DNA of 64,000 bases, from positions 186,001 through 250,000 of the forward strand of contig NZ_LZEU01000001.1 of the NCBI RefSeq assembly GCF_014490745.1, read 5' to 3'. Both the position numbers and the translations under genes were made by a program. Positions 1 to 64,000 of the stretch are shown one piece after another. The notes below the pieces were generated by a model, which saw only the letters and a list, made by a program, of their open reading frames with translations, had not been told where the DNA came from and searched no databases. The DNA is from Pseudomonas alcaligenes. Its GTDB lineage: Bacteria; Pseudomonadota; Gammaproteobacteria; Pseudomonadales; Pseudomonadaceae. How positions within the stretch are numbered: the stretch's first letter is position 1; every line of letters starts with the position of its first letter.

Positions 1-1299
1 CGCGAGATGCTCGAGCCCTGGCGCGGGCGGCCGCTCACCGACCGCGACGCGGCCAGCCTGGCCGCCCAGCTCGACGCCCAGCGCCCGGGGCTGATGCAGG
101 ACATTCGCCTGGCCCGTGCCGCCCTGCGCGTGGAGCCCGAGCAGCGGCTCGACTTCAACACCGCCGCCGAGCTGCTCTATCGCCTGGCCGACGACCTCCA
201 CCAGTACGCCCAGACCCACGCCTCGCTGGCTGCCCACCGCCACGCGCGGGAGGACTGGCCGCACCGCTTCGCGACCAAGGCCAACCTGCTCGCCGCCCTG
301 GTGGCTGGCGCACGCACTGCGCTGATGGTGCTGCTGCTCGGCCTGTTCTGGATCGCCACCGCCTGGCCCAGCGGCAGCACCTTCGTGCTGATCGCCGCAG
401 TGGTGGCGGCGCTCAGCTCGAGCGCCGCCGACCCGGCCAAGCTGGCCATGCAGATGGCCGCGGGCACCCTGCTGGCGGCGCTGCTCGGCTTCGCCGTGAC
501 CTTCTTCGTGCTGCCGCACCTGGACGGCTTCCCGCTGCTGGCCCTGGCCCTGGCGCCGGTGTTCGCCCTCGGCGTGTTCTTCACCCTGCGCCCGCGCTGG
601 GCTGGCGCCGGCCTCGGCCTGCTGGTGTTCTTCAGCTTCGGCGCGATCCCGGCCAACCTGGCGCTGTACGACCCCGGGCGCATGCTCAACACCTACCTGG
701 CCATGCTCCTGGCCCAGCTGCTGGCCGCCGCCTTCGCCGCCGTGTTGCTGCCACCGACCAGCGCCTGGCTATGGCGGCGCCTGCAGCGTGACCTGCGCCT
801 GCGCGTGGTGCAGGCGGTCAGCGCGCGCCTGGCGGGGCTGCAGCCGGCCTTCGAGAGCGGCACCCGCGACCTGCTCAGCCAGGCCTACGGGCTGGCCGCG
901 CGCAACCCGCAGGTGCAGCGCGACCTGCTGCGCTGGATGCTGCTGGTGCTGGAAATCGGCCATGCGGTGATCGAGCTGCGCCACGAGCAGGAAGCCCTGC
1001 CGGCCCAGCCCTGCTACGCCGAGGACATGCCCTGGCGCCTGGCGGTGCGGGTGCTCGGCCGGGCGCTGATCCGCCTGTTCGTGCAGCCCTCGGCGGGCAA
1101 CCGCGGGCGTGCCCTGGCGGCGGTCGAACAGGCCATCGCCACCACCCGGCGCACCGCCGAGCCTTGCGCGCCGGACTTCGAGAGCTCGCCGCTGCGCCGG
1201 GTGCTCAGTTACCTGCACTTCATCCGCAGCTCGCTGCTCGACCCGCAGTCGCCGCTGTACCCCAGTTCCCCAACCGGAATCCCGCGCCATGCTGCCTGA
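1..1299 (+). CDS. FUSC-family (AaeB-like) efflux inner-membrane protein, 5' end outside window
   Basis: This is the C-terminal part of a fusaric-acid-resistance type membrane transporter. The open frame runs in from the left edge, so the start is missing; the ATG at position 7 is internal. Six or so hydrophobic segments between roughly residues 95 and 255 of the visible part form the typical second membrane block of the family, followed by a soluble tail of about 180 residues rich in Arg and Leu. The stop overlaps the next gene by 11 bases, and a HlyD-type adaptor follows, the usual aaeB-aaeX-aaeA arrangement exporting aromatic acids or similar compounds. The substrate cannot be read from sequence. 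Confidence 0.85.
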   Translation, partial: REMLEPWRGRPLTDRDAASLAAQLDAQRPGLMQDIRLARAALRVEPEQRLDFNTAAELLYRLADDLHQYAQTHASLAAHRHAREDWPHRFATKANLLAALVAGARTALMVLLLGLFWIATAWPSGSTFVLIAAVVAALSSSAADPAKLAMQMAAGTLLAALLGFAVTFFVLPHLDGFPLLALALAPVFALGVFFTLRPRWAGAGLGLLVFFSFGAIPANLALYDPGRMLNTYLAMLLAQLLAAAFAAVLLPPTSAWLWRRLQRDLRLRVVQAVSARLAGLQPAFESGTRDLLSQAYGLAARNPQVQRDLLRWMLLVLEIGHAVIELRHEQEALPAQPCYAEDMPWRLAVRVLGRALIRLFVQPSAGNRGRALAAVEQAIATTRRTAEPCAPDFESSPLRRVLSYLHFIRSSLLDPQSPLYPSSPTGIPRHAA

Positions 1300-1504
1300 C
1301 GGTCTGCCCCGCGAAATCGCCCTGCACGGCCTGTACATGCCGACCCTGACCCTGCTGTTCGTGGTCGCCGCCGTGCTCTGCTGGTGCCTCGACCGCCTGC
1401 TGGCCGGCGCCAACCTGTACCGCTTGGTCTGGCACCCGGCGCTGTTTCGCGTGTGCCTGTTCGCCTGCCTGTTCGCCGGCATGGCGTTGCCCCTCTACCG
1501 CTAA
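1289..1504 (+). CDS. DUF1656 small membrane protein (AaeX-like)
   Basis: A 71-residue protein with two hydrophobic segments (about residues 17-35 and 50-68), matching the small DUF1656/AaeX proteins found between FUSC pumps and HlyD adaptors. The ATG at 1289 lies inside the end of the FUSC gene, indicating translational coupling. The N-terminal pattern LPREIxLxGLYMP is typical of the family. Its role in the pump is unknown; it is thought to accompany the membrane component. Confidence 0.85.
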   Translation: MLPDGLPREIALHGLYMPTLTLLFVVAAVLCWCLDRLLAGANLYRLVWHPALFRVCLFACLFAGMALPLYR

Positions 1505-1517
1505 CCACGAGCCGACC

Positions 1518-2399
1518 ATGACCCTGAAATCCGTCTTCAGCCTGCTGGCGACCCTGCTCATCCTGCTGGCCGCCACCCTGCTCGGGCGCAGCCTGTGGCT
1601 CAACTACATGGACAGCCCGTGGACCCGCGATGGCCGTGTGCGTGCCGACATCATCAACGTCGCCGCCGATGTCTCCGGCATCGTGGTGGCGGTACCGGTG
1701 CGCGACAACCAGCAGGTGCGCAAGGGCGACCTGCTGCTGCAGATCGACCCCGAGCACTACCGCCTCGCCGTGCAGCAGGCCGAAGCCCTGGTGGCTTCGC
1801 GCCGCGCCAGCAGCGCCATGCGCCGGCAGAACGCCAGCCGCCGCGCGGCGATGGACGAGCAGGTGGTTTCGCGCGAGAGCCTGGACGATGCCAGCAACCT
1901 GGCCGCGGCGGCGGCGGCCGACCTGCAGCAGGCCGAGGCGGCGCTGGCGGCGGCGCGTCTCAACCTGCAGCGCACCGAAGTGCGCGCCGCGGTGGACGGC
2001 TACGTGACCAACCTCAACGTGCACCCCGGCGACTACGCGCGGGTTGGCGAGGCCAAGATGGCCCTGGTCGACCAGCACTCCTACTGGGTCTACGGCTACT
2101 TCGAGGAGACCAAGCTGCCGCACCTGGCGGTCGGCGACCCGGTGGAGCTGCAGCTGATGAGCGGCGAGCGCCTGGACGGCCATGTCGAGAGCATCGCCCG
2201 GGCCATCTACGACCGCGACAACCCGGCCAGCCGCGAGCTGGTGGCCGACGTCAACCCGACCTTCAACTGGGTGCGCCTGGCCCAGCGCGTGCCGGTGCGC
2301 ATCCACCTCGACCGGGTGCCGGACGGCGTGCTGCTGGCAGCCGGCATCACCGCCACGGTGATCGTCCACCCGGCGGCCGGCGCCGCGGCGGGCGGCTAG
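1518..2399 (+). CDS. HlyD/EmrA-family periplasmic adaptor subunit (AaeA-like)
   Basis: A 293-residue membrane-fusion protein. It has one N-terminal transmembrane anchor (about residues 8-27), a biotinyl-lipoyl-like half motif around residues 45-80 (VSGIVVAVPVRDNQQVRKGD), a short Ala-rich alpha-helical hairpin (about 85-155), then the second lipoyl half and a beta-barrel domain. It would link the inner-membrane FUSC pump to an outer-membrane channel. It follows the DUF1656 gene after 13 bases and ends with a 4-base overlap with the convergent EAL gene. No outer-membrane factor gene is present in the window. Confidence 0.88.
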   Translation: MTLKSVFSLLATLLILLAATLLGRSLWLNYMDSPWTRDGRVRADIINVAADVSGIVVAVPVRDNQQVRKGDLLLQIDPEHYRLAVQQAEALVASRRASSAMRRQNASRRAAMDEQVVSRESLDDASNLAAAAAADLQQAEAALAAARLNLQRTEVRAAVDGYVTNLNVHPGDYARVGEAKMALVDQHSYWVYGYFEETKLPHLAVGDPVELQLMSGERLDGHVESIARAIYDRDNPASRELVADVNPTFNWVRLAQRVPVRIHLDRVPDGVLLAAGITATVIVHPAAGAAAGG

Positions 2400-3628
2400 C
2401 TGATGACCGGAACCAGCTGGCGGATGCGCTCCTGGTTGCCGCGCCACCAGGGCAGCAGGGCATCGCCGGGCATCGGCTTGGCCAGGAAGTAGCCCTGCGC
2501 CTCGCCGCAGCCGAGACTGCGCAGCAGCTGCCAGTCCTCGCGGGTTTCCACGCCTTCGGCAACGACCCGCAGGCTGAGCTTGCGGGCGATGTCCAGGGCG
2601 CTTTCCAGGAGAATGCGCAGGTGCAGGCTCTGGCTGGCACCGTTGACAAAGGCGCGGTCGACCTTGAGCTCGGTGCAGGGCACCCGTGACAGCTGCAGCA
2701 TGCAGGAGAAACCGGTGCCGTAGTCGTCCACCGACAGGCCGAAGCCTTTCAGGCGCAGGCGCGCCAGGGTGCCGAGGGTGGTGCCGAGGTCGGTCATGAT
2801 GGCGCTCTCGGTGATCTCCAGGATCACGTAGCGCGGCTCGATGCCGCTGGCGCTGACCCGGTCGATGATCGCGTCGGCCAGCCGCGAGTCGGCCAGCGAG
2901 CGCGCCGAGACATTGATCGAGAAACTCAGCGGCAGGCCGGTGGCGTGCCACTGGCGGCAATAACGCAGCGACATGTCGAGCATCTGCAGGGTCATCTCGG
3001 AGATGTACTGGCTGCGTTCGATTAGCTCGATGAAGCAGGCCGGGGTGAGCAGGCCGTACTGTGGGTGCTGCCAGCGGATCAGCGCCTCGACGCCGTTGAG
3101 GGCGCCGTCGGCGAGGGCCACCTTGGGCTGGAAGTAGGCGACGAACTCGTGGTTGTGCAGGGCGCGCTGCACGTCCTGTTCATCCAGGTGCGGGCCCTGG
3201 GGCTGCTGCTCGTCGCTTTCCGTGCGCAGCTGCACGGCGGAGAAACGGCTCAGGCTGCCCAGCAGCTGCTCGCGCAGCAGCGGTTTCTGCAGCACGCCGA
3301 GCAGGCGCAGGCCAAGGCTCTTGCCCATGCTCTCGACCACGTTGAGCAGCACGCTTTCGCGGGCGCTGGCCACTATCACGGCCGGATCCAGGCTTAGCCG
3401 GGCCAGTTCATGGAGCACCTGCACGCCGTCCATGCCGGGCATTTCCAGATCCAGCACCAGGGCTTCGATCTGCGGATTGGTCTTCAGTTGGGCTATGGCG
3501 TCGAAGCCATCCACTGCCTGCAGCACGTTCTCGATGCCCATGTCGCTGCACAGTTCGGCCATGAACTGGCGCTGTACTTCACTGTCATCGACCACCAGCA
3601 GGTGCTGGGGCAGTCTGTTCGGAACCAT
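2396..3628 (-). CDS. Response regulator with EAL cyclic-di-GMP phosphodiesterase domain
   Basis: A 410-residue protein with an N-terminal receiver domain (acidic pair D14-D15, phospho-acceptor D60 in LDLEMPG, K115) and a C-terminal EAL domain (about 150-400). The catalytic set looks intact: EAL at 181-183, N239, E271, D301-D302, K322, E359 and Q378. Phosphorylation of the receiver should therefore control hydrolysis of cyclic di-GMP. It starts 12 bases after cheB on the same strand, so it is probably the last gene of the chemosensory operon and an output of CheA in addition to CheY. The assignment as active enzyme rests on motif integrity only. Confidence 0.9.
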   Translation of the reverse strand: MVPNRLPQHLLVVDDSEVQRQFMAELCSDMGIENVLQAVDGFDAIAQLKTNPQIEALVLDLEMPGMDGVQVLHELARLSLDPAVIVASARESVLLNVVESMGKSLGLRLLGVLQKPLLREQLLGSLSRFSAVQLRTESDEQQPQGPHLDEQDVQRALHNHEFVAYFQPKVALADGALNGVEALIRWQHPQYGLLTPACFIELIERSQYISEMTLQMLDMSLRYCRQWHATGLPLSFSINVSARSLADSRLADAIIDRVSASGIEPRYVILEITESAIMTDLGTTLGTLARLRLKGFGLSVDDYGTGFSCMLQLSRVPCTELKVDRAFVNGASQSLHLRILLESALDIARKLSLRVVAEGVETREDWQLLRSLGCGEAQGYFLAKPMPGDALLPWWRGNQERIRQLVPVIS

Positions 3629-3640
3629 CGTGCGTGCTCC

Positions 3641-4708
3641 CTAGCGCCAGCTCATTACGACTCGGGGAATGTCGTCCAGCGAGATCACCTGATTCACGCC
3701 GCCTAGTTTGATCGCCTCTTTCGGCATACCGAATACCACGCAACTCTCTTCGTCCTGGGCGCAGGTGTGCGCCCCGGCTTCATGCAATTCCTTGAGCCCG
3801 CGGGCGCCGTCGTCACCCATGCCGGTCATGATCACCGCCAGGGCATTACGCCCAGCCTGCACCGCTGCCGAGCGGAACAGCACGTCGACTGACGGCCGGT
3901 GACGGCTGACCAGCGGGCCGTCCTTGACCTCCACCAGGTACTGCCCGCCGCTGCGCTTGATCAGCATGTGCCGCCCACCGGGGGCGATCAGCGCGCGGCC
4001 CGGCAGCATGCGGTCGCCGTCCTGGGCCTCGCGCACTTCGATGGCGCACAGCGAGTCGAGGCGCTCGGCGAAGCTGCGGGTGAACTTCTCCGGCATGTGC
4101 TGGACGATGGCGATGGCCGGCGCGTTCACCGGCAGCTCCACCAGCACCTGCTCCAGCGCCTGGGTGCCGCCGGTGGAAGTGCCGAGCAGGACGATCTTCT
4201 CGGTGGTGCGCTGGTTGAGCAGGCCGCTGCTGGGCAGCTCCACCAGGGCCTCGGCGCCGAGCTTGGGCGCCTTGCTCAGTGGCGCGCTGGCCGGTGCCTT
4301 GGCGCGTACCCGCGCCTTGGCCGCCGTGCGGATGGCGGTGAGCATGTCCTGGGCGCTGTCCTGGAGAAAATCGCGCAGGCCCATGGTCGGCTTGGTGATC
4401 ACCTCCACCGCGCCGGCGGCCAGGGCCTGCAGGGTAATGTCGGCGCCCTTCTCGGTGAGGGTCGAGCAGATCACCACCGGGGTCGGCCGGGTGGCCATGA
4501 TCTGGCGCAGGAAGGTGATGCCGTCCATGCGCGGCATCTCCACGTCGAGCAGGATCACGTCGGGCCACACCCGCTCCATCTTCTGCTGGGCCAGCAGCGG
4601 ATCCATGGCCGCGCCGACCACCTCGATGTCCTTGTGCGGGGCCAGCAGCTGCTGCATCACCTCGCGCATCACCGCCGAGTCGTCGACGATCATCACCTTG
4701 ATGCTCAT
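3641..4708 (-). CDS. cheB: CheB chemoreceptor glutamate methylesterase/deamidase
   Basis: A 355-residue protein with a receiver domain (D9-D10, phospho-acceptor D55, K107) joined by an Ala/Lys/Pro-rich linker (about 130-165) to a methylesterase domain. The catalytic triad is visible as S178 (GTSTGG), H204 (QHMP) and D300 (GMGDDG). It removes methyl groups from receptor glutamates when phosphorylated by CheA, giving adaptation. It overlaps cheD by 4 bases. Length and domain order are normal for the family. Confidence 0.95.
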
Positions 4709-5211
4709 TGCGGCAGCTCCTCCAGAGCCTTGATCGCCAGGGTGCCGCCGCGGCGTACCCAGACCTCGCCGGTGCTGAGGTCGAAGCGCAGGTAGCGGTA
4801 GCCGTCGCCACCCAGGTCGCGGCTGACCACGTGCAGGCCGGCGCTGTCGGCCAGGTGCTCGACGAATTCGATGTTCTGCTCGCCGATCTCCTGGCGCAGG
4901 CTGGAGCCGGGGTTGCTCAGGGTGCGCGAGCCGCCGAACAGCTTGACCTCGGCCTCGGCCAGTTTCAGGGCGTGGGCGCGCGCCTGTTGCTTGAGCCAGA
5001 TCCAGGCTTCGCCACCGTAGCGGCCGTCGAGGTCACGCGCATGTTCGGCGACCCGGCGCTTGCCGGGCAGCTGGAAGTGGCACATGCCGCCTTTGCGCGC
5101 CTTGGGGAACCACAGGACGATGGCCACGCAGGGGCCGAGCAGGGTTTCCACGCGCAGCTCGCCGCTGCCAAAGTACAGGTCGCCGGGGTTGAGGAAGCGC
5201 TTGCTGCTCAT
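4705..5211 (-). CDS. cheD: CheD chemoreceptor glutamine deamidase
   Basis: A 168-residue CheD. The start is the ATG at 5211, which overlaps the cheR stop in an ATGA-type junction; the frame stays open upstream but that part is out-of-frame cheR sequence. The family signature is present: a Cys in [11 protein letters not shown] and a His in GMCHFQLPG, the usual Cys-His catalytic residues of receptor deamidation. It sits between cheR and cheB in the adaptation block of the operon. Confidence 0.93.
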
Positions 5212-6056
5212 TGCGCCACCTTGCGGTAGATCGACGAGGTCACCAGCTCCAGCGGCAGGCGGGTATCGTGCAGCGCCTCGGAATGGCCGACCATCAGCCA
5301 GCCGCCGGGTTTGAGGCGTTCGACCACGTTGTGCAGCACCCGCTGCTTGGTCGGCATGTCGAAATAGATCAGCACGTTGCGCAGCAGGATCAGGTCGAAC
5401 TGGCCCAGCTCCGGGGCCGCCTGGGTCAGATTGCCGGGGCGGAACTCGACCCGTTCGCGCAGGCTGCGCTCCACCAGGAAGTAGCCGTGGTAGCGGTCGC
5501 GGCCCTTGAGGCAGTAGCGCTTCAGGTAGTGCTGCGGAATCCGCTCGCCGCGCGCCATCACGTACAGGCCGCGACGCGCGCTGCTCAGCACCTGCTGGCT
5601 GACATCGGTGCCGATCACGCTCCACGGCTGACGGCTGCGCCCGCTGTCGAGCAGCATGGCCAGGGTGTAGGCCTCCTCGCCGCTGGAGCTGGCCGCGCTC
5701 CACACGCGGAAATCACTCTGCGTGGCCACCTGCGGCAGGATCTTCTGCTGCAGGAAGTCGAAGTGCTTGGGTTCGCGGAAGAAGTAGGTCTCGTGGGTGG
5801 TGATCAGGTCGATGGCCACCTCCAGCTCCGTCGCGCCGGCCGGCGAGATCAGGTGCTGGTAGTACTCGCGGTAGCTGCCCATCTGCAGGGCGCCGAGGCG
5901 CTTGGACAGACGCCCGCAGATCAGCGGCTTCTTCACCGGCGGCAGCTGGATGCCGACGCGCTGGTAGAACAGCTGCTGAAGTTGGCGAAACTCCGGCTCG
6001 CTCAGGACGATGTGCGAAGCCGAAGCTGGAGTCATGCTCATGCCGCCATCCGCCAT
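5208..6056 (-). CDS. cheR: CheR chemoreceptor methyltransferase
   Basis: A 282-residue protein with the CheR N-terminal helical domain (about 15-80) and a SAM-binding Rossmann domain. Conserved features are ITTHETYFFRE, the SAM loop WSAASSSGEEAYTLA, GTDVSQQVL, and LILLRNVLIYF near the C terminus. It methylates receptor glutamates. The chosen ATG at 6056 lies 7 bases after the cheW stop with a GTGAGG element just upstream; an ATG at 6041 is a possible later start. The sequence upstream in frame reads through cheW and is not coding for CheR. Confidence 0.93.
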   Translation of the reverse strand: MADGGMSMTPASASHIVLSEPEFRQLQQLFYQRVGIQLPPVKKPLICGRLSKRLGALQMGSYREYYQHLISPAGATELEVAIDLITTHETYFFREPKHFDFLQQKILPQVATQSDFRVWSAASSSGEEAYTLAMLLDSGRSRQPWSVIGTDVSQQVLSSARRGLYVMARGERIPQHYLKRYCLKGRDRYHGYFLVERSLRERVEFRPGNLTQAAPELGQFDLILLRNVLIYFDMPTKQRVLHNVVERLKPGGWLMVGHSEALHDTRLPLELVTSSIYRKVAQ

Positions 6057-6063
6057 ACGCGCC

Positions 6064-6597
6064 TCACGGAGCCGGCTGGTCGAGTTCGCCGACCAGTTGC
6101 GCCAGTTCGTCGAGCGACAGCGCCTGGGGGATGTCCAGGACGATGACGAACTGCTCGTTCTGCTTGAGGATGCCGGCGATGAAGTCGGCACGAATACGTG
6201 CGCCGAACGCCGGGCGGGTTTCCAGCTGGTGCCCCTCCACGGCCAGCACTTCGTTGACCGCATCGACGATGATGCCGATCAGCTGCTGGTTGTCGTCCTG
6301 GGTGACCTCGACGATGACGATGCAGGTGCGCTTGGCGATGCTGGTGCGTTCGCGGCCGAAGCGCACCGACAGGTCGATCACCGGTACCACCGCGCCGCGC
6401 AGGTTGATCACCCCGCGCAGGAAGGGCGGCACCAGGGGGATTTCGGTGAGGCTGCCGAACTCGATGATCTCGCGGATGTGCTCGATCGGCAGGGCGAACA
6501 GTTCGTTGCCCAGGGTCAGGGTGAGGAACTGCTGGGTCAGCGGCGTTTCCGCCACGGCGGGCGGGCGGCCTGGTACCTGGGCTGGCAGGGTGGTCAT
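6064..6597 (-). CDS. cheW: CheW coupling protein
   Basis: A 177-residue single-domain CheW (domain about residues 22-165). Typical stretches are FLTLTLGNELFALPIEHIREI, PPFLRGVINLRGAVVPVIDL and IGIIVDAVNEVL. It links the MCPs of this operon to CheA. A Pro-rich N-terminal tail of about 20 residues precedes the domain. It lies 10 bases downstream of the MCP gene. Confidence 0.95.
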   Translation of the reverse strand: MTTLPAQVPGRPPAVAETPLTQQFLTLTLGNELFALPIEHIREIIEFGSLTEIPLVPPFLRGVINLRGAVVPVIDLSVRFGRERTSIAKRTCIVIVEVTQDDNQQLIGIIVDAVNEVLAVEGHQLETRPAFGARIRADFIAGILKQNEQFVIVLDIPQALSLDELAQLVGELDQPAP

Positions 6598-6607
6598 CGC
6601 GCTACTC

Positions 6608-8257
6608 CTAGAAGCGGGTAAAGGCCGACTCGTCGATCTGCTCGTCCTGCACCTGGCGGCGCAGCGGCTGTACCGGCTTGCCGCTCGGCACGGCCTTGCG
6701 CGGCCGCCCGCCCTGGCTGGCGGTGCTGCTGTGCGGGCTGCCTTCGGCCAACTGGAAGAACTGGATCATCTCCTGCAGCTGCACGGCCTGGCCGCTCATC
6801 TCCTCGGAGGTGGAGGACAGCTCCTCGGAAGCCGAGGCGTTGACCTGGGTGGTCTGCGCCAGCTGGGTGACGGCCAGGTTGATCTGCTCCAGGCCGGTGT
6901 TCTGCTCGCGCGAGGCCGAGGAAATTTCCTGCACCAGGTCGGCGGTCTTGCGGATCGATGGCACCATCTGGTCGAGCAGCTGACCGGCACGTTCGGCCAG
7001 GGTCACGCTGTCGCTGGCCACCGCGCCGATCTCCTGGGCGGCCACCTGGCTGCGTTCCGCCAGCTTGCGTACTTCGGCGGCCACCACGGCGAAGCCCTTG
7101 CCATGGTCACCGGCGCGCGCCGCTTCGATCGCCGCGTTGAGGGCGAGCAGGTTGGTCTGGTAGGCGATGTCGTCGATGATGCCGATCTTGCCGGCAATCT
7201 GGCGCATGGCGTTGACCATCTCGCGTACCGCCGCGCCGCCTTCCTCGGCGTCCTTGGACGACTGGCTGGCCATGCTGTCGGTAACCTTGGCGTTCTCGCT
7301 GTTCTGCGCCACGGTGGCGGCGATTTCCTCGACGGAGGCGCTGGTTTCCTCGACGTTGGCCGCCTGTTCGGAGGCGTTCTGGCTCAGCGCCTGGGCCGAG
7401 GCGGCCACCTGTTCGGAGGCCGAGGCCAGGGAGTCGGCAGTCATGCGCACGTCGCCCATGATCGAGCGCAGCTTCTGCACCATCTGCTGCAGGCTGAACA
7501 GCATGCTGGTCTGGTCGCCGTTGCGCAGGGCGATGGCCACCGTGAGGTCGCCGGCGGCCACCCGCTGCAGGGCCTTCTCGGCATCCGCCGGCTCGCCGCC
7601 GACCTGGCGCACGATCATGCGGGTGACCAGCATGCCGATCAGTACGGCGAGGACGAAGCCGCCGATCATCAGGCCGATCATCAGGTTGACGATGCTGTTG
7701 GTGATGGCGGTGGATTCGGTGTTGACCTGTTCCGCGGTCTTGTCGTTGATATCCACCAGATGGCTGACCGTCTCCAGCAGCTTCTCGAAGATCGGCCGGG
7801 TTTCCTGGCGGATCAGCTGGTCGGCGGCCTGGTGGTCGCCGGCCTTGAGCAGGGCCATGACCTTGTCGGCCGACTCGCGGTAGGCCGGCAGTACCTTGTC
7901 GTATTCGGCAATGGTCTGTTCTTCTTCCGGGGTCAGCACGGTGTTGCGATAGGCCGTGAACGCCTTGTCGATGGTCTCGTTGGACTTCTGGTTCTTGCTG
8001 TCCTGCTCGCGGGTCTGTTCGACCTCGTTGAGCGCCAGGGCCACGTACAGGCGGCGGTAGTGCTGGATGGTCTCGGACTTGACCTGGCCGAGGTCGCGGA
8101 TCGGGATCAGGCGGTCGAAGTAGATGCTGCTCATCATGCCGTCGACCTGCTTGAGCTTGGCCGTGCCAAAGCCGCCGATGACGAGCGAGACCAGCGCGAC
8201 CAGCAGGAAGGAAACGGTCAGTTTGGTTGCAAGGCGTAGCTGAGTGAACCAGCTCAT
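6608..8257 (-). CDS. Methyl-accepting chemotaxis protein, four-helix-bundle sensor type
   Basis: A 549-residue transmembrane chemoreceptor. It has an N-terminal transmembrane helix (about 12-30), a periplasmic four-helix-bundle sensor (about 32-185), a second transmembrane helix (about 187-212), a HAMP domain and a long cytoplasmic coiled coil with the hairpin tip ([39 protein letters not shown]). There is no C-terminal NWETF-like pentapeptide for CheR tethering. The start at 8257 is preferred over 8284 because AGGAGA lies 5 bases upstream; this leaves 13 bases after cheA. The tip resembles long-signalling-domain receptors of alternative chemosensory systems, but the class was not computed. 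Confidence 0.92.
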
Positions 8258-8270
8258 GGGTGTCTCCTGG

Positions 8271-10490
8271 TTATTGTTCTGCATGCAAAGGGGGAGCGAG
8301 CGGGGCCGGCTGGCGACCTAGCTGGTTGGCCTGGTGGGTGATCTTCTGCACCAGGTGGGCGACATCGAGAATCAGGGCGACCCGGCCATCGCCGAGGATG
8401 GTCGAGCCGCTCAGGCCGGAAACGCTGCGAAACAGGCTGCCGAGCGGCTTGATCACCGCCTGGAATTCGCCGATCAGCTGGTCGACCACCACGCCGGCGC
8501 GGCTCTGGCCGAACTGCAGGACGACCAGGCTCTCGCGGATGCCGACGGCCGGCGGCAGGTCGAACAGGTCGCGCAGGCGCACATAGGGCAGGGCCTCGCC
8601 GCGCAGGCTGAGCAGGTCGTGCTGGCCTTCCTGCTCGCCGAGGTCGACGCATTCGATGACCTGATCCAGCGGCAGGACGAAGGTCTCGTCGGCCACCTTG
8701 ACCTGGAAGCCGTCGATGATCGCCAGGGTCAGCGGCAGGCGGATGCGCACCGTGCTGCCCAGGCCGAATTCGCTGAGCACCTCGACCTCGCCGCGCAGCT
8801 GTTCGATGTTGCGCCGCACCACGTCCATGCCCACGCCGCGGCCGGAGAGGTTGGTGACCTGCTCGGCGGTGGAGAAGCCGGGTTCGAAGATCAGGCGGAA
8901 TACTTCGTTGTCGCTGAGCACCTGGTCGGCCTGCACCAGGCCCTTCTCGATGGCCTTGGCCAGGATGCGCTGGCGATCCAGGCCGCGGCCGTCGTCGCTG
9001 ACCTCGATGGCGATGCTGCCGGACTCGTGGTAGGCGTTCAGGCGCAGGGTGCCGCGGGCGGTCTTGCCGGCGGCCAGGCGCGCCTCGGAGGGTTCGATGC
9101 CGTGATCCATGGCGTTGCGCACGATGTGCATCAGCGGGTCGGCGAGCTTTTCCACCATCGACTTGTCCAGCTCGGTGTCGGCACCGGTGATCAGCAGCTC
9201 GATGTCCTTGCCCAGCTCCTTGCTGATGTCGCGCACCACCCGCGGGAAGCGCTGGAACACTTCGCCGATGGCCACCATGCGCAGCGACAGCGAGGCATCG
9301 CGGATGCGCTCGACCAGGGTGGCGACGCCTTCGTTGGCCTCGGCCATGGCCGCCGGGTCGCCCTGGCGCAGCGACAGGCTGGCGGCGGCGCCGGCGATCA
9401 CCAGTTCGCCGACCAGGTTGATCAGCTGGTCGAGCTTGCCCACTTCGACCTTGATGAATACCTGCTCGTGGGCGCGTTTCTCCTCGGCCTGCTTCTGCTT
9501 GTGCAGGGCGGCGGAGACCACCGGTGGCGCCACCAGCTGTTCCTCCACCAGCAGGGTGCCGAGCGGTGGCGCCGGCTGCGGCGCGGCGTTCTGCAGATCG
9601 AGCACATGCTGCAGTTCATGGGCGGTGAGGGCACCGCTGCGCACCAGGATCTCGCCCAGGCGGCCGGGCGATTCCGGCAGGCTGGCGATCAGGCGGATGT
9701 AGGCGTCGATGGCGCTGTGCGGCGGCAGGATCAGCAGCTGGCTGTCTTCGCGGATGAACTCGAAGGCATCCTCGATTTCCTGCTTGGCGGCGCTCGACTC
9801 GAACTCGATCTCGAAGCCCAGGTAGCTGCTTTCGGCATCAAAGCCGGCGGCGTCGGGGATGTATTCGGTGAGGGTGTGCAGGTAGACGATGCGCCCGAGC
9901 TTGCTCAGGTAGCGCAGGAATGACAGCGGGTCGAGGCCGTGGCGCAGCACGTCGACCTTGGGTCGCAGGGAGATGTGCCAGAGGTCGCTGCTGACCGCCT
10001 CGCCTTCCAGCACGTCGACCCGGCCTTCGGCCTGGGGCATGGCCAGGGTGCTGAGCTGGCTGGTCGGCTCGGCGGCCGCAGCCGCTTCGCCAGTCTCACC
10101 CTGGAGCAGGCACTGGTTGAGCTGGTCGAGCAGGTAGGCGCGCAGTTCGGGGTTGGGCTCGATGGCTTCCTGGCCGTCCTCGACCGCAGTGAGCAGGCTG
10201 CCGATGTAGTCGCTGCAGGTCAGCAGCAGCGAGAGCATGCTGCCGTCCAGCGGCTGCTCGCCGTTGCGTACCTGATCCAGCAGGCTTTCCACCACGTGGG
10301 TGAAGTCGATCAGCGAGCTCAGGCCGAACAGCCCGGCCGAACCCTTGATGGTGTGCGCGGCGCGGAAGATGGCGTTGACCCGGTCGGTGCTGTAGCCGCC
10401 GTTCTCGATCTCCAGCAGCGCTTCTTCCATGGCCACCAGCAGTTCGCGGCCTTCCTGCACCAGGGCGCCGCGGGCTTGGTCGAGGTTCAT
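8271..10490 (-). CDS. cheA: CheA histidine kinase
   Basis: A 739-residue CheA. The N-terminal Hpt domain carries the phosphorylated His46 in [11 protein letters not shown] divergent middle region (about 160-330) follows, then the dimerisation helices (about 345-415), the ATPase domain (N box [17 protein letters not shown]1 DDGRGL, G2 GRGVGMDVV) and a C-terminal CheW-like domain. It should phosphorylate CheY, CheB and probably the receiver-EAL protein at the operon end. Its ATG overlaps the STAS gene by 4 bases, indicating coupled translation. Confidence 0.95.
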
Positions 10491-10825
10491 GGGCGCTCTC
10501 CCGGGCTGTCGAGCGGTATCACCAGCGGGTCACCCAGTTCGGCCACCAGGTTGAGCAGGTCGAGCACCTCGCGCACGCTGTGCGAGTGCTGCACGAAGGT
10601 CAGTTGCTTGTTGCGCCGCTGCGCCTCGCGCTTGAGCATCAGGAGGATCTGCACGCCGCTGCTGTCGAAGTCCTGCACGTTGGCCAGGTCGATATCCAGC
10701 TGCTGGTGCTGGCCGAGCAGGTCGAGCAGTTCGTCCTTCAACTGGTTGGCGTGGTAGATGTTGAACTCGCCCTGTACCGCGGAAATGTACCGCCCGGCTT
10801 CTTCACGACTGTGGATCTCGGCCAT
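10487..10825 (-). CDS. STAS-domain protein (anti-sigma-factor-antagonist-like)
   Basis: A 112-residue single STAS domain. The segment DFDSSGVQILLMLKREA contains the conserved DSSG serine that is phosphorylated in SpoIIAA-like antagonists. The start is ATG 10825, 9 bases after GAGG; an upstream TTG has no room for a ribosome site. STAS proteins are not core chemotaxis components but occur inside some alternative che clusters; here the gene sits between cheY and cheA with an 11-base gap and a 4-base overlap, so it is part of the transcript. Its partner is unknown. Confidence 0.9.
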   Translation of the reverse strand: MAEIHSREEAGRYISAVQGEFNIYHANQLKDELLDLLGQHQQLDIDLANVQDFDSSGVQILLMLKREAQRRNKQLTFVQHSHSVREVLDLLNLVAELGDPLVIPLDSPGERP

Positions 10826-10836
10826 GGCAGCCAACC

Positions 10837-11205
10837 TCAGGGCAGAATCAGTTTGGATACGGCATCCAGCAGTACCGGCGGCTGAAACGGTTTGACCACC
10901 CAGGCGCGCACGCCGGCGGCCTTGCCCTCGGCCTTCTTGGCCTCGCCGGCTTCGGTGGTGAGCATGATCACCGGGGTGAACTTGTAGGCCGGCAGCTGCT
11001 TGGCCGATTTGACGAAGGTGATGCCGTCCATGTTCGGCATGTTCACGTCGGAGACGATCAGGTTGATCTTGCGGCCGTCCAGCTTGCTCAGCGCATCCTT
11101 GCCGTCGCAGGCTTCCAGCACGTCATAGCCGGCGCCCTTGAGGGCGATGCCGACGACCTGCCGGAAGCTGGTCGAGTCGTCCACGATCATTACGGTCTTG
11201 CCCAT
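10837..11205 (-). CDS. cheY: CheY single-domain response regulator
   Basis: A 122-residue receiver domain: MIVDDS at the N terminus, phospho-acceptor Asp in LIVSDVNMPNMDG, Thr in IMLTTEAG, and the switch Lys in WVVKPF. It is a stand-alone phosphorylation target of CheA. It need not bind the flagellar switch, because the operon also encodes an EAL output protein. Confidence 0.93.
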   Translation of the reverse strand: MGKTVMIVDDSTSFRQVVGIALKGAGYDVLEACDGKDALSKLDGRKINLIVSDVNMPNMDGITFVKSAKQLPAYKFTPVIMLTTEAGEAKKAEGKAAGVRAWVVKPFQPPVLLDAVSKLILP

Positions 11206-11235
11206 TGGCTCGCTTCCTGTGTTCTGGCGGATGGT

Positions 11236-12372
11236 TCAGAAGAAAGTCACCGACGACTGCTCGACGCCGGCGGAACCCTGGCCGCTGTGCACGCGTTGCT
11301 GCTCGAGGGTGGTGTAGCTGGCTTCCAGCACCCGCAGCCATTCGCTGCTGGTGGGCGGCGGTTCCTGGCCCAGGTTGGCCTGCAGGCGCTGGATGTCCTG
11401 GGTGACCTGGGCAATGATCTGGCTGACCCGATCCTGGAACTGCAGGTCGACCAGCACGCCGCTCACCGTGTGCTCGACTTCCTGGCTGTTGCTCTGCAGC
11501 AGTTGCAGGCGCTGTTCCAGCTGGCTGAGGCCGCTGCCGAGCTCGCCGAGCACGTGGCCGACGATGCGCTCGGCTTCCTCGATGCTGCTGCGGCTGCGGC
11601 TCGACATCTGTTCAGCATGGGCGACCATGGCTTCCATGGCACGACCCATCACCTGCACCTTCTCGGTGATCTTGGTGCCGGTGTCGCCGGACAACGACGA
11701 CAGCTTGCGCACTTCGTCGGCCACCACCGAGAAGCCGCGGCCGCTCTCGCCGGCGCGGGCCGCCTCGATGGCTGCGTTGAGGGCCAGGAGGTTGGTCTGC
11801 GAGGCGATCTTGGCGACGTCCTCGGCCATCCCGTGCAGCTCGCTGACGAAGCTGCCCAGCTCGCGGATTTCCACCAGGAAACGCTCGCGTTCCTGGTCGG
11901 AGTCGCCGAGGGCCTTGACCGCCTGGGGCAGGGCCACCTGGGCCTCGCGCAGCACGCTGGAGACATCCGCCCCCTCGCCGCTATTGCCGAAGTCGAGCAC
12001 CTGGCGCATCTGCTGGCTCATGTGGATGAATTTTTCGGTCAGGCCGCCGGCGGCGCTGTAGGTCTGGCCCTGGGCCAGCTCGATATGCCGGATCCATAGC
12101 GGCAGCACCGCATCGAGCAGCTCGCGCAGCCCCTGCAGGTGGGCGCGGGTCTGTTCCAGTTCCGTGTCGTTGCCGCTGGCGACGTGGCTGGCGGTGGGGG
12201 CGGCGGGGCGCTGGCCGAGCAGCAGGGCGAGCCAGCCGAGCAGCAGCAGGGCGATCAGGGCGCCTTGCCACCAGATCGGGGCCAGCCATAGACAGGCCAC
12301 CGGAATGGCCACCACACCAAGCAACAACCAGGGACGCGAAGTCAGGGTCAGCAGCCGTGGGCGTTCGACCAT
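11236..12372 (-). CDS. Short membrane-anchored MCP signalling protein without a sensor domain
   Basis: A 378-residue protein with two closely spaced hydrophobic segments (about residues 14-30 and 34-52), so there is no periplasmic sensor and no recognisable HAMP. The cytoplasmic part contains the MCP hairpin tip ([35 protein letters not shown]) with shorter flanking helices, followed by [14 protein letters not shown] and a low-complexity tail. The start at 12372 has GGAGA 7 bases upstream. It is the first gene of the che operon, 30 bases before cheY. It may be an internal-signal receptor or a cluster scaffold; the ligand is unknown. Confidence 0.85.
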
Positions 12373-12482
12373 GGAGAGTTCTCCGGGCAACGGGGGGAGG
12401 ATCACGCGACCAGCCTTATTTCTTATAGTTAAAGCCAGGGCAGTTCGTCGGGTTTTCGTCGGCGACAGCCGGCCAGGCCGAT

Positions 12483-12501
12483 CAGTGGCAAAATGCCACT
12501 G
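12483..12501. promoter_or_regulatory. Perfect inverted repeat upstream of the che operon
   Basis: CAGTGGCA and its complement TGCCACTG are separated by AAA in the 229-base gap between the NarL-type regulator gene and the short MCP gene, about 110 bases upstream of the MCP start. A TATAAG-like -10 candidate for the operon lies closer to the gene on the minus strand near 12422-12432. The repeat lacks a T-tract, so an operator is more likely than a terminator, but no binding protein can be named. Confidence 0.4.
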
Positions 12502-12601
12502 GGCCTTCCAGTACATGCAGCTTATGCAAACGGCGCGCAGGCGCTTATCAGCGTTTTGCGGAGCGGCTAGGTAGTTTTACCGAGCCGTTTTCAGGCGGGG
12601 T

Positions 12602-13243
12602 TCACTCATCGAGCTTGATGATGCCGCGGCGCAGGGCATACAGCACCAGGCTGGCCAGGTCGCGGATGCCCAGGCGATCCATGATTTGCGCACGGTGGGT
12701 GTCCACGGTCTTCACGCTGAGGTTGAGGATGAAGGCAATTTCCTTGTTGCTCTTGCCCTTGGCCAGCCAATAGAGCACTTCCTGCTGGCGGTTGGTGAGC
12801 AGCTCGAGGGGCGCTTCCACGCTGTGCCCGGCGGCGGCATCGATCACCTGACCGGCCACCCGCGGGCTGAGGTAGCGGTGGCCGCTGAGCACGGCCTGCA
12901 GGGCCAGCTGCAGTTCGATCACCGCGGCGTCTTTCAGCAGGTAGCCGGAGGCACCCATCTGCATGGCCTTGATCACGTAGTCGCGGGTGTCGTGCATGGA
13001 CAGCAGGATCACCGGCAGCTCGCTCCAGCGCGAGCGCACCCGGGTCAGCGCCTCCAGGCCCGAGCAGCGGCGCATGGTCAGATCCAGCAGCAGTACATCC
13101 GGGCTGTGCACTTCGAGCAGGGCGATCACCTGATCCCCATCGTTGCCCTCGGCAACCACCTGATAGCCGGCTTCCACCAGCAGCGAGCGAATTCCGGCCC
13201 TGACCAACTCGTGGTCATCAACCAATACAACCCTTGCGGGCAT
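12602..13243 (-). CDS. NarL/FixJ-type response regulator with LuxR HTH
   Basis: A 213-residue two-domain regulator. The receiver has VLVDDHELVRAG and phospho-acceptor Asp in LLLDLTMRRCSG; the C-terminal LuxR helix-turn-helix spans about residues 148-205 (LTNRQQEVLYWLAKGKSNKEI). The start at 13243 has AGGAG 9 bases upstream; the open frame upstream of it lacks conserved sequence. No cognate histidine kinase is adjacent. It precedes the che operon on the same strand with a 229-base gap, so it is probably a separate unit. Confidence 0.9.
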   Translation of the reverse strand: MPARVVLVDDHELVRAGIRSLLVEAGYQVVAEGNDGDQVIALLEVHSPDVLLLDLTMRRCSGLEALTRVRSRWSELPVILLSMHDTRDYVIKAMQMGASGYLLKDAAVIELQLALQAVLSGHRYLSPRVAGQVIDAAAGHSVEAPLELLTNRQQEVLYWLAKGKSNKEIAFILNLSVKTVDTHRAQIMDRLGIRDLASLVLYALRRGIIKLDE

Positions 13244-13549
13244 TCTTTGACTCCTCAAACCGGGCTTTCCCCTGCCATGACGGGTATCGACGCCTCCTTC
13301 TGTCGATACGGCAACCGTGCTACCCAGCTCAGTGGATTCTTGTTCTTTCCCCCCACGAGCGGGGCGCATGCTGCTTGAAGCGCTGCGTACTGGCAATCAG
13401 CCAGTTACTGAGGCCGAAATCGCCGTTTTTCGCCGCCTACAGGCGGAAAAAGACGCGATCCGGCGGCGCCAGTGTGCCGTAAAAGTGGCCGTCTGCCAGC
13501 TACCTTTTGGACTATTTTGTCCACTCTGGTCTAAAAGTTGACTGAATGG
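13244..13549. other. Non-coding gap between LysR gene and response regulator
   Basis: This 306-base stretch should hold the promoter of the response-regulator gene. It also holds a terminator-like hairpin for the upstream LysR gene at 13426-13451. A 57-codon frame from ATG 13368 reads plausibly helical but has no ribosome-binding site and no recognisable family, so it is not called as a gene. Confidence 0.5.
13426..13451 (-). terminator. Terminator-like hairpin downstream of the LysR gene
   Basis: CCGCC, loop TACA, GGCGG is bracketed by TTTTT on one side and AAAAA on the other, so either strand would carry a U-tract. It lies about 100 bases beyond the stop of the minus-strand LysR gene. Confidence 0.55.
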
Positions 13550-14521
13550 TTAGGAGGCGTCACGTTTGCTTTTCTGGGGCGCGGGGGCCGCTTGCGGCGC
13601 AGCCGCTGTGTGCCCGGCAGTCGAGGGCCCGGCCTGGGTCAGCAGCCACTGGTAGAAGGTCTGCGCCGACGGCGACAACTTGCGGTGGCGGGCGTGCACC
13701 AGGTAGTCGTGGCGCCCGCTGTGCAGGCGCAATGGCCCGACCTGGCGCAGGGTGCCGGCCGCCAGCAGGTCGTGGGCCATGAAGTCCCAGCCCAGGCCGA
13801 CGCCCATGCCCTGCAACACGGCGTTGAACGCCAGGGTGTTCTGGTTGAAGGTCAGTGCCGAGCGCGGCGGCCGGTAGTCGACGCCGAAGTGGCGGAACCA
13901 GTCGCGCCAGTCCATGCAGTCCCAGGCCGAGGAGTCGAGCTGGATCAGCGGCAGCGCCTGCAGCTGCTCGAGGGTCTCCACGGGGCCGATATCCAGGCTG
14001 GCGTGGCAGATCGGGAACACCACCTCCGGGTACAGCGGCTCGCCGTGCAGGGTGCTCCAGGCGCCGTCGCCATACAGGATGCCGAGGTCGCAGCGCGCGC
14101 AGCTGCTCTCGTTGACGTCGTTGGTCGACTGGATGTTGATGGTGATCTGCGGGTGCAGGCGGTTGAACGCGACGATCCGCGGGAACAGCCAGTAGTGCGC
14201 CACCGACTGGGTGCAGGTGATGCTCACCGCCTGCTGGCTGTGTTCGGTGCGGATGGCGCTGACGGTGGCCTGCAAACGCTGCAGCAGGGGGCCGACCTCG
14301 GCATACAGTGCCGTGCCGGCGGCGTTCAGGCTGATGCCGCGGGCCTGGCGCTCGAACAGCGGCACGCCGAGGCTCTGCTCCAGGGCCTTGATCTGTTTGC
14401 TCACCGCGCCCTGGGTCAGGTACAGCTCGCTGGCGGCACGGGTGAAGCTGCCGTTGCGCACCACCGCCTCGAAGAACAGCAGGGTTTCCAGGGGTGGGAG
14501 CTGCTTGCTGAGCCGGCTCAT
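13550..14521 (-). CDS. LysR-family transcriptional regulator (GcvA-like)
   Basis: A 323-residue LysR protein with an N-terminal winged helix-turn-helix (about 10-68; SFTRAASELYLTQGAVSKQI) and a substrate-binding domain (about 95-300). The pattern resembles the GcvA/AmpR subgroup. The tail is Ala/Pro/Lys-rich. The start at 14521 follows GGAGC; the extra in-frame codons upstream are not conserved. It is divergent from the EamA transporter gene with about 145 bases between them, so that transporter is the likely target. Confidence 0.88.
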   Translation of the reverse strand: MSRLSKQLPPLETLLFFEAVVRNGSFTRAASELYLTQGAVSKQIKALEQSLGVPLFERQARGISLNAAGTALYAEVGPLLQRLQATVSAIRTEHSQQAVSITCTQSVAHYWLFPRIVAFNRLHPQITINIQSTNDVNESSCARCDLGILYGDGAWSTLHGEPLYPEVVFPICHASLDIGPVETLEQLQALPLIQLDSSAWDCMDWRDWFRHFGVDYRPPRSALTFNQNTLAFNAVLQGMGVGLGWDFMAHDLLAAGTLRQVGPLRLHSGRHDYLVHARHRKLSPSAQTFYQWLLTQAGPSTAGHTAAAPQAAPAPQKSKRDAS

Positions 14522-14664
14522 GGATGGCGCTCCGTGGGGAAGAAGACTGGCAAAGCCTAACAGAGACATTCCTATATGGAATGACTGAGTGCCCGCTATT
14601 CGTTTGTCGAGAGTGTCAGGGCCCCATAGCCTGAGCCCTGAGTTCGCCTTCTGCCGGCGAGCCT

Positions 14665-15639
14665 ATGGGAACAGCTATGAGTATGAAACAAGGTGTGATG
14701 TTCGGTGGCCTGGCCGGCGCGGTCTGGGGTCTGGTATTTCTTGCGCCGCTGCTGCTGGGCGATTTTCCGCCCCTGCTGCTGAGCTGCGGGCGCTTCCTGA
14801 TGTATGGCCTGGTCGCCCTGCTGGCGACCCTGCCGATAGCTCGCGAGCTGCTGGGCAAGCTGCGCTGGAGCGATGTGCCGACCCTGCTGCGCCTGGCCCT
14901 GACTGGTAACCTGCTGTACTTCGTGCTGCTCGCCGAGGCCATCCAGCGGGTGGGCGTGGCGCCGACCTCGCTGATTATCGGCGTGCTGCCGCTGACCGTG
15001 ACCCTGCTTGGCCGCCATGAGCACGATGCGCCGCCGCTGCGCCAGCTGGTCGGGCCGCTGCTGGCGATCCTGGCGGGCATCCTGTGCATCAACCTGGAGA
15101 CCCTGGCTGGCGCCGCCGCGCGGCAGCAGTCGCTGCTCGACCAGCTGCTCGGCCTCGGCTGCGCGGCGCTGGCGCTGGCCAGCTGGAGTTTCTTCGTCAC
15201 CGACAATGCGCGCTGTATGAAGCGCCAGCAGCGCTTCGGCAGCAACGAGTGGTCGCTGCTGCTGGGCCTGGCCACCGGCTTGCTGGCCGCGCTGATCTGG
15301 CTGGGCGCCTGGCTGCTGGGCTTCGACAGCCTGCAACCGCCGCTGAGCGCCGAGCGCTGGCAGAGCTTCTGGCTGATCAACGCGGGGCTGGCGGTGGTCG
15401 CCTCCTGGCTCGGCTACGCCTTGTGGAATGCCTGCGCACAGCGCCTGCCACTGACCCTGAGCGGCCAGATGGTGGTATTCGAAACGCTGTTCGCCCTGGT
15501 CTACGGCTTCATCTACCTGCAGCGTCTGCCGAGCGCCCTGGAGCTGCTGGCCATCGCCCTGCTGCTCGGCGGGGTGGCGTTGTCCGTGTGGCGCCACCAG
15601 CAGCTGGCGGCGCGCAGTGCGCTGCCGGCTGCCGCCTGA
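14665..15639 (+). CDS. EamA/DMT-family transporter
   Basis: A 324-residue integral membrane protein with about ten hydrophobic helices arranged as two EamA repeats. The N-terminal pattern GLAGAVWGLVFLAPLLL and the second-half LIPxxN-like region match drug/metabolite transporters. ATG 14665 and ATG 14677 are both possible starts, each with a weak purine-rich site. The LysR gene is divergent; the MalT-like regulator gene converges and ends 3 bases away. The substrate is not readable from the sequence. Confidence 0.85.
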   Translation: MGTAMSMKQGVMFGGLAGAVWGLVFLAPLLLGDFPPLLLSCGRFLMYGLVALLATLPIARELLGKLRWSDVPTLLRLALTGNLLYFVLLAEAIQRVGVAPTSLIIGVLPLTVTLLGRHEHDAPPLRQLVGPLLAILAGILCINLETLAGAAARQQSLLDQLLGLGCAALALASWSFFVTDNARCMKRQQRFGSNEWSLLLGLATGLLAALIWLGAWLLGFDSLQPPLSAERWQSFWLINAGLAVVASWLGYALWNACAQRLPLTLSGQMVVFETLFALVYGFIYLQRLPSALELLAIALLLGGVALSVWRHQQLAARSALPAAA

Positions 15640-15642
15640 GGC

Positions 15643-18246
15643 TCAGCCGATCCAGCCCTCGGCCTTGGCCCGGGCCACCGCTTGGGTGCGCCGTTCCACG
15701 CCGAGCTTGACGTTGATCCGCCGTGCGTGGGTCTTCACCGTGTGCAGGGAGATGTACAGCTGCTCGGCGATCTGCAGGTTCGAGCAGCCCTGGGCGATCA
15801 GCTCCAGCACCGCCAGCTCGCGCTTGCTCAGCAGCGATTCGCGCGGCTCCAGTGCCAGGTTCGGCGGGGTTTCCGTGGGCAGCAGGAAGTGCTGCCAGGT
15901 GGCTGCCGGCAGCACCCGCTCCAGCCACTCGCGGCGGCGTTGGTAGAGACTCTGCAGCGGACGGCGCAGGGTCAGGCGCTCGGCTTCGGCGACGGCCTGG
16001 CGCAGGCTGTCGTCGGCCTCGCGCTGCTCGCCGAGGAACTGCGCCTCGGCCAGGCTCAGGCTGCATTCGGCAGCCAGGCGGCGATGGCCGGAGTGCTGGA
16101 ATTCCGCCTGCAGGCTGCGCAGCTCGGCGCTGGCGGCGGCCTGCTGGCCGAGCAGCAGGCGGGTGTGGGCGTTCAGGTGGCGGGCACGCAGCTGCAGGTC
16201 ATAGAAGCCGGACGGGGCCAGCAGGCGTTCGTTGAGCATGCGCTGGCACACTGCCTGGAAGCAGGCCAGGGCGTTGTCCAGTTCGCCCTGCTGCAGCCAC
16301 AGATGGCCCTGGCTCAGCAGCAGCACCTCGCGGTAGCGCACTTCCGGTACCTGCAGCCACTGCATCTGCCGTTCGGCCTTGCGCAGCAATTGCTGGGAGC
16401 GCTCGAACTGGCCGCGCAGGGCGGCCAGCTCGGCCAGGCCCTGGTAGCCGAACAGCAGGTAGGCGTCCTCGCACTTCTCTGCCTCGGCGAGACCGGCTTG
16501 CAGGACTTCGTCGGCTTCCAGGGTGGCGCCCTGGGACGCCAGCAGGCTGCCGCGCAGCAACAGCAGGCGGGCCAGCATGGGCCCGCGCAGGTCGGCGCTG
16601 CGCAGTTCCTGGATGGCCTGCTCGGCCTGCTCCAGGGCCCGCCCCGGCTCGCCGAGCATGGCCAGGAAGTGGCTGCGGTCGACGCTCAGCAGCGCCTCGA
16701 ACAGGCGGTTGCCGCGCTGGCGCGCCAGGCGCAGGCCCTCGCGGTTGTGCTGCTGGGCATTGTCCAGGTCGCCTTCGATCATGGCCTGCTGGGCCAGGGC
16801 CTGGTGGCAGAGGATGCGTTGCGCCCAGCCGGATTCGTTGAGCACTGCCAGCGCTTCCAGGCAGTGCTGGCCGGCGCTGCGCAGGCCGCGCTGGCGCTGC
16901 AGCACGCCGAGTACCGCCTGGTACTGGGCGATCAACTGCTGCTGGCGGCGGGCGTCGGGTTGCGGCAGGAAACGGCTGAGCCCGGCGATGCACAGGTCGG
17001 CCTCGTCCAGGCGCGCGCAGATGATCAGGGCCCAGGCGTGCAGCATGATCAGCCGCGGGGTGCTGGCGAACAGGCTGGCCGGCAGCTCGTCGCGCCAGTG
17101 CAGGAACTGGGCGACGCTATGGCCGATCAGCAGCTGATCCTGGCCGTAGCGCTGCAGGTAGTTGGCCGCCACTTCCGGCTGCTCGGCCCACAGTGCGTGT
17201 TCCACCGCCTCGCGCACTTCGCCGCGCTGGGCAAACCACTGGCAGGCATGCACGTGGGCCTGGTGTGGCGTCAGGCTGCCGGGCAGCTGCTTGAGCATGG
17301 TCGCCAGCGGGCGCCACAGGCGGAACCACTTGCCGCAACCGTCCAGGCTGCGCAGGAACAGCTGGCGCTGGCGCAGCTGCTCGAGCACTGCGGGGCCGCT
17401 TTCGTCTTCCAGCAGGTGTTCGCACAGCGCGGTGCAGAAGCGCGGCATGTGGGCGAGGATGCGCAGGGCGTGCAGCAGGGGCTCGGGCAGCTCGCTGAGC
17501 ACTTCGCGTTGTAGATAGTCGAGCAGTAGCGGGGTGCCGGCGTTGAGGCGCTGGGTCAGGTTGTGCGCGTCGCCGTCGATCAGCAGCAGGCAGATGCCGG
17601 CCAGCCAGCCTTCGCTGTGTTCCAGCAGTTGCTCCAGCAGTTCGTCGGGCAGCTGCAGCTGGCGCTGGCGGAGCAGACGCTGCAGTTCGTCGTTGTCCAG
17701 GGCCAGGCTCTGCGCGTCGAGCTCCAGCAGGTCGCCCTGCAACAGCAGGCGCGGCAGGTTCCAGGCTGGCCGGCGGCGCCCGCTGATCCACCAGCGCAGG
17801 GTATGCGGTGCGCGTTCCAGCAGGTGGTCGAGGCAGGCGTCCAGCTCGGCGCAGGGCTGCCGCGGGTAGTCGTCGAGGATGATCCACAGCGGCTGTTCGA
17901 CCCGGCCGAGCAATTGGCTCAGTTCGGCACAGGGGTCGCCTTCGCCGGGGCTCATCTGCAGGGCGGCGGCGACCCGGGCGAGCAGCTCCGCGGGGCTCAG
18001 CGGGTGGCCGAGCAGGTCGAGCCAGACCAGGCGGGTGTTGTTGGCGGCCTGGCGGGCGCATTCGTTGAGCAGCACGCTCTTGCCGAAACCGGCGGCGGCG
18101 CTGATCAGGGTCAGACGGGCGTCGCTGGCGAGCAGACGCTGGCTCAGACGCTGGCGGGTGATGTGGCCGACCGGCAGGCGCGGCAGGGCGCTGTCCTGGG
18201 GGCGGTGGCGCGCGGCCATGGGCAGGGCGCGGACATTGTCATGCAT
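15643..18246 (-). CDS. Large MalT-like LuxR-family ATP-dependent regulator
   Basis: An 867-residue regulator of the LAL/MalT architecture. An N-terminal ATPase module carries Walker A (SAAAGFGKSVLLNE, about 49-62) and Walker B (LWIILDDY), a long TPR-like helical region spans about 330-790, and a C-terminal LuxR HTH (LSKRELAVLELIAQGCSNLQIAEQL) ends the protein. Such proteins bind an inducer in the TPR region and activate transcription as ATP-bound oligomers. Directly upstream on the same strand are the DUF1329/DUF1302 genes, which are a plausible target set. Confidence 0.9.
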   Translation of the reverse strand: MHDNVRALPMAARHRPQDSALPRLPVGHITRQRLSQRLLASDARLTLISAAAGFGKSVLLNECARQAANNTRLVWLDLLGHPLSPAELLARVAAALQMSPGEGDPCAELSQLLGRVEQPLWIILDDYPRQPCAELDACLDHLLERAPHTLRWWISGRRRPAWNLPRLLLQGDLLELDAQSLALDNDELQRLLRQRQLQLPDELLEQLLEHSEGWLAGICLLLIDGDAHNLTQRLNAGTPLLLDYLQREVLSELPEPLLHALRILAHMPRFCTALCEHLLEDESGPAVLEQLRQRQLFLRSLDGCGKWFRLWRPLATMLKQLPGSLTPHQAHVHACQWFAQRGEVREAVEHALWAEQPEVAANYLQRYGQDQLLIGHSVAQFLHWRDELPASLFASTPRLIMLHAWALIICARLDEADLCIAGLSRFLPQPDARRQQQLIAQYQAVLGVLQRQRGLRSAGQHCLEALAVLNESGWAQRILCHQALAQQAMIEGDLDNAQQHNREGLRLARQRGNRLFEALLSVDRSHFLAMLGEPGRALEQAEQAIQELRSADLRGPMLARLLLLRGSLLASQGATLEADEVLQAGLAEAEKCEDAYLLFGYQGLAELAALRGQFERSQQLLRKAERQMQWLQVPEVRYREVLLLSQGHLWLQQGELDNALACFQAVCQRMLNERLLAPSGFYDLQLRARHLNAHTRLLLGQQAAASAELRSLQAEFQHSGHRRLAAECSLSLAEAQFLGEQREADDSLRQAVAEAERLTLRRPLQSLYQRRREWLERVLPAATWQHFLLPTETPPNLALEPRESLLSKRELAVLELIAQGCSNLQIAEQLYISLHTVKTHARRINVKLGVERRTQAVARAKAEGWIG

Positions 18247-18379
18247 GTGCTGGCCTCGACGCTGTTCTTGTGTTTGTACGGTCGATGGGGACTCAATTGA
18301 TCATACGGGGTTCTGCAGTCGGCACTATCGGCTGAATAGTGCACTAATTGCCGCATCAATAATGCTGCCGTGTGGCGAT

Positions 18380-18405
18380 AAAAAAGGCGACCGCAAGGGT
18401 CGCCT
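18380..18405 (-). terminator. Rho-independent terminator of the DUF1302-DUF1329 operon
   Basis: On the minus strand AGGCGACC, loop CTTGC and GGTCGCCT are followed by a run of six T. It lies about 30 bases beyond the DUF1329 stop. Confidence 0.88.
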
Positions 18406-18433
18406 CAAGTTAGGAGCAGCGTTGTGTGGCGGT

Positions 18434-19801
18434 CTAGCGGACGCCGGCGTTGCGCAGGGCTGCCGGGGTGAAGTCGGCCATCGAGCTCTTGATGTCGAAC
18501 TGCACGAAGCTCTTCTCTTCGTTGCTCATGCCGACGGTGATGTAGCGCCCGGCGATGATGTCGTACAGCCCTTCGAAGGCATAGGCCGGCACCTTGCGCG
18601 AGTAGTACGGCATCATCTTCGCCTCACCCACGCGCCACAGCTGGCCACGGCCGTCGTAGAGGTCGGAGAGGGTGATGGTCCAGGAGTCCTCGTCGACATA
18701 GAAGCGGCGCTTGGCGTAGATGTTGCGCTCGCCGGCCTTCAGCGTGGCTTCCACCACCCACACCCGGTGCAGCTCGTAGCGCGCCAGATCCTGGTTGGTA
18801 TGGCCGGCCTTGAGGATGTCGCTGTACTTCACGCTCGGCGAGGCGATGCGGTAGTTGTTGTAGGGGATGTACAGCTCCTTCTTGCCCACCAGCTTCCAGT
18901 CGTAGCGATCCGGCGCGCCGTTGAACATGTCGAAGTTGTCCGAGGTGCGCAGACCGTCGGCGGCGGTACCCGGGCCGTCGTAGGCCACCTGCGGGGCGCG
19001 GCGCACGCGGCGCTGACCGGCGTTGTAGATCCACGCCATGCGCGGCTCGGCGATCTGATCCAGCGAGTCGTGCACCAGCAGCACGTTACCGGCCAGGCGC
19101 GACGGGGCAGTGACGCGCTGCTTGAAGAACAGCAGGGCGTTGGCTGCCTTGGCCGGGGCGATGTCGCTCATGCCATCCGGGAAGGACACTTCGTCCTGGA
19201 AGTTGACCGCGCTGTAGGTGCCGTTGGTCTGCGGCGAAGCCTGGATGTACTGACGACGGATGTTGCCGCCGCGGTAGCGGGTGATGTGGTTCCACACCAC
19301 TTCCAGGCCGTTCTGCGGGATCGGGAAGGCGTAGTAGCGGCTGTCGGTGAAGTCCTTCAGGCCGTTGCCACCTTCCATCAGCGTGGTCTTGGCCGCGCTG
19401 ACCTTGATCCGCGCCTCGATGTCCGGCGGCAGGTTGGCCGTACGATGGGTGACGAACACCGGCATCTTGTAGGTTTCCGGATAGCGCTTGAACAGCGCGA
19501 TCTGGCCCTCGGACAGCTTGTCCTTGTACTGGTCGAGGTTCTGCGCGGTGATGGTGAACTGTGGCTGCTCGTTGGGGAACGGGTCGCCGAGGAAGCCGTT
19601 GGCGTCGACCGCCGCGGCGTTGGTCGGCAAGCCGCCGTCCCAGGCCGGGATAGTGCCGGCGGCGTTGCCGGCCTTTTCCGCGCCGATCGGCGTCAGGCTG
19701 CTGCCGAGCTTGGCCACTTCGTCCGCCGACACCGCCGCCAGCACGCTGCTGGCGAGCAGGGACAGGGTGAGCGCCGTGATCAGTTTGCTTGTTGTTTTCA
19801 T
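18434..19801 (-). CDS. DUF1329 exported protein
   Basis: A 455-residue exported protein with a signal peptide cleaved after about residue 22 (SVLA|AVSADE). It belongs to the DUF1329 family, remotely related to LolA-like lipid carriers, and is almost always encoded beside a DUF1302 protein as here (25-base gap, same strand). In pseudomonads the pair is linked to lipid or steroid metabolism and MMPL-type export, but the function remains unproven. It contains many aromatic residues in YYSRKVPAYAFEGLYDI-type stretches, fitting a lipid-binding beta structure. Confidence 0.85.
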   Translation of the reverse strand: MKTTSKLITALTLSLLASSVLAAVSADEVAKLGSSLTPIGAEKAGNAAGTIPAWDGGLPTNAAAVDANGFLGDPFPNEQPQFTITAQNLDQYKDKLSEGQIALFKRYPETYKMPVFVTHRTANLPPDIEARIKVSAAKTTLMEGGNGLKDFTDSRYYAFPIPQNGLEVVWNHITRYRGGNIRRQYIQASPQTNGTYSAVNFQDEVSFPDGMSDIAPAKAANALLFFKQRVTAPSRLAGNVLLVHDSLDQIAEPRMAWIYNAGQRRVRRAPQVAYDGPGTAADGLRTSDNFDMFNGAPDRYDWKLVGKKELYIPYNNYRIASPSVKYSDILKAGHTNQDLARYELHRVWVVEATLKAGERNIYAKRRFYVDEDSWTITLSDLYDGRGQLWRVGEAKMMPYYSRKVPAYAFEGLYDIIAGRYITVGMSNEEKSFVQFDIKSSMADFTPAALRNAGVR

Positions 19802-19826
19802 AGACTGATTCTCTGTGGAGCCGGAA

Positions 19827-21656
19827 TTAGAAGTTCACGCCAACGCTGAGCGCGACGAAGTCGCGATCGGTCAGGGTGTTGTAGTCGCCATCGAAGAAGT
19901 TGGTGTAGCTGAGGCTGGCGGTGTAGGTGTTCAGGTACTCGGCATCCACGCCAATACTGGCTGCCTTGGCGCCTTCGTTGAACACCGGGCCGTAGCCGTC
20001 CACATCGTGGGAGAAGGCGACGTTGGGCTTGAGGTTGACCCCGGCGAACACGTCGTTGTAGTCCCAGATGGCGCGGGCGCGGTAACCCCAGGAGGTGTTG
20101 GTGTAGAAGCCGTGGGTGCCGTAGTCCGCCAGCGCATCGGTGTTCGACACGTCGGTGCCGTGCGGCGAGCCATAGATCGAGTCGCGGCCGTAGGCCACTT
20201 CGTCGCGGTGCTCCAGGCCACCGATGGCTGTCACGCCGACTTCACCGACCAGGGTCAGACGCTCGGCGCCCATGACCTGATCGAAGAAGTGGGTGAGGGT
20301 GGTCTGTGCCTGGGTCACTTCCTTGCGGTTGTAGCCCTTGCTGACCATGCCGGCGGTGTCCAGGGCGCCGGCGAAACCGCCGTTGGTTAGGCCGGCGACC
20401 ACGGTGTTGGCCAGTTTGGCGGTCATGTCGGTGCCGTTGATGTTCAGCGGCATGTTCGGCCGGTAGCTGATCTCACCCGACCAAGCGGTGCCGGTGGGCA
20501 GCGTGGTGGAGAAGCTCAGGCCGTACAGGCGGATATCTTCCGGGTAGGTCAGGGCATAGCTGCCGCGACCCAGCAGGATCGGTTTGGCCAGCGCGCCGCC
20601 CAGGGTGGTCAGAGCGGCGGTGATGTCCGCCTCGTTGGCATTGGTGAACACCGCGCTCGGCGTGCGGCTGTGGTAGTTCATGAAGTAGGCGGCGTACTCG
20701 GTCTCGTCGCCCAGCCAGCGCAGGGCGGTACCCCACTGGCCGGAGTCGCGGGCGTCGTGGTCGCCACCGCGCGGCACGATCAGGCCTTCGTCGGTGATGT
20801 TCACGCCGCTCAGAGCACTGCTGGCTGCCGCGCCGAAGGCGCCCGACTTGGCAGCTTGGATCGAGGCGATCGAGCTGGGGCCGAGGATGGTGTAGTTGGT
20901 GTCGCAACCATCGGCGATGACATCGGCGCTGGAGAAGAAGGTGCCGCAGTTGTCGGCGACGGTCTGATCCCATTCCAGCTGGTAGAAGGCTTCGGCCGAC
21001 AGCTGATCGGTGATCGACTGCGACATGTAGAACATGTTGACCGGGATCAGGCCTTCCTTGATCTCGGCACCCGGACGGCGGAATGCCGCGGCGTCGATCG
21101 GGTTGATCGAGTTGATGCTGTTGCCGATGAAGGTGCTCTCACCCCAGCTCACCACCTGTTTGCCCAGGCGTACGCTGCCCGGCAGTTCGGCGATTTGGTA
21201 GTTGTGGTAGACGAAGGCGTCGAGGATCTGCGCGCCGGAGGCCTGGGCGGCTTCCTTGCGGTTGTGGTCGTCGATGTCCTTGAACAGGCGGCTCTCGTCC
21301 TTCAGTTCGAAGTCGTACCAGTACTTGCCGCGAATGAATACGCCGGTATCGCCGTATTTCAGTTCGAGGTCGTGAATGCCCTTGAAGATCTTCGAGAAGG
21401 TCTCGCCGCGCTTGAAGTTCAGGCGCCCGTCGTCACCGGTCTGGGTGTAGCCGGTGCCACCGTTGGCGGCGCCGATCAGATCCTTGTCCGGCTTGGCGGT
21501 GGACCAGCTGGAGCCGATCGAAAGCGACGAGTCGAGCTGACCCTCGATTTCCCCGATGGTGAAGTTGACGGCGTAGGCCGGAGCGGCACTGCCGAGGGCG
21601 ATTGCAAAGGCGAGGGCGTGTGGCTGGAAGATTCCGGGCCGTGTTGTTTTTGTCAT
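19827..21656 (-). CDS. DUF1302 outer-membrane-associated protein
   Basis: A 609-residue protein with a signal peptide (cleavage near AYA|VNFTIGEIEGQL, residue about 29) and alternating beta-strand composition ending in Phe (SVGVNF), as in outer-membrane barrels. It is the DUF1302 partner of the downstream DUF1329 protein. The start at 21656 is preceded by GGAGAG; the in-frame extension to 21800 is non-coding. A MalT-like regulator is encoded downstream. A role in moving hydrophobic compounds across the outer membrane is inference from the family pair. Confidence 0.87.
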   Translation of the reverse strand: MTKTTRPGIFQPHALAFAIALGSAAPAYAVNFTIGEIEGQLDSSLSIGSSWSTAKPDKDLIGAANGGTGYTQTGDDGRLNFKRGETFSKIFKGIHDLELKYGDTGVFIRGKYWYDFELKDESRLFKDIDDHNRKEAAQASGAQILDAFVYHNYQIAELPGSVRLGKQVVSWGESTFIGNSINSINPIDAAAFRRPGAEIKEGLIPVNMFYMSQSITDQLSAEAFYQLEWDQTVADNCGTFFSSADVIADGCDTNYTILGPSSIASIQAAKSGAFGAAASSALSGVNITDEGLIVPRGGDHDARDSGQWGTALRWLGDETEYAAYFMNYHSRTPSAVFTNANEADITAALTTLGGALAKPILLGRGSYALTYPEDIRLYGLSFSTTLPTGTAWSGEISYRPNMPLNINGTDMTAKLANTVVAGLTNGGFAGALDTAGMVSKGYNRKEVTQAQTTLTHFFDQVMGAERLTLVGEVGVTAIGGLEHRDEVAYGRDSIYGSPHGTDVSNTDALADYGTHGFYTNTSWGYRARAIWDYNDVFAGVNLKPNVAFSHDVDGYGPVFNEGAKAASIGVDAEYLNTYTASLSYTNFFDGDYNTLTDRDFVALSVGVNF

Positions 21657-21841
21657 GCGGCTCTCCGTGGATGGGGGTGGAACTGTGCAGAACCCTACGC
21701 AGGGGATGACAGGCGGATAAGCGCACCAAGGGAGGATTTGTCCTGTAGCTCGAAAGTATGAAAGGCCTTGCCGGGGCTGGATCGTCGCAGGCATCAACAC
21801 CGGGCTGAATGCGCCTCCATCAGCGCCGTTATGGCTGATGC

Positions 21842-21864
21842 AAAAAGCCCCGCAGAGCGGGGCT
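21842..21864 (-). terminator. Rho-independent terminator of the MFS gene
   Basis: On the minus strand AGCCCCGC, loop TCT and GCGGGGCT are followed by TTTTTG. It is 24 bases beyond the stop of the minus-strand MFS transporter gene. Confidence 0.88.
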
Positions 21865-21887
21865 TGAGTAGGCAGGGAGGGTGGCGG

Positions 21888-23252
21888 TCAGGCGCTTTTC
21901 AGCTGCCCCGCGGGGGCTTCTTCGCGGGTTTCCGGGGCCCACTGCTGGAGCAGCTGGCGGCTGGCCCGGTAAGGCTTGAGCCCGGCCCAGAGCAGGACGA
22001 TGGCGGCCAGCACCGCGCTGGCGGTGACGATCAGCAGCGAGTAGCGCAGCGCCTGGTCGTCGGCGAACACGAAGTCGGTGACCAGGGCCACGCAGGTCGG
22101 GCCGAGGCCGAGGCCGAACAGGGTGACCACGAACAGGTAGATGGCCGAAGCCTGGCCGCGCATCGAGTTGGGCATGATCTCCTGGATCGCCGCCGGCGCC
22201 ACGCCGAACGGCATGCTCAGGAAAAAGATGGTCGGCGCCATCAGCACGCTGGCGGCCACGGCGCTGTCCATCAGCGGGAAGGCCAGCACGCAGGGCAGGG
22301 CGCCGAGCGCCGCATAGAGGCCGACGCGCAGGTTGGCGTCGGTCTGCCCGCGGCGGGCCAGCCAGTCGGCCAGGCGCCCGCCGCAGACGATGCCGATGCA
22401 GCCGAACAGCGCCACCAGGCTGCCGTAGACGATGCCCACCTGGCCGGCATCCCAGCCGTAGGTGCGGATGTAGAAGCTGGGAATCCAGGCGCCGCTGCCG
22501 TAGCCGGCCAGGGACAGGCCGGCGAAGCCGAAGTTGTGGCACAGCACGGTGCGCCGGTTGCGGCGGATATAGCGGCCGACTTCGCTCAGCGGCACCGTCA
22601 CCCCGGCGCCGATGCCGCGCCGCGTTGGTTCGCGCACGGCCAGCATGAGTAGGCTGAACAGCACCCCGGCGGCGCCGAGGATCAGGAAGATCAGCTGCCA
22701 TGGGCGTACTTCGCCGACTATTGGCAAGTGCAGGTCGCCCTGGGCCGAGGCGAAGGTGATCACCAGGCCGCCGAGCAGGAAGGCCAGGCCGGAGCCCAGG
22801 TACACCCCCATCGAGTAGACGCTGATGGCGGTGGCGCGGCGCTCGGCCGGGAAGCTGTCGGCGATCAGCGAATAGGCGGCCGGCGACAGGGCCGCCTCGC
22901 CGACACCGACGCCGATCCGGCACAGCAGGAACTGCCAGTACAGGCGGGCCATGCCACAGGCGGCGGTGGCCGCGCTCCAGAACAGCACGCCGATGGCGAT
23001 CAGGCCGCGGCGGCTCCTGGTATCGGCCAGGCGTCCGAGGGGGATGCCGCAGACGGTGTAGAACAGGGCGAAGGACAGGCCCATCAGCAGGCTCATCTGG
23101 GTGTCGCTGATGACCAGGTCGCGGCGGATCGGGCCGACCAGCAGGTTGAGGATCTGCCGGTCGATGAAGGACAGCACGTAGGCCACCATCAGGATCACCA
23201 CGGTGGTCCAGGCGGACAGGCTGGAGGGGTAGCCGTTGTTCTTGTTAGTCAC
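21888..23252 (-). CDS. MFS transporter (spinster-like)
   Basis: A 454-residue transporter with about 12 transmembrane segments. The signature loop after the second helix (GIPLGRLADTRSRRGLIAIG) and the pattern FIDRQILNLLVGPI are typical of the Spinster-like group. The start is GTG 23252 with GGAG 7 bases upstream; a TTG further upstream has no ribosome site. It is divergent from the double GntR regulator, which may control it. The substrate is unknown. Confidence 0.86.
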   Translation of the reverse strand: MTNKNNGYPSSLSAWTTVVILMVAYVLSFIDRQILNLLVGPIRRDLVISDTQMSLLMGLSFALFYTVCGIPLGRLADTRSRRGLIAIGVLFWSAATAACGMARLYWQFLLCRIGVGVGEAALSPAAYSLIADSFPAERRATAISVYSMGVYLGSGLAFLLGGLVITFASAQGDLHLPIVGEVRPWQLIFLILGAAGVLFSLLMLAVREPTRRGIGAGVTVPLSEVGRYIRRNRRTVLCHNFGFAGLSLAGYGSGAWIPSFYIRTYGWDAGQVGIVYGSLVALFGCIGIVCGGRLADWLARRGQTDANLRVGLYAALGALPCVLAFPLMDSAVAASVLMAPTIFFLSMPFGVAPAAIQEIMPNSMRGQASAIYLFVVTLFGLGLGPTCVALVTDFVFADDQALRYSLLIVTASAVLAAIVLLWAGLKPYRASRQLLQQWAPETREEAPAGQLKSA

Positions 23253-23456
23253 GGGCAGGCTCCACAAGGTGGTTTGGGAGCTGGCAGCTTAGGTCGATAT
23301 CAGTCCGGCTTAGTATCGCGCCGAGGTGTTATCAGTGTGCTGAATCTGCGCGCTGGCCTGCGGCGAATAAGCGCTGCCAGGGTGTGCGGCACAGCAGAGT
23401 CAGTGGTGGGCAAAACCGGTTAAAGTGAAGCCTTCTCCAAGGATCAGGCGGGCAAC

Positions 23457-24983
23457 ATGCCGATTTATGTCGCAACGGGGACGCCGCGGCCGGAATCTAC
23501 CGCAACGGCGGCGGCGAGCCCGGCCGGCAGCCGCCAGGCCAAGCTGGCCGAGCGGGTGGCGGCGGCCATCCAGCAGGACATTGCCGCCCTCGGCTGGCCG
23601 CTGGGGGCGCTGTTCGGCACCGAGGCGCAGCTGTTGCAGCGCTATGCCGTCAGCCGCGCCACCCTGCGCGAGGCGATCCGTCAGCTGGAGCGTCATGGCG
23701 TGGCCAGCATGCGCCGCGGCAGCAACGGCGGGCTGGTGGTGCAACAGCAGGCCGGCGATGCGGCGGTGCTGGCGCTGGCCACCTACCTGGAGCTGACCGA
23801 CGTCAGCTATGGCGAAGTCTATGAGGCCCGCGAGCTGATCGAGTGCCAGGTCGCCGAACTGGCCGCCGAGCGCCTGCAGGATGGCGACATCGCCCCGGCG
23901 CGGGTGCTGATCCGGCGTTTGCAGGCGCCGCCCGATGCCGACTTCGCCTGCGAACTGCAGCTGCACGTGGCGATCCGCGAGTTCGTCTGCCGGGTGGCCG
24001 ACAACCCGGCGCTGGCGCTGCTGCTGGAGGCGCTGTGCTACGTCACCATCAACAGCCGTACCCTGCAGCGCCACGAGACCCGGCAGCAGATGCAGGCGGT
24101 GTTCGACGACTACCGGCGCTTCAAGCTGCGCCTGCTGCAGGCGGTGGTCGCCGGCGACGGGCATGCCGCCCAGGAAAGCGTGCGCGAGCAGCTGGCCTTC
24201 AGTCGGCGCCTGATCGAACGCCTGCGCGGCAGCCTGTGCCGCGGCCCGAGCAGCGATGTCAGCAGTCTGGAGGCGGTGCCGGTGGTGGCTATCCGCAAGC
24301 TCTACGACAAGAGCGCGCACCGCCTGGCCGTGGTGATTGCCCGCGGTATCGCGGCGGCCGGCCTGCGTGCCGGTGCGCGCCTCGGCGCCGAGCCCGAGCT
24401 GCAGGCGCTGCACGGGGTTAGCCGGGCGGTGCTGCGCGAGGCGGTACGTGTGCTCGAGCTGCATGCGATCCTGCGCAGCCGCCGCGGCCAGCAGGGCGGG
24501 CTGATCGTGCAGACGCCGGATCCCAGCTACACCATCGGCCTGTCCATCGCTTACCTGCGCCACAGCGGCATGCCGCGCCAGCCCTGCTTCCGCGTGTGGC
24601 GTTCGCTGCTGCTGGCGGCGGCCAGCCTGGCGGCCGCGCGCCTGGATGACGCCGGGCGGGCTAGCCTGCTGGCGCTGTGCGAGCGTCTGCGCGGTGGTGG
24701 TGCGGTGGATTGCCTGGTGGCGGGCAGCGAACTCGACCGGGCGATTGCCGAACTCAGCGGCAATCGGGCCCTGGCCCTGCTGGTGCATGTACTCGGGCCC
24801 CTGGCCGACAGCTATCCGCAGCAGTTGTCCGCCGGCGCCATGCAGCAGCTGGGCGGCTTGCGCCTGGCGCTGGCCGAGGCCCTGCTCGAACAGCATGCCA
24901 GCCTGGCGCGGCGCGCCATGCTGCGTTACATGCAGTTCCTCGAAGATCGTCTGGCTGCTGGCGAGTTGCTGCTGGCGACCTAG
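23457..24983 (+). CDS. Tandem (double-length) GntR/FadR-type regulator
   Basis: A 508-residue protein that is two FadR-type regulators in one chain. The first winged helix-turn-helix is at about 30-97 and the first FCD-like ligand domain at about 105-255; the second winged helix is at about 284-352 and the second effector domain at about 360-500. The recognition helix is repeated almost exactly: VSRATLREA at 65-73 and VSRAVLREA at 321-329. Ordinary family members are about 230-260 residues. It is divergent from an MFS gene across about 200 bases and convergent with the CoA-transferase gene (4-base overlap). The ligand is unknown. Confidence 0.88.
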   Translation: MPIYVATGTPRPESTATAAASPAGSRQAKLAERVAAAIQQDIAALGWPLGALFGTEAQLLQRYAVSRATLREAIRQLERHGVASMRRGSNGGLVVQQQAGDAAVLALATYLELTDVSYGEVYEARELIECQVAELAAERLQDGDIAPARVLIRRLQAPPDADFACELQLHVAIREFVCRVADNPALALLLEALCYVTINSRTLQRHETRQQMQAVFDDYRRFKLRLLQAVVAGDGHAAQESVREQLAFSRRLIERLRGSLCRGPSSDVSSLEAVPVVAIRKLYDKSAHRLAVVIARGIAAAGLRAGARLGAEPELQALHGVSRAVLREAVRVLELHAILRSRRGQQGGLIVQTPDPSYTIGLSIAYLRHSGMPRQPCFRVWRSLLLAAASLAAARLDDAGRASLLALCERLRGGGAVDCLVAGSELDRAIAELSGNRALALLVHVLGPLADSYPQQLSAGAMQQLGGLRLALAEALLEQHASLARRAMLRYMQFLEDRLAAGELLLAT

Positions 24984-26203
24984 ACCACGCCGGCGCTGCG
25001 CAGGCTGGCGATGGCCGCGCTGTCCAGGCCGAGCAGGCGTTGCAGGATCGCCTCGCTGTGCTCGCCGAGCAGCGGCGGCGCCAGGCGGTAGTCCACCGGG
25101 GTGGCGGACAGGCGCAGCGGGCTGGCCACCTGTGGGGTGACGCTGCCCAGGCCGTTGGCCAGCTCCACCCGCAGGCCGCGGGCCTGCACCTGCGGATCGG
25201 CGAACACCTGGGCCAGGTCGTTGATCGGCCCGCAGGGCACGCCGGCCTCCTCGAGCAGCGCCACCCATTCGGCGGTGGTCTTGAACACCGTGGCCTGGCG
25301 CAGCAGCGGGATCAGTTCGGCGCGGTGGGCGACCCGCGCCTTGTTGCTGGAAAAGCGCGAGTCGTCGGCCAAAGCCGGAAGGCCGGCGACCTCGCAAAAC
25401 TTGCGGAACTGCCCGTCGTTGCCCACGGCGAGGATGAAATCGCCATCGGCGGTGGGGAAGTCCTGATAGGGAACAATGTTCGGGTGGGCGTTGCCCAGGC
25501 GCTTGGGCGCGCTGCCGGTGGCCAGGTAGTTCATCGCCTGGTTGGCCAGGCAGGCCACCTGCACGTCGAGCAGGGCGACGTCGATGTACTGGCCCAGGCC
25601 GCTCTGCTCGCGGGCGTTCAGCGCGGCCAGCACGCCGACCGTGGCGTACAGCCCGGTGAGGATATCGGTGAGGGCCACGCCGACCTTCATGGGGCCGGCG
25701 CCTTCCTCGCCATCGGGCTTGCCGGTCAGGCTCATCAGTCCGCCGAGGCCCTGGATCATGAAATCGTAACCTGCCCGCTTGGCGTAGGGCCCGTTCTGCC
25801 CGAAGCCGGTGATGGAGCAGTAGATCAGTCGCGGGTTGACCGCTTTCAGCGAGTCATAGTCGAGGCCGTAGGCCTTGAGGCCGCCGACCTTGAAGTTCTC
25901 CAGCACCACGTCGCACTGCGCGGCCAGTTCACGCACCAGGCGCTGGCCCTCGGGCTGGGTGAAGTCGAGGGTCAGCGACTGTTTGTTGCGATTGGCGCAC
26001 TGGAAGTAGGCCGCCTCGCGGCTGTCGTTGCCGGCGGCGTCCTTGATGTAGGGCGGGCCCCAGTGGCGGGTGTCGTCGCCGGTACCCGGGCGCTCGACCT
26101 TGATCACCTCGGCGCCGAGGTCGGCGAGAATCTGCCCGGCCCAGGGGCCGGCGAGCACGCGGGACAGGTCAAGGACACGGATATGCGACAGGGCGCCAGG
26201 CAT
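24980..26203 (-). CDS. gcdG: Class III CoA-transferase (CaiB/BaiF family), glutarate CoA-transferase GcdG-like
   Basis: A 407-residue CaiB/BaiF protein. Family landmarks are VLDLSRVLAGPWAGQILADLGAEVIKVERPGTGD at the N terminus, the catalytic Asp in ALLDVQVACLANQ (about residue 176) and AKRAGYDFMIQGLGGLMSLTG. Its position directly downstream of glutaryl-CoA dehydrogenase indicates that it activates glutarate to glutaryl-CoA in lysine/5-aminovalerate breakdown. The gap to gcdH is 65 bases and contains a short GC hairpin. Confidence 0.85.
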   Translation of the reverse strand: MPGALSHIRVLDLSRVLAGPWAGQILADLGAEVIKVERPGTGDDTRHWGPPYIKDAAGNDSREAAYFQCANRNKQSLTLDFTQPEGQRLVRELAAQCDVVLENFKVGGLKAYGLDYDSLKAVNPRLIYCSITGFGQNGPYAKRAGYDFMIQGLGGLMSLTGKPDGEEGAGPMKVGVALTDILTGLYATVGVLAALNAREQSGLGQYIDVALLDVQVACLANQAMNYLATGSAPKRLGNAHPNIVPYQDFPTADGDFILAVGNDGQFRKFCEVAGLPALADDSRFSSNKARVAHRAELIPLLRQATVFKTTAEWVALLEEAGVPCGPINDLAQVFADPQVQARGLRVELANGLGSVTPQVASPLRLSATPVDYRLAPPLLGEHSEAILQRLLGLDSAAIASLRSAGVV

Positions 26204-26238
26204 GGGAACCTCACGGGCAGGCGAATGGGTTAGGCAGC

Positions 26239-26260
26239 CCCCTCTCCCGGCGGAGAGGGG
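26239..26260. repeat. GC-rich hairpin between gcdH and gcdG
   Basis: CCCCTCTCC, loop CGGC, GGAGAGGGG: a perfect 9-bp stem with no T-tract. It lies within a two-gene transcript, so it is more likely an intergenic REP-like hairpin or mRNA processing/stability element than a terminator. Confidence 0.6.
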
Positions 26261-26268
26261 AGCAGGGG

Positions 26269-27450
26269 TCAGAAGAACGCCTGGATGCCGGTCTGCGCGC
26301 GGCCGAGGATCAGCGCGTGCACGTCATGGGTACCTTCGTAGGTGTTGACCACTTCCAGGTTGACCAGGTGCCGGGCCACGCCGAATTCGTCGCTGATGCC
26401 GTTGCCGCCGAGCATGTCGCGGGCCATGCGCGCGATGTCCAGGGCCTTGCCGCAGCTGTTGCGCTTCATGATCGAGGTGATTTCCACCGCGGCGGTGCCT
26501 TCGTCCTTCATCCGCCCCAGGCGCAGGCAGCCTTGCAGGGCCAGGGTGATCTCGGTCTGCATGTCGGCCAGCTTCTTCTGGATCAGCTGGTTGGCGGCCA
26601 GCGGGCGGCCGAACTGCTGGCGATCCAGGGTGTATTGGCGGGCGGTGTGCCAGCAGGCCTCGGCGGCGCCCAGGGCACCCCAGCTGATGCCGTAGCGGGC
26701 GGAGTTGAGGCAGGTGAACGGGCCGCGCAGGCCACGTACGTCAGGGAAGGCGTTCTCTTCCGGGCAGAACACGTTGTCCATCACGATCTCGCCGGTGATC
26801 GAGGCGCGCAGGCCGACCTTGCCGTGGATCGCCGGGGTGCTCAGGCCCTGCCAGCCTTTTTCCAGGACGAAGCCACGGATCTCGCCGGCATCGTCCTTGG
26901 CCCAGACCACGAACACGTCGGCGATCGGGCTGTTGGTGATCCACATCTTGGCGCCGGTCAGGCGGTAGCCGCCGTCGACCTTCTTGGCGCGGGTGATCAT
27001 CGAGCCCGGGTCGGAGCCGTGGTTCGGCTCGGTCAGGCCGAAGCAGCCGATGTATTCGCCGGACGCCAGTTTAGGCAGGTATTTCTGCTTGGTGGCTTCG
27101 TTGCCGAACTCAAAGATCGGCACCATCACCAGGGACGACTGCACGCTCATCATCGAACGGTAGCCGGAGTCGATGCGCTCCACTTCGCGGGCGATCAGGC
27201 CGTAGCACACGTAGTTCAGGCCGCTGCCGCCGTAGACTTCGGGAATGGTCGCGCCGAGCAGGCCGGTTTCGCCCATCTCGCGGAAGATCTTCGGGTCGGT
27301 CTGCTCATGGCGGAAGGCTTCCAGCACGCGCGGGGCCAGCTTGTCGGCGGCGAACTGCTCGGCGCTGTCGCGCACCATGCGTTCTTCTTCGGTCAGTTGC
27401 TGATCCAGCAGGAGCGGGTCGATCCAGTTGAAGCTTGCCTTGGCGGCCAT
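26269..27450 (-). CDS. gcdH: Glutaryl-CoA dehydrogenase
   Basis: A 393-residue acyl-CoA dehydrogenase that oxidises and decarboxylates glutaryl-CoA to crotonyl-CoA. Signatures are [17 protein letters not shown] (FAD region), [16 protein letters not shown] and the C-terminal [20 protein letters not shown] with the catalytic Glu in YEGT. The length equals the usual bacterial GcdH length. The start at 27450 has AGGA 7 bases upstream. It is followed by gcdG and faces the divergent LysR gene. Confidence 0.94.
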
Positions 27451-27554
27451 GGTGGAGTCCTCGAAGCGGGCAGTGAAGGCCGGCGGCGCCTGTGGGCCTG
27501 GCCGGTCGATGGACAAAGACTAGGCCCGCCGGGCGCCTTGGGCAAACGAGGATT

Positions 27555-27572
27555 TCGCACGCTGTTGTGCGA
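27555..27572. promoter_or_regulatory. Candidate GcdR operator in the gcdH/gcdR divergent promoter
   Basis: TCGCAC, spacer GCTGTT, GTGCGA: a perfect 6-bp inverted repeat about 65 bases upstream of the LysR gene and 105 bases upstream of gcdH. LysR proteins usually bind such dyads in the shared promoter region. Binding by GcdR is inference. Confidence 0.55.
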
Positions 27573-27636
27573 TTTACTCACTCCGAGATAGCCTGATAAG
27601 GCATTTTTATCTTCAGCAAGTGAGGTCATGGCATAG

Positions 27637-28542
27637 ATGCGCCGCAAGATCCCCAGCACCGCTGCCCTGGTGGCCTTCGAGTCGGCCGCCCGCCACCAGA
27701 GCTTCACCAAGGCCGCCGACGAGCTGGCACTGACCCAGAGTGCGGTGTGCCGGCAGATCGCCGGGCTGGAGGAGTTCCTCGGCATCGAGCTGTTCCGTCG
27801 CTCGCGGCGCGGGGTGAAGCTGACCGAAGCGGGCCTGGCCTACAGCCGCAAGGTGGCGGCGCAGCTGGATGCAGTGGAGCGCGACACCCTGGCCACCATG
27901 GGCCGCCAGGGCGCGGTGGCCATCGAGCTGGCGGTGGTGCCGACCTTCGCCACCCAATGGCTGGTGCCACGGCTCAAGGCCTTCCAGCAGCTGCATCCAG
28001 AAGTGACGGTGCACCTGACCAACCGCACCCGGCCGTTCCTGTTCGCCGATACCGCCTTCGATGCCGCCATCTACTTCGGCGACGGCGAGTGGTCGGGCAC
28101 CGAGGCCCATGTGCTGATGCCCGAAGAACCCGTGCCGGTATGCAGCCCGGAGCTGCTGGGTGGGCGGGTACAGTTCGCCGCCAGCGAGCTGGCCGAGCTG
28201 CCGCTGCTGCAGCAGAGCACCCGGCCCTATGCCTGGCGCCAGTGGTTCGCGGGCCAGGGCCTGAGCGTGCCGCACGACCTGGGCGGGCCGCGCTACGAGC
28301 TGTTCTCTATGCTGGCTCAGGCCGCCGCCCACGGCATGGGCGTGGCGCTGATTCCACCCTTTCTGATCCAGGACGAGCTGGCCGCGGGGCGCCTGGTGCC
28401 GGCCCACCCGGCGGTGCTGCACAGCAGCGACAAGGCCTATTACCTGATGATTCCCGAGCGCAAGGCCGAGTCCGCTGCGCTGCGTGCCTTCCGTGACTGG
28501 CTGCTGGCGGCGGCGCGCGACTACCGCGCGCAGCAGGCATGA
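27637..28542 (+). CDS. gcdR: LysR-family activator of glutarate catabolism
   Basis: A 301-residue LysR protein. The N-terminal HTH (SFTKAADELALTQSAVCRQI, about 20-42) and the substrate-binding domain (about 90-290) are complete. It is divergent from gcdH, the arrangement in which GcdR senses glutarate and activates gcdHG in pseudomonads. The ATG at 27637 is used because the ATG 9 bases upstream is followed by a stop two codons later. The GTGAGG element lies 11 bases upstream, slightly far. Confidence 0.85.
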   Translation: MRRKIPSTAALVAFESAARHQSFTKAADELALTQSAVCRQIAGLEEFLGIELFRRSRRGVKLTEAGLAYSRKVAAQLDAVERDTLATMGRQGAVAIELAVVPTFATQWLVPRLKAFQQLHPEVTVHLTNRTRPFLFADTAFDAAIYFGDGEWSGTEAHVLMPEEPVPVCSPELLGGRVQFAASELAELPLLQQSTRPYAWRQWFAGQGLSVPHDLGGPRYELFSMLAQAAAHGMGVALIPPFLIQDELAAGRLVPAHPAVLHSSDKAYYLMIPERKAESAALRAFRDWLLAAARDYRAQQA

Positions 28543-28565
28543 AAAAGCCGGGCCATGGCCCGGCT
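28542..28565 (-). terminator. Terminator of the minus-strand exported-protein gene
   Basis: A perfect palindrome, AGCCGGGC-CATG-GCCCGGCT, is followed on the minus strand by TTTTT. It sits between the convergent gcdR and exported-protein genes, overlapping the last base of gcdR. Confidence 0.8.
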
Positions 28566-28588
28566 GCTAATGTCTGCGCAGGTGGGGC

Positions 28589-29353
28589 TTACGGGGTGCC
28601 GGCCAACTGGTTGATGGAGATCCACTGATCGGTCAGCGAGCGCGCGTGGCGATCCACGGTGGTCGGCGCGAAGGCGCGGCCGGAGGCGCTGGCCAGGGCA
28701 TTGCTGCCGCTGTTCATGTCCATCAGCGCGGCGCGCAGGAAGTTCCAGCGGGTCTTGACCTTGGCATTGCCCGGGTTGTTCTTGTCGTCCAGGGCGGCCA
28801 TTTCCTGATCGATCTCCGGCACCAGCACGCGCTCGTCCTGGCCCAGGTAGTTGTCCGGCTGCTCGCGGGCGATTTCGAAGGTACCGATGTAGGAGCGGCT
28901 CAGGTACTGCACGGCGAGGTATTCGACCTTGGCCGGCAGCTCGCCTTCGGCGGTGGCACCGGGTACGGCGCGGGTGACGGTGAGCAGGGCACGCAGCGAA
29001 TCAGCCAGCTCCTGCGGATAGCGCCAGGGCATGTTGTCTTCTTTGGGGCCAAAGGAAACACCCAGGCGTAACTGGGTAACAAGTTTGGTGGTCAGGCCGG
29101 GAATTTCCGAACTGCTGCTCATGGCCGTCTGGGCGGCGCTCTCCAGGTTGGCGATGTCCTTCTCCAGACGAGCCAGGTGGGCTTCCTGGAAACCTTCGCC
29201 GCGCAGCAACAGCAGGCTGCTGGTGGCTCGGCAGGCATACACCTGGACTTGCTCGGCGGCCGTCATGGGGGCCGAGAAAGCATGTGCCGAAAGGCTTGAG
29301 AAAAGCCCGATCAGGAGGATAAAAAACAGACGAAACAAAGGGTTACGGTTCAT
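28589..29353 (-). CDS. Exported protein of unknown function (copy 1 of a family present twice in the window)
   Basis: A 254-residue protein with a signal peptide (about residues 1-26, cleavage near AHA|FSAP). I do not recognise a named domain. It shares clear motifs with the protein at 60017-60922: a Cys-Arg-x-Thr stretch followed by LLRGEGF, FGPKEDNMPWRYPQEL, VEYLAVQYLSRSYIGTFEI, WNFLRAALMDMNS and DRHARSLT near the C terminus. The body is alpha-helical in character. The start at 29353 has AGGAG 10 bases upstream. It lies beside gcdR and upstream of the sulfate operon but is separated from cysA by a terminator. Confidence 0.8.
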   Translation of the reverse strand: MNRNPLFRLFFILLIGLFSSLSAHAFSAPMTAAEQVQVYACRATSSLLLLRGEGFQEAHLARLEKDIANLESAAQTAMSSSSEIPGLTTKLVTQLRLGVSFGPKEDNMPWRYPQELADSLRALLTVTRAVPGATAEGELPAKVEYLAVQYLSRSYIGTFEIAREQPDNYLGQDERVLVPEIDQEMAALDDKNNPGNAKVKTRWNFLRAALMDMNSGSNALASASGRAFAPTTVDRHARSLTDQWISINQLAGTP

Positions 29354-29567
29354 GCCGTGGTGCTCCTTATTATTCTTGTGAACCGCGGGATCTTTGACAC
29401 TGGACAGCGTGCCACGCAGTTCCAACAGCCTACTGCGCTTGTCATAGCAAAGGATGAGCCAAAAGAGTGATTTGCGTCGCAATGTTGGCGATCAATAGTT
29501 GTCGCTCAATAGCATGTGCTACGCCGGTTTTTCTCCGCAGATCGCGACAACTGCTCCGGATAAACAC

Positions 29568-29595
29568 AAAGCCCCGGCACGGGGCCGGGGCTTTT
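29568..29595 (-). terminator. Rho-independent terminator after cysA
   Basis: AAAGCCCCGGC and GCCGGGGCTTT form an 11-bp stem around a 5-base loop, with A/T runs on both sides. It is 21 bases past the cysA stop and closes the cysTWA transcript. Confidence 0.85.
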
Positions 29596-29615
29596 CAGGA
29601 GCGGGCGAGGGCGGC

Positions 29616-30605
29616 TTACAGGGCGCTGTGGGCCTGCCAGACCTTGGGCTTGAAGTAGAGGGTCTCGCCACGTGCCAGGCCGGTCAGGCTGTCGTGATCC
29701 TTGACCACTTCGGCCTCGATCAGCTCGTCCTGGCCGGCGACCTTGAGAGTCACCCGGGTGATCGCGCCGAGCGGGCGGATATCGCGCACTTCCGCGCTCT
29801 GGTGCTCGGCTACCGCCTCGCGTGACAGCGACACTTCGTGCGGGCGGAACAGCAGGTGCTGGTTGTCGCCGATATGCAGGCGGTTGGAGTCGCCGAGGAA
29901 GTGGTAGACGAAGTCGCTGGCCGGGCTCTCGTAGACCTCGCCCGGCGCGCCGATCTGCTCGATCACGCCCTTGTTCATCACCACGATGCGGTCGGCCACT
30001 TCCATGGCTTCTTCCTGGTCGTGGGTGACGAACACGCTGGTCAGATGCACTTCCTCGTGCAGGCGCGCCAGCCAGCGGCGCAGCTCCTTGCGCACCTTGG
30101 CGTCGAGGGCGCCGAAAGGTTCGTCGAGCAGCAGCACCTTGGGCTTCACCGCCAGGGCACGGGCCAGGGCGATGCGCTGGCGCTGGCCGCCGGAGAGTTG
30201 CTCCGGGTAGCGGTCGGCCAGCCAGTCGAGCTGCACCATGCCGAGCAACTCGTGTACCTGCTTGGCGATTTCCGCTTCGCTGGGGCGCTCGTGCTTGGCC
30301 TTCATGCGCAGGCCGAAGGCGACGTTGTCGAACACTGTCATATGACGGAACAGCGCGTAGTGCTGGAACACGAAGCCGACGTTGCGATCGCGCACGTCGT
30401 GCTGCGACACGTCTTCGCCGTGGAACACGATATTGCCGGTGTCCGGAGTCTCCAGGCCGGCGATGATGCGCAGCAGGCTGGTCTTGCCGCAGCCGGACGG
30501 GCCGAGCAGGGCCACCAGCTCGCCGCTGTTAATGTCCAGATTGATGTCGTTGAGCGCACGGAAGGCGCCGAAATTCTTGGTGACGTTGCGGATTTCGATC
30601 GACAT
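29616..30605 (-). CDS. cysA: Sulfate/thiosulfate ABC transporter ATPase CysA
   Basis: A 329-residue ATPase. Walker A is [14 protein letters not shown] (about 33-46), the signature is [16 protein letters not shown], and Walker B is [12 protein letters not shown]; a TOBE-like C-terminal regulatory domain covers about 240-329. The start at 30605 has AGGAG 8 bases upstream, and the open frame upstream is out-of-frame cysW. It follows cysW after 5 bases. It energises sulfate uptake for assimilation. Confidence 0.95.
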
Positions 30606-30610
30606 GAAAC

Positions 30611-31483
30611 TTACTCCTCGTCGTCTGCGGATTTCAGACGGGACAGACGCGCTTCGCTCCACTGCTTGAGCAGCAGGATGATCAGGGCCAGGGCCAGCAG
30701 CATGCTGGCCACGCTGAACGCGGCGACGTGGTTGTATTCGTTGTAGAGAATCTCGACGTGCAGCGGCAGGGTGTTGGTGAAGCCGCGGATATGCCCGGAC
30801 ACCACCGATACCGCGCCGAACTCGCCCATGGCCCGCGCGGCGCACAGCACCACGCCGTAGATCAGGCCCCATTTGATGTTGGGCAGGGTCACGTGCCAGA
30901 ACATCTGCCAGCCGTTGGCGCCAAGCAGGCGCGCGGCTTCCTCTTCCTGGGTGCCCTGTTCCTGCATCAGCGGGATCAGCTCGCGGGCGACGAAGGGCAC
31001 GGTGACGAACACGGTCGCCAGGACGATGCCCGGCAGGGCGAAGATGATCTGGATGTCATGCTCCTGCAGCCACTTGCCGAAGAAGCCCTGGGCGCCGAAC
31101 AGCAGCACGTAGATCAGACCGGCGATCACCGGCGAGACCGAGAACGGCAGGTCGATCAGGGTCACCAGCAGGCTCTTGCCGGTGAACTCGTACTTGCTCA
31201 CGCACCAGGCGGCGGCCACGCCGAACACCAGGTTGAGCGGCACCGAGATGCCCACGGCGAGCAGGGTCAGCTTCAGCGCGGACAGCGCGTCCGGCTCGAT
31301 CAGGGCGCTGAAGAAGGTGCCCAGGCCGAGCTTGAGCGCCTCGTGCAGCACCACCAACAGCGGCAGCAGCAGGAAGATCGCGAAGGCCAGCCAGGCCGTG
31401 ACTATCAGGGCGATGCGCCCGGCACGGTTGCCGCGGCGGGCAGCGTTGGCCGCGGCGGCGGCCGACAGGGTTGTCGAAGTCAT
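30611..31483 (-). CDS. cysW: Sulfate ABC transporter permease CysW
   Basis: A 290-residue permease with six transmembrane helices and the cytoplasmic EAA-like loop ([28 protein letters not shown]). It pairs with CysT to form the channel for sulfate delivered by Sbp. The ATG at 31483 follows AGGAG; it starts 10 bases after the cysT stop. Confidence 0.95.
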
Positions 31484-31493
31484 GGCGGCCTCC

Positions 31494-32312
31494 TTACGGG
31501 CGTTCGATGCGGCGCTGCAGCAGGTTGATCAGCAGCAGCAGGATGAAGGAGACCACCAGCATCAGCACGCCGATGGTGGTGGCGCCGTGGTAGTCGTACT
31601 GGTCGAGCTTGACCATGATCAGCAGCGGCAGGATCTCGGTCTTCATCGGCATATTGCCGGCGATGAAGATTACCGAGCCGTACTCGCCGACGCCGCGGGC
31701 GAAGGCCAGGGCGAAGCCGGTCAGCCAGGCGGGCAGCAGGGCCGGCACCAGGATATGGCGGAACACCTGGAAGGGCTTGGCACCCAGGCAGGCGGCGGCC
31801 TCTTCGACTTCGCGCGGGATGTCGGCCAGTACCGGCTGGATGGTGCGCACCACGAAGGGCAGGGTGACGAAGGTCAGCGCCAGGGTGATACCCAGCGGGG
31901 TGTAGGCGATCTTGAAGCCGAGCCAGGCGGCGATCTGCCCGACCAGGCCGGCCGGGGCGTACAGCGCGGTGAGGGCAATACCGGCAACGGCGGTCGGCAG
32001 GGCGAACGGCAGGTCGATCATAGCGTCGATCAGCTTGCGTCCGGGGAAGTTGTAACGCACCAGCACCCAGGCCAGCAGGGTGCCGATCAGCCCATTGAGA
32101 ATGGCGGCGTAGAGTGCGGTGGAGAAACTCAGTTTGAGTGCGGCGACGACGCGAGGTGCGCTGACGATGGCCCAGATCTGTTCCCAGCTGAGCTGGGCGG
32201 CGTGGACGAACATGGCACCCAGGGGAATCAGCACCAACAGGCTGAGGTACACCAGGGTGTAGCCCAGCGTCAGCCCGAAGCCGGGTATGACGGGGGAAAT
32301 GCGGCGTGACAT
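31494..32312 (-). CDS. cysT: Sulfate ABC transporter permease CysT
   Basis: A 272-residue permease with six transmembrane helices and an EAA loop ([31 protein letters not shown]). It is the first gene of the cysTWA block; the 287 bases upstream, between it and sbp, contain the sbp terminator and a 140-bp palindromic repeat, so cysTWA may be reached by read-through or use its own promoter. Confidence 0.95.
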
Positions 32313-32382
32313 TGTCTGTCCCTTATTCCGTTGTGGAGCGCCGTAGAGCGGAATACACCCGCGTGAGCCGGTGTTGCGGTTA

Positions 32383-32522
32383 GAACCTGTTCACGATCTT
32401 CTGTCCGTCGGCCATACCGCGTCAAAAACAGGCTCGGAATGCTCATTTACAGCTCGTAAACTCCGCTTCCTCGCCGGTTTTTTCCTTGTCTGGCTCTAGT
32501 CCAAAAGGTCGTGAGCAGGTTC
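32383..32522. repeat. 140-bp imperfect palindrome, MITE-like element
   Basis: The ends GAACCTGTTCACGATC and GGTCGTGAGCAGGTTC are inverted repeats matching at 14 of 16 positions. Their midpoint coincides with an internal dyad TTTAC-AGCTC-GTAAA at 32446-32460, and the arms match imperfectly throughout. No target-site duplication is visible in the flanks and there is no coding capacity. Such non-autonomous palindromic repeats occur in multiple copies in pseudomonad genomes; this is the only copy in the window. Confidence 0.75.
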
Positions 32523-32551
32523 CTCGCCCGCGATTGTTCCGCCCTACACAC

Positions 32552-32588
32552 CAAAAAGCCACAGGTCGAGGGTATCGGCCTGTGGCTG
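32552..32588 (-). terminator. Terminator downstream of sbp
   Basis: On the minus strand AGCCACAGG and CCTGTGGCT form a 9-bp stem around a 13-base loop followed by TTTTTGG, 12 bases past the sbp stop. It may attenuate transcription into cysTWA, giving more binding protein than permease. Confidence 0.8.
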
Positions 32589-32599
32589 CTTTCAGTCGC

Positions 32600-33598
32600 T
32601 TACTGCGCCTGGTAGATCTTGTCGAAGATGCCGCCGTCATTGAAGAACTTCGGTTGGGCTTCTTTCCAGCCGTTGAAGTCCTTGTCGATGGTGACCAGCT
32701 TCAGCTGCGGGAACTGCTTGGCGTACTCGGCCGCGACCTTGGCGTCACGCGGACGGTAGAAGTTCTTCGCGGCGATGCGCTGGCCTTCTTCGCTGTACAG
32801 GTACTGCAGGTAGGCAGTGGCCACTTCGCGGGTGCCTTTCTTGTCGACGTTCTTGTCGACTACGGCCACCGGCGGCTCGGCGAGGATGGACAGGCTCGGG
32901 GCAACGATTTCGAACTGGTCGCCGCCTTGCTCTTTCAGGGCCAGGAAGGCTTCGTTTTCCCAGGCCAGCAGCACATCGCCGATCTGGTTGTTGACGAAGG
33001 TGATGGTCGAGCCGCGGGCGCCGGTGTCCAGTACCGGTACGTGCTGGTACAGCTCTTTCACGTATTCCTGAGCCTTGGCATCGCTACCGTAGGTCTGCTT
33101 GGCCCAGGCCCAGGCGGCCAGGAAGTTCCAGCGCGCACCGCCGGAGGTTTTCGGGTTCGGGGTGATGACTTCCACGCCCTTCTTGGTCAGGTCGCCCCAG
33201 TCCTTGATGCCTTTCGGGTTGCCCTTGCGTACCAGGAACACGATGGTCGAGGTGTACGGGGTGCTGGACTGCGGCAGGCGGGTCTGCCAGTCCTCGGGGA
33301 TCAGCTTGCCGATCTTGTTCAGCTCGTCGATATCACCGGCCAGGGCCAGGGTCACCACGTCGGCCTTGAGGCCGTCGATCACGGCGCGAGCCTGTTTGCC
33401 CGAGCCACCGTGGGATTGCTGGACGGTGATGGCTTCGTGGCCTTCGGCCTGCCAGTGCTTGTTGAAGGCGGCGTTGTATTCCTGGTACAGCTCGCGGGTC
33501 GGGTCGTAGGACACGTTGAGCAGTTCGGTGGCAGCGAAGGCCGGGCTGGCGATCAGGGCGCTGGCCAGGGCGGCCAGGGCGAAATTGCGAATGGACAT
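32600..33598 (-). CDS. sbp: Periplasmic sulfate-binding protein
   Basis: A 332-residue binding protein with a signal peptide cleaved near residue 22 (SPAFA|ATEL). Family features are [17 protein letters not shown], the oxyanion-binding [14 protein letters not shown], and [18 protein letters not shown]. It delivers sulfate (or thiosulfate) to CysTWA. Upstream lie a short reading frame (33663-33725) and oscA, all on the same strand. Confidence 0.95.
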
Positions 33599-33662
33599 GG
33601 TGTAGCTCCTAGAAATATTCGGTCTTGTTCAGGTTGGTGCGTTGGCTGTCGGGGCCTTGCGC

Positions 33663-33725
33663 TCAGCTACACATTCGTTGGCGGCGTGTGGGCATGCTCG
33701 TGGCCTTCTTCGTGCTCGGGTTCAT
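33663..33725 (-). CDS. Candidate 20-residue leader peptide between oscA and sbp
   Basis: A short frame, MNPSTKKATS followed by MPTRRQRMCS, is preceded by an ideal ribosome-binding site (AGGAGG, 6 bases before ATG). It ends 64 bases before sbp. Three Met codons and a penultimate Cys codon are notable in a gene cluster induced by sulfur starvation, and another short frame ending MRRCR precedes the TonB receptor. In an alternative frame starting at GTG the same bases give a His/Glu-rich peptide without good start spacing. Expression is not demonstrated. Confidence 0.4.
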   Translation of the reverse strand: MNPSTKKATSMPTRRQRMCS

Positions 33726-33770
33726 GGTTCACCTCCTCCGGTTGTCCAGTCGGCTTGCGTGGCGCGCCGA

Positions 33771-33953
33771 TCAGGCGTGCTTGCTGTTCTGGGCCTGCAG
33801 GCGGAATTTTTCCTTGCGCTCGATCTGCACGATCTGGGCGTTGTGCACGGTGATCTCCACCGAACCGAAGCGCAGGTTCTGCAGGGCTACCTGGATTTCA
33901 CGCAGGATGCCGGCTTCGTCCTGGCCTTCGACGCTTCTGAGGGTTGCGCTCAT
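33771..33953 (-). CDS. oscA: OscA, small DUF2292 sulfur-starvation protein
   Basis: A 60-residue protein of the YezD/DUF2292 family (ILREIQVALQNLRFGSVEITVHNAQIVQIERKEKFR). In Pseudomonas the oscA gene is co-transcribed with sbp, is induced by sulfur limitation and is needed for coping with oxidative stress from chromate. Its position directly upstream of sbp fits exactly. AAGGAGC lies upstream of the ATG at 33953. Confidence 0.9.
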   Translation of the reverse strand: MSATLRSVEGQDEAGILREIQVALQNLRFGSVEITVHNAQIVQIERKEKFRLQAQNSKHA

Positions 33954-34030
33954 GACTCTGCTCCTTGGATGGGGCCCCTGCGATTGGGTGGGTGGCGGGG
34001 CGTGGAGCAGATAGTAAGGAGAGAAGTTTT

Positions 34031-34067
34031 ATTCTTAAAAATACTATTTAAGAATTTTAATATTCTT
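34031..34067. promoter_or_regulatory. AT-rich dyad upstream of oscA-sbp, candidate CysB-type site
   Basis: ATTCTTAAA, spacer AATACTA, TTTAAGAAT is a perfect 9-bp inverted repeat in an AT-rich patch. A further ATTCTT at 34062-34067 forms a second dyad with AAGAAT at 34050-34055, so three alternating half-sites are present about 80-115 bases upstream of oscA. The sulfur regulator CysB binds AT-rich extended sites upstream of such genes; the assignment is inference. Confidence 0.5.
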
Positions 34068-34149
34068 TTTGGTTATTTTTGATGGCGGCCGGCCATTGCC
34101 ATGCGCATTGCACGCGGGGCCGTGGGGGGAATTTGGCGGATTGCCGGGC

Positions 34150-34180
34150 AAAAAAAGGCCGTTCGGGGGGGCGAGCGGCC
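34150..34180 (-). terminator. Terminator of the small exported-protein gene
   Basis: A 9-bp stem, GGCCGTTCG with CGAGCGGCC (one G-U pair) around a G-rich loop, is followed on the minus strand by seven T. It is about 60 bases beyond the stop of the 70-residue protein gene. Confidence 0.65.
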
Positions 34181-34241
34181 AATACAAGACGTCAGCAAAG
34201 GAGCAGTCGGACGTCAGGAGGGAAGGGCGAGAGCAGAGTGA

Positions 34242-34454
34242 TCAGCTGTCGCGGGCAGTTTCGTCCTGACCGGCCTGAGCCTGTTTGGCTTCGGCGGCGT
34301 CGGCTTTGGCGGTCTGCTCGGCGGCCTGGTGCTGGCGGGCCTGCAGGGCAGCCTGGAAGTCGCTCATCGACTGGCTGGTTTCAGCCAGGCTGAGCTGAGA
34401 GAAAAACAGGGGAAAAGCAGCGAAAATGGCAGTAAGAAGCAGGTTAACGCGCAT
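34242..34454 (-). CDS. Small exported protein of unknown function
   Basis: A 70-residue protein with a signal peptide (MRVNLLLTAIFAAFPLFFSQLSLA, cleavage near residue 24) and a mature part rich in Ala, Gln and charged residues (ALQARQHQAAEQTAKADAAEAKQAQ), probably helical. GGAGGAT precedes ATG 34454 at good spacing. No family is recognised. It lies alone between the oscA promoter region and a LysR gene. Confidence 0.65.
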   Translation of the reverse strand: MRVNLLLTAIFAAFPLFFSQLSLAETSQSMSDFQAALQARQHQAAEQTAKADAAEAKQAQAGQDETARDS

Positions 34455-34544
34455 ATCTTGATCCTCCACGGGACTCTTTCGAACTCGGGAGCCATGGTAG
34501 GGAGAGGCGCGTGGGGGAAAAACCGCCGTTTCGGCGATTTACCG

Positions 34545-35507
34545 TTACCTATTGGGTAATAATTTGCTGGCGTCGGCCCAGTGAGTCGGGTCGTCGACTA
34601 TCGCTTCGTCCTGGGCGAACAGCGGCGGCAGCTCGGCCTTGAGGAACTCCACCCAGCTCTTGATCTTGGCATCGAGGAAGCGCCGCGACGGGTATACCGC
34701 GTAGATGTTGCGCTCGCGCAGGCGGTACTGCGGGAGGATGCGCAGCAGGCTGCCGTCGCGTAGCGGCGGCGCGGCGACGAACGACGGCAGCAGGCAGAAG
34801 CCCATGCCGGCCTGGGCCACGCGGATCAGCGACTCGGCGATATTGACCTGGAAGCTCTCCTGCGGCAGGGCGTCATAGTCGCCGTTCTCGTCGCTGAGCA
34901 GCCAGGTGTCCGGGTAGAGCAGGTCGAGCAGGCGCAGGTAGCTGTGCTGCTGCAGATCCGCCGGGGTCTGCGGCACGCCGCGCTGGCGCAGGTAGTCGGC
35001 GGCGGCGCAGACCACGCTGTACATGGGGCCGAGCAGTTGGGCAACCATCTGCGAGTCGGGCAGTTCGCGGGCAAAGGCGATCACCACGTCGTAACCGTCT
35101 TCGATCACGTCGGGATCGCGCTGCGACAGGGTCAGTTCGACCACCACCTCGGGGTAGCGCTCGTGGAAACGTGCGATCAGTGGGGTCAGGTGTTGCAGGC
35201 CGAGGCCGATCATGCAGTGCACGCGCAGGCGGCCGCTGGGCTTGAGATGCGCGCCGCGGGCCTCGGCGGCGGCCTCGTCGACCTCGCCGAGAATCTGTCG
35301 GCAGCGCTGCAGGTAGCGCTCGCCCACCTCGGTCAGCGCCAGGCGCCGGGTGGTGCGGTGCAGCAGGCGGGCTTCGAGCTGCTGTTCCAGTTCGGAGACC
35401 AGCCGCGACACCTGGGCGGTGGACAGATCCAGGGCCTGGGCGGCGGCGGTGAAGCTGCCGCTGTCGATGACCCGGACGAACACGCGCATGCTGTGCAGGG
35501 TGTCCAT
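34545..35507 (-). CDS. LysR-family transcriptional regulator
   Basis: A 320-residue LysR protein of the CrgA-like group: HTH with SFTAAAQALDLSTAQVSRLVSELEQ (about 18-42), LLHRTTRRLALTEVGERYLQRC, then a substrate-binding domain to about residue 295. It is divergent from the diguanylate cyclase gene across 292 bases. No clear metabolic target is adjacent. Confidence 0.87.
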   Translation of the reverse strand: MDTLHSMRVFVRVIDSGSFTAAAQALDLSTAQVSRLVSELEQQLEARLLHRTTRRLALTEVGERYLQRCRQILGEVDEAAAEARGAHLKPSGRLRVHCMIGLGLQHLTPLIARFHERYPEVVVELTLSQRDPDVIEDGYDVVIAFARELPDSQMVAQLLGPMYSVVCAAADYLRQRGVPQTPADLQQHSYLRLLDLLYPDTWLLSDENGDYDALPQESFQVNIAESLIRVAQAGMGFCLLPSFVAAPPLRDGSLLRILPQYRLRERNIYAVYPSRRFLDAKIKSWVEFLKAELPPLFAQDEAIVDDPTHWADASKLLPNR

Positions 35508-35799
35508 TGTTGCTTCCTGTGTAAGGCAAATTCTCGATGGCCAGAGTATCCCAGCGCGGCGAAAAAGACATTGTCCCTAGGCGCTATTGACGTTTCGACC
35601 CGTGCGCCAGTGTCGCGTGCCGATCCTGAGCATGTTCGTCGGCCGGCGGTGATACCGCGGCGGGCTGCCAGGGTTCCTCGGCTTCTGACCGTTTGGTTAT
35701 TTTTCAGCCATCCGTCACATCGGTCATGGCTGCCCATCGCCAGCCCGCTGCTGGCCGCTTAAGCTCGGACTAGACAGTTTCACCGAGAAGGTTGGGGCC

Positions 35800-36768
35800 A
35801 TGGGCGACGACAGCCGCGAGCCTAGCGAGATCGAACAGCTGACCCTGGCGCTGCTGCACAGCCGTGGCGAGGTGGAGCGCCTGCGCGAGCGCGAGCAGCT
35901 GGTCAGCAACCTGCTGGGCAGCGTCAACGTGGTGCTGTGGGCGTTCGACTGGGGGCAGCAGCAGGTGGTCTACGTCAGTCCGGCCTACGAGACGGTGTTC
36001 GGCCGCTCGGCGGCGCTGCTGATGGCCAGCTACGACGAATGGCGCAACAGCATCTACCCGGACGACATGGAGTTCGCCGCGCAGAGCCTGGCCTCGGTGA
36101 TCGATCTGGGGGCGGTGGAGCAGCGTGAGTACCGCATCATCCGCGGCGACGGGCAGATCCGCTGGCTCAGCGACAAGTGCTTCGTCAGCCCGCGCGGCGG
36201 CTCTGGCGGCACGCCGCTGGTGGTTGGCATCGCCGAGGACATCACCGAGAAGAAGGAGCTGCAGGGCGAGCTGCACCGCCTGGCCACCACCGACGTGCTG
36301 ACCGGGGTGAACAACCGCCGGCACTTCTTCGAACAGGCCACGGCGCTGTTCGACGAGGCGTGCAGCAGTGGCCGGCCGCTGGCGTTCATGCTGCTCGACA
36401 TCGACGACTTCAAGAAGATCAACGACAACTACGGCCACCAGCTCGGCGATCGTGTGCTGCAGCGCGTGGCCCACTGCGGCGCCTACGTGCTGCGCCGCGA
36501 TGACCTGTTCGGGCGCATCGGCGGCGAGGAGTTCGCCGGTGTGTTCCCCGGCTGCGACCTGCAGCAGGCGCTGCAGGTGGCCGAACGGCTGCAGCGCGAG
36601 GTGCAGCGCCTGCAGTTCAGCGTCGAGGATGCCAGCTTCGGCGTGACCATCAGCCAGGGCCTGACCAGCCTGCGTCCCGGTGACGACCTCGACGACCTCT
36701 ATGCCCGCGCCGACGCGGCCATGTACCGCGCCAAGCAGCAGGGCAAGAACTGCATCGTGCTGGACTGA
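35800..36768 (+). CDS. PAS-GGDEF diguanylate cyclase
   Basis: A 322-residue soluble protein. An N-terminal coiled segment (about 8-38) and a PAS domain (about 40-150, ending VVGIAEDITEKKELQ) precede a GGDEF domain with GGEEF at 241-245 and an inhibitory I-site R232-x-x-D235 at the correct five-residue spacing. It should make cyclic di-GMP and be product-inhibited. The PAS ligand is unknown. No partner gene is adjacent; a hairpin repeat follows. Confidence 0.9.
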   Translation: MGDDSREPSEIEQLTLALLHSRGEVERLREREQLVSNLLGSVNVVLWAFDWGQQQVVYVSPAYETVFGRSAALLMASYDEWRNSIYPDDMEFAAQSLASVIDLGAVEQREYRIIRGDGQIRWLSDKCFVSPRGGSGGTPLVVGIAEDITEKKELQGELHRLATTDVLTGVNNRRHFFEQATALFDEACSSGRPLAFMLLDIDDFKKINDNYGHQLGDRVLQRVAHCGAYVLRRDDLFGRIGGEEFAGVFPGCDLQQALQVAERLQREVQRLQFSVEDASFGVTISQGLTSLRPGDDLDDLYARADAAMYRAKQQGKNCIVLD

Positions 36769-36780
36769 GAAGAGGAGCAC

Positions 36781-36808
36781 CGTCATTCCCGCCTGTGCGG
36801 GAATGACG
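36781..36808. repeat. Hairpin repeat, GTCATTCCCGC family
   Basis: CGTCATTCCCGC, loop CTGT, GCGGGAATGACG: a perfect 12-bp stem between the convergent cyclase and atsA genes. Related copies lie at 48959-49232. It may act as a bidirectional terminator but lacks a T-tract. Confidence 0.75.
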
Positions 36809-36817
36809 AGGTGAGGA

Positions 36818-38443
<1,626 letters not shown>

Positions 38444-38481
38444 CTAGGGTGGTTCGCCGGCAGGGCCGGCGGGCGGAAAAG

Positions 38482-39330
38482 TCAGTAGGCGATGGAGGCC
38501 AGCGGCAGGTCTTCGACCCGCGGCGGCGGGGCGCGGTAGTCGCCGTCGCCGGTCAGCTCGAACAACAGGTCCTCGCGCAGCTGGTGGAAGTCGTAGCTGC
38601 TGCGGTTGCGCGGGTGTGGCAGGTCGACCTCGACGATGCGCTTGATCCGCCCCGGGCGCGGTGCCATCACCACCACGCGGTCGGCGAGGAAGATCGCCTC
38701 CTCGACATCGTGGGTGACCAGCAGGCTGGTGATGCCGGCGCGCTTGCGGATGGCCAGCAGCTCGTCCTGCATCTGCTGGCGGGTCAGCGCGTCGAGGGCG
38801 CCGAAGGGTTCGTCGAGCAGCAGGATGCGTGGGCTGGCCACCAGGCCGCGGGCGATGGCCACGCGTTGGGCCATGCCGCCGGAGAGCTGGTGCGGGTAGG
38901 CCCGCTGGAAGCCATCCAGGCCGACCAGCTGGATGAATTCCTCGACCCGGCGGAAGCGTTCGGCCTGGGTCAGGTCTTCGTTGACCAGGCCGAGGTTGAT
39001 GTTCTGCTCCACGGTCAGCCAGGGGAACAGGCGGTGCTCCTGGAACACGATGCCGCGCTCGCTGCCGATACCGGCGATGGCCTTGCCGGCGACCTCGATG
39101 CGGCCGTCGAACTGGCGATCCAGGCCGACCAGCAGACGCAGCAGGGTCGACTTGCCGCAGCCGCTGGAGCCGAGGATGGCGATGGACTCGCCCTCGCGGA
39201 TATCCAGGCTGAATTCGCGGATCGCCTCCAGCTCGGCGAAGTGCTTGCTCACTGCGCTGAAACGCACGAGCGGCGGCGCCGGCGGCAGGCCAAGGAGGAT
39301 GCGGGGGTCATGCAGGGTCAGGCTGTTCAT
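38482..39330 (-). CDS. atsC: Sulfate-ester ABC transporter ATPase AtsC
   Basis: A 282-residue ATPase of the nitrate/taurine/sulfonate type. Walker A is ILGSSGCGKSTLLR, the signature is LSGGMAQRVAIARGL, and Walker B is [12 protein letters not shown], with HDVEEA as the switch His. It pairs with the double permease AtsB (4-base overlap) and the binding protein AtsR. It precedes atsA by 53 bases. Confidence 0.93.
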   Translation of the reverse strand: MNSLTLHDPRILLGLPPAPPLVRFSAVSKHFAELEAIREFSLDIREGESIAILGSSGCGKSTLLRLLVGLDRQFDGRIEVAGKAIAGIGSERGIVFQEHRLFPWLTVEQNINLGLVNEDLTQAERFRRVEEFIQLVGLDGFQRAYPHQLSGGMAQRVAIARGLVASPRILLLDEPFGALDALTRQQMQDELLAIRKRAGITSLLVTHDVEEAIFLADRVVVMAPRPGRIKRIVEVDLPHPRNRSSYDFHQLREDLLFELTGDGDYRAPPPRVEDLPLASIAY

Positions 39331-40913
39331 GCGGTTCTCCAGCGCGTGGCGCGCGCTTCGATCAGTTGTCCGAGGCTGTTGAGCAGGGCGCCGGTGATGC
39401 CGATCAGCAGCATCCCGGCCATCACCTGATCCATGCGAAACAGTTGCTGTGCGCCGATCATCAGGCTGGCGATGCCGCCGTCCGAGGGCATGAAGTACTC
39501 GGCGCCGATGGTGCCCAGCCAGGCGAAGATCAGCGCCAGGCGCAGGCCGGCGAATAGCGCCGGGGCGATGCCCGGCAGCACCAGGCGCAGCAGGCGCTGG
39601 CGGCGGTCGAGGCGCAGCACGCGGGCGGCCTCGTCGAGTTGTGGCGAGAGGGCGGCGATGCCGCGCTGGCTGGCGATCAGCAGCGGAAAGAAGGTGGCCA
39701 GGCCGACGAACACCAGCTTGGCCAGTTCACCCAGGCCGAACCAGGCAGTGAGCAGCGGCACCCAGGCGAAGATGGCGACCTGACGCAGCGCCGACAGGGT
39801 CGGGCCGAGCAGCCGTTCGGCCGGGCGCCACAGGCCGAGCAGCACGCCGAGCAGCAGGCCCAGGCTGCCGCCCAGCAGCAGGCCGGCGACGGCGCGGCCC
39901 AGGCTGAGCAGCAGGCCTTTGGCCAGACTGCCGTCGGCCAGGCCCTGCCAGGTGGCCTGCAGCACCGCCAGCGGACTGACGAGGATCTGTGCGTCGACCC
40001 AGTCGGCACTGCAGGTCAGTTGCCACAGGGCAGTCAGTGCCAGTGGCAGGTACCAGGCCTGCAGGCGCTGCCAGCCGCGCCCGGAAGGTACGCGGCGGAA
40101 TTCGGCGGCCGGCGGGTGCGGCCAGTACAGCAGGCGGCCGTCGAGCCACTGGATGCCGCGATCCAGTACCACGCCGAACAGGCCGATGATCAGGATGCAG
40201 ACGAACACTATGTCGAGCATGAACAGCTGGCGACCCCAGACCATCAGGTAGCCGAGGCCTTCGCTGGAGGCCAGCAGTTCCACCGCCAGCAGCGAGGCCC
40301 AGCCAGTGGCCAGGGCCAGGCGCAGGCCGGCCATGAATGAGGGCAGCGCGGCGGGGATGGTCAGCCGCCACAGGCGCAGGTGCAGCGGCAGGCGCAGCAC
40401 GGCGGCGGCCTCGCGCAGGCGCGGCTGGGCGTCGCGCACGCCGACCAGGGTATGGATGGTCACCGGCACTATGATGGCCTTGATCAGCACCACCAGCTTG
40501 AGCGCCTCGCCGATGCCGAACAGCAGCATGAACAGCGGGATCCAGGCCAGGGTGGGAATCTGCGTGAGAGCGGCGAAGCTCGGGTAGACCAGGCGTTCGG
40601 CGCGCGGGCTGGCCCCCAGCAGGCTGCCCAGCAGCACGCCGCTGGCGACCCCGCCGAGCAGGCCCCAGGCCAGGCGCTGCAGGCTGATCGCCAGGTGCTG
40701 CCAGAGCTCGCCGCGGCCCAGCTCCAGCAGGGTCTGCCAGACCAGCGCCGGTGCCGGCAGTACCTGTTCGCTCATCCACTGGTAGTGACTGGCGCCCTGC
40801 CAGAGCAGTAGCAGGGTAAGCGGCAGCAGCCAGGGCAGCAGATGGCCGGCTCCGCGCCGCCAGTGCCAGGCGGGCAGGGAATAGGGCAGGGCAAGGGCGG
40901 GGCTGTGGCTCAT
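39327..40913 (-). CDS. atsB: Sulfate-ester ABC transporter double permease AtsB
   Basis: A 528-residue permease with two tandem binding-protein-dependent transport domains, about 12 transmembrane helices. Two EAA-type loops are visible: LREAAAVLRLPLHLRLWRLTIPAAL in the first half and LDEAARVLRLDRRQRLLRLVLPGIA in the second. Fused double permeases are characteristic of AtsB rather than the single SsuC/TauC type. The start at 40913 has AGGGGG upstream; the in-frame extension to 40979 runs into the promoter. It is divergent from atsR. Confidence 0.92.
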   Translation of the reverse strand: MSHSPALALPYSLPAWHWRRGAGHLLPWLLPLTLLLLWQGASHYQWMSEQVLPAPALVWQTLLELGRGELWQHLAISLQRLAWGLLGGVASGVLLGSLLGASPRAERLVYPSFAALTQIPTLAWIPLFMLLFGIGEALKLVVLIKAIIVPVTIHTLVGVRDAQPRLREAAAVLRLPLHLRLWRLTIPAALPSFMAGLRLALATGWASLLAVELLASSEGLGYLMVWGRQLFMLDIVFVCILIIGLFGVVLDRGIQWLDGRLLYWPHPPAAEFRRVPSGRGWQRLQAWYLPLALTALWQLTCSADWVDAQILVSPLAVLQATWQGLADGSLAKGLLLSLGRAVAGLLLGGSLGLLLGVLLGLWRPAERLLGPTLSALRQVAIFAWVPLLTAWFGLGELAKLVFVGLATFFPLLIASQRGIAALSPQLDEAARVLRLDRRQRLLRLVLPGIAPALFAGLRLALIFAWLGTIGAEYFMPSDGGIASLMIGAQQLFRMDQVMAGMLLIGITGALLNSLGQLIEARATRWRTA

Positions 40914-41220
40914 GTCAGTGGCCCCCTTGTGAATCGCTATAAGCAGATGGTGTAAAAGGCATATAAAAACTCTCATCAATTCTTTTGAGCGATAAGAGAG
41001 GCCATTTAAAGGAGCTCGGCGAGAGCTCGGCCAATGCCTTTGCCGAATATTTTTTATGCCTTTGCTGCATCTGGCCTGGCGGCCGCGTGCCGACTGATTT
41101 AGGTGTTTTGGTTACTAAAAAATAATTTTTTATTATTTATTTCTTATATCTCGGACATGCCTAAGTGCAGCGCCAAGGGATGCCGCGAGCATCCAGCCCT
41201 GCATCAAGGAGCCCCGTGCC
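40914..41220. other. atsBCA / atsR divergent promoter region
   Basis: This 307-base AT-rich gap contains the 37-bp two-box element at 41034-41070, a further single half-site AAAGGCAT at 40955-40962 near the atsB start, a direct repeat of GAGCTCGG around 41013-41030, and a very AT-rich stretch (41105-41150) likely to hold the atsR promoter. No convincing gene lies in it. Confidence 0.6.
41034..41070 (+). promoter_or_regulatory. Two-box operator, copy 1 (ats promoters)
   Basis: ATGCC, 17 bases, ATGCC, 6 bases, GCAT. The right-hand box (ATGC-N7-GCAT) is a dyad with the T-N11-A form bound by LysR proteins; the left box is a half-site repeated exactly 22 bp away, two helical turns. ATGCCTTTGC is present identically in both boxes. 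The same geometry recurs at 44307-44343 and 49288-49324. Confidence 0.65.
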
Positions 41221-42372
41221 ATGAAAAGCCTGTTCGATTCCTTCGTCGTGTTGTTCGCCACACCGGCGCTGATCGGCTTGCTGGCTTACCTGCCACCGCC
41301 CGAGGTGGCCAACAAGGTGAAGTCCGCCGGCATGACTGTCTTTGCGCTGCTCGCCACGCCGGCGCTGCTCGGCCTGCTGGCCTACCTGCCGTCCGCCCAG
41401 GCGGCGGAGCAGCCACAGACCATTCGCATCGCCGTGCCCGACCTCAGCGCCGGTAGTCAGCACAGCGGCGGCGGGGTGGTGGATGTGCTGCGCAGCCAGC
41501 AGATCTTCGAGCAGGAATTCGCCGCCGACGGCATCAAGGTGCAGTGGACTTTCTTCAAGGGCGCCGGCCCGGTGATCAACGAGGCGTTGGCCAACGGCCA
41601 GGTCGACTTCGCCTACCTTGGCGACCTGGCGGCCATCATCGGCAAGGCCAATGGCCTGGATACCCGTGTGCTCAGCGCCTCGGCGCGCAACGTGCGGCTG
41701 TACCTGGGCGTGGTGCCGGGCTCGGCGATCAAGACCCTGGCCGACCTCAAGGGCAAGCGCGTGGCGATCTTCCGCGGCACCGCCAACCAGTTGTCCTTCG
41801 CTGCCGCCCTGGCCAGCCAGGGCCTCAAGGAACGCGACCTGCAGGTGATCAACCTGGACTTCAACGCCGCCAGCGCCGCTCTCGCCGCCAAGCAGATCGA
41901 CGCCACCTGGGGCGCCGGCAACCTGATCGCCCTGCAGCAGCGTGGTCTGGCCGAGCTGCCGCTGAACACCGACGACCTCAAGGGCGTGGGCAGTGTGCAG
42001 GCGGTGCTGCTCGGTACCGGCGCCTTCGTCGACCAGCACCCGGACATCACCGCGCGGCTGCTCAAGGCCCAGCAGAAGGCCGTGCAGTGGCTGCGCAACG
42101 AGGCCAACAAGCAGGCCTACGTGGAGCTGGTCTCCGGCCTGGCCAGCTACCCGCAGGTGCTGATCCAGAGCGATCTGGATAACGCCAGCTTCAGTGCCAT
42201 CTTCGATCCGCGGCTGGATCCGGCCTTCCTCGCCAGGCTGCAGGCAAGCGTCGACCTGGCTGCCGAGCAGCGCCTGATCCGCAAGGGCTTCCAGGTGAGC
42301 ACCTGGAGCCAGCCGCAATTCCTCGATGCCGCCCTGCAGGCCCAGGCCGCCGAGGTACAGGCCCAGCGTTAA
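41221..42372 (+). CDS. atsR: Sulfate-ester-binding periplasmic protein AtsR
   Basis: A 383-residue SsuA/TauA-type binding protein (IRIAVPDLSAGSQHSG, FKGAGPVINEALANGQVDFAYLGDLAAI). The N terminus is odd: the hydrophobic signal segment occurs twice, LFATPALIGLLAYLP at 11-25 and LLATPALLGLLAYLP at 43-57, 32 residues apart, with the cleavage site AQA|AEQ only after the second. An ATG at 41332 would give a single signal peptide but has a poor ribosome site, whereas ATG 41221 has AGGAG 9 bases upstream. It delivers sulfate esters to AtsBC. Confidence 0.9.
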   Translation: MKSLFDSFVVLFATPALIGLLAYLPPPEVANKVKSAGMTVFALLATPALLGLLAYLPSAQAAEQPQTIRIAVPDLSAGSQHSGGGVVDVLRSQQIFEQEFAADGIKVQWTFFKGAGPVINEALANGQVDFAYLGDLAAIIGKANGLDTRVLSASARNVRLYLGVVPGSAIKTLADLKGKRVAIFRGTANQLSFAAALASQGLKERDLQVINLDFNAASAALAAKQIDATWGAGNLIALQQRGLAELPLNTDDLKGVGSVQAVLLGTGAFVDQHPDITARLLKAQQKAVQWLRNEANKQAYVELVSGLASYPQVLIQSDLDNASFSAIFDPRLDPAFLARLQASVDLAAEQRLIRKGFQVSTWSQPQFLDAALQAQAAEVQAQR

Positions 42373-42399
42373 GGGGGGAGTGGACGCGAAGGAACGCAG

Positions 42400-42425
42400 A
42401 CCGCGGCCCAGGCCGCGGTTTTTTT
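42400..42425 (+). terminator. Rho-independent terminator of atsR
   Basis: ACCGCGGCC, loop CA, GGCCGCGGT is followed by a run of T. It is 28 bases after the atsR stop. Confidence 0.9.
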
Positions 42426-42564
42426 ATGCCCGCGCAGACGCCGGCCAGGCAATGCTTCGTTGAACATTTTTTAACCTGTTTTTCACACGAGCCCGCCTAA
42501 GGTGCGCGGGCCGGCTGCCTCCTGCGCCGGACGCCATGCACGTTCCGACTACGGGAGCTACCGG

Positions 42565-43329
42565 ATGAATAAATTGCCGCAAATCACCCTGGCCTTCTGG
42601 GTGATGAAAATCTGTGCCACCACCCTCGGCGAAACCGCCGGCGATCTGCTGTCGATGACCCTCGACGTCGGCTATGCCGTCAGTTCGCTGATCCTCATCG
42701 GCCTGTTCCTGGTCGCCCTCAGCGGCCAGCTGATGAGCCGTCGCTACCTGCCGGCGCTGTACTGGACGGTGATCCTCGCCACCAGCACGGCCGGTACCAC
42801 CATGTCCGACTTCATGGATCGCACCCTGGGCCTGGGCTATGCCAGTGGCTCGGCGATCCTCGTCACCCTGCTGCTGTGCGTGCTCGGGCTGTGGCGCCTG
42901 AGCGAGAAGTCGCTGGCGGTGGACAACATCGTCAGCCGCCGTGGCGAGCTGTTCTACTGGGGCGCGATCCTGGTTTCCAACACCCTGGGCACGGCCCTGG
43001 GCGACTACCTGGCGGACGACTCCGGCCTCGGCTTCGCCGGCGGCGCGCTGCTGATCGGCAGCCTGATCGCCGTGGTGGCGCTGGCCAAGCAGTTCACCCG
43101 CATCTCCAGCGTGGCGTTGTTCTGGATCGCCTTCGTGCTGACCCGCCCGTTCGGCGCGACCCTCGGCGATGTGCTGACCAAGACCCACGAGAAAGGCGGG
43201 CTGGATTTCGGCACCGTGGGCTCCTCGGCGATTCTCGCCGGTGTGCTGGTGGTGCTGGTGTTCTTCGCCATGCGCGCCGAGCGCCGCGAGCAGCCGGACA
43301 ACCGCCTGCAGGGTGCCGATCTGGCCTGA
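42565..43329 (+). CDS. COG4705-like membrane protein with fourfold internal repeat
   Basis: A 254-residue, very hydrophobic protein with about eight transmembrane segments. Four units each carry an aromatic-Trp pair and an Asp exactly 15 residues later: W12/D27, W67/D82, W132/D147 and W187/D202, each Asp in a T-x-G-x3-(G/S)-D type motif. The two halves repeat with a 120-residue offset. Buried acidic residues and internal symmetry suggest a transporter or channel; no function is known to me. The start at 42565 has GGGAG 7 bases upstream. It lies between atsR and the LysR gene. Confidence 0.8.
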   Translation: MNKLPQITLAFWVMKICATTLGETAGDLLSMTLDVGYAVSSLILIGLFLVALSGQLMSRRYLPALYWTVILATSTAGTTMSDFMDRTLGLGYASGSAILVTLLLCVLGLWRLSEKSLAVDNIVSRRGELFYWGAILVSNTLGTALGDYLADDSGLGFAGGALLIGSLIAVVALAKQFTRISSVALFWIAFVLTRPFGATLGDVLTKTHEKGGLDFGTVGSSAILAGVLVVLVFFAMRAERREQPDNRLQGADLA

Positions 43330-43348
43330 GTGCGGTCGTAGGTCAACC

Positions 43349-43376
43349 CAGCGCCCGGACATTTGTCCGGGCGCTG
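43349..43376. terminator. Hairpin between convergent genes
   Basis: CAGCGCCCGGACA and TGTCCGGGCGCTG form a perfect 13-bp stem with a 2-base loop in the 52-base gap between the membrane-protein and LysR stops. The T-tract is short, so it may work as a weak bidirectional terminator. Confidence 0.65.
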
Positions 43377-43381
43377 GCGTT

Positions 43382-44305
43382 TCAGGCCGCCACCGCCTCG
43401 GCCTGGTCGCGATCGAGCTGCACCAGTAGCTCGATCATCGCCCGCGCCGCCGGCGACAGGCGAAAGCCGGTGCGGGTGACGATGCCGCAGCGTGCGCTGA
43501 GGCTGTCCAGGTTGGTCGGCAGGTTGCGCAGGTACAGCTGCACCAGTTCGCCACGGCGCAGCGGTTCATCGATGGCCTCGCGAGTGGCGATGCCGATGGC
43601 GTCGCTACGCCGTACCAGCTCTTCCAGCAGGGCGAAGTGCTCGCACTCCAGCTGCGGGTCGAAGCTGGTCTTGCCGCTGAGATTGGCCAGCAGCTTGCGC
43701 ACGCCCATGGGAATACGCGTGGCGGCCAGCGGGTAGTCGAACAGGTCGTTGGTCGACAGGCTCTCCTTGGCCAGCAGCGGATGCCCGGGGCGGCAGAAGA
43801 ACAGGCCGGGGCGCGGGCGCAGCGCCTGGGTCTGCACGCTGGGGTCGGCCTCGAAGTGGCGGATGTCGGCGATGAAGAACTCGATCTCGTCGCGCCCCAG
43901 ACTGCGGCTCAGGCTCTCCCAGTTGTTCACCTCGAAGCGTGCGCGGATGCGCGGGTAGCGCTGCATGAACTGCAGTAGGGCCTCGGGCACCAGCTTGGCG
44001 GCCAGCGCCGGGCCGCAGCCGAAGCGCAGCTCGCCGGCATCCAGCTTGGTCATCTGGTTGATCTCGTGGGCCAGGTTGCTGGCGCCGCGTACCAGGGTCA
44101 GGGCGTGCTGCAGCACCACCTGGCCTTCCGGCGTGGGACGCAGATCCTTGCTCGCGCGATCCACCAGGACACAGCCCAGTTCATGCTCGAGGCCCTGGAT
44201 GCTGCGGCTGAAGGCCGGCTGGGTAATGCCCATGGCATCGGCTGCGCGGACGAAACTGCGGTGCTCGTGGAGGGCGAGAAAGTAGCGGAGTTGGCGCAGA
44301 TCCAT
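43382..44305 (-). CDS. LysR-family regulator of the sulfate-ester locus (SftR-like)
   Basis: A 307-residue LysR protein: HTH with SFVRAADAMGITQPAFSRSIQGLE (about 17-40) and a full effector domain. It is divergent from the TonB receptor, the position of SftR beside SftP in P. putida S-313, where it controls sulfate-ester genes. The two-box operator begins 2 bases upstream of its start codon, typical of autoregulated LysR genes. It is the best candidate to read the same operator at ats and tonB-exbBD. Confidence 0.88.
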   Translation of the reverse strand: MDLRQLRYFLALHEHRSFVRAADAMGITQPAFSRSIQGLEHELGCVLVDRASKDLRPTPEGQVVLQHALTLVRGASNLAHEINQMTKLDAGELRFGCGPALAAKLVPEALLQFMQRYPRIRARFEVNNWESLSRSLGRDEIEFFIADIRHFEADPSVQTQALRPRPGLFFCRPGHPLLAKESLSTNDLFDYPLAATRIPMGVRKLLANLSGKTSFDPQLECEHFALLEELVRRSDAIGIATREAIDEPLRRGELVQLYLRNLPTNLDSLSARCGIVTRTGFRLSPAARAMIELLVQLDRDQAEAVAA

Positions 44306-44306
44306 G

Positions 44307-44343
44307 ATGCGTTCCCGGCATTGAAAATATAGGTAGAAGGCAT
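44307..44343 (-). promoter_or_regulatory. Two-box operator, copy 2 (LysR / TonB receptor)
   Basis: Read on the minus strand: ATGCC, 17 bases, ATGCC, 6 bases, GCAT, with the central ATATTTT shared with copy 1. The dyad box abuts the LysR start codon and the half-site lies on the side of the TonB-receptor promoter, as in classical LysR-controlled divergent promoters. A TATAAAT -10-like box for the receptor is at 44407-44413. Confidence 0.65.
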
Positions 44344-44460
44344 TTGTGCCGTCCTGGGTGCTGGTTTTAAATGCAGGCTCTTATTCCGTCAATCTAAGTA
44401 AATCAATATAAATAGATCAAAAAGGAATATTGATATGGCCAGCAATCAGGGGGGAGCCCG

Positions 44461-44517
44461 ATGAAACAGCCAGCTGCATCACCCGTTCTGCGTGAGTCCA
44501 TGCGCCGCTGTCGCTGA
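44461..44517 (+). CDS. Candidate leader peptide upstream of the TonB receptor
   Basis: An 18-residue frame, MKQPAASPVL-RESMRRCR, is preceded by GGGGGGAG 4 bases before ATG. It ends 129 bases before the receptor gene. The final codons are Met-Arg-Arg-Cys-Arg. GC-rich dyads follow, including GCCCG-GTTTT-CGGGC near 44606-44620, which could form alternative mRNA structures. A 9-codon frame (ATG 44435) with AAGGA upstream overlaps its start codon. Attenuation by cysteine supply is a hypothesis only. Confidence 0.4.
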   Translation: MKQPAASPVLRESMRRCR

Positions 44518-44646
44518 CCGCGCGCTGAGCCGCCTGCGGCGCGCTCGCCACTTTCCACTAGCGAATTTCACCAGTGCGCCGGGCGCGCGCTGCGGCTCGT
44601 TATCGCCCGGTTTTCGGGCCGGGCCCCCAGAACAGGAACACCACAC

Positions 44647-47004
44647 ATGCCTCATAGCCGAACGCCGCGTATCGCCAGACCTCTGGCTCTGCAACGCCTG
44701 AATACCCCGGAATATGCCCTGACCCTGCTGCTGGCCCTCGGTGGCCTGGCCGCACCGGGTCATGCCTGGGCCGCGGAAGCTGAAACGCCGAGTGCTGAAG
44801 AGGCGGTGGCGCTGGACAAGGTCACTGTCACCGCGCGGCGTCGCGAGGAAGACGTGCAGGACGTGCCGACGCCGATCACCACCCTGAGCGGCGCCACCCT
44901 GGAACAGCAGAAGGTGTACAAGGTGCAGGATCTGCAGCAGGTGCTGCCGAGCGTCAACGTCGCCTTCATCCACGCCCGCCAGTCGAGCATCGCGGTGCGC
45001 GGCATCGGCAACAACCCGGCCAGCGACGGACTGGAAGGCAGCGCCGGGGTGTACCTGGACAACGTCTACCTGGGCCGCCCGGGCATGGCTGTGTTCGACC
45101 TGCTGGACATCGAACAGCTGGAGCTGCTGCGCGGCCCGCAGGGCACCCTGTTCGGCAAGAACACCACCGCCGGCGTGCTCAACATCAGCACGCGCAAACC
45201 GACCTTCACCCCCGAGCGCAGCATCGAGGTGTCCGGTGGCGAGCGTGGTTACTTCCAGGGCAAGGGCACCGTCTCCGGTGGCCTCACCGAGACCCTGGCC
45301 GGGCGCCTGTCGGCCTACCGCACTCGCGACGATGGCTTCATCGACAACACCTACAACGGCGATGACCTCAACGGTGGCGAGCGCGAAGGCGTGCGTGGCC
45401 AGCTGCTGTTCGAACCGAACGACGACTTCAACCTGCGCTGGATCAACGACTACAACGCCGAAGACTCCAGCAACGGCACCATGGTGCTGTACGGCGCGCC
45501 GCAGCGTTACTGGGATCGCGCCGCGCTGGCCGGTGCCGCGCCGCATCGCGACCCGGACGACCACAAGGTCAACATCAACGGCCGCCAGCACGTCAGCGTG
45601 CACCAGGGCGGCAGCTCGGTGGAGGCCAACTGGAACCTCAACGGCGGTTACACCCTGACCTCGATCAGCGCTTACCGCTACTGGCACTTCACCCCGGCCA
45701 ACGATGAAACCCTGAATGTCGCGGCGATCAACAACACCGGGGTGGAAGTCCACGACCGCCAGTTCTCCCAGGAAATCCGGCTGGCCTCGCCCACCGGCGG
45801 CGCCTTCGACTACGTACTGGGCAGCTATATCTTCAACCAGAACCTGGGCAACAAGACCTTCACCGACTACGGCCCGAAAGCCGACCTGTTCCTCACCGGT
45901 GCCAACCCGGGGATCTTCAACAACGTCTACAGCAAGGCCAACGGCAAGGTCGAGACCGACAGCTTCGCGCTGTTCGGCCAGGGCACCTGGCACCTGACCG
46001 ACAAGCTCGACTTCACCGCCGGGGTACGCGGCACCTACGAGGAGAAGCAAGCCAAGGTCGAGCGCTTCGCGCCCGAAGGTGGCGCCGCCCTGCCGCCGGC
46101 GCTGCAGGCAATTCGTAACCGCCAGCTCGGCGCCTACGACTCCGGCGACCTCAACCTGCACAACGCTGCACCGTCCGGCCTGCTCAGCCTCAGCTACAAG
46201 TTCACCGACGACCTACTCGGCTACGCCTCGCTGTCCCATGGCGAGAAGTCCGGCGGGGTCAACCTGGCCGTGGCCAGTGCCCCGACCCTGGGCGCCGACT
46301 CGCTGCTGGTCGGCCCGGAGCGTGCCAACGATGCCGAACTGGGCTTCAAGAGCACCCTGCTGAACAACCGCCTGCTGTTCAACGCCAACATCTTCTGGAC
46401 CGGCATCCACGGCTACCAGGCCACCACCCTGACCACCACTGCCAGCTCGCCGACCCCGGTGTCGGTACTGGCCAACGCCGGCAGCGTGCGTTCACGCGGC
46501 GTCGAGTTCGAAGCAACGGCCCTGCCGATTCGCGGCCTGACCCTCAACGTCAACGGCTCGTACAACGACGTCACCTACCTCAGCTTCGAGAACGCGCCGT
46601 GCCCCGGCGAGGTCAGCACGGTCACCCCGACCGCCACCTGCGACCTGACCGGCGAGCGGGTGGTCGGCGCCTCGAAATGGATCGGCAACCTCAACGGCGA
46701 GTACGCCTGGCAGATCGACAACGGCATCAAGCCCTACATCAACGCCGGCTACTCCTACCGCTCCGAAGCCGAAGGCACGCTGGACAACTCCGACCTGTCG
46801 AAGATCGACGGCTACGGCCTGGTCAACCTGGCCGCCGGTGTGCGCACCGACCTCGGCGACGGCCAGCTGGATACCTCCGTGTGGGTCAAGAACGCCACCG
46901 ACACCGACTACTACCTGAGTGCCTTCGCCTACATCAACGGCGCCTACACCGCCTCCGTGGGCCAGCCGCGCACTGCAGGTGTATCCCTGCGTTACGACTT
47001 CTGA
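44647..47004 (+). CDS. TonB-dependent outer-membrane receptor for sulfate esters (SftP-like)
   Basis: A 785-residue receptor with signal peptide (cleavage near HAWA|AEAE, residue 43), TonB box DKVTVTA at 57-63, plug domain (about 70-180; LLRGPQGTLFGKNTTAG) and a 22-strand type barrel ending in YDF. It precedes the AtsK-type dioxygenase and faces the SftR-like regulator, so it probably imports sulfate esters or related organosulfur compounds. A dedicated TonB-ExbB-ExbD set is encoded 2.5 kb downstream. Confidence 0.9.
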   Translation: MPHSRTPRIARPLALQRLNTPEYALTLLLALGGLAAPGHAWAAEAETPSAEEAVALDKVTVTARRREEDVQDVPTPITTLSGATLEQQKVYKVQDLQQVLPSVNVAFIHARQSSIAVRGIGNNPASDGLEGSAGVYLDNVYLGRPGMAVFDLLDIEQLELLRGPQGTLFGKNTTAGVLNISTRKPTFTPERSIEVSGGERGYFQGKGTVSGGLTETLAGRLSAYRTRDDGFIDNTYNGDDLNGGEREGVRGQLLFEPNDDFNLRWINDYNAEDSSNGTMVLYGAPQRYWDRAALAGAAPHRDPDDHKVNINGRQHVSVHQGGSSVEANWNLNGGYTLTSISAYRYWHFTPANDETLNVAAINNTGVEVHDRQFSQEIRLASPTGGAFDYVLGSYIFNQNLGNKTFTDYGPKADLFLTGANPGIFNNVYSKANGKVETDSFALFGQGTWHLTDKLDFTAGVRGTYEEKQAKVERFAPEGGAALPPALQAIRNRQLGAYDSGDLNLHNAAPSGLLSLSYKFTDDLLGYASLSHGEKSGGVNLAVASAPTLGADSLLVGPERANDAELGFKSTLLNNRLLFNANIFWTGIHGYQATTLTTTASSPTPVSVLANAGSVRSRGVEFEATALPIRGLTLNVNGSYNDVTYLSFENAPCPGEVSTVTPTATCDLTGERVVGASKWIGNLNGEYAWQIDNGIKPYINAGYSYRSEAEGTLDNSDLSKIDGYGLVNLAAGVRTDLGDGQLDTSVWVKNATDTDYYLSAFAYINGAYTASVGQPRTAGVSLRYDF

Positions 47005-47041
47005 CGTGCCGTCACGCAAATCTCAAGCAAGGAGAAATGAC

Positions 47042-47944
47042 ATGAGTAACGCAGCCATCGCTATCGAACCCGCAGTACAGCTCGACATCCACCCGGTTGC
47101 CGGACGCATCGGCGCGGAAATCCGAGGCATCAGCCTGTCCGGCAGTCTGGACGCGGCCACGGTCGAGGCCATCCAGGCCGCCCTGGTGGAGCACAAGGTG
47201 CTGTTCTTCCGCGGCCAGCACCAGCTCGACGACCAGGCCCAGGAAGCTTTCGCCAAGCTGCTCGGCGAACCCATCGCCCACCCCACCGTGCCGGTGCGCG
47301 CAGGCACCCATTACCTGCTCGAGCTGGACGGCGCCCAGGGCCACCGGGCCAATTCCTGGCACACCGACGTGACCTTCGTCGACTCCTATCCCAAGGCCTC
47401 GATCCTGCGCTCGGTGGTGGCCGCCAAGGCCGGTGGCGACACCGTCTGGGCCAACACCGAAAGCGCCTACCAGGATCTGCCGGACAGCCTGCGCGAGCTG
47501 GCCGACAAGCTCTGGGCGGTGCACAGCAACGAGTACGACTACGCCGCGATCAAGCCCAGCGTCGACCCGGCACGTCTGGAGGAGTACCGCAAGGTGTTCG
47601 CCTCCACTGTCTACGAGACCGAGCACCCGCTGGTGCGCGTGCACCCGGTGAGCGGCCAGCGCAGCCTGCTGCTCGGCCACTTCGTCAAGCGCATCAAGGG
47701 CCTGTCGCAGGGCGACTCGCAGCGCCTGTTCGACATCCTCCAGGGCCACGTGACCCGCCTGGAGAACACCGTGCGCTGGCGCTGGCAGGAAGGCGACGTG
47801 GCGATCTGGGACAACCGCGCCACCCAGCACTACGCCGTCGACGACTACGGCCAGCAGGATCGCATCGTGCGCCGCGTGACCCTGGCCGGCGATGTACCGG
47901 TGGCCCTCGACGGCCGCCGCAGCCAGACCACCCGCAAGGGCTGA
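47042..47944 (+). CDS. atsK: AtsK-type alpha-ketoglutarate-dependent alkylsulfatase
   Basis: A 300-residue Fe(II)/2-oxoglutarate dioxygenase of the TauD family. The metal triad is H107-x-D109 (SWHTDVTF) and H263 (ATQHYAV), with R274 and R278 for cosubstrate binding; positions are one less than in P. putida AtsK as I recall it. It cleaves alkyl sulfate esters oxidatively to aldehyde and sulfate. The start at 47042 has AAGGAG 7 bases upstream; the in-frame extension overlaps the receptor gene. Confidence 0.9.
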   Translation: MSNAAIAIEPAVQLDIHPVAGRIGAEIRGISLSGSLDAATVEAIQAALVEHKVLFFRGQHQLDDQAQEAFAKLLGEPIAHPTVPVRAGTHYLLELDGAQGHRANSWHTDVTFVDSYPKASILRSVVAAKAGGDTVWANTESAYQDLPDSLRELADKLWAVHSNEYDYAAIKPSVDPARLEEYRKVFASTVYETEHPLVRVHPVSGQRSLLLGHFVKRIKGLSQGDSQRLFDILQGHVTRLENTVRWRWQEGDVAIWDNRATQHYAVDDYGQQDRIVRRVTLAGDVPVALDGRRSQTTRKG

Positions 47945-47958
47945 ACCGGGAGACTGTC

Positions 47959-48855
47959 ATGAGCAACAACGTCAGCGCATTGCGTCAGGAACAGGTCACG
48001 GACGGCCTGCGCATCGTGCCTCTGAACGCCCCGCTGGGTGCCGAGGTGCATGGCCTGGATGGCCGCCAGGATCCCACGGCCGAGCAGATCCTCGCCCTCA
48101 AGCAGGCTCACCGCGAGTACCAGATCCTGATCTTCAAGAACCAGCAGCTGGACGATGCGCAGTTCCTGCGCTTCGCCTCCTGGTTCGGCTCGGTGTTCCA
48201 GCCGCACCCGGACTTCGCCGTGCTGTCCTCCGGCGACGACGGCAAGGCGCCGGATATCGTCAAGGTGGCCAACACCGGCGACGGCGAACTGGGCAACTTC
48301 GCCCTACCGGCACACACCGACCACCAGTGGACGCCGACCCCTTCGGCCGGCTCGCTGCTGTATGCCCTGGAAGTACCAGAGCAGGGCGGCGAGACCAGCT
48401 GGACCAACCTGGCCCTGGCCTACCGGGCTCTGGACGAAGCTACCCAGCGCGAGATCGATGAGCTCAAGCTGATCAACTACAACCCCTTCGTGCGCATCAA
48501 GAACGGCGGCTATGGCGGCGGCTTCGTCACCTACCGCACGCCGGACATCGAGCCGATCCAGGGCACCGAGCACCCGCTGGTGCGCACCCATCCGGAAACC
48601 GGCAAGCGCCTGCTCTACCTCAGCGTGCACACCGAGGTGGAGATTCCTGGCTACGACCCGGAGCAGGGCGCGGCGCTGATCGCCCGCCTGCGCGAGCACC
48701 TGCACAACCCGCGCTTCTCCTATACCCACAAGTGGGAAGTGGGCGACATCGTGTACTGGGACGACCAGGCCACCCTGCATGCGCGCAATGCCTTCCCGGC
48801 CACCCAGCGGCGGCGCATGAAGCGCATCAGCCTGGCCGGCAGCCGGCCGTTCTGA
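47959..48855 (+). CDS. Second TauD-family dioxygenase
   Basis: A 298-residue Fe(II)/2-oxoglutarate dioxygenase with the metal motif H-T-D in PAHTDHQW (about 119-121) and the distal His in ATLHARNAF (about 274), plus Arg residues in RRRMKRISL. It is only distantly similar to the preceding AtsK-like protein and starts 14 bases after it, so both are co-transcribed. It may open a different organosulfur substrate; the substrate cannot be inferred. A strong terminator follows. Confidence 0.88.
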   Translation: MSNNVSALRQEQVTDGLRIVPLNAPLGAEVHGLDGRQDPTAEQILALKQAHREYQILIFKNQQLDDAQFLRFASWFGSVFQPHPDFAVLSSGDDGKAPDIVKVANTGDGELGNFALPAHTDHQWTPTPSAGSLLYALEVPEQGGETSWTNLALAYRALDEATQREIDELKLINYNPFVRIKNGGYGGGFVTYRTPDIEPIQGTEHPLVRTHPETGKRLLYLSVHTEVEIPGYDPEQGAALIARLREHLHNPRFSYTHKWEVGDIVYWDDQATLHARNAFPATQRRRMKRISLAGSRPF

Positions 48856-48881
48856 CCAATCTGCAACGCTTGCCTACCTCG

Positions 48882-48913
48882 CGGCGCACCCATCCCGGGT
48901 GCGCCGTTTTTTT
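48882..48913 (+). terminator. Rho-independent terminator of the receptor-dioxygenase operon
   Basis: CGGCGCACCC, loop ATCCC, GGGTGCGCCG is followed by seven T, 26 bases after the stop of the second dioxygenase gene. Confidence 0.92.
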
Positions 48914-48958
48914 ACGCTATGTCCCAGCTAGGTGTTGTATCGGCGTGTCCCCCACTGG

Positions 48959-48978
48959 ATCCCCGCCTGCGCGGGGAT
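48959..48978. repeat. Hairpin repeat copy A
   Basis: ATCCCCGC, loop CTGC, GCGGGGAT, followed by GACGAG. It is a variant of the repeat at 36781-36808. Confidence 0.7.
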
Positions 48979-49012
48979 GACGAGGCAGAGGGGAAGTCCT
49001 GCAGAGAACCGT

Positions 49013-49034
49013 CAGTCCTGCGCAGGCGGGAATC
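49013..49034. repeat. Hairpin repeat copy B (degenerate)
   Basis: CCTGCGCAGG followed by CGGGAATCC: the right half of the same repeat family, with a decayed left half. Confidence 0.5.
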
Positions 49035-49212
49035 CAAGGAGCAGGCGACTACAACGCATAGATGAGCGACCACATAGGTGCTGTGCTCGCATGTTTCCTG
49101 GGTTATTCCCCTGCGGGCCAACGCTAGCGCTGTTCAGCGATAGAGCCGCTGTCCAGCTTGCGCGGGAATGGCGGAGCCGGTGAATGACGCCACGGCTCAT
49201 CCTTACCTCGTC

Positions 49213-49232
49213 ATTCCCGCGCAGGCGGGAAT
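49213..49232. repeat. Hairpin repeat copy C
   Basis: ATTCCCGC, loop GCAG, GCGGGAAT, within the flanks CGTC and CCAGAG seen in other copies of the family. Confidence 0.7.
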
Positions 49233-49287
49233 CCAGAGCGGCGCTGGGTGGTTTGCACCTGGCTGGCCGAAGCCAGGCGCTTTCCAT

Positions 49288-49324
49288 GCCTTGCAGGCAA
49301 TTTTCCCATGCCTCAAAGGCATTG
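49288..49324 (+). promoter_or_regulatory. Two-box operator, copy 3 (tonB-exbBD)
   Basis: ATGCC, 17 bases, ATGCC, 6 bases, GCAT. Here both boxes are dyads: ATGCCTTGCAGGCAA at 49288-49302 and ATGCCTCAAAGGCAT at 49310-49324, again offset by exactly 22 bp. It lies about 190 bases upstream of tonB. The dyad box is on the tonB side, the opposite orientation relative to the target from copy 2. Confidence 0.65.
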
Positions 49325-49513
49325 AAAGATAAAAATCTTTTTAAATCAGTTATTTACGATTTATATATTCCATAAAGAAATTAACAACTAATTAAAGATT
49401 ACTTTATGAGATAAGACGCCTCGCTAATCATCTGCACCAAGGCCGAGCCGCTCTGCCATGGGCGTTTCGCGGATCGGCACCGAATGCAGAAGCGATTTTC
49501 AGGAGTCTTGCCG

Positions 49514-50296
49514 ATGGGCAATGTCCACAAAGCCGATCTCGCCGCCGACGTGCTCTGGCGCGACGCGCGCAGCCCCGGCGAAGTGCTCGATCTGGGTGTC
49601 TCGCTACGCCAGGCCCTGGGCCTGCAGCGCCACTTGCCCAAACCTGGCAAGCCGGTGCTGGGCCGGCGCGAGGCCGTACTGCTCGGCCTGTTCGCCCTGA
49701 CCCTGCACGGCGCGGTGCTGCATTGGCTGGCCAGCCGGCCCGAGCCGGTGCTGCCGGAAGTGCCGGTGGAAATCCCGCCGATGACCATCGAATTCGCCGC
49801 CCCGCCGCCTCCGCCACAAGTGGTCGAACCGCCGCCACCGGTGGTCGAGGAGCTGGCCGTGAAGCCGCCACCGCCCAAGCCGGTGCCGAAGCCCAAGCCG
49901 CAGCCGCCCAAGCCGAAACCGCTGCCCAAACCGGTCGAGCAAGCGCCGCAGCCGAAGCAGGAAACGCCACCGCCACCAGCTCCGGTCGCTCCGCCAACGC
50001 CGGCGCCGGTCAAGGAAACACCGCCGTCGGCCAACGCCGCGTACCTGAAGAACCCGGCGCCGGAATACCCGTCGCTGGCCCAGCGCCGCGGCTGGGAGGG
50101 CACGGTGCTGCTGCGGGTGCATGTGCTGGCCAACGGCAAGCCGAGCGATATCCAGATCCAGAAGAGCAGTGGCCGTGACGCCCTCGACGAAGCGGCGGTA
50201 CGCGCCGTCAAACGCTGGAGCTTCGTCCCGGCCAAGCGTGGCGACGTGGCCCAGGAAGGCTGGGTGACGGTGCCGCTGGACTTTCGTTTGAACTGA
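49514..50296 (+). CDS. tonB: TonB energy-transducing protein
   Basis: A 260-residue TonB. An N-terminal cytoplasmic extension of about 50 residues precedes the single transmembrane helix (about 53-73, with His65 and His70), as in Pseudomonas TonB proteins. A Pro/Lys-rich periplasmic spacer covers about 95-170 (repeated KPKPQ-like units) and the C-terminal TonB domain covers about 175-260 (YPSLAQRRGWEGTVLLRVHV). The start at 49514 has AGGAG 8 bases upstream. It forms an operon with exbB and exbD and carries the two-box operator upstream, so it is likely specific for sulfate-ester uptake. Confidence 0.93.
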   Translation: MGNVHKADLAADVLWRDARSPGEVLDLGVSLRQALGLQRHLPKPGKPVLGRREAVLLGLFALTLHGAVLHWLASRPEPVLPEVPVEIPPMTIEFAAPPPPPQVVEPPPPVVEELAVKPPPPKPVPKPKPQPPKPKPLPKPVEQAPQPKQETPPPPAPVAPPTPAPVKETPPSANAAYLKNPAPEYPSLAQRRGWEGTVLLRVHVLANGKPSDIQIQKSSGRDALDEAAVRAVKRWSFVPAKRGDVAQEGWVTVPLDFRLN

Positions 50297-50356
50297 CTGG
50301 CCGTTTGCACTGAATTGAACCGAATCGACTGAAATACGTTTTACGAGGAACGCATC

Positions 50357-51079
50357 ATGAATCTGTTAGTGGACTCCCCCCTGCAATCGGTCGAGCACAG
50401 CGTCATCTGGCTGCTGATCGGCTTCTCCGTCCTGACCTGGGGCCTGGCCCTGATCAAGGGCATCCAGTTCGCCCGCCAGCGCTTCCAGGATCGCAAGTTC
50501 CTCAAGCTGTTCTGGAGCGCCACCAGCCTGGACTCCGCCGCCGAACTGGGCCAGCAGCACACCGGTGCGGTGGCCCATGTGGCCCAGGCCGGCTTCGCCG
50601 CGATCCAGGTGCACGACGGCCAGCAGCCGGGCGACCTGAGCCAGGCGATCAACCACCAGGATCGCCTCGAACGTGCCTTGCGCCAGCAGATCCAGCGTGA
50701 GCGTCGCTCCCTGGAAAGCGGCCTGGCAGTAGTCGCCAGTATTGGTAGTACATCGCCCTTTATCGGTCTGTTCGGCACCGTCTGGGGCATCATGGAAGCG
50801 CTCAAGGGCATCAGCCTGGCCGGCAACGCCAGCCTGGAAACCGTGGCCGGGCCGATCGGCGCCGCGCTGGTCGCCACCGGCGTGGGTATCGCCGTCGCCG
50901 TGCCGGCGGTGCTGGTTTACAACTACTTCCTGCGGCGCCTCAAGCTCACCGCCGCCGACCTCGACGACTTCGCCCACGACTTCTACAGCCTGGCGCAGAA
51001 GAGCGCGTTCAAGGTCATCGTCCATCCTGCCGGCAAGCGCAGCGTGGGCGGCAACCAACCGGTGAAGGAGGCGTCCTGA
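50357..51079 (+). CDS. exbB: ExbB proton-channel protein
   Basis: A 240-residue MotA/TolQ/ExbB protein with three transmembrane helices (about 15-35, 125-150, 165-190). The conserved region LAVVASIGSTSPFIGLFGTVWGIMEALKGI spans the second helix. It forms the pentameric channel that powers TonB. It starts 60 bases after tonB with ACGAGG upstream. Confidence 0.95.
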   Translation: MNLLVDSPLQSVEHSVIWLLIGFSVLTWGLALIKGIQFARQRFQDRKFLKLFWSATSLDSAAELGQQHTGAVAHVAQAGFAAIQVHDGQQPGDLSQAINHQDRLERALRQQIQRERRSLESGLAVVASIGSTSPFIGLFGTVWGIMEALKGISLAGNASLETVAGPIGAALVATGVGIAVAVPAVLVYNYFLRRLKLTAADLDDFAHDFYSLAQKSAFKVIVHPAGKRSVGGNQPVKEAS

Positions 51080-51080
51080 C

Positions 51081-51482
<402 letters not shown>

Positions 51483-51566
51483 GAACGGATTTGGCTCGGA
51501 CGCGAACCTGTCACATACCGTCTCTAGACTGGCGGCATCGGGTTCCTCCAGACCGCAACGGTTCGT

Positions 51567-51606
51567 GGGGCCGCTCTTTCCAGGCAGGGGGGGCGGCCCC
51601 TTTTTT
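51567..51606 (+). terminator. Terminator of tonB-exbB-exbD
   Basis: GGGGCCGC and GCGGCCCC pair around an 18-base loop and are followed by TTTTTT. It is 84 bases after the exbD stop and just before the GST gene. Confidence 0.8.
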
Positions 51607-51627
51607 ATTCAGTACAAGGAGTTCCCG

Positions 51628-52248
51628 ATGACCACGCTGTTCATTTCCCCCGGCGCCTGCTCGCTGGCTTCGCATATCGCCGTTCTTGAGCTGGGTCTGC
51701 CGATCCAGATCGAGAAGGTCGCCCTGCGCACCCCGGACTCGCCGATCCACGCGATCAACCCGCTGGGCCGCGTGCCGGCCCTGCAGCTGGACGATGGCAC
51801 CCTGATCACCGAGAACAGCGCGATCCTGCCGTACCTGGCCGACCAGGTGCCGGGCACGCCGCTGTTCGCCCCGGCCGGCAGCGCCGAGCGTGCGCAGATC
51901 CAGAGCTGGCTCGGCTACCTGGCGGCGGAAGTGCACGCCGCCTCGTTCCGCCCGCTCAACCGCCCGGAACGCTACTCGGCCGACGCAGCCGCCCATCCGG
52001 GCATTCGCGCCCAGGCCCAGGTGCAGCTGCTGCAGGCCTTCCAGCATATCGAGCGGCACCTGCAGGAGCGCCAGTGGCTGGTGGGCGAGCGCTTCACCCT
52101 GGCCGATGCCTACCTCGGCATCTTCACCACCTGGCTGCTGCGCATTGGCGGCCCGTTCGCCGAGCTGCAGGCCATCGCCCGCCTGCGCGAGCAATGGCGC
52201 GCCCGCCCGGCGGTGCAGCAGGCGCTGCAGGCCGAAGGACTGCTGTAA
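51628..52248 (+). CDS. Glutathione S-transferase (beta-class-like)
   Basis: A 206-residue GST. The thioredoxin-fold N-terminal domain (1-80) has the beta-class cysteine C11 in SPGACSLASH and the glutathione-binding NPLGRVPALQLDDGTLITENSAIL; the C-terminal domain is helical (about 90-200, LADAYLGIFTTWLLRI). The start at 51628 has AAGGAG 7 bases upstream. It is separated from exbD by a terminator and has no evident operon partner. Confidence 0.9.
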   Translation: MTTLFISPGACSLASHIAVLELGLPIQIEKVALRTPDSPIHAINPLGRVPALQLDDGTLITENSAILPYLADQVPGTPLFAPAGSAERAQIQSWLGYLAAEVHAASFRPLNRPERYSADAAAHPGIRAQAQVQLLQAFQHIERHLQERQWLVGERFTLADAYLGIFTTWLLRIGGPFAELQAIARLREQWRARPAVQQALQAEGLL

Positions 52249-52261
52249 ATCCCGCTGCTGT

Positions 52262-52314
52262 GTAGGGTGGGTGAAACCCGCGTAGCCGTGCTCGCGGGTT
52301 GCACCCGCCCTACG
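52262..52314. repeat. Inverted repeat, GTAGGGCGGGTGCAACCCGC family, copy 1
   Basis: GTAGGGTGGGTGAAACCCGC on the left and GCGGGTTGCACCCGCCCTAC on the right form long arms around a short centre. A second copy is at 59584-59637. It lies between the GST and alkyltransferase genes. Confidence 0.75.
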
Positions 52315-52366
52315 TCTGGCCCTGGTGCTAGCATGTTCCGGCCGCCATCATTTGCAGGAACCCCGC

Positions 52367-52900
52367 ATGTCGCCATCCTCCGTCGAGCCGGCCTTCGGCG
52401 ATCTGTTCGACACGCCGCTGGGTAGCCTGTTGGCCCTGGTGGACGAGCAGGGCGCCCTGCTGCGTCTGGACTTCCCGCCGGAAGACCAGCCGCTGACCAT
52501 CTGGCACGGCTATGCCTGGCAGCGCGACACGGCGGCGGTGGCCCCGGTCGCGCGGCAGATCGGTGAGTACTTCGCCGGCCAGCGCCGGGTCTTCGATCTG
52601 CCCCTGGCGCCGCGCGGCAGCGCCTACCAGCACCTGGCCTGGCGCCATCTGCGCGAGGTGCCTTACGGCGTCACCCTGACCTATGCCCAGCTGGGTGAGC
52701 GCCTGTTGCCGCACAAGACCTCGGCCCGCGCCATCGGCCGGGCCAATGCGCTCAACCCGATCTCCATCATCGTGCCCTGCCACCGCATCATCGGCACCGA
52801 CGGCAGCCTCACCGGCTATGCCGGTGGCCTGGCGCGCAAGCAGGCGCTGCTGGAGCTGGAAGGGGTGCTGAGGCCGGGCAGTCAGGCCCAGCTGTTCTGA
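52367..52900 (+). CDS. ogt: Methylated-DNA--protein-cysteine methyltransferase
   Basis: A 177-residue alkyltransferase. The C-terminal domain contains the HTH RAIGRANALNPISIIVPCHRII with the alkyl-accepting Cys138 in PCHR, then GYAGGLARKQALLELEG. It removes O6-alkyl groups from guanine in a suicide reaction. The short single-protein form fits Ogt rather than Ada. The start at 52367 has AGGA upstream. Confidence 0.92.
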   Translation: MSPSSVEPAFGDLFDTPLGSLLALVDEQGALLRLDFPPEDQPLTIWHGYAWQRDTAAVAPVARQIGEYFAGQRRVFDLPLAPRGSAYQHLAWRHLREVPYGVTLTYAQLGERLLPHKTSARAIGRANALNPISIIVPCHRIIGTDGSLTGYAGGLARKQALLELEGVLRPGSQAQLF

Positions 52901-52927
52901 GCGGTAGGGGCCGGCTGCCGCTCTCCC

Positions 52928-52990
52928 GTAGGGTGCGCCATGCGCACCGCCGCGCTCGCTGAGGCCTTTGGTGCGCGCAGCGCACCCTAC
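52928..52990. repeat. Inverted repeat, GTAGGGTGCGC family
   Basis: GTAGGGTGCGC at 52928-52938 and GCGCACCCTAC at 52980-52990, with an inner GCGCACC/GGTGCGC pair, form a long imperfect hairpin between the alkyltransferase and methyltransferase genes. It is a distinct sequence family from the repeats at 52262 and 48959. Confidence 0.7.
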
Positions 52991-53135
52991 ACAAAGTGGG
53001 CCCGCAAAGCGTGCAAACAGGCTTTGGCAGGGCAACCCTCCATGCAAGCTGCGCGCTGTCTGTTTTCCGGGGAGGGCAGGCGCGGCTTGCGCTACCATGC
53101 CGCGCCGAAATCCCTGCCCAACCCGCTGGCCGCCT

Positions 53136-53876
53136 ATGTCCACCACCCTGTACACCGACCTGTCCGCCTACTACGACCTGATGTGCGCCGACATCGACTA
53201 CCAGGCGCAGAGCCACAGCGTGCGCCGCCTGCACCAGCTGTTCGGCACCGCAGGGCGCAACCACCTGGATCTGGCCTGCGGCACCGGCCCGCATGTGCGG
53301 CATTTCCTCGACTTCGGCTACCGCAGCGCCGGCCTGGACATCAACCAGCCGATGCTCGACATCGCCCAGCAGCGCTGCCCCGAGGCGCAGTTCAGCTGCC
53401 AGGACATGGCCGACTTCACGGTCGATCAGCCGCTGGATCTGATCACCTGCTTTCTCTACTCGATCCACTACAACGCCGGGCTGGCCAAGCTGCGCCAGTG
53501 CCTGGCCAGCGTGCACGCCGCGCTCGCCGAGGGCGGGGTGTTCTGCTTCAACGCGGTGGACAAGCACCAGATCGACAACCGCTCCTTCGTCCGTCACACG
53601 GTGGAGCACGACGGCAGCCTGTTCGCCTTCGGTTCCGGCTGGTACTACGGCGGCGAGGGCGAACGCCAGGCGCTGCGCTTGAGCATCGACAAGACCACGG
53701 CCGGGCAGACCCAGACCTGGCACGACGAACACCCCATGGTCGCTCTCAGCTTCGCCGAGCTGCAGGCGCTGCTGCAGCCACAGTTCGAGGTGCAGGTGTT
53801 CGAGCACGACTACGAGAAGATCACCCCCTGGGGCGGGGCGTCGGGCAATGCGCTGTTTGTCTGCGTGAAGCGCTAG
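53136..53876 (+). CDS. Class I SAM-dependent methyltransferase
   Basis: A 246-residue methyltransferase with motif I LDLACGTGPHVRHF, motif II GLDINQPMLDIA and a methyltransferase_25-like core; the C-terminal part carries an additional beta-rich segment. The ATG at 53136 starts the conserved region (LYTDLSAYYDLM); no strong ribosome site is visible and in-frame upstream sequence is non-coding repeat. The substrate is unknown. Confidence 0.85.
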   Translation: MSTTLYTDLSAYYDLMCADIDYQAQSHSVRRLHQLFGTAGRNHLDLACGTGPHVRHFLDFGYRSAGLDINQPMLDIAQQRCPEAQFSCQDMADFTVDQPLDLITCFLYSIHYNAGLAKLRQCLASVHAALAEGGVFCFNAVDKHQIDNRSFVRHTVEHDGSLFAFGSGWYYGGEGERQALRLSIDKTTAGQTQTWHDEHPMVALSFAELQALLQPQFEVQVFEHDYEKITPWGGASGNALFVCVKR

Positions 53877-53880
53877 GCCG

Positions 53881-55416
53881 CTAAACCAGCGGGAGCTTCA
53901 GGCGCAGGCGGGTGAGGTTTTCCTGATCGTCCGTCTCCAGCGCCAGGCTGCCCTTCTGGGCTTCGGCGAGGAGCTTGGCGGAGTAGGTACCCAGGCCCGT
54001 GCCACCTGGTTTGCCGTGGCTGGCGTATTTCTCGAAGAACTGCGGCCGGAAAGCCTCAGGTACTGCCGGCTGGTTTTCCATGATCAGTTCAATGCAGTCG
54101 GAGCGCAGCAGTTCCAGGTGCACCCGACTCTGCACGGGGGCTGCCTCGCAGGCGTTCTTCAGCAGGTTGTTCAGCAACGAGAAGCACAGCAGCTGATCGG
54201 CATTGGCCTGCAGCGGCGCCAGCTTGGTTTCATCCTCGACCACCAGCTCGATGGTCAGTTTCTTCGCCTGGTAGGTCAGCCTGGCCGAGTCGCACAGGCT
54301 GCGGGTCATCGCCAGCAGGTCGACCGACACGGGGTGCAGCACGAAGCGGCCGGTCTCGATCTTGTGCAGGTCGCCGGCTAGGTTGATCATCCCCAGCAGG
54401 TTCTGGCAGTCGGCTTCCAGGCTATGCAGGATCTGCAGCTGGCGTGGCAGCAGGTTGCCACCTTCGAGCAGGCCGCGGGCCAGCCCCAGGATGTTGCACA
54501 GCGGCGCCTTGAGGTCGTGGCGGGACAGGCTGTTGGCCTCCTCGCGCAGGCGCTCCAGCTCCAGCATGCTGTCGTACTCCTGCTGCAGCGCGTTGCGCTG
54601 CTCGACCAGGCGCAGCAGGTTGACCACCCGCAGGTGCAGTGCCTTGGGATTCACCGGCTTGCTGACGAAGTCCACCGCGCCCAGCTCCAGGCCGCGCAGC
54701 TGCGCCGCCTTGTCGGTCATGGCGGTGATGAAGATCAGCGGAATCTGGCTGGCGCTCGGGTGGCTGCGCAGGCGTTGGGCCAATTCGAAGCCATCCATGT
54801 GCGGCATCATCACGTCCAGCAGGAGCAGATCCGGCGGCGTTTCCGAGGTGCAGATGGCCAGCGCACTGCTGCCATCGCGCGCCGCCAGCACCCGGTACTC
54901 GTCCTGGAACAGGCCGACGATCAGGGCCAGATTGTCCGGCACATCGTCCACCACCAGCAGGGTCGGGCGGCGCTCGGCGCGCGGCTCGGGAGCGCGCATC
55001 GGCTCCTCGGCAACCGGCGGGCGTGGCAGCTGCGGCCGGTGGCTCATGGCCCGGGTGATGCGCTGTGCCAGGTCATTGGCGGTGTAGGGCTTGATCAGGA
55101 TGCTGCTGACGCCGGCGGCAACGGCCTCGGTAATCTGCGCCCGCGAGCTTTCCGCAGTGATCATGATGAAGGGCAGGGAGGCCAGCTTGGGATCGCTGCG
55201 CACCTCGCGCAGCAGCGTGAGGCCATCCATGACCGGCATGTTCCAGTCGGAAACGATCACGTTGACCTTGCGCAAGCGCAGGGTTGCCAGGGCCTCGGCA
55301 CCATTGTTGGCCAGCAGGATGTGCCGGGCGCCGAGCCGCTCGAGCTGGCTGCTATTGACCTTGCGCATGGTGTCGGCGTCATCGACGACGAGGAAAACGG
55401 TTTCGGCGGTAATCAT
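53881..55416 (-). CDS. Histidine kinase with two N-terminal receiver domains
   Basis: A 511-residue protein ordered receiver (about 5-125; DD, D in VSDWNMPVMDG, K in LIKPY), receiver (about 150-270; D in LLLDVMMPHMDG, K in VSKPV), coiled coil, HisKA (His in LSRHDLKAPLCN, about 300) and HATPase (N box LLNNLLKNACEA, G box GGTGLGTYSAKLL). It has no membrane segment, so it is cytoplasmic and controlled by phosphorylation of its receivers. The start is ATG 55416; a GTG at 55428 is possible. No cognate response regulator is adjacent. Confidence 0.9.
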   Translation of the reverse strand: MITAETVFLVVDDADTMRKVNSSQLERLGARHILLANNGAEALATLRLRKVNVIVSDWNMPVMDGLTLLREVRSDPKLASLPFIMITAESSRAQITEAVAAGVSSILIKPYTANDLAQRITRAMSHRPQLPRPPVAEEPMRAPEPRAERRPTLLVVDDVPDNLALIVGLFQDEYRVLAARDGSSALAICTSETPPDLLLLDVMMPHMDGFELAQRLRSHPSASQIPLIFITAMTDKAAQLRGLELGAVDFVSKPVNPKALHLRVVNLLRLVEQRNALQQEYDSMLELERLREEANSLSRHDLKAPLCNILGLARGLLEGGNLLPRQLQILHSLEADCQNLLGMINLAGDLHKIETGRFVLHPVSVDLLAMTRSLCDSARLTYQAKKLTIELVVEDETKLAPLQANADQLLCFSLLNNLLKNACEAAPVQSRVHLELLRSDCIELIMENQPAVPEAFRPQFFEKYASHGKPGGTGLGTYSAKLLAEAQKGSLALETDDQENLTRLRLKLPLV

Positions 55417-55662
55417 GCTGCCTGCCACTCCGCAGTCGCGAGAGGGAAATCCAGGGTGGCGATACAGCTACCCCGTGGCTCCCGAGCTCTTCTTGAGCCT
55501 TATCTGGGCCGTCTCGCTGCATAAACCGGCAGGGCAGGCGGCTGAATCAATCTTAGATCGACCTGGCCAGCCTGCCCGTGGATATCCGCAGCAGGGATGA
55601 GCAGACAAGACGCCGGGATGGCGATATCGGTATGGGTTCTTAGTTGTGCGCGGCTGAATGCT

Positions 55663-56337
55663 TTACGGCGTGCGCAGTAATTGCACGTTGTTATTGATCA
55701 GGGTTTGCAGGATTTCCAGCGAGCCATTGATGGCAAATTGCACGCCCATGCACACGAGCAAGAAACCCATGAGGCGGGCTACCGCATCAATGCCTGACGG
55801 GCCGGTGATCTTCATGATCAGGTCGGATGCGCGCAAACACCCCCAGAGTATGAGTGCGGTCACCAGGAAGATTAAGGGCGGTGCGACCTGGATGACCCAG
55901 GAGGGGAAGGTCGTATTGTGCTTGAGGGTGGCAGAGGCACTGATGATCATCGCGATGGTGCCTGGCCCGGCAGTGCTGGGCATGGCCAGCGGGACGAAGG
56001 CAAAGCTGGCTCTGGGTGCCGTGCCGTTGCCAGGGGTCGATGCCTGGGCCGGCTGCGGGAACAGCATGCGCGCGCCAATAATTATCAGAATCCCGCCGCC
56101 GGCGATCCGTAGCCCCGGTATGGAGATATTGAAGACATTCATGATCAGCTCACCGACGTAGTAGGTGACGGTCATGATCAGAAAGACATTCAGTGCGGTC
56201 AGCAGCGCCTGCCGGTTCTTTTCTTCGCGACTAAGCCCTTGGGCGAGCGCCAGGAACAGGGCCACTGTCGTGGGTGGGTTGATCAATGGCAGCAAGGCCA
56301 GCAGCCCCAGAACAATGGCGTCGAATAAGTCGCCCAT
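55663..56337 (-). CDS. MarC-family integral membrane protein
   Basis: A 224-residue MarC/UPF0056 protein with six transmembrane segments. Typical stretches are [38 protein letters not shown] and [20 protein letters not shown]. Despite the name the family has no proven role in antibiotic resistance. The sequence is somewhat less GC-rich than its neighbours. No operon partner is visible. Confidence 0.88.
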
Positions 56338-56455
56338 ACCCCGTCACCCTGAAATTGTTCTGCTGAATTTCCGCCAGTGCCTGACGGCGGCAGTGCGTCT
56401 GCTCGGTCTCGCCTCAATATAGACCTTGCCCGGCCCATGCCCGGGTTGCGACCAG

Positions 56456-57361
56456 TCAGGCCATATCGCTTTGGCTGAACTCCTCGGCGAGGAAGTCGAT
56501 CAGGGTGCGCACCGAGGGCAGCAGGCCACGGCGCGAGGGGAAGATGGCGTGGACGATGCCGCACTTGGGCGACCAGCCCGGCAGCATTTCCACCAGGGTG
56601 CCGGCGGCCAGGTCATCGCGTACCGCCACCCGCGGCAGGTGCACGATGCCGACACCGGCCAGCGCGCCGTTGCGCAGGGCCAGCAGGTCGTCGGTGATCA
56701 TCCGCGGCTGGTGCGCGATCACCAGCCGCCCATCGTCCGGGCCCAGCAGTTCCCACTGGTAGTCGCGCTGCGCGCCCCCCCAGTGCAGGCTCGGCAGGTG
56801 CCCCAGTTGCTCGGGGCTGAAGCCCTCCGGCAGCGAGGCCAGCAGCGCGGGGCTCCCCACCAGGCACTGGGTGCTGGCGCCCAGCACCTTCATCACCATG
56901 TCGGTGTTCTCCAGCGGCGGGAAGCGCACCCGCAGGGCGACGTCGAAGCCATCGTGGAGCAGATCCACCCGGCGGTTGGTGCTCTCGATATACAGCTCCA
57001 CCAGCGGGTACTTGAGCATGTAGCGGGTCAGCATCGGCCCGACCCAGGAGTTCAGCAGCGTGGTCGGGCAGGCCAGGCGCACCAGGCCGCGCGGCTCGCT
57101 GCGATTGCGCTCGATGACCTCGGCGGCGCCCTCGGCCTCCACGCGCATGGCCACGCAGCGCTGGTAGTACTCCTGGCCGATCTCGGTGAGTGACAGGTGC
57201 CGGCTGGTGCGGTGCAGCAGGCGCACGCCGAGGCGTTCCTCGAGCAGGGCGATGCGCCGGCTGAGCTTGGACTTGGGCATGTCCAGCGCGCGCCCGGCAG
57301 CGGCGAAGCCGCCTTGCTCCACCACCTGGGTGAAGTAGTAGAGGCTGTTGAGGTCTTCCAT
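56456..57361 (-). CDS. LysR-family regulator divergent from an isochorismatase-family gene
   Basis: A 301-residue LysR protein of the CrgA-like type: HTH GFAAAGRALDMPKSKLSRRIALLEERLGVRLLHRTSRHLSLTEIG, followed by a complete effector domain. It lies 156 bases from the divergent hydrolase gene, which is the probable target. A dyad sits just upstream of its start codon. Confidence 0.88.
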   Translation of the reverse strand: MEDLNSLYYFTQVVEQGGFAAAGRALDMPKSKLSRRIALLEERLGVRLLHRTSRHLSLTEIGQEYYQRCVAMRVEAEGAAEVIERNRSEPRGLVRLACPTTLLNSWVGPMLTRYMLKYPLVELYIESTNRRVDLLHDGFDVALRVRFPPLENTDMVMKVLGASTQCLVGSPALLASLPEGFSPEQLGHLPSLHWGGAQRDYQWELLGPDDGRLVIAHQPRMITDDLLALRNGALAGVGIVHLPRVAVRDDLAAGTLVEMLPGWSPKCGIVHAIFPSRRGLLPSVRTLIDFLAEEFSQSDMA

Positions 57362-57365
57362 ATAT

Positions 57366-57383
57366 CGTTCTCCAAATGGAACG
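57366..57383. promoter_or_regulatory. Candidate LysR box next to the regulator start
   Basis: CGTTC, 8 bases, GAACG, containing a T-N11-A arrangement, begins 5 bases upstream of the LysR start codon and faces the hydrolase gene. The short arms make this a tentative call. Confidence 0.4.
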
Positions 57384-57517
57384 CTAGAGGCAATTTTTGC
57401 AGTCTAGCGCGCCAAAGGTCTCGAATTTAATCTTTCTTCCATGCAGTGACGCACTGCAAGGCGAAACCAGACACCGGCCCAGCCGGAACCCATTGAAAGC
57501 AAATCGAGGACTTCACC

Positions 57518-58147
57518 ATGACCAACGCCACCTACAACCGCCTGGACAAAGACAACGCCGTCGTTCTGCTGGTCGACCACCAGGCCGGCCTGCTGTCCCT
57601 GGTACGCGACATCGAGCCGGACAAGCTCAAGAACAACGTGCTGGCCCTGGCCGACCTGGCCAAGTTCTTCAAGCTGCCGACCATCCTCACCACCAGCTTC
57701 GAAACCGGCCCCAACGGCCCGCTGATCCCCGAACTGAAAGAGCTGTTCCCGGATGCGCCGTACATCGCCCGCCCCGGCCAGATCAACGCCTGGGACAACG
57801 AAGACTTCGTCAAGGCGATCAAGGCCACCGGCAAGAAGCAGCTGATCATCGCCGGCGTGGTTACCGAGGTGTGCGTGGCGTTCCCGGCGCTGTCGGCGAT
57901 CGAGGAAGGTTTCGATGTGTTCGTCGTCACCGATGCTTCCGGCACCTTCAACCAGATCACCCGTGACTCCGCCTGGAGCCGCATGACCCAGGCCGGCGCG
58001 CAGCTGATGAACTGGTTCGCCGTGGCCTGCGAGCTGCACCGCGACTGGCGCAACGATGTGGAAGGCCTGGCCAAGATCTGCTCCGACCATATCCCGGACT
58101 ACCGCAACCTGATCACCAGCTACAGCGCCCTGACCGCGGGCAAGTAA
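57518..58147 (+). CDS. Isochorismatase-family hydrolase (YcaC-like)
   Basis: A 209-residue cysteine hydrolase. The catalytic set is D20 (LLVDHQAG), a Lys in the 105-107 region and C119 (VVTEVCVAF), as in YcaC. Such enzymes hydrolyse amides or related bonds, but YcaC has no established substrate. AGGACTTCACC precedes the ATG. The divergent LysR gene probably regulates it; a strong terminator follows. Confidence 0.9.
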   Translation: MTNATYNRLDKDNAVVLLVDHQAGLLSLVRDIEPDKLKNNVLALADLAKFFKLPTILTTSFETGPNGPLIPELKELFPDAPYIARPGQINAWDNEDFVKAIKATGKKQLIIAGVVTEVCVAFPALSAIEEGFDVFVVTDASGTFNQITRDSAWSRMTQAGAQLMNWFAVACELHRDWRNDVEGLAKICSDHIPDYRNLITSYSALTAGK

Positions 58148-58158
58148 GCCGCACCACG

Positions 58159-58194
58159 AAAAAAACCGGAGCCTGATTCAGGCTCCGGTTTTTC
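58159..58194 (+). terminator. Bidirectional terminator between hydrolase and MFS genes
   Basis: AACCGGAGCCTGA and TCAGGCTCCGGTT form a 13-bp stem with one loop base, flanked by A-run and T-run so it can work on both strands. It follows the hydrolase stop and precedes the convergent MFS stop. Confidence 0.92.
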
Positions 58195-58215
58195 TGTTCA
58201 GGCGCGGTTAATACC

Positions 58216-59397
58216 TCAATGCGAACGTTCGAAGCGCTCGCGCGTGGCCCGCAGTCGCGGCAACGGCAGGCTGACCAGGATCGCCAGCGCCAGCAGGCCG
58301 ACGCCGAGCAGCGGCAGGTTGCCCAGGCCGAGGTTGATGCTCAGCCACAGGCCGCCGAAGTAGGCGCCGCTGGCATTGCCCAGGTTGAACGCGGCGTGGC
58401 TGAGGGTGGCGGCCAGGCTGGCGGATTCGCCGGCCTGTTCCACCAGCAGCAGCTGCAGCGGCGAGGAGATGGCGAAGCTGGCCACGCCCCAGGCAAACAG
58501 CAGGGCCAGCACCAGCGGCGCCACATCCATGCACAGATACAGGCCGAGCAGGCACAGGGCGCTGCCGCCGAAAGCCAGCGGCAGGGCGAAGCGCACGCCC
58601 TTGTCGGCCAGGCGCCCGCCGAGCAGGTTGCCCAGGGTCAGGCCGATGCCGAACAGCAGCAGCGCGGCGTTGCTGTGCGAGGCGCTGAAACCGCCGACAT
58701 CGCGCAGCAGCGGGCTGATGTAGGTGAACACGCCGAACAGCGCCACCGACGACAGGCAGCACACCAGCAGGGCATGCAGCACCGGCAGGCGCAGGATGCC
58801 GCTCCAGGCGCCGCCGGCGTTGCGTGGCGGCGCCGGCATACGCGGCAGCCACAGGGCCTGGGCCAGCAGGGCGAGCAGACCGATCAGCGCGACCACGGCG
58901 AAAGTCACCCGCCAGCTGCTGGCCTGGCCGAGCCAGGCACCGAGCGGCACGCCGAGTACGTTGGCGATGGTCAGGCCGCTGAGTACCAGGGCCATGGCCG
59001 AGGCGCGCCGGTGCAGCGGCGCCAGCTCGGCGGCCAGCAGCGTGGCACAGCCGAAGAAGCCGGCGTGGCTGACGGCAGTGAGCATGCGCATGGCGATCAG
59101 CCAGTGATAGTCCGGGGCCAGGGCGCAGCCGAGGTTGCCCAGCGCGTAGCTGCCCATCAGCCACAGCAGCGCCTGTTTGTGCGGCAGGCGGCCGAGCAGC
59201 GGGCCGAGCAGCGGCGCGCCGATCACCACGCCCATGGCGTAGGCGCTGACCAGCAGGCCGGCGGCGGCCAGGCTGACGTTGAGGTCGGCGGCGACTTCGG
59301 GCAGCAGGCCCATGATGATGAATTCGCTGCTGCCGACGACAAAGCCGCCGAGTGCCAGGGCCAGCAGCGGCAGGGAGAGCAGGGTACGCGGGTGCAT
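58216..59397 (-). CDS. MFS transporter, DHA1 family
   Basis: A 393-residue transporter with 12 transmembrane helices. The N-terminal FVVGSSEFIIMGLLPEVAADLNVS and the loop GPLLGRLPHKQALLW match DHA1 exporters of the AraJ/YdhP type, often proton-coupled sugar or drug exporters. It is monocistronic, ending beside a bidirectional terminator. The substrate is unknown. Confidence 0.88.
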   Translation of the reverse strand: MHPRTLLSLPLLALALGGFVVGSSEFIIMGLLPEVAADLNVSLAAAGLLVSAYAMGVVIGAPLLGPLLGRLPHKQALLWLMGSYALGNLGCALAPDYHWLIAMRMLTAVSHAGFFGCATLLAAELAPLHRRASAMALVLSGLTIANVLGVPLGAWLGQASSWRVTFAVVALIGLLALLAQALWLPRMPAPPRNAGGAWSGILRLPVLHALLVCCLSSVALFGVFTYISPLLRDVGGFSASHSNAALLLFGIGLTLGNLLGGRLADKGVRFALPLAFGGSALCLLGLYLCMDVAPLVLALLFAWGVASFAISSPLQLLLVEQAGESASLAATLSHAAFNLGNASGAYFGGLWLSINLGLGNLPLLGVGLLALAILVSLPLPRLRATRERFERSH

Positions 59398-59583
59398 GGC
59401 GGCGATCCGGAAAAAACGGGCGAGCGAGGTAAAAAACTGTCCGACTGCTCAGGTTGTGCGGGGCCGCGACTATACGCGATCAGGCGCTTTCCCGGGCGAC
59501 CAGTCGGCAGCACGGCAGATTCAGGCGCGGCGTCGGCCACGCTGTTCTGCACGAAGGCGATGAATCGGTAGCCCTTGTCCAGT

Positions 59584-59637
59584 CGTAGGGCGGGTGCAAC
59601 CCGCAGGATCCCTCTCGCGGGTTGCACCCGCCCTACG
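59584..59637. repeat. Inverted repeat, GTAGGGCGGGTGCAACCCGC family, copy 2
   Basis: CGTAGGGCGGGTGCAACCCGC at 59584-59604 and its near-perfect complement at 59616-59637 flank an 11-base centre. It matches the copy at 52262-52314 apart from two changes in the left arm. Confidence 0.8.
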
Positions 59638-59649
59638 CGAGCGATCCGT

Positions 59650-60057
59650 TCAGTCCGGGGTCAGGGCTTCCGGCGGCTGGCCGGGGGTGAAGTGCAGCTC
59701 GCTCAGGGCCAGGTTGCGGAAGGGCTTGAGCGAGGTGTCGGCCTCGATGGAAAACACATGGCCGCCCACTGCCCAGACCGATACCGAGGCCGCCAGCGCG
59801 CCGGCGCTGAGCAGGCCGCTGCCGAGGATGAACTCCTCGCGGTTGTCGAACAGCACGGCCGCCGGCCAGTTCACCCGCAGCCAGCGCATGCGGTAGAACT
59901 CCACTTCGCGCCAGTCGAGCAGGCGCTGCACCTTGTTGATCAGCTGGACTTGTTCGGCGAACGGCTGGCGCAGCCTGGCCGGCAGGCCGGCGCCGACCTG
60001 GGCCAGGATCAGCCGCTCATAGGGCAGCAGGCGGGCGGGAAAGTCTGCCATGTTCAT
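59650..60057 (-). CDS. Protein of unknown function next to the exported paralogue
   Basis: A 135-residue protein. It has a helical N-terminal half rich in Arg and Leu (LPYERLILAQVGAGLPARLRQPFAEQVQLINKVQRLLDWREVEFYRM) and a C-terminal half with a hydrophobic stretch (about 80-100) and beta character. I do not recognise the family. The ATG at 60057 is preferred over 60063 because GGGAG lies 6 bases upstream. Its start overlaps the end of the exported-protein gene by about 40 bases, so the two are probably translated together. Confidence 0.65.
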   Translation of the reverse strand: MNMADFPARLLPYERLILAQVGAGLPARLRQPFAEQVQLINKVQRLLDWREVEFYRMRWLRVNWPAAVLFDNREEFILGSGLLSAGALAASVSVWAVGGHVFSIEADTSLKPFRNLALSELHFTPGQPPEALTPD

Positions 60058-60922
60058 GCCCATCTCCCTGTACGCGAGGTTCTGCAGCAGACGCTACTGA
60101 ATAGCCGGGCCTGCTGTCCATCGGCGCGACGGTCAGCGTGCATCTGCTGCTGACCCCGCTGCAGGCCTGGCCTCCGGGCAGGGCGGCCAGGCGTTCGCTC
60201 AGGCTGCGCGCGTGGCGGCTGATCACCAGGGGTACCAGCGGCTTGCCGGAGCGGCCCAGGCGCGCGCGTCCGGCATTGTCGAAGTCGCCGAGGGCGGCAC
60301 GCAGGTAGCGCCAGTCGGCCTGCACCCGGCGTTCCTGGCCGGGGATCTGCTGTTCCAGCAGGGGCATGGCCTGGCCCATCTCATTGTCGAGGCTGGCCAG
60401 CAGCTGCTCGCCGCTCTGGTTGACGTAGTGCGCATCGGGGCTCGGGGTGATCTCGAAGTAGCCGAGGTAGGCCTGGCCGACGTACTGGGTGGCCAGGTAT
60501 TCCAGCTTCAGCGCGGTACCCAGCGGCGTCTCCGGTGTCTGCCCGTCGCGCGCCTCGGCGGCCTCCAGCAGGCCGACCAGGGCGCGGCTGAGCTGGCCGG
60601 GATACTGCCAGGGCAGGTCGTCTTCGCGGGGGCCGAAGGTCTGGCCTTCGGCGAGGCTGGCGAGCAGCTGCTGGTAGGGCTGCTGCAGGGCTTGCTGGTT
60701 GTCCGGGGCGAGCTGGGCAAAGGCAGCCTGCAGGGCCGCACGGTCGCCGTCGTAGCGCTGCTGGTGCTCGGGTTGCAGGCCTTCGCCGCGCAGCAGCATG
60801 AAGCTGTTGGTGGTGCGGCAGGCACTGAGCTGCAGCAGCTCCAGCTGGGCTTCGGCCTGGGCCGGCTGAAGGATGAACAGGGCCAGCCAGAGGCCGGCCA
60901 GCGACAGGGGAAATCGGCGCAT
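60017..60922 (-). CDS. Exported protein of unknown function (copy 2 of the family)
   Basis: A 301-residue protein with signal peptide (cleavage near AQA|EAQ). It shares with the protein at 28589-29353 the motifs LSACRTTNSFMLLRGEGL, FGPREDDLPWQYPGQL, LEYLATQYVGQAYLGYFEI, RYLRAALGDFDN and SRHARSLSERL. After that last motif it carries about 50 extra residues that the other copy lacks, and these run over the ribosome site and first codons of the next gene, so a frameshift or lost stop near the 3' end is possible. The start at 60922 is an ATG; a TTG at 60937 is less likely. Confidence 0.75.
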   Translation of the reverse strand: MRRFPLSLAGLWLALFILQPAQAEAQLELLQLSACRTTNSFMLLRGEGLQPEHQQRYDGDRAALQAAFAQLAPDNQQALQQPYQQLLASLAEGQTFGPREDDLPWQYPGQLSRALVGLLEAAEARDGQTPETPLGTALKLEYLATQYVGQAYLGYFEITPSPDAHYVNQSGEQLLASLDNEMGQAMPLLEQQIPGQERRVQADWRYLRAALGDFDNAGRARLGRSGKPLVPLVISRHARSLSERLAALPGGQACSGVSSRCTLTVAPMDSRPGYSVASAAEPRVQGDGHEHGRLSRPPAAL

Positions 60923-61102
60923 TGTGGTTCTCTTCAATGAGGGGCGCGGGTGCCGCGGGGCGGCCCGGATTTCACGTGCAGTAGCGTGCCGCGCGAGTGG
61001 CGGCCTCGGGACTCTACGACGCAGGCAGGCCCCGGCCTATTGCCGAAAAGGCATGGCCATGCGTTTCGCTGATAGTGGCAAAGTGGCGCTACGGCGGGGC
61101 TT

Positions 61103-61858
61103 TCAGGCCTGGTGGTCGAGGAGGAACTTGCTGAGGAACTGGCGCGTGCGTTCTTCCTGCGGTGCGCTGAACAGCGCCTTGGCCTCGCCCTGTTCGACTA
61201 TCACCCCGTGGTCGATGAAGATCGCCCGGTTGGCCACGTCGCGGGCGAAGCTCATCTCGTGGGTGACTATGACCATGGTGCGTTTTTCCTCGGCCAGGCC
61301 GCGGATGGTGGCGAGCACTTCGCCGACCAGTTCCGGGTCGAGCGCCGAAGTCGGCTCGTCGAACAGGATCACATCCGGCTGCATGGCCAGCGCGCGGGCA
61401 ATCGCCACCCGCTGCTGCTGGCCGCCGGACAGGCGCTTGGGATAGGCGTCTTCCTTGCCGCCCAGGCCGACCTTGGCCAGCAATGCGCGGGCCCGTTCGA
61501 TGGCCTGGCCGCGCGGCTCCTTCTTCACCTGCACCGGGCCTTCGATGACGTTCTCCAGGGCGGTGCGATGGGGGAACAGGTTGAAGTTCTGAAACACGAA
61601 GCCGACGTGCTGGCGCAGCTGGCGGATCAGCCCCTGCTGGGCCTTGAGCGGCTGGTCGGCATCGATGTGGATGGCGCCGACGCTGATCTGCCCGCCGCTG
61701 GGTTGCTCCAGCAGGTTGAGGCAGCGCAGCAGGGTGGTCTTGCCCGAGCCGCTGGGGCCGATGATCGCCAGCACTTCGCCGGGGGCGATGTCGAGGTCGA
61801 TGCCCTTGAGCACCTCCTGGCCCTTGAAGGATTTTTTCAGGTTGCGCACGGAAATCAT
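61103..61858 (-). CDS. tcyN: Polar amino acid (cystine) ABC transporter ATPase
   Basis: A 251-residue ATPase of the polar amino acid group: Walker A IIGPSGSGKTTLLRCLN, signature RLSGGQQQRVAIARALA, Walker B VILFDEPTSALDPE, switch His in VIVTHEMSFARD. It overlaps the permease gene by one base (ATGA junction). Linkage to a D-cysteine desulfhydrase points to cystine or other sulfur amino acids as substrate, as in TcyJLN. Confidence 0.88.
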   Translation of the reverse strand: MISVRNLKKSFKGQEVLKGIDLDIAPGEVLAIIGPSGSGKTTLLRCLNLLEQPSGGQISVGAIHIDADQPLKAQQGLIRQLRQHVGFVFQNFNLFPHRTALENVIEGPVQVKKEPRGQAIERARALLAKVGLGGKEDAYPKRLSGGQQQRVAIARALAMQPDVILFDEPTSALDPELVGEVLATIRGLAEEKRTMVIVTHEMSFARDVANRAIFIDHGVIVEQGEAKALFSAPQEERTRQFLSKFLLDHQA

Positions 61859-62526
61859 CAGGCGTCCTGCTCGTGGCGGTTGACCCGGTCTTCCAGGCGA
61901 CCCTGGAAGTACGCCAGCACGCTGGCCAGCAACCAGTAGATCAGCGCGGCGGCCAGGTACATGGTGAAGATCTCGAAGGTGCGCGCGGTGATCAGCTGCG
62001 CCTGGCGGAACAGCTCCGGCACCTGGATGGTGGCGGCCAGGGCGGTGTCCTTGACCAGCGAGATGAAGCTATTGCCCAGCGGTGGCAGGGCGGTGCGCGC
62101 GGCCTGCGGCAGCACGGCGCGGTACAGGGTCTGTGCGCGGCCCATGCCGATGCTGGCGGCGGCTTCCCACTGGCCACGGTCGATGGAGGCGATGGCGGCG
62201 CGCAGGATCTCGGCGGTGTAGGCCGCCATGTTCAGCGAGAAACCGATCAGCGCGGCCGGCAGTGGATCGAGCTGGATGCCCAGCTGCGGCAGGCCGTAAT
62301 AGATCATGAACAGCTGTACCAGCAGCGGCGTGCCACGGAAGAACGATACGTAGATCCGTGCCAGCCACTGCAGCGGCCAGTAGCCGTACAGCCGCAGCAG
62401 GGCCAGGCCGAAGCCCAGCAGCAGGCCGAAGAACATCCCGCCGAGGCTGAGGATCACCGTCCACAGAGCGCCCTTGAGCAGGAAGGGCAGCGAGTCCAGG
62501 GCCAGCTGCAGGCTGCTGTCGATCAT
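61858..62526 (-). CDS. tcyL: Cystine ABC transporter permease
   Basis: A 222-residue permease of the HisM/GlnP type with about five transmembrane helices. The conserved loop RGQWEAAASIGMGRAQTLYRAVLPQAARTALPPLGNSFISLVKDTAL is typical of amino-acid ABC permeases. It overlaps the binding-protein gene by 4 bases and the ATPase gene by 1. Confidence 0.88.
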   Translation of the reverse strand: MIDSSLQLALDSLPFLLKGALWTVILSLGGMFFGLLLGFGLALLRLYGYWPLQWLARIYVSFFRGTPLLVQLFMIYYGLPQLGIQLDPLPAALIGFSLNMAAYTAEILRAAIASIDRGQWEAAASIGMGRAQTLYRAVLPQAARTALPPLGNSFISLVKDTALAATIQVPELFRQAQLITARTFEIFTMYLAAALIYWLLASVLAYFQGRLEDRVNRHEQDA

Positions 62527-63320
62527 TGGGTGACGTCAGCCTTGAACCATTTATCGGAGAGCTGTTTCAGGGTGCCGTCGGCGCGCAGCTTGGCGATGGC
62601 GTCATTGATCGCGGCGAGCAGTTGCGGGTTGCCCTTGCGCAGGGCGATGCCGGCTTCCTGGCGGGAGAAGGCGTCACCGGCCACGGCCAGGCGGCCACCG
62701 GTTTTCTCGACGATTTCGAAGGCGGCCAGGCGGTCGACCAGGATCGCGTCGATGCGGCCGACATTGAGATCCTGAAGCTTGGTCGGATCATCGTCGTAGG
62801 TACGAATGTCGGCTTGCGGCACGTTGTCTTTCAGCCACTGCTCGTAGTTGGTGCCGAGGCCGACACCGACTTTCTTGCCGGCCAGGTCGGCGGCGCTCTT
62901 GATGCTGTCGCCATCGGCCTTGCTGGTCAGCGCCTGGATGCCGGAGACGGTGTAGGGCGTGGAGAAGTCGTACTTCTGCTTGCGCTCCTCGGAGATGGTC
63001 ACCTGGTTGATCACCACGTCCAGGCGCTTGGATTCCAGGGCGGCGAGGATGCCGTCCCACTTGGTCGGCTGGAACTCGGCCTTGACCCCCAGCTGCTTGG
63101 CCAGGGCGTTGGCGAAGTCGACCTCGAAGCCGGTCAGCTGGCCGTTTTCATCCTGGTAGTTGAACGGCGGGTAGGTGCCTTCCAGGCCGACCTGGATCGC
63201 CCCCTTGGCCTTGATCTCGTCCAGCAGGTCGGCGGCGGACGCCGGGGCGATCAGGCTGGAGCCGAGCAACAGGCTCAGGCTACCGAGGAGGAAATGACGA
63301 CGCAGAGTAGTGAATTTCAT
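62523..63320 (-). CDS. tcyJ: Periplasmic cystine-binding protein
   Basis: A 265-residue solute-binding protein of family 3, with signal peptide (cleavage near APASA|ADLL, residue 29). GLEGTYPPFNYQDENGQLTGFEVDFANALAKQLG and WDGILAALESKRLDVVINQVTISEERKQKYDFS are typical of FliY/TcyJ-type cystine-binding proteins. It is first in the three-gene transport block and 115 bases after the desulfhydrase gene, across an AT-rich gap (63370-63405) that probably holds a promoter. Confidence 0.9.
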   Translation of the reverse strand: MKFTTLRRHFLLGSLSLLLGSSLIAPASAADLLDEIKAKGAIQVGLEGTYPPFNYQDENGQLTGFEVDFANALAKQLGVKAEFQPTKWDGILAALESKRLDVVINQVTISEERKQKYDFSTPYTVSGIQALTSKADGDSIKSAADLAGKKVGVGLGTNYEQWLKDNVPQADIRTYDDDPTKLQDLNVGRIDAILVDRLAAFEIVEKTGGRLAVAGDAFSRQEAGIALRKGNPQLLAAINDAIAKLRADGTLKQLSDKWFKADVTQ

Positions 63321-63435
63321 GGCAGGCCTCTCGCTGGGCGGGGGTGAAAGTCGGGCAACTCTAAAGCCGGATTTTTATTCGATAAAATAATTAGAAATTA
63401 TCTAGTGCTTTCTTAGTGGAATATGCAGGCAGCGC

Positions 63436-64000
63436 TCACAGCGCCCATGGATGATAGGCGAACAGCGCCGGGGCGCCGCCCGTATGCAGGAACAGCAGCG
63501 GCCCGTTGCCGGGGAAGGTGCCGCTGGCCAGGCCATCGAGCAGGCCGGCGAAGGCCTTGCCGGTGTACACCGGATCCAGCAGCAGGCCTTCCTGCTCGGC
63601 CAGCAGGCGGATCGCCGCCAGGGTGCCGGCATTCGGCTCGCCATAGCGCGGGGCGAAATGCTGATCCCACAGCTCGATGTTCAACCCGGCCGGTAGCGCT
63701 ACCCCGAGCAGCTCGGCGGTGCGTTGCAGCAGGCCTTCGACCTTGGGCCGCTGGGTCGCATCCGGGCGCGACACGGTGACGCCGACCACCCGGCTGCCGG
63801 GGCGCGCATGCTCCAGCGCCAGGGCCAGGCCGCTGTGGGTGCCGGCACTGCCGGAGGCCAGCACCACGGCGGCGAAGTTCTCGCCGCTGGCCTGCATCTG
63901 CCCGGCCAGCTCCAGGCCGGCGCGCACATAACCGAGGGCTCCGAGGGCGTTGGAGCCGCCTATGGGCACCAGGTAGGGCTTGCGCCCCTCGCTGCGCAGG
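63436..64000 (-). CDS. dcyD: D-cysteine desulfhydrase / ACC-deaminase family enzyme, 5' end outside window
   Basis: The C-terminal 180 or so residues of a PLP-dependent enzyme of the D-cysteine desulfhydrase family. Visible are PIGGSNALGALGYVRAGLEL, ASGSAGTHSGLALAL (phosphate-binding loop), DPVYTGKAFAGLLDGL and LFLHTGGAPALFAY. The PLP-binding Lys lies beyond the right edge. It would release sulfide from D-cysteine and related thiols brought in by the adjacent transporter. Confidence 0.88.
   Translation of the reverse strand, partial: LRSEGRKPYLVPIGGSNALGALGYVRAGLELAGQMQASGENFAAVVLASGSAGTHSGLALALEHARPGSRVVGVTVSRPDATQRPKVEGLLQRTAELLGVALPAGLNIELWDQHFAPRYGEPNAGTLAAIRLLAEQEGLLLDPVYTGKAFAGLLDGLASGTFPGNGPLLFLHTGGAPALFAYHPWAL

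Follow-up and report, generated by a model that had tools for sequence, protein, structure and literature searches.

A two-box element recurring at a Pseudomonas sulfate-ester locus is a probable operator of the LysR-type regulator SftR

The sulfate-ester locus in our window (the whole 64,000-nucleotide stretch of Pseudomonas alcaligenes DNA that was analysed) carries three copies of a 37-bp element in three different gaps, which raises the question of which regulator reads the element and what its binding does to the genes nearby. The proposed reader is the product of sftR (43382..44305, minus strand), which matches LysR models and is encoded with atsRBCA, sftP and atsK, the gene set of an SftR regulon. 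On the plus strand beyond sftR lie sftP (44647..47004), which matches family models of TonB-dependent receptors, and two atsK-like genes of the taurine dioxygenase family (47042..47944 and 47959..48855). On the other side are atsR, a periplasmic binding protein (41221..42372, plus strand) with an SsuA family match below the family cut-off, and three minus-strand genes: atsB, a fused double permease (39327..40913), atsC, an ABC ATPase (38482..39330; PF00005), and the sulfatase gene atsA (36818..38428; PF00884). Further along the plus strand we found tonB (49514..50296), whose start was picked by eye on the basis of relatives and of an AGGAG resembling a Shine-Dalgarno sequence, followed by an exbB/tolQ-like gene (50357..51079) and an exbD/tolR-like gene (51081..51482). 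SftR is reportedly known from genetics in Pseudomonas putida S-313, in work attributed to Kahnert et al. 2002.

The initial annotation had proposed the pattern ATGCC-N17-ATGCC-N6-GCAT, and our search agrees with it for exact matches at 41034..41070 on the plus strand in the atsB/atsR gap (copy 1: box 1 41034-41048, linker 41049-41055, box 2 41056-41070) and at 44307..44343 on the minus strand in the sftR/sftP gap (copy 2: box 2 44307-44321 on the sftR side, linker 44322-44328, box 1 44329-44343). Copy 3, on the plus strand upstream of tonB-exbB-exbD, is also an exact match; however, it lies at 49286..49322, and the coordinates first given for it (49288-49324) were 2 bp too high. The placement of the three sites at atsB/atsR, sftR/sftP and tonB-exbB-exbD stands, and the same gaps carry the element in relatives. 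The ATGCC pair was said to be 22 bp apart, and when spacings from N5 to N40 were tried, N17 was the sole one that matched in the window (three matches). Copy 2 adjoins the LysR start codon as described, with the ATG one base past the copy on the sftR strand. A search of the whole 4.97 Mb genome returned the exact pattern at the three window copies and nowhere else. Chance frequency across the genome had been named as grounds for refuting the element; the numbers of exact matches expected from an order-1 model of the window's letters are 0.0016 for the window and 0.12 for the genome. Near-matches with one mismatch occur at two other places in the genome and those with two mismatches number 47 further matches; up to two mismatches, there are 53 matches compared to 10 for a reversed control pattern. 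When three mismatches are allowed in the window, we find 10 matches against a shuffle mean of 11.7, which is no excess, and thus the signal is the exact form.

Each copy consists of two 15-bp T-N11-A dyads that are 22 bp (two helical turns) apart, with an A/T-rich linker between them. Box 2 is ATGC-N7-GCAT and box 1 is ATGC-N7-GAAT or ends in CTAT; in copy 3, both boxes are near-perfect dyads. The T-N11-A form had been assigned to the second box, where it is indeed found; however, it is not restricted to that box. Both boxes carry it, box 1 in 128/130 distinct sites and box 2 in 128/130, and among these counts the A of box 1 alone is a free test, as the pattern that selected the sites fixes the T and A of box 2 and the T of box 1. 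The outer four pairs of box 2 are complementary in 93-100% of distinct sites. A 22-bp ATGC pair is present in 33 of 36 tonB gaps, where the next commonest spacing (35 bp) occurs in 12, and in every one of the 65 ats gaps, although there the spacings of 9, 31 and 40 bp come close to it in frequency. Inspection by eye revealed no third (ABS') box. From its letters, the element looks like a classical LysR-type double operator, with a recognition site and an activation site for a LysR tetramer. By sequence, the best-scoring solved structure for SftR is BenM (BenM chains). At the BenM/CatM operators of benA and catB in Acinetobacter, Site 1 is described as the T-N11-A dyad ATAC-N7-GTAT and Site 2 as slightly different and followed at benA by a presumed –35 hexamer, and the DNA-binding dimers flank a potential UP element (PMC6628147). 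The element studied here has the same T-N11-A first site and slightly differing second site, followed at sftP-atsK and atsBCA by a predicted –35; in contrast, its half-site is ATGC and not ATAC, no Site 3 was recognised and the effector is presumably sulfur-related and not muconate or benzoate. In BenM and CbnR, the T of T-N11-A is contacted by residue P30 (PMC12609908), and nine aligned SftR proteins all have this residue.

The proposal that the element clusters near orthologues of these genes in Pseudomonas held across 80 named loci, where it recurs at three gaps (the sftR start, atsR/atsB and tonB). At the sftR start, the element is present within 1 mismatch in 78 of the 80 loci, 0 or 1 bp from the ATG, and it thus stands beside a divergent regulator gene in 78/80 relatives. 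In the ats gap, a site with at most 2 mismatches is found in the same place in 65 loci including the window, and most of these sites have 2 mismatches to the pattern as first proposed. When a matrix was trained on sftR-start sites only, with the window's own site left out, the three window sites ranked top in the 64 kb (55.7, 14.4 and 11.3; next –12.6), and the best other site fell in the ats or tonB gap in 65/80 loci. Copy 3 had been said to have the opposite orientation to copy 2 relative to its target. This is weak in the window alone because copy 3 reads almost the same on both strands (on the other strand it has 1 mismatch to the pattern); however, 26 of the 27 exact matches of the tonB class share the orientation, the exception being locus L152.

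What would binding do at these sites? A predicted sftP-atsK promoter (44344..44372, plus strand; TTGTGC-N17-TTAAAT) begins beside box 1 of copy 2, and a predicted atsBCA promoter (41004..41033, minus strand; TGGCCG-N18-TTAAAT) lies beside box 1 of copy 1. TTAAAT is found 23-24 bp from box 1 on the sftP/atsK side in 78/79 loci and at the same offset on the atsB side in 54/65; the fixed offset, in promoters that are predicted from sequence, is present at sftP/atsK and atsB and not at tonB. A sigma-70 consensus scan of 40880-49600 gave one promoter-like site as compared to 1.1 in shuffles, and this site was neither of the two proposed. We propose that an SftR tetramer would bind both boxes together, with box 2 as the high-affinity recognition site and box 1 as the activation site. 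Since box 1 adjoins the predicted –35 and the conserved TTAAAT follows, SftR most likely activates sftP-atsK and atsBCA, presumably via contact with RNA polymerase once the tetramer is reshaped by a signal, which would report sulfate esters or sulfur status. At sftR, the likely Shine-Dalgarno sequence falls within box 2, which adjoins the start codon, and therefore binding should limit sftR expression. The best reading is thus that the putative SftR operator activates sftP-atsK and atsBCA and controls sftR. The third element is 191 bp before the chosen tonB start, so that uptake and energiser genes would be switched together, and tonB-exbB-exbD is probably also under the SftR operator. Counting against this, the presumed recognition box at tonB is closer to the gene than the activation box, the reverse of sftP and atsB.

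It is also possible, though unlikely, that SftR mainly represses: CysB would switch the genes on in sulfur starvation, and SftR would tune them or block them until sulfate esters appear. Such a role fits the position of the element at the sftR start and Shine-Dalgarno sequence, and the A/T-rich conserved blocks that separate the element from tonB or from atsR would provide space for a second regulator. However, a box 1 that adjoins the predicted –35 and is followed in most loci by TTAAAT at a constant distance is the layout of a LysR activator. In addition, the genome contains a single further match (1 mismatch) to the conserved block at tonB, TTACTTTANGRGATAAG, and it lies between dnaE- and accA-like genes (by eye), and therefore no sulfur-regulon signal comes from the block. 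One pattern scan of the same genome did not support reading the conserved tonB leader as a CysB site.

Activation by SftR presupposes that SftR is the reader, and the distribution of the element bears on this. In a tally of 198 genomes, with SftR orthologues called at 58% identity or more, the exact element is found in 39/43 genomes with an orthologue and in 6/155 without (Fisher 3e-30). That the element is read by another regulator (an unlinked LysR, for instance, or CysB), with SftR a mere neighbour, is consistent with genome G393, where the element is present at tonB but the search found no SftR orthologue; however, the presence of the element follows SftR in the tally and its letters follow the type of regulator at two sites, which makes this alternative very unlikely. 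Two genomes (G891 and G926) have SftR and no element match, and at 21 stand-alone SftR genes (L260-L264 and L292-L307) there is no within-locus site above score 8, save a weak one in L298. At E 1e-85, SftR was found in 0/368 genomes of other Gammaproteobacteria. Outside the present genome, some exact matches are isolated cases and others belong to a second family that looks unrelated, which counts against the SftR reading. The second family (ATGCCTTTCGCGCAAG...CTTGTGCAT and like) is without the A/T linker (L030, L044 and L053) and was set aside; at L030, the ORFs read nearby are not ats, sftR or tonB. It occurs in about 15 genomes among the matches listed, in 4 of them as the sole exact match, and it inflates the count of 127/398 and leaves the 198-genome tally untouched.

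In some genomes, the place of SftR next to ats is taken by a paralogue with 48% identity. At these loci, the operator letters are altered from ATGC to TTGC at the paralogue start (17/17) and in the ats gap (15/15). The SftR-type element is kept before tonB in 20/24 paralogue genomes, and SftR is present elsewhere in the genome in 21/24; within these 24 genomes, the association of SftR with the element reaches p = 0.06 only, which counts against the link. The presence of SftR2 was rejected as a correlate of ATGCA in the ats box, as the outcome was mixed (seen in 45/45 loci with SftR2 but also in 13/20 without), and the recognition helix was rejected as the cause of the A to T change because the helices of SftR2a and SftR2b are nearly identical and their operators differ. 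Taken together, the recurrence at three gaps, the co-occurrence with the regulator and the fact that operator letters change together with the type of regulator argue for the single regulon that the initial annotation attributed to the LysR at 43382-44305, and they suggest that the element is very likely the operator of SftR. We give about even weight to a broader proposal: that pseudomonads have in their second TonB-ExbB-ExbD set an energiser devoted to sulfate-ester uptake, switched by SftR in trans even if SftR, ats and tonB are far apart, and that the paralogue took over ats in one lineage, its operators changing letters and tonB staying with SftR, so that a LysR regulon was rewired in nature. 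The link of TonB to sulfur scavenging would be the most useful part, and a TonB-ExbB-ExbD set would gain a suggested function. A genetically known regulator would also gain a readable operator with defined boxes, a three-target regulon is predicted across many Pseudomonas genomes, and the paralogue pair with its diverged operator letters could help to show how LysR proteins select their DNA sites.

An RNA-level element (leader or attenuator) or a mobile repeat is scarcely credible: the element at sftR does overlap the translation start region, but Rfam gave no match at the gathering threshold in 40000-52000, the sites have no fixed strand with respect to the genes and precede the predicted promoters, and 0/96 exact matches (across 81 sequences) fall inside a scored gene. 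We give as little credence to a chance similarity preserved by common ancestry of the region, for although relatives are not independent and the sftR gap is closely alike between loci, the geometry is common to three unrelated gaps and is retained in 20 genomes at tonB sites that are not near sftR or ats.

The type of switch is well known, and the present operator seems barely described. PA0191 of P. aeruginosa is presumably the PAO1 counterpart of SftR. In the available portion of an HT-SELEX atlas, PA0191 has predicted targets, with pel named and not ats, and the letters of its motif were not found in that text (PMC8041468). The gene content here is like that of the P. putida S-313 SftR system; in contrast, tonB-exbB-exbD is not named as a target in the available passages on that system. 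The UW4 genome paper gives the gene list atsACBR-sftR-atsK-sftP (PMC3596284). The element had been noted as not known to be described, and this holds in part: in Pectobacterium versatile, the only potential SftR operator that the authors located is in the atsR-atsBCA gap (data not shown there), but the available portion of that paper gives no letters or geometry for it and no tonB or sftR site (PMC7843439). In the present genome, a 43%-identical LysR faces an SdsA-like alkylsulfatase (PDB 4nur and 2cfu among the matches), as in the SdsB/SdsA system. The start codon of this LysR, which we take to be SdsB, is overlapped by a similar two-box sequence that differs from the element in having two mismatches and a different linker.

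We found the 37-bp element, ATGCC-N17-ATGCC-N6-GCAT, at three places in the window by pattern scan: copy 1 at 41034-41070 (plus strand), copy 2 at 44307-44343 (minus strand) and copy 3 at 49286-49322 (plus strand). All three exact copies named in the initial annotation are present; however, the third sits 2 bp to the left of the coordinates it had claimed. These are the only exact matches in a pattern scan of the 4.97 Mb genome, where an order-1 model fitted to the window expects 0.12 (0.0016 in the window). Two other places in the genome match with one mismatch and 47 further with two, as compared to 10 matches at up to two mismatches for a reversed-pattern control. When we tried spacings from N5 to N40 in the window, matches came from N17 alone, and with three mismatches allowed there was no excess in the window (10 matches vs a shuffle mean of 11.7).

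To the left of copy 1 lie atsB, which encodes a fused double permease, then atsC and then the sulfatase gene atsA; to its right lie atsR, a DUF347 protein gene and, on the minus strand, the LysR-type gene sftR (43382-44305). Copy 2 separates sftR from sftP, which is followed by two taurine-dioxygenase-family, atsK-like genes, and copy 3 precedes tonB, exbB and exbD. The ats and sft gene names follow, in part, those given to the corresponding cluster of Pseudomonas sp. UW4 (PMC3596284). By eye, a hydrophobic segment at the N-terminus of atsR (41221-41420) is nearly duplicated (FATPALIGLLAYLP / LATPALLGLLAYLP), and the stretch between atsK2 and copy 3 (48940-49240) holds several similar, partly inverted, REP-like pieces such as CGCGCAGGCGGGAATCCA.

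As a set of named loci, we used the best 80 of 576 SftR relatives in named genomes (69-94% identity). The element lies 0 or 1 bp ahead of the sftR start codon in 78 of the 80 (61 exact, 17 with one mismatch; the exceptions are loci L097 and L150). Across 81 sequences, including the window, there are 96 exact matches. Of these, 61 separate sftR from sftP or atsK and 25 lie beside tonB; the atsR-atsB gap holds 3, and 3 more fall where tonB and sftR are neighbours, one of which marks the start of sftR. The remaining 4 are found at locus ends where the outer neighbour was not recognised. None of the 96 falls inside a scored gene. The relatives' ats sites mostly have two mismatches, commonly with ATGCA in place of ATGCC in box 1. 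When a matrix was trained on sftR-start sites alone, with the window's own excluded, its top three sites in the 64 kb were the three window sites (scores of 55.7, 14.4 and 11.3; next –12.6), and in 65 of the 80 relatives an ats or tonB gap held its best site apart from that at the start of sftR. Column-shuffled matrices put their best sites in these gaps in 0-5 of 10 loci (mean 1.6; 20 shuffles on 10 of the 80 loci).

To compare genomes with and without SftR, we took a 198-genome set as G000-G197, the range that holds every genome handle shown, and called SftR orthologues at an identity of at least 58% and an E value of at most 1e-110. Orthologues were found in 43 of the 198, and 39 of these 43 carry the exact element, as compared to 6 of the 155 genomes without SftR (Fisher 3e-30, hand tally). 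Three of the six sites in SftR-less genomes were listed, and none of these three has an A/T-rich linker. Among the SftR genomes with no exact match (G010, G019, G124 and G135), three carry degenerate elements in the ats gap as well as at the start of sftR, and G019 has only a weak one before tonB. In three genomes (loci L201-L203), SftR is accompanied by a strong element before tonB; these genomes lack an element where sftR starts and gave no match for atsB. Over the 398 family genomes, the exact element was found in 127 and the backwards pattern in two; the 127 include matches outside the regulon, namely scattered singles and a second family (at least about 15 genomes among the matches listed). 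This second family is seen in other Pseudomonas genomes, as at L030 1501-1537, L044 905-941 and L053 1501-1537. In these three stretches, TGTGGATAA-like words, which we take to be DnaA-box-like, lie about 150 bp away, and in L030 and L044 there are C4 antisense RNA matches some 500-600 bp from the element match.

Two paralogues have elements of their own. SftR2a (51-55% identity) lies beside SftR in many loci and has its own element, for example ATGCATTTCCCCGAT-ATTTTTT-ATGTGAAAAATGCAT (13 distinct sequences), with its likely start codon falling within box 2. SftR2b (48-51%) replaces SftR beside ats in another lineage; its start element opens TTGC in 17/17 loci fetched. Of these loci, 15 have an ats gap, which in 15/15 carries TTGCGTTTTCCTCAT-ATTTTC[CG]-ATGC...GCAA, with a different sequence of the gap outscoring it in L245. 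The force of this letter change is that two unrelated gaps are altered alike; since the SftR2b genomes look like one clade, with regulators 89-94% identical, it is probably a single event seen many times. SftR is found elsewhere in the genome in 21 of 24 SftR2b genomes (63-67% identity), and G880 has a second SftR (61%) beside its own ats set. An SftR-type element (at most one mismatch to a looser pattern) is present in 20 of the 24, each with one before tonB. The association of SftR and element within this set (19 and 2 vs 1 and 2, p = 0.06) is suggestive only. G393 has the element with no SftR found, and G891 and G926 have SftR with no element. For the 21 SftR genes that stand alone, no site within the locus scores above 8, a weak one in L298 excepted.

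Taken together, the position at the sftR start (78/80), the co-occurrence with SftR (39/43 vs 6/155) and the letters that shift with the regulator support the single LysR regulon first proposed. Judged by sequence, the element is real, well conserved and functionally coherent, and reads as a LysR double operator. In the literature on SftR, sftP/atsK, PA0191 (which we take to be the PAO1 counterpart of SftR), the operator, and tonB2/exbB1 with sulfur, no printed sequence of the element was found among the matches listed. For Pectobacterium, a sole potential SftR operator was put between atsR and atsBCA with data not shown there, and PA0191 is included in an HT-SELEX atlas whose text, as matched, did not yield the motif letters; given these two mentions, and within the matches listed, we do not claim that the element was never described. 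What is fresh is the proposed three-target regulon that takes in tonB-exbB-exbD, the reading of the two boxes as recognition and activation sites, and the rewiring with the paralogue.

Two boxes of 15 bp, joined by an A/T-rich linker of 7 bp, make up the 37 bp, with box centres 22 bp apart. The dyad is near-perfect in box 2 (ATGC-N7-GCAT) and imperfect in box 1, which reads ATGC-N7-GAAT at the majority of ats and tonB sites and ends CTAT at sftR sites. The T-N11-A that the initial annotation saw in the second box is there but is not limited to it: with three site classes summed, each box has it in 128 of 130 sites that are distinct in sequence. Because the sites were selected by pattern, the A of box 1 is the one free position in this test. 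This two-box layout is that described for LysR regulators, in which a T-N11-A recognition site, often autoregulatory, and an activation site are read by a tetramer (PMC8407307, PMC11739112). The BenM operator has a Site 1 that conforms to the T-N11-A dyad and a slightly different Site 2; at benA, a presumed –35 hexamer follows Site 2, and a potential UP element lies between the dimers (PMC6628147). Among solved structures, BenM chains gave the best scores for SftR, and all nine aligned SftR keep P30, the residue that in BenM and CbnR touches the T of T-N11-A (PMC12609908). Near 4352280-4353211 on contig C1 of the same genome (L268), a LysR paralogue of 43% identity stands opposite an SdsA-like alkylsulfatase. 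A two-box sequence with two mismatches to the pattern overlaps this paralogue's start codon; the layout may be common to sulfatase regulators.

Counting past box 1 in the direction from box 2 to box 1, 78 of 79 loci have TTAAAT 23 or 24 bases on in the sftR gap, as do 54 of 65 in the ats gap (where another has it at offset 45 and 10 lack it). In the sftR gap, TTGCGA is the hexamer that comes first after the box in 54 of the 79. The predicted promoters in the window are TTGTGC-N17-TTAAAT for sftP and TGGCCG-N18-TTAAAT for atsB; a generic sigma-70 scan picked neither, so they rest on conservation. On the reading that we favour, an SftR tetramer would hold box 2 and box 1, bending the linker, and would activate sftP-atsK and atsBCA from a place adjoining the –35. 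At sftR, the bound tetramer would cover the likely Shine-Dalgarno stretch and the start, giving autocontrol, and tonB-exbB-exbD would be a third target. In this model we infer the binding, the effector, the sign and the tonB mechanism alike. At tonB, the two boxes face the gene in the opposite order, with the start that we chose lying 191 bp beyond the element. The tonB leader contains ATTACTTTATGAGATAAG (49398-49415), a block about 75-110 bp past the element that recurs slightly changed in nearly all of 16 tonB loci listed. One further match to the looser pattern, with one mismatch (L286, G866:C34:9739-9775), is near a gene 28% identical to the second atsK-like protein and may mark an additional target in that genome alone.
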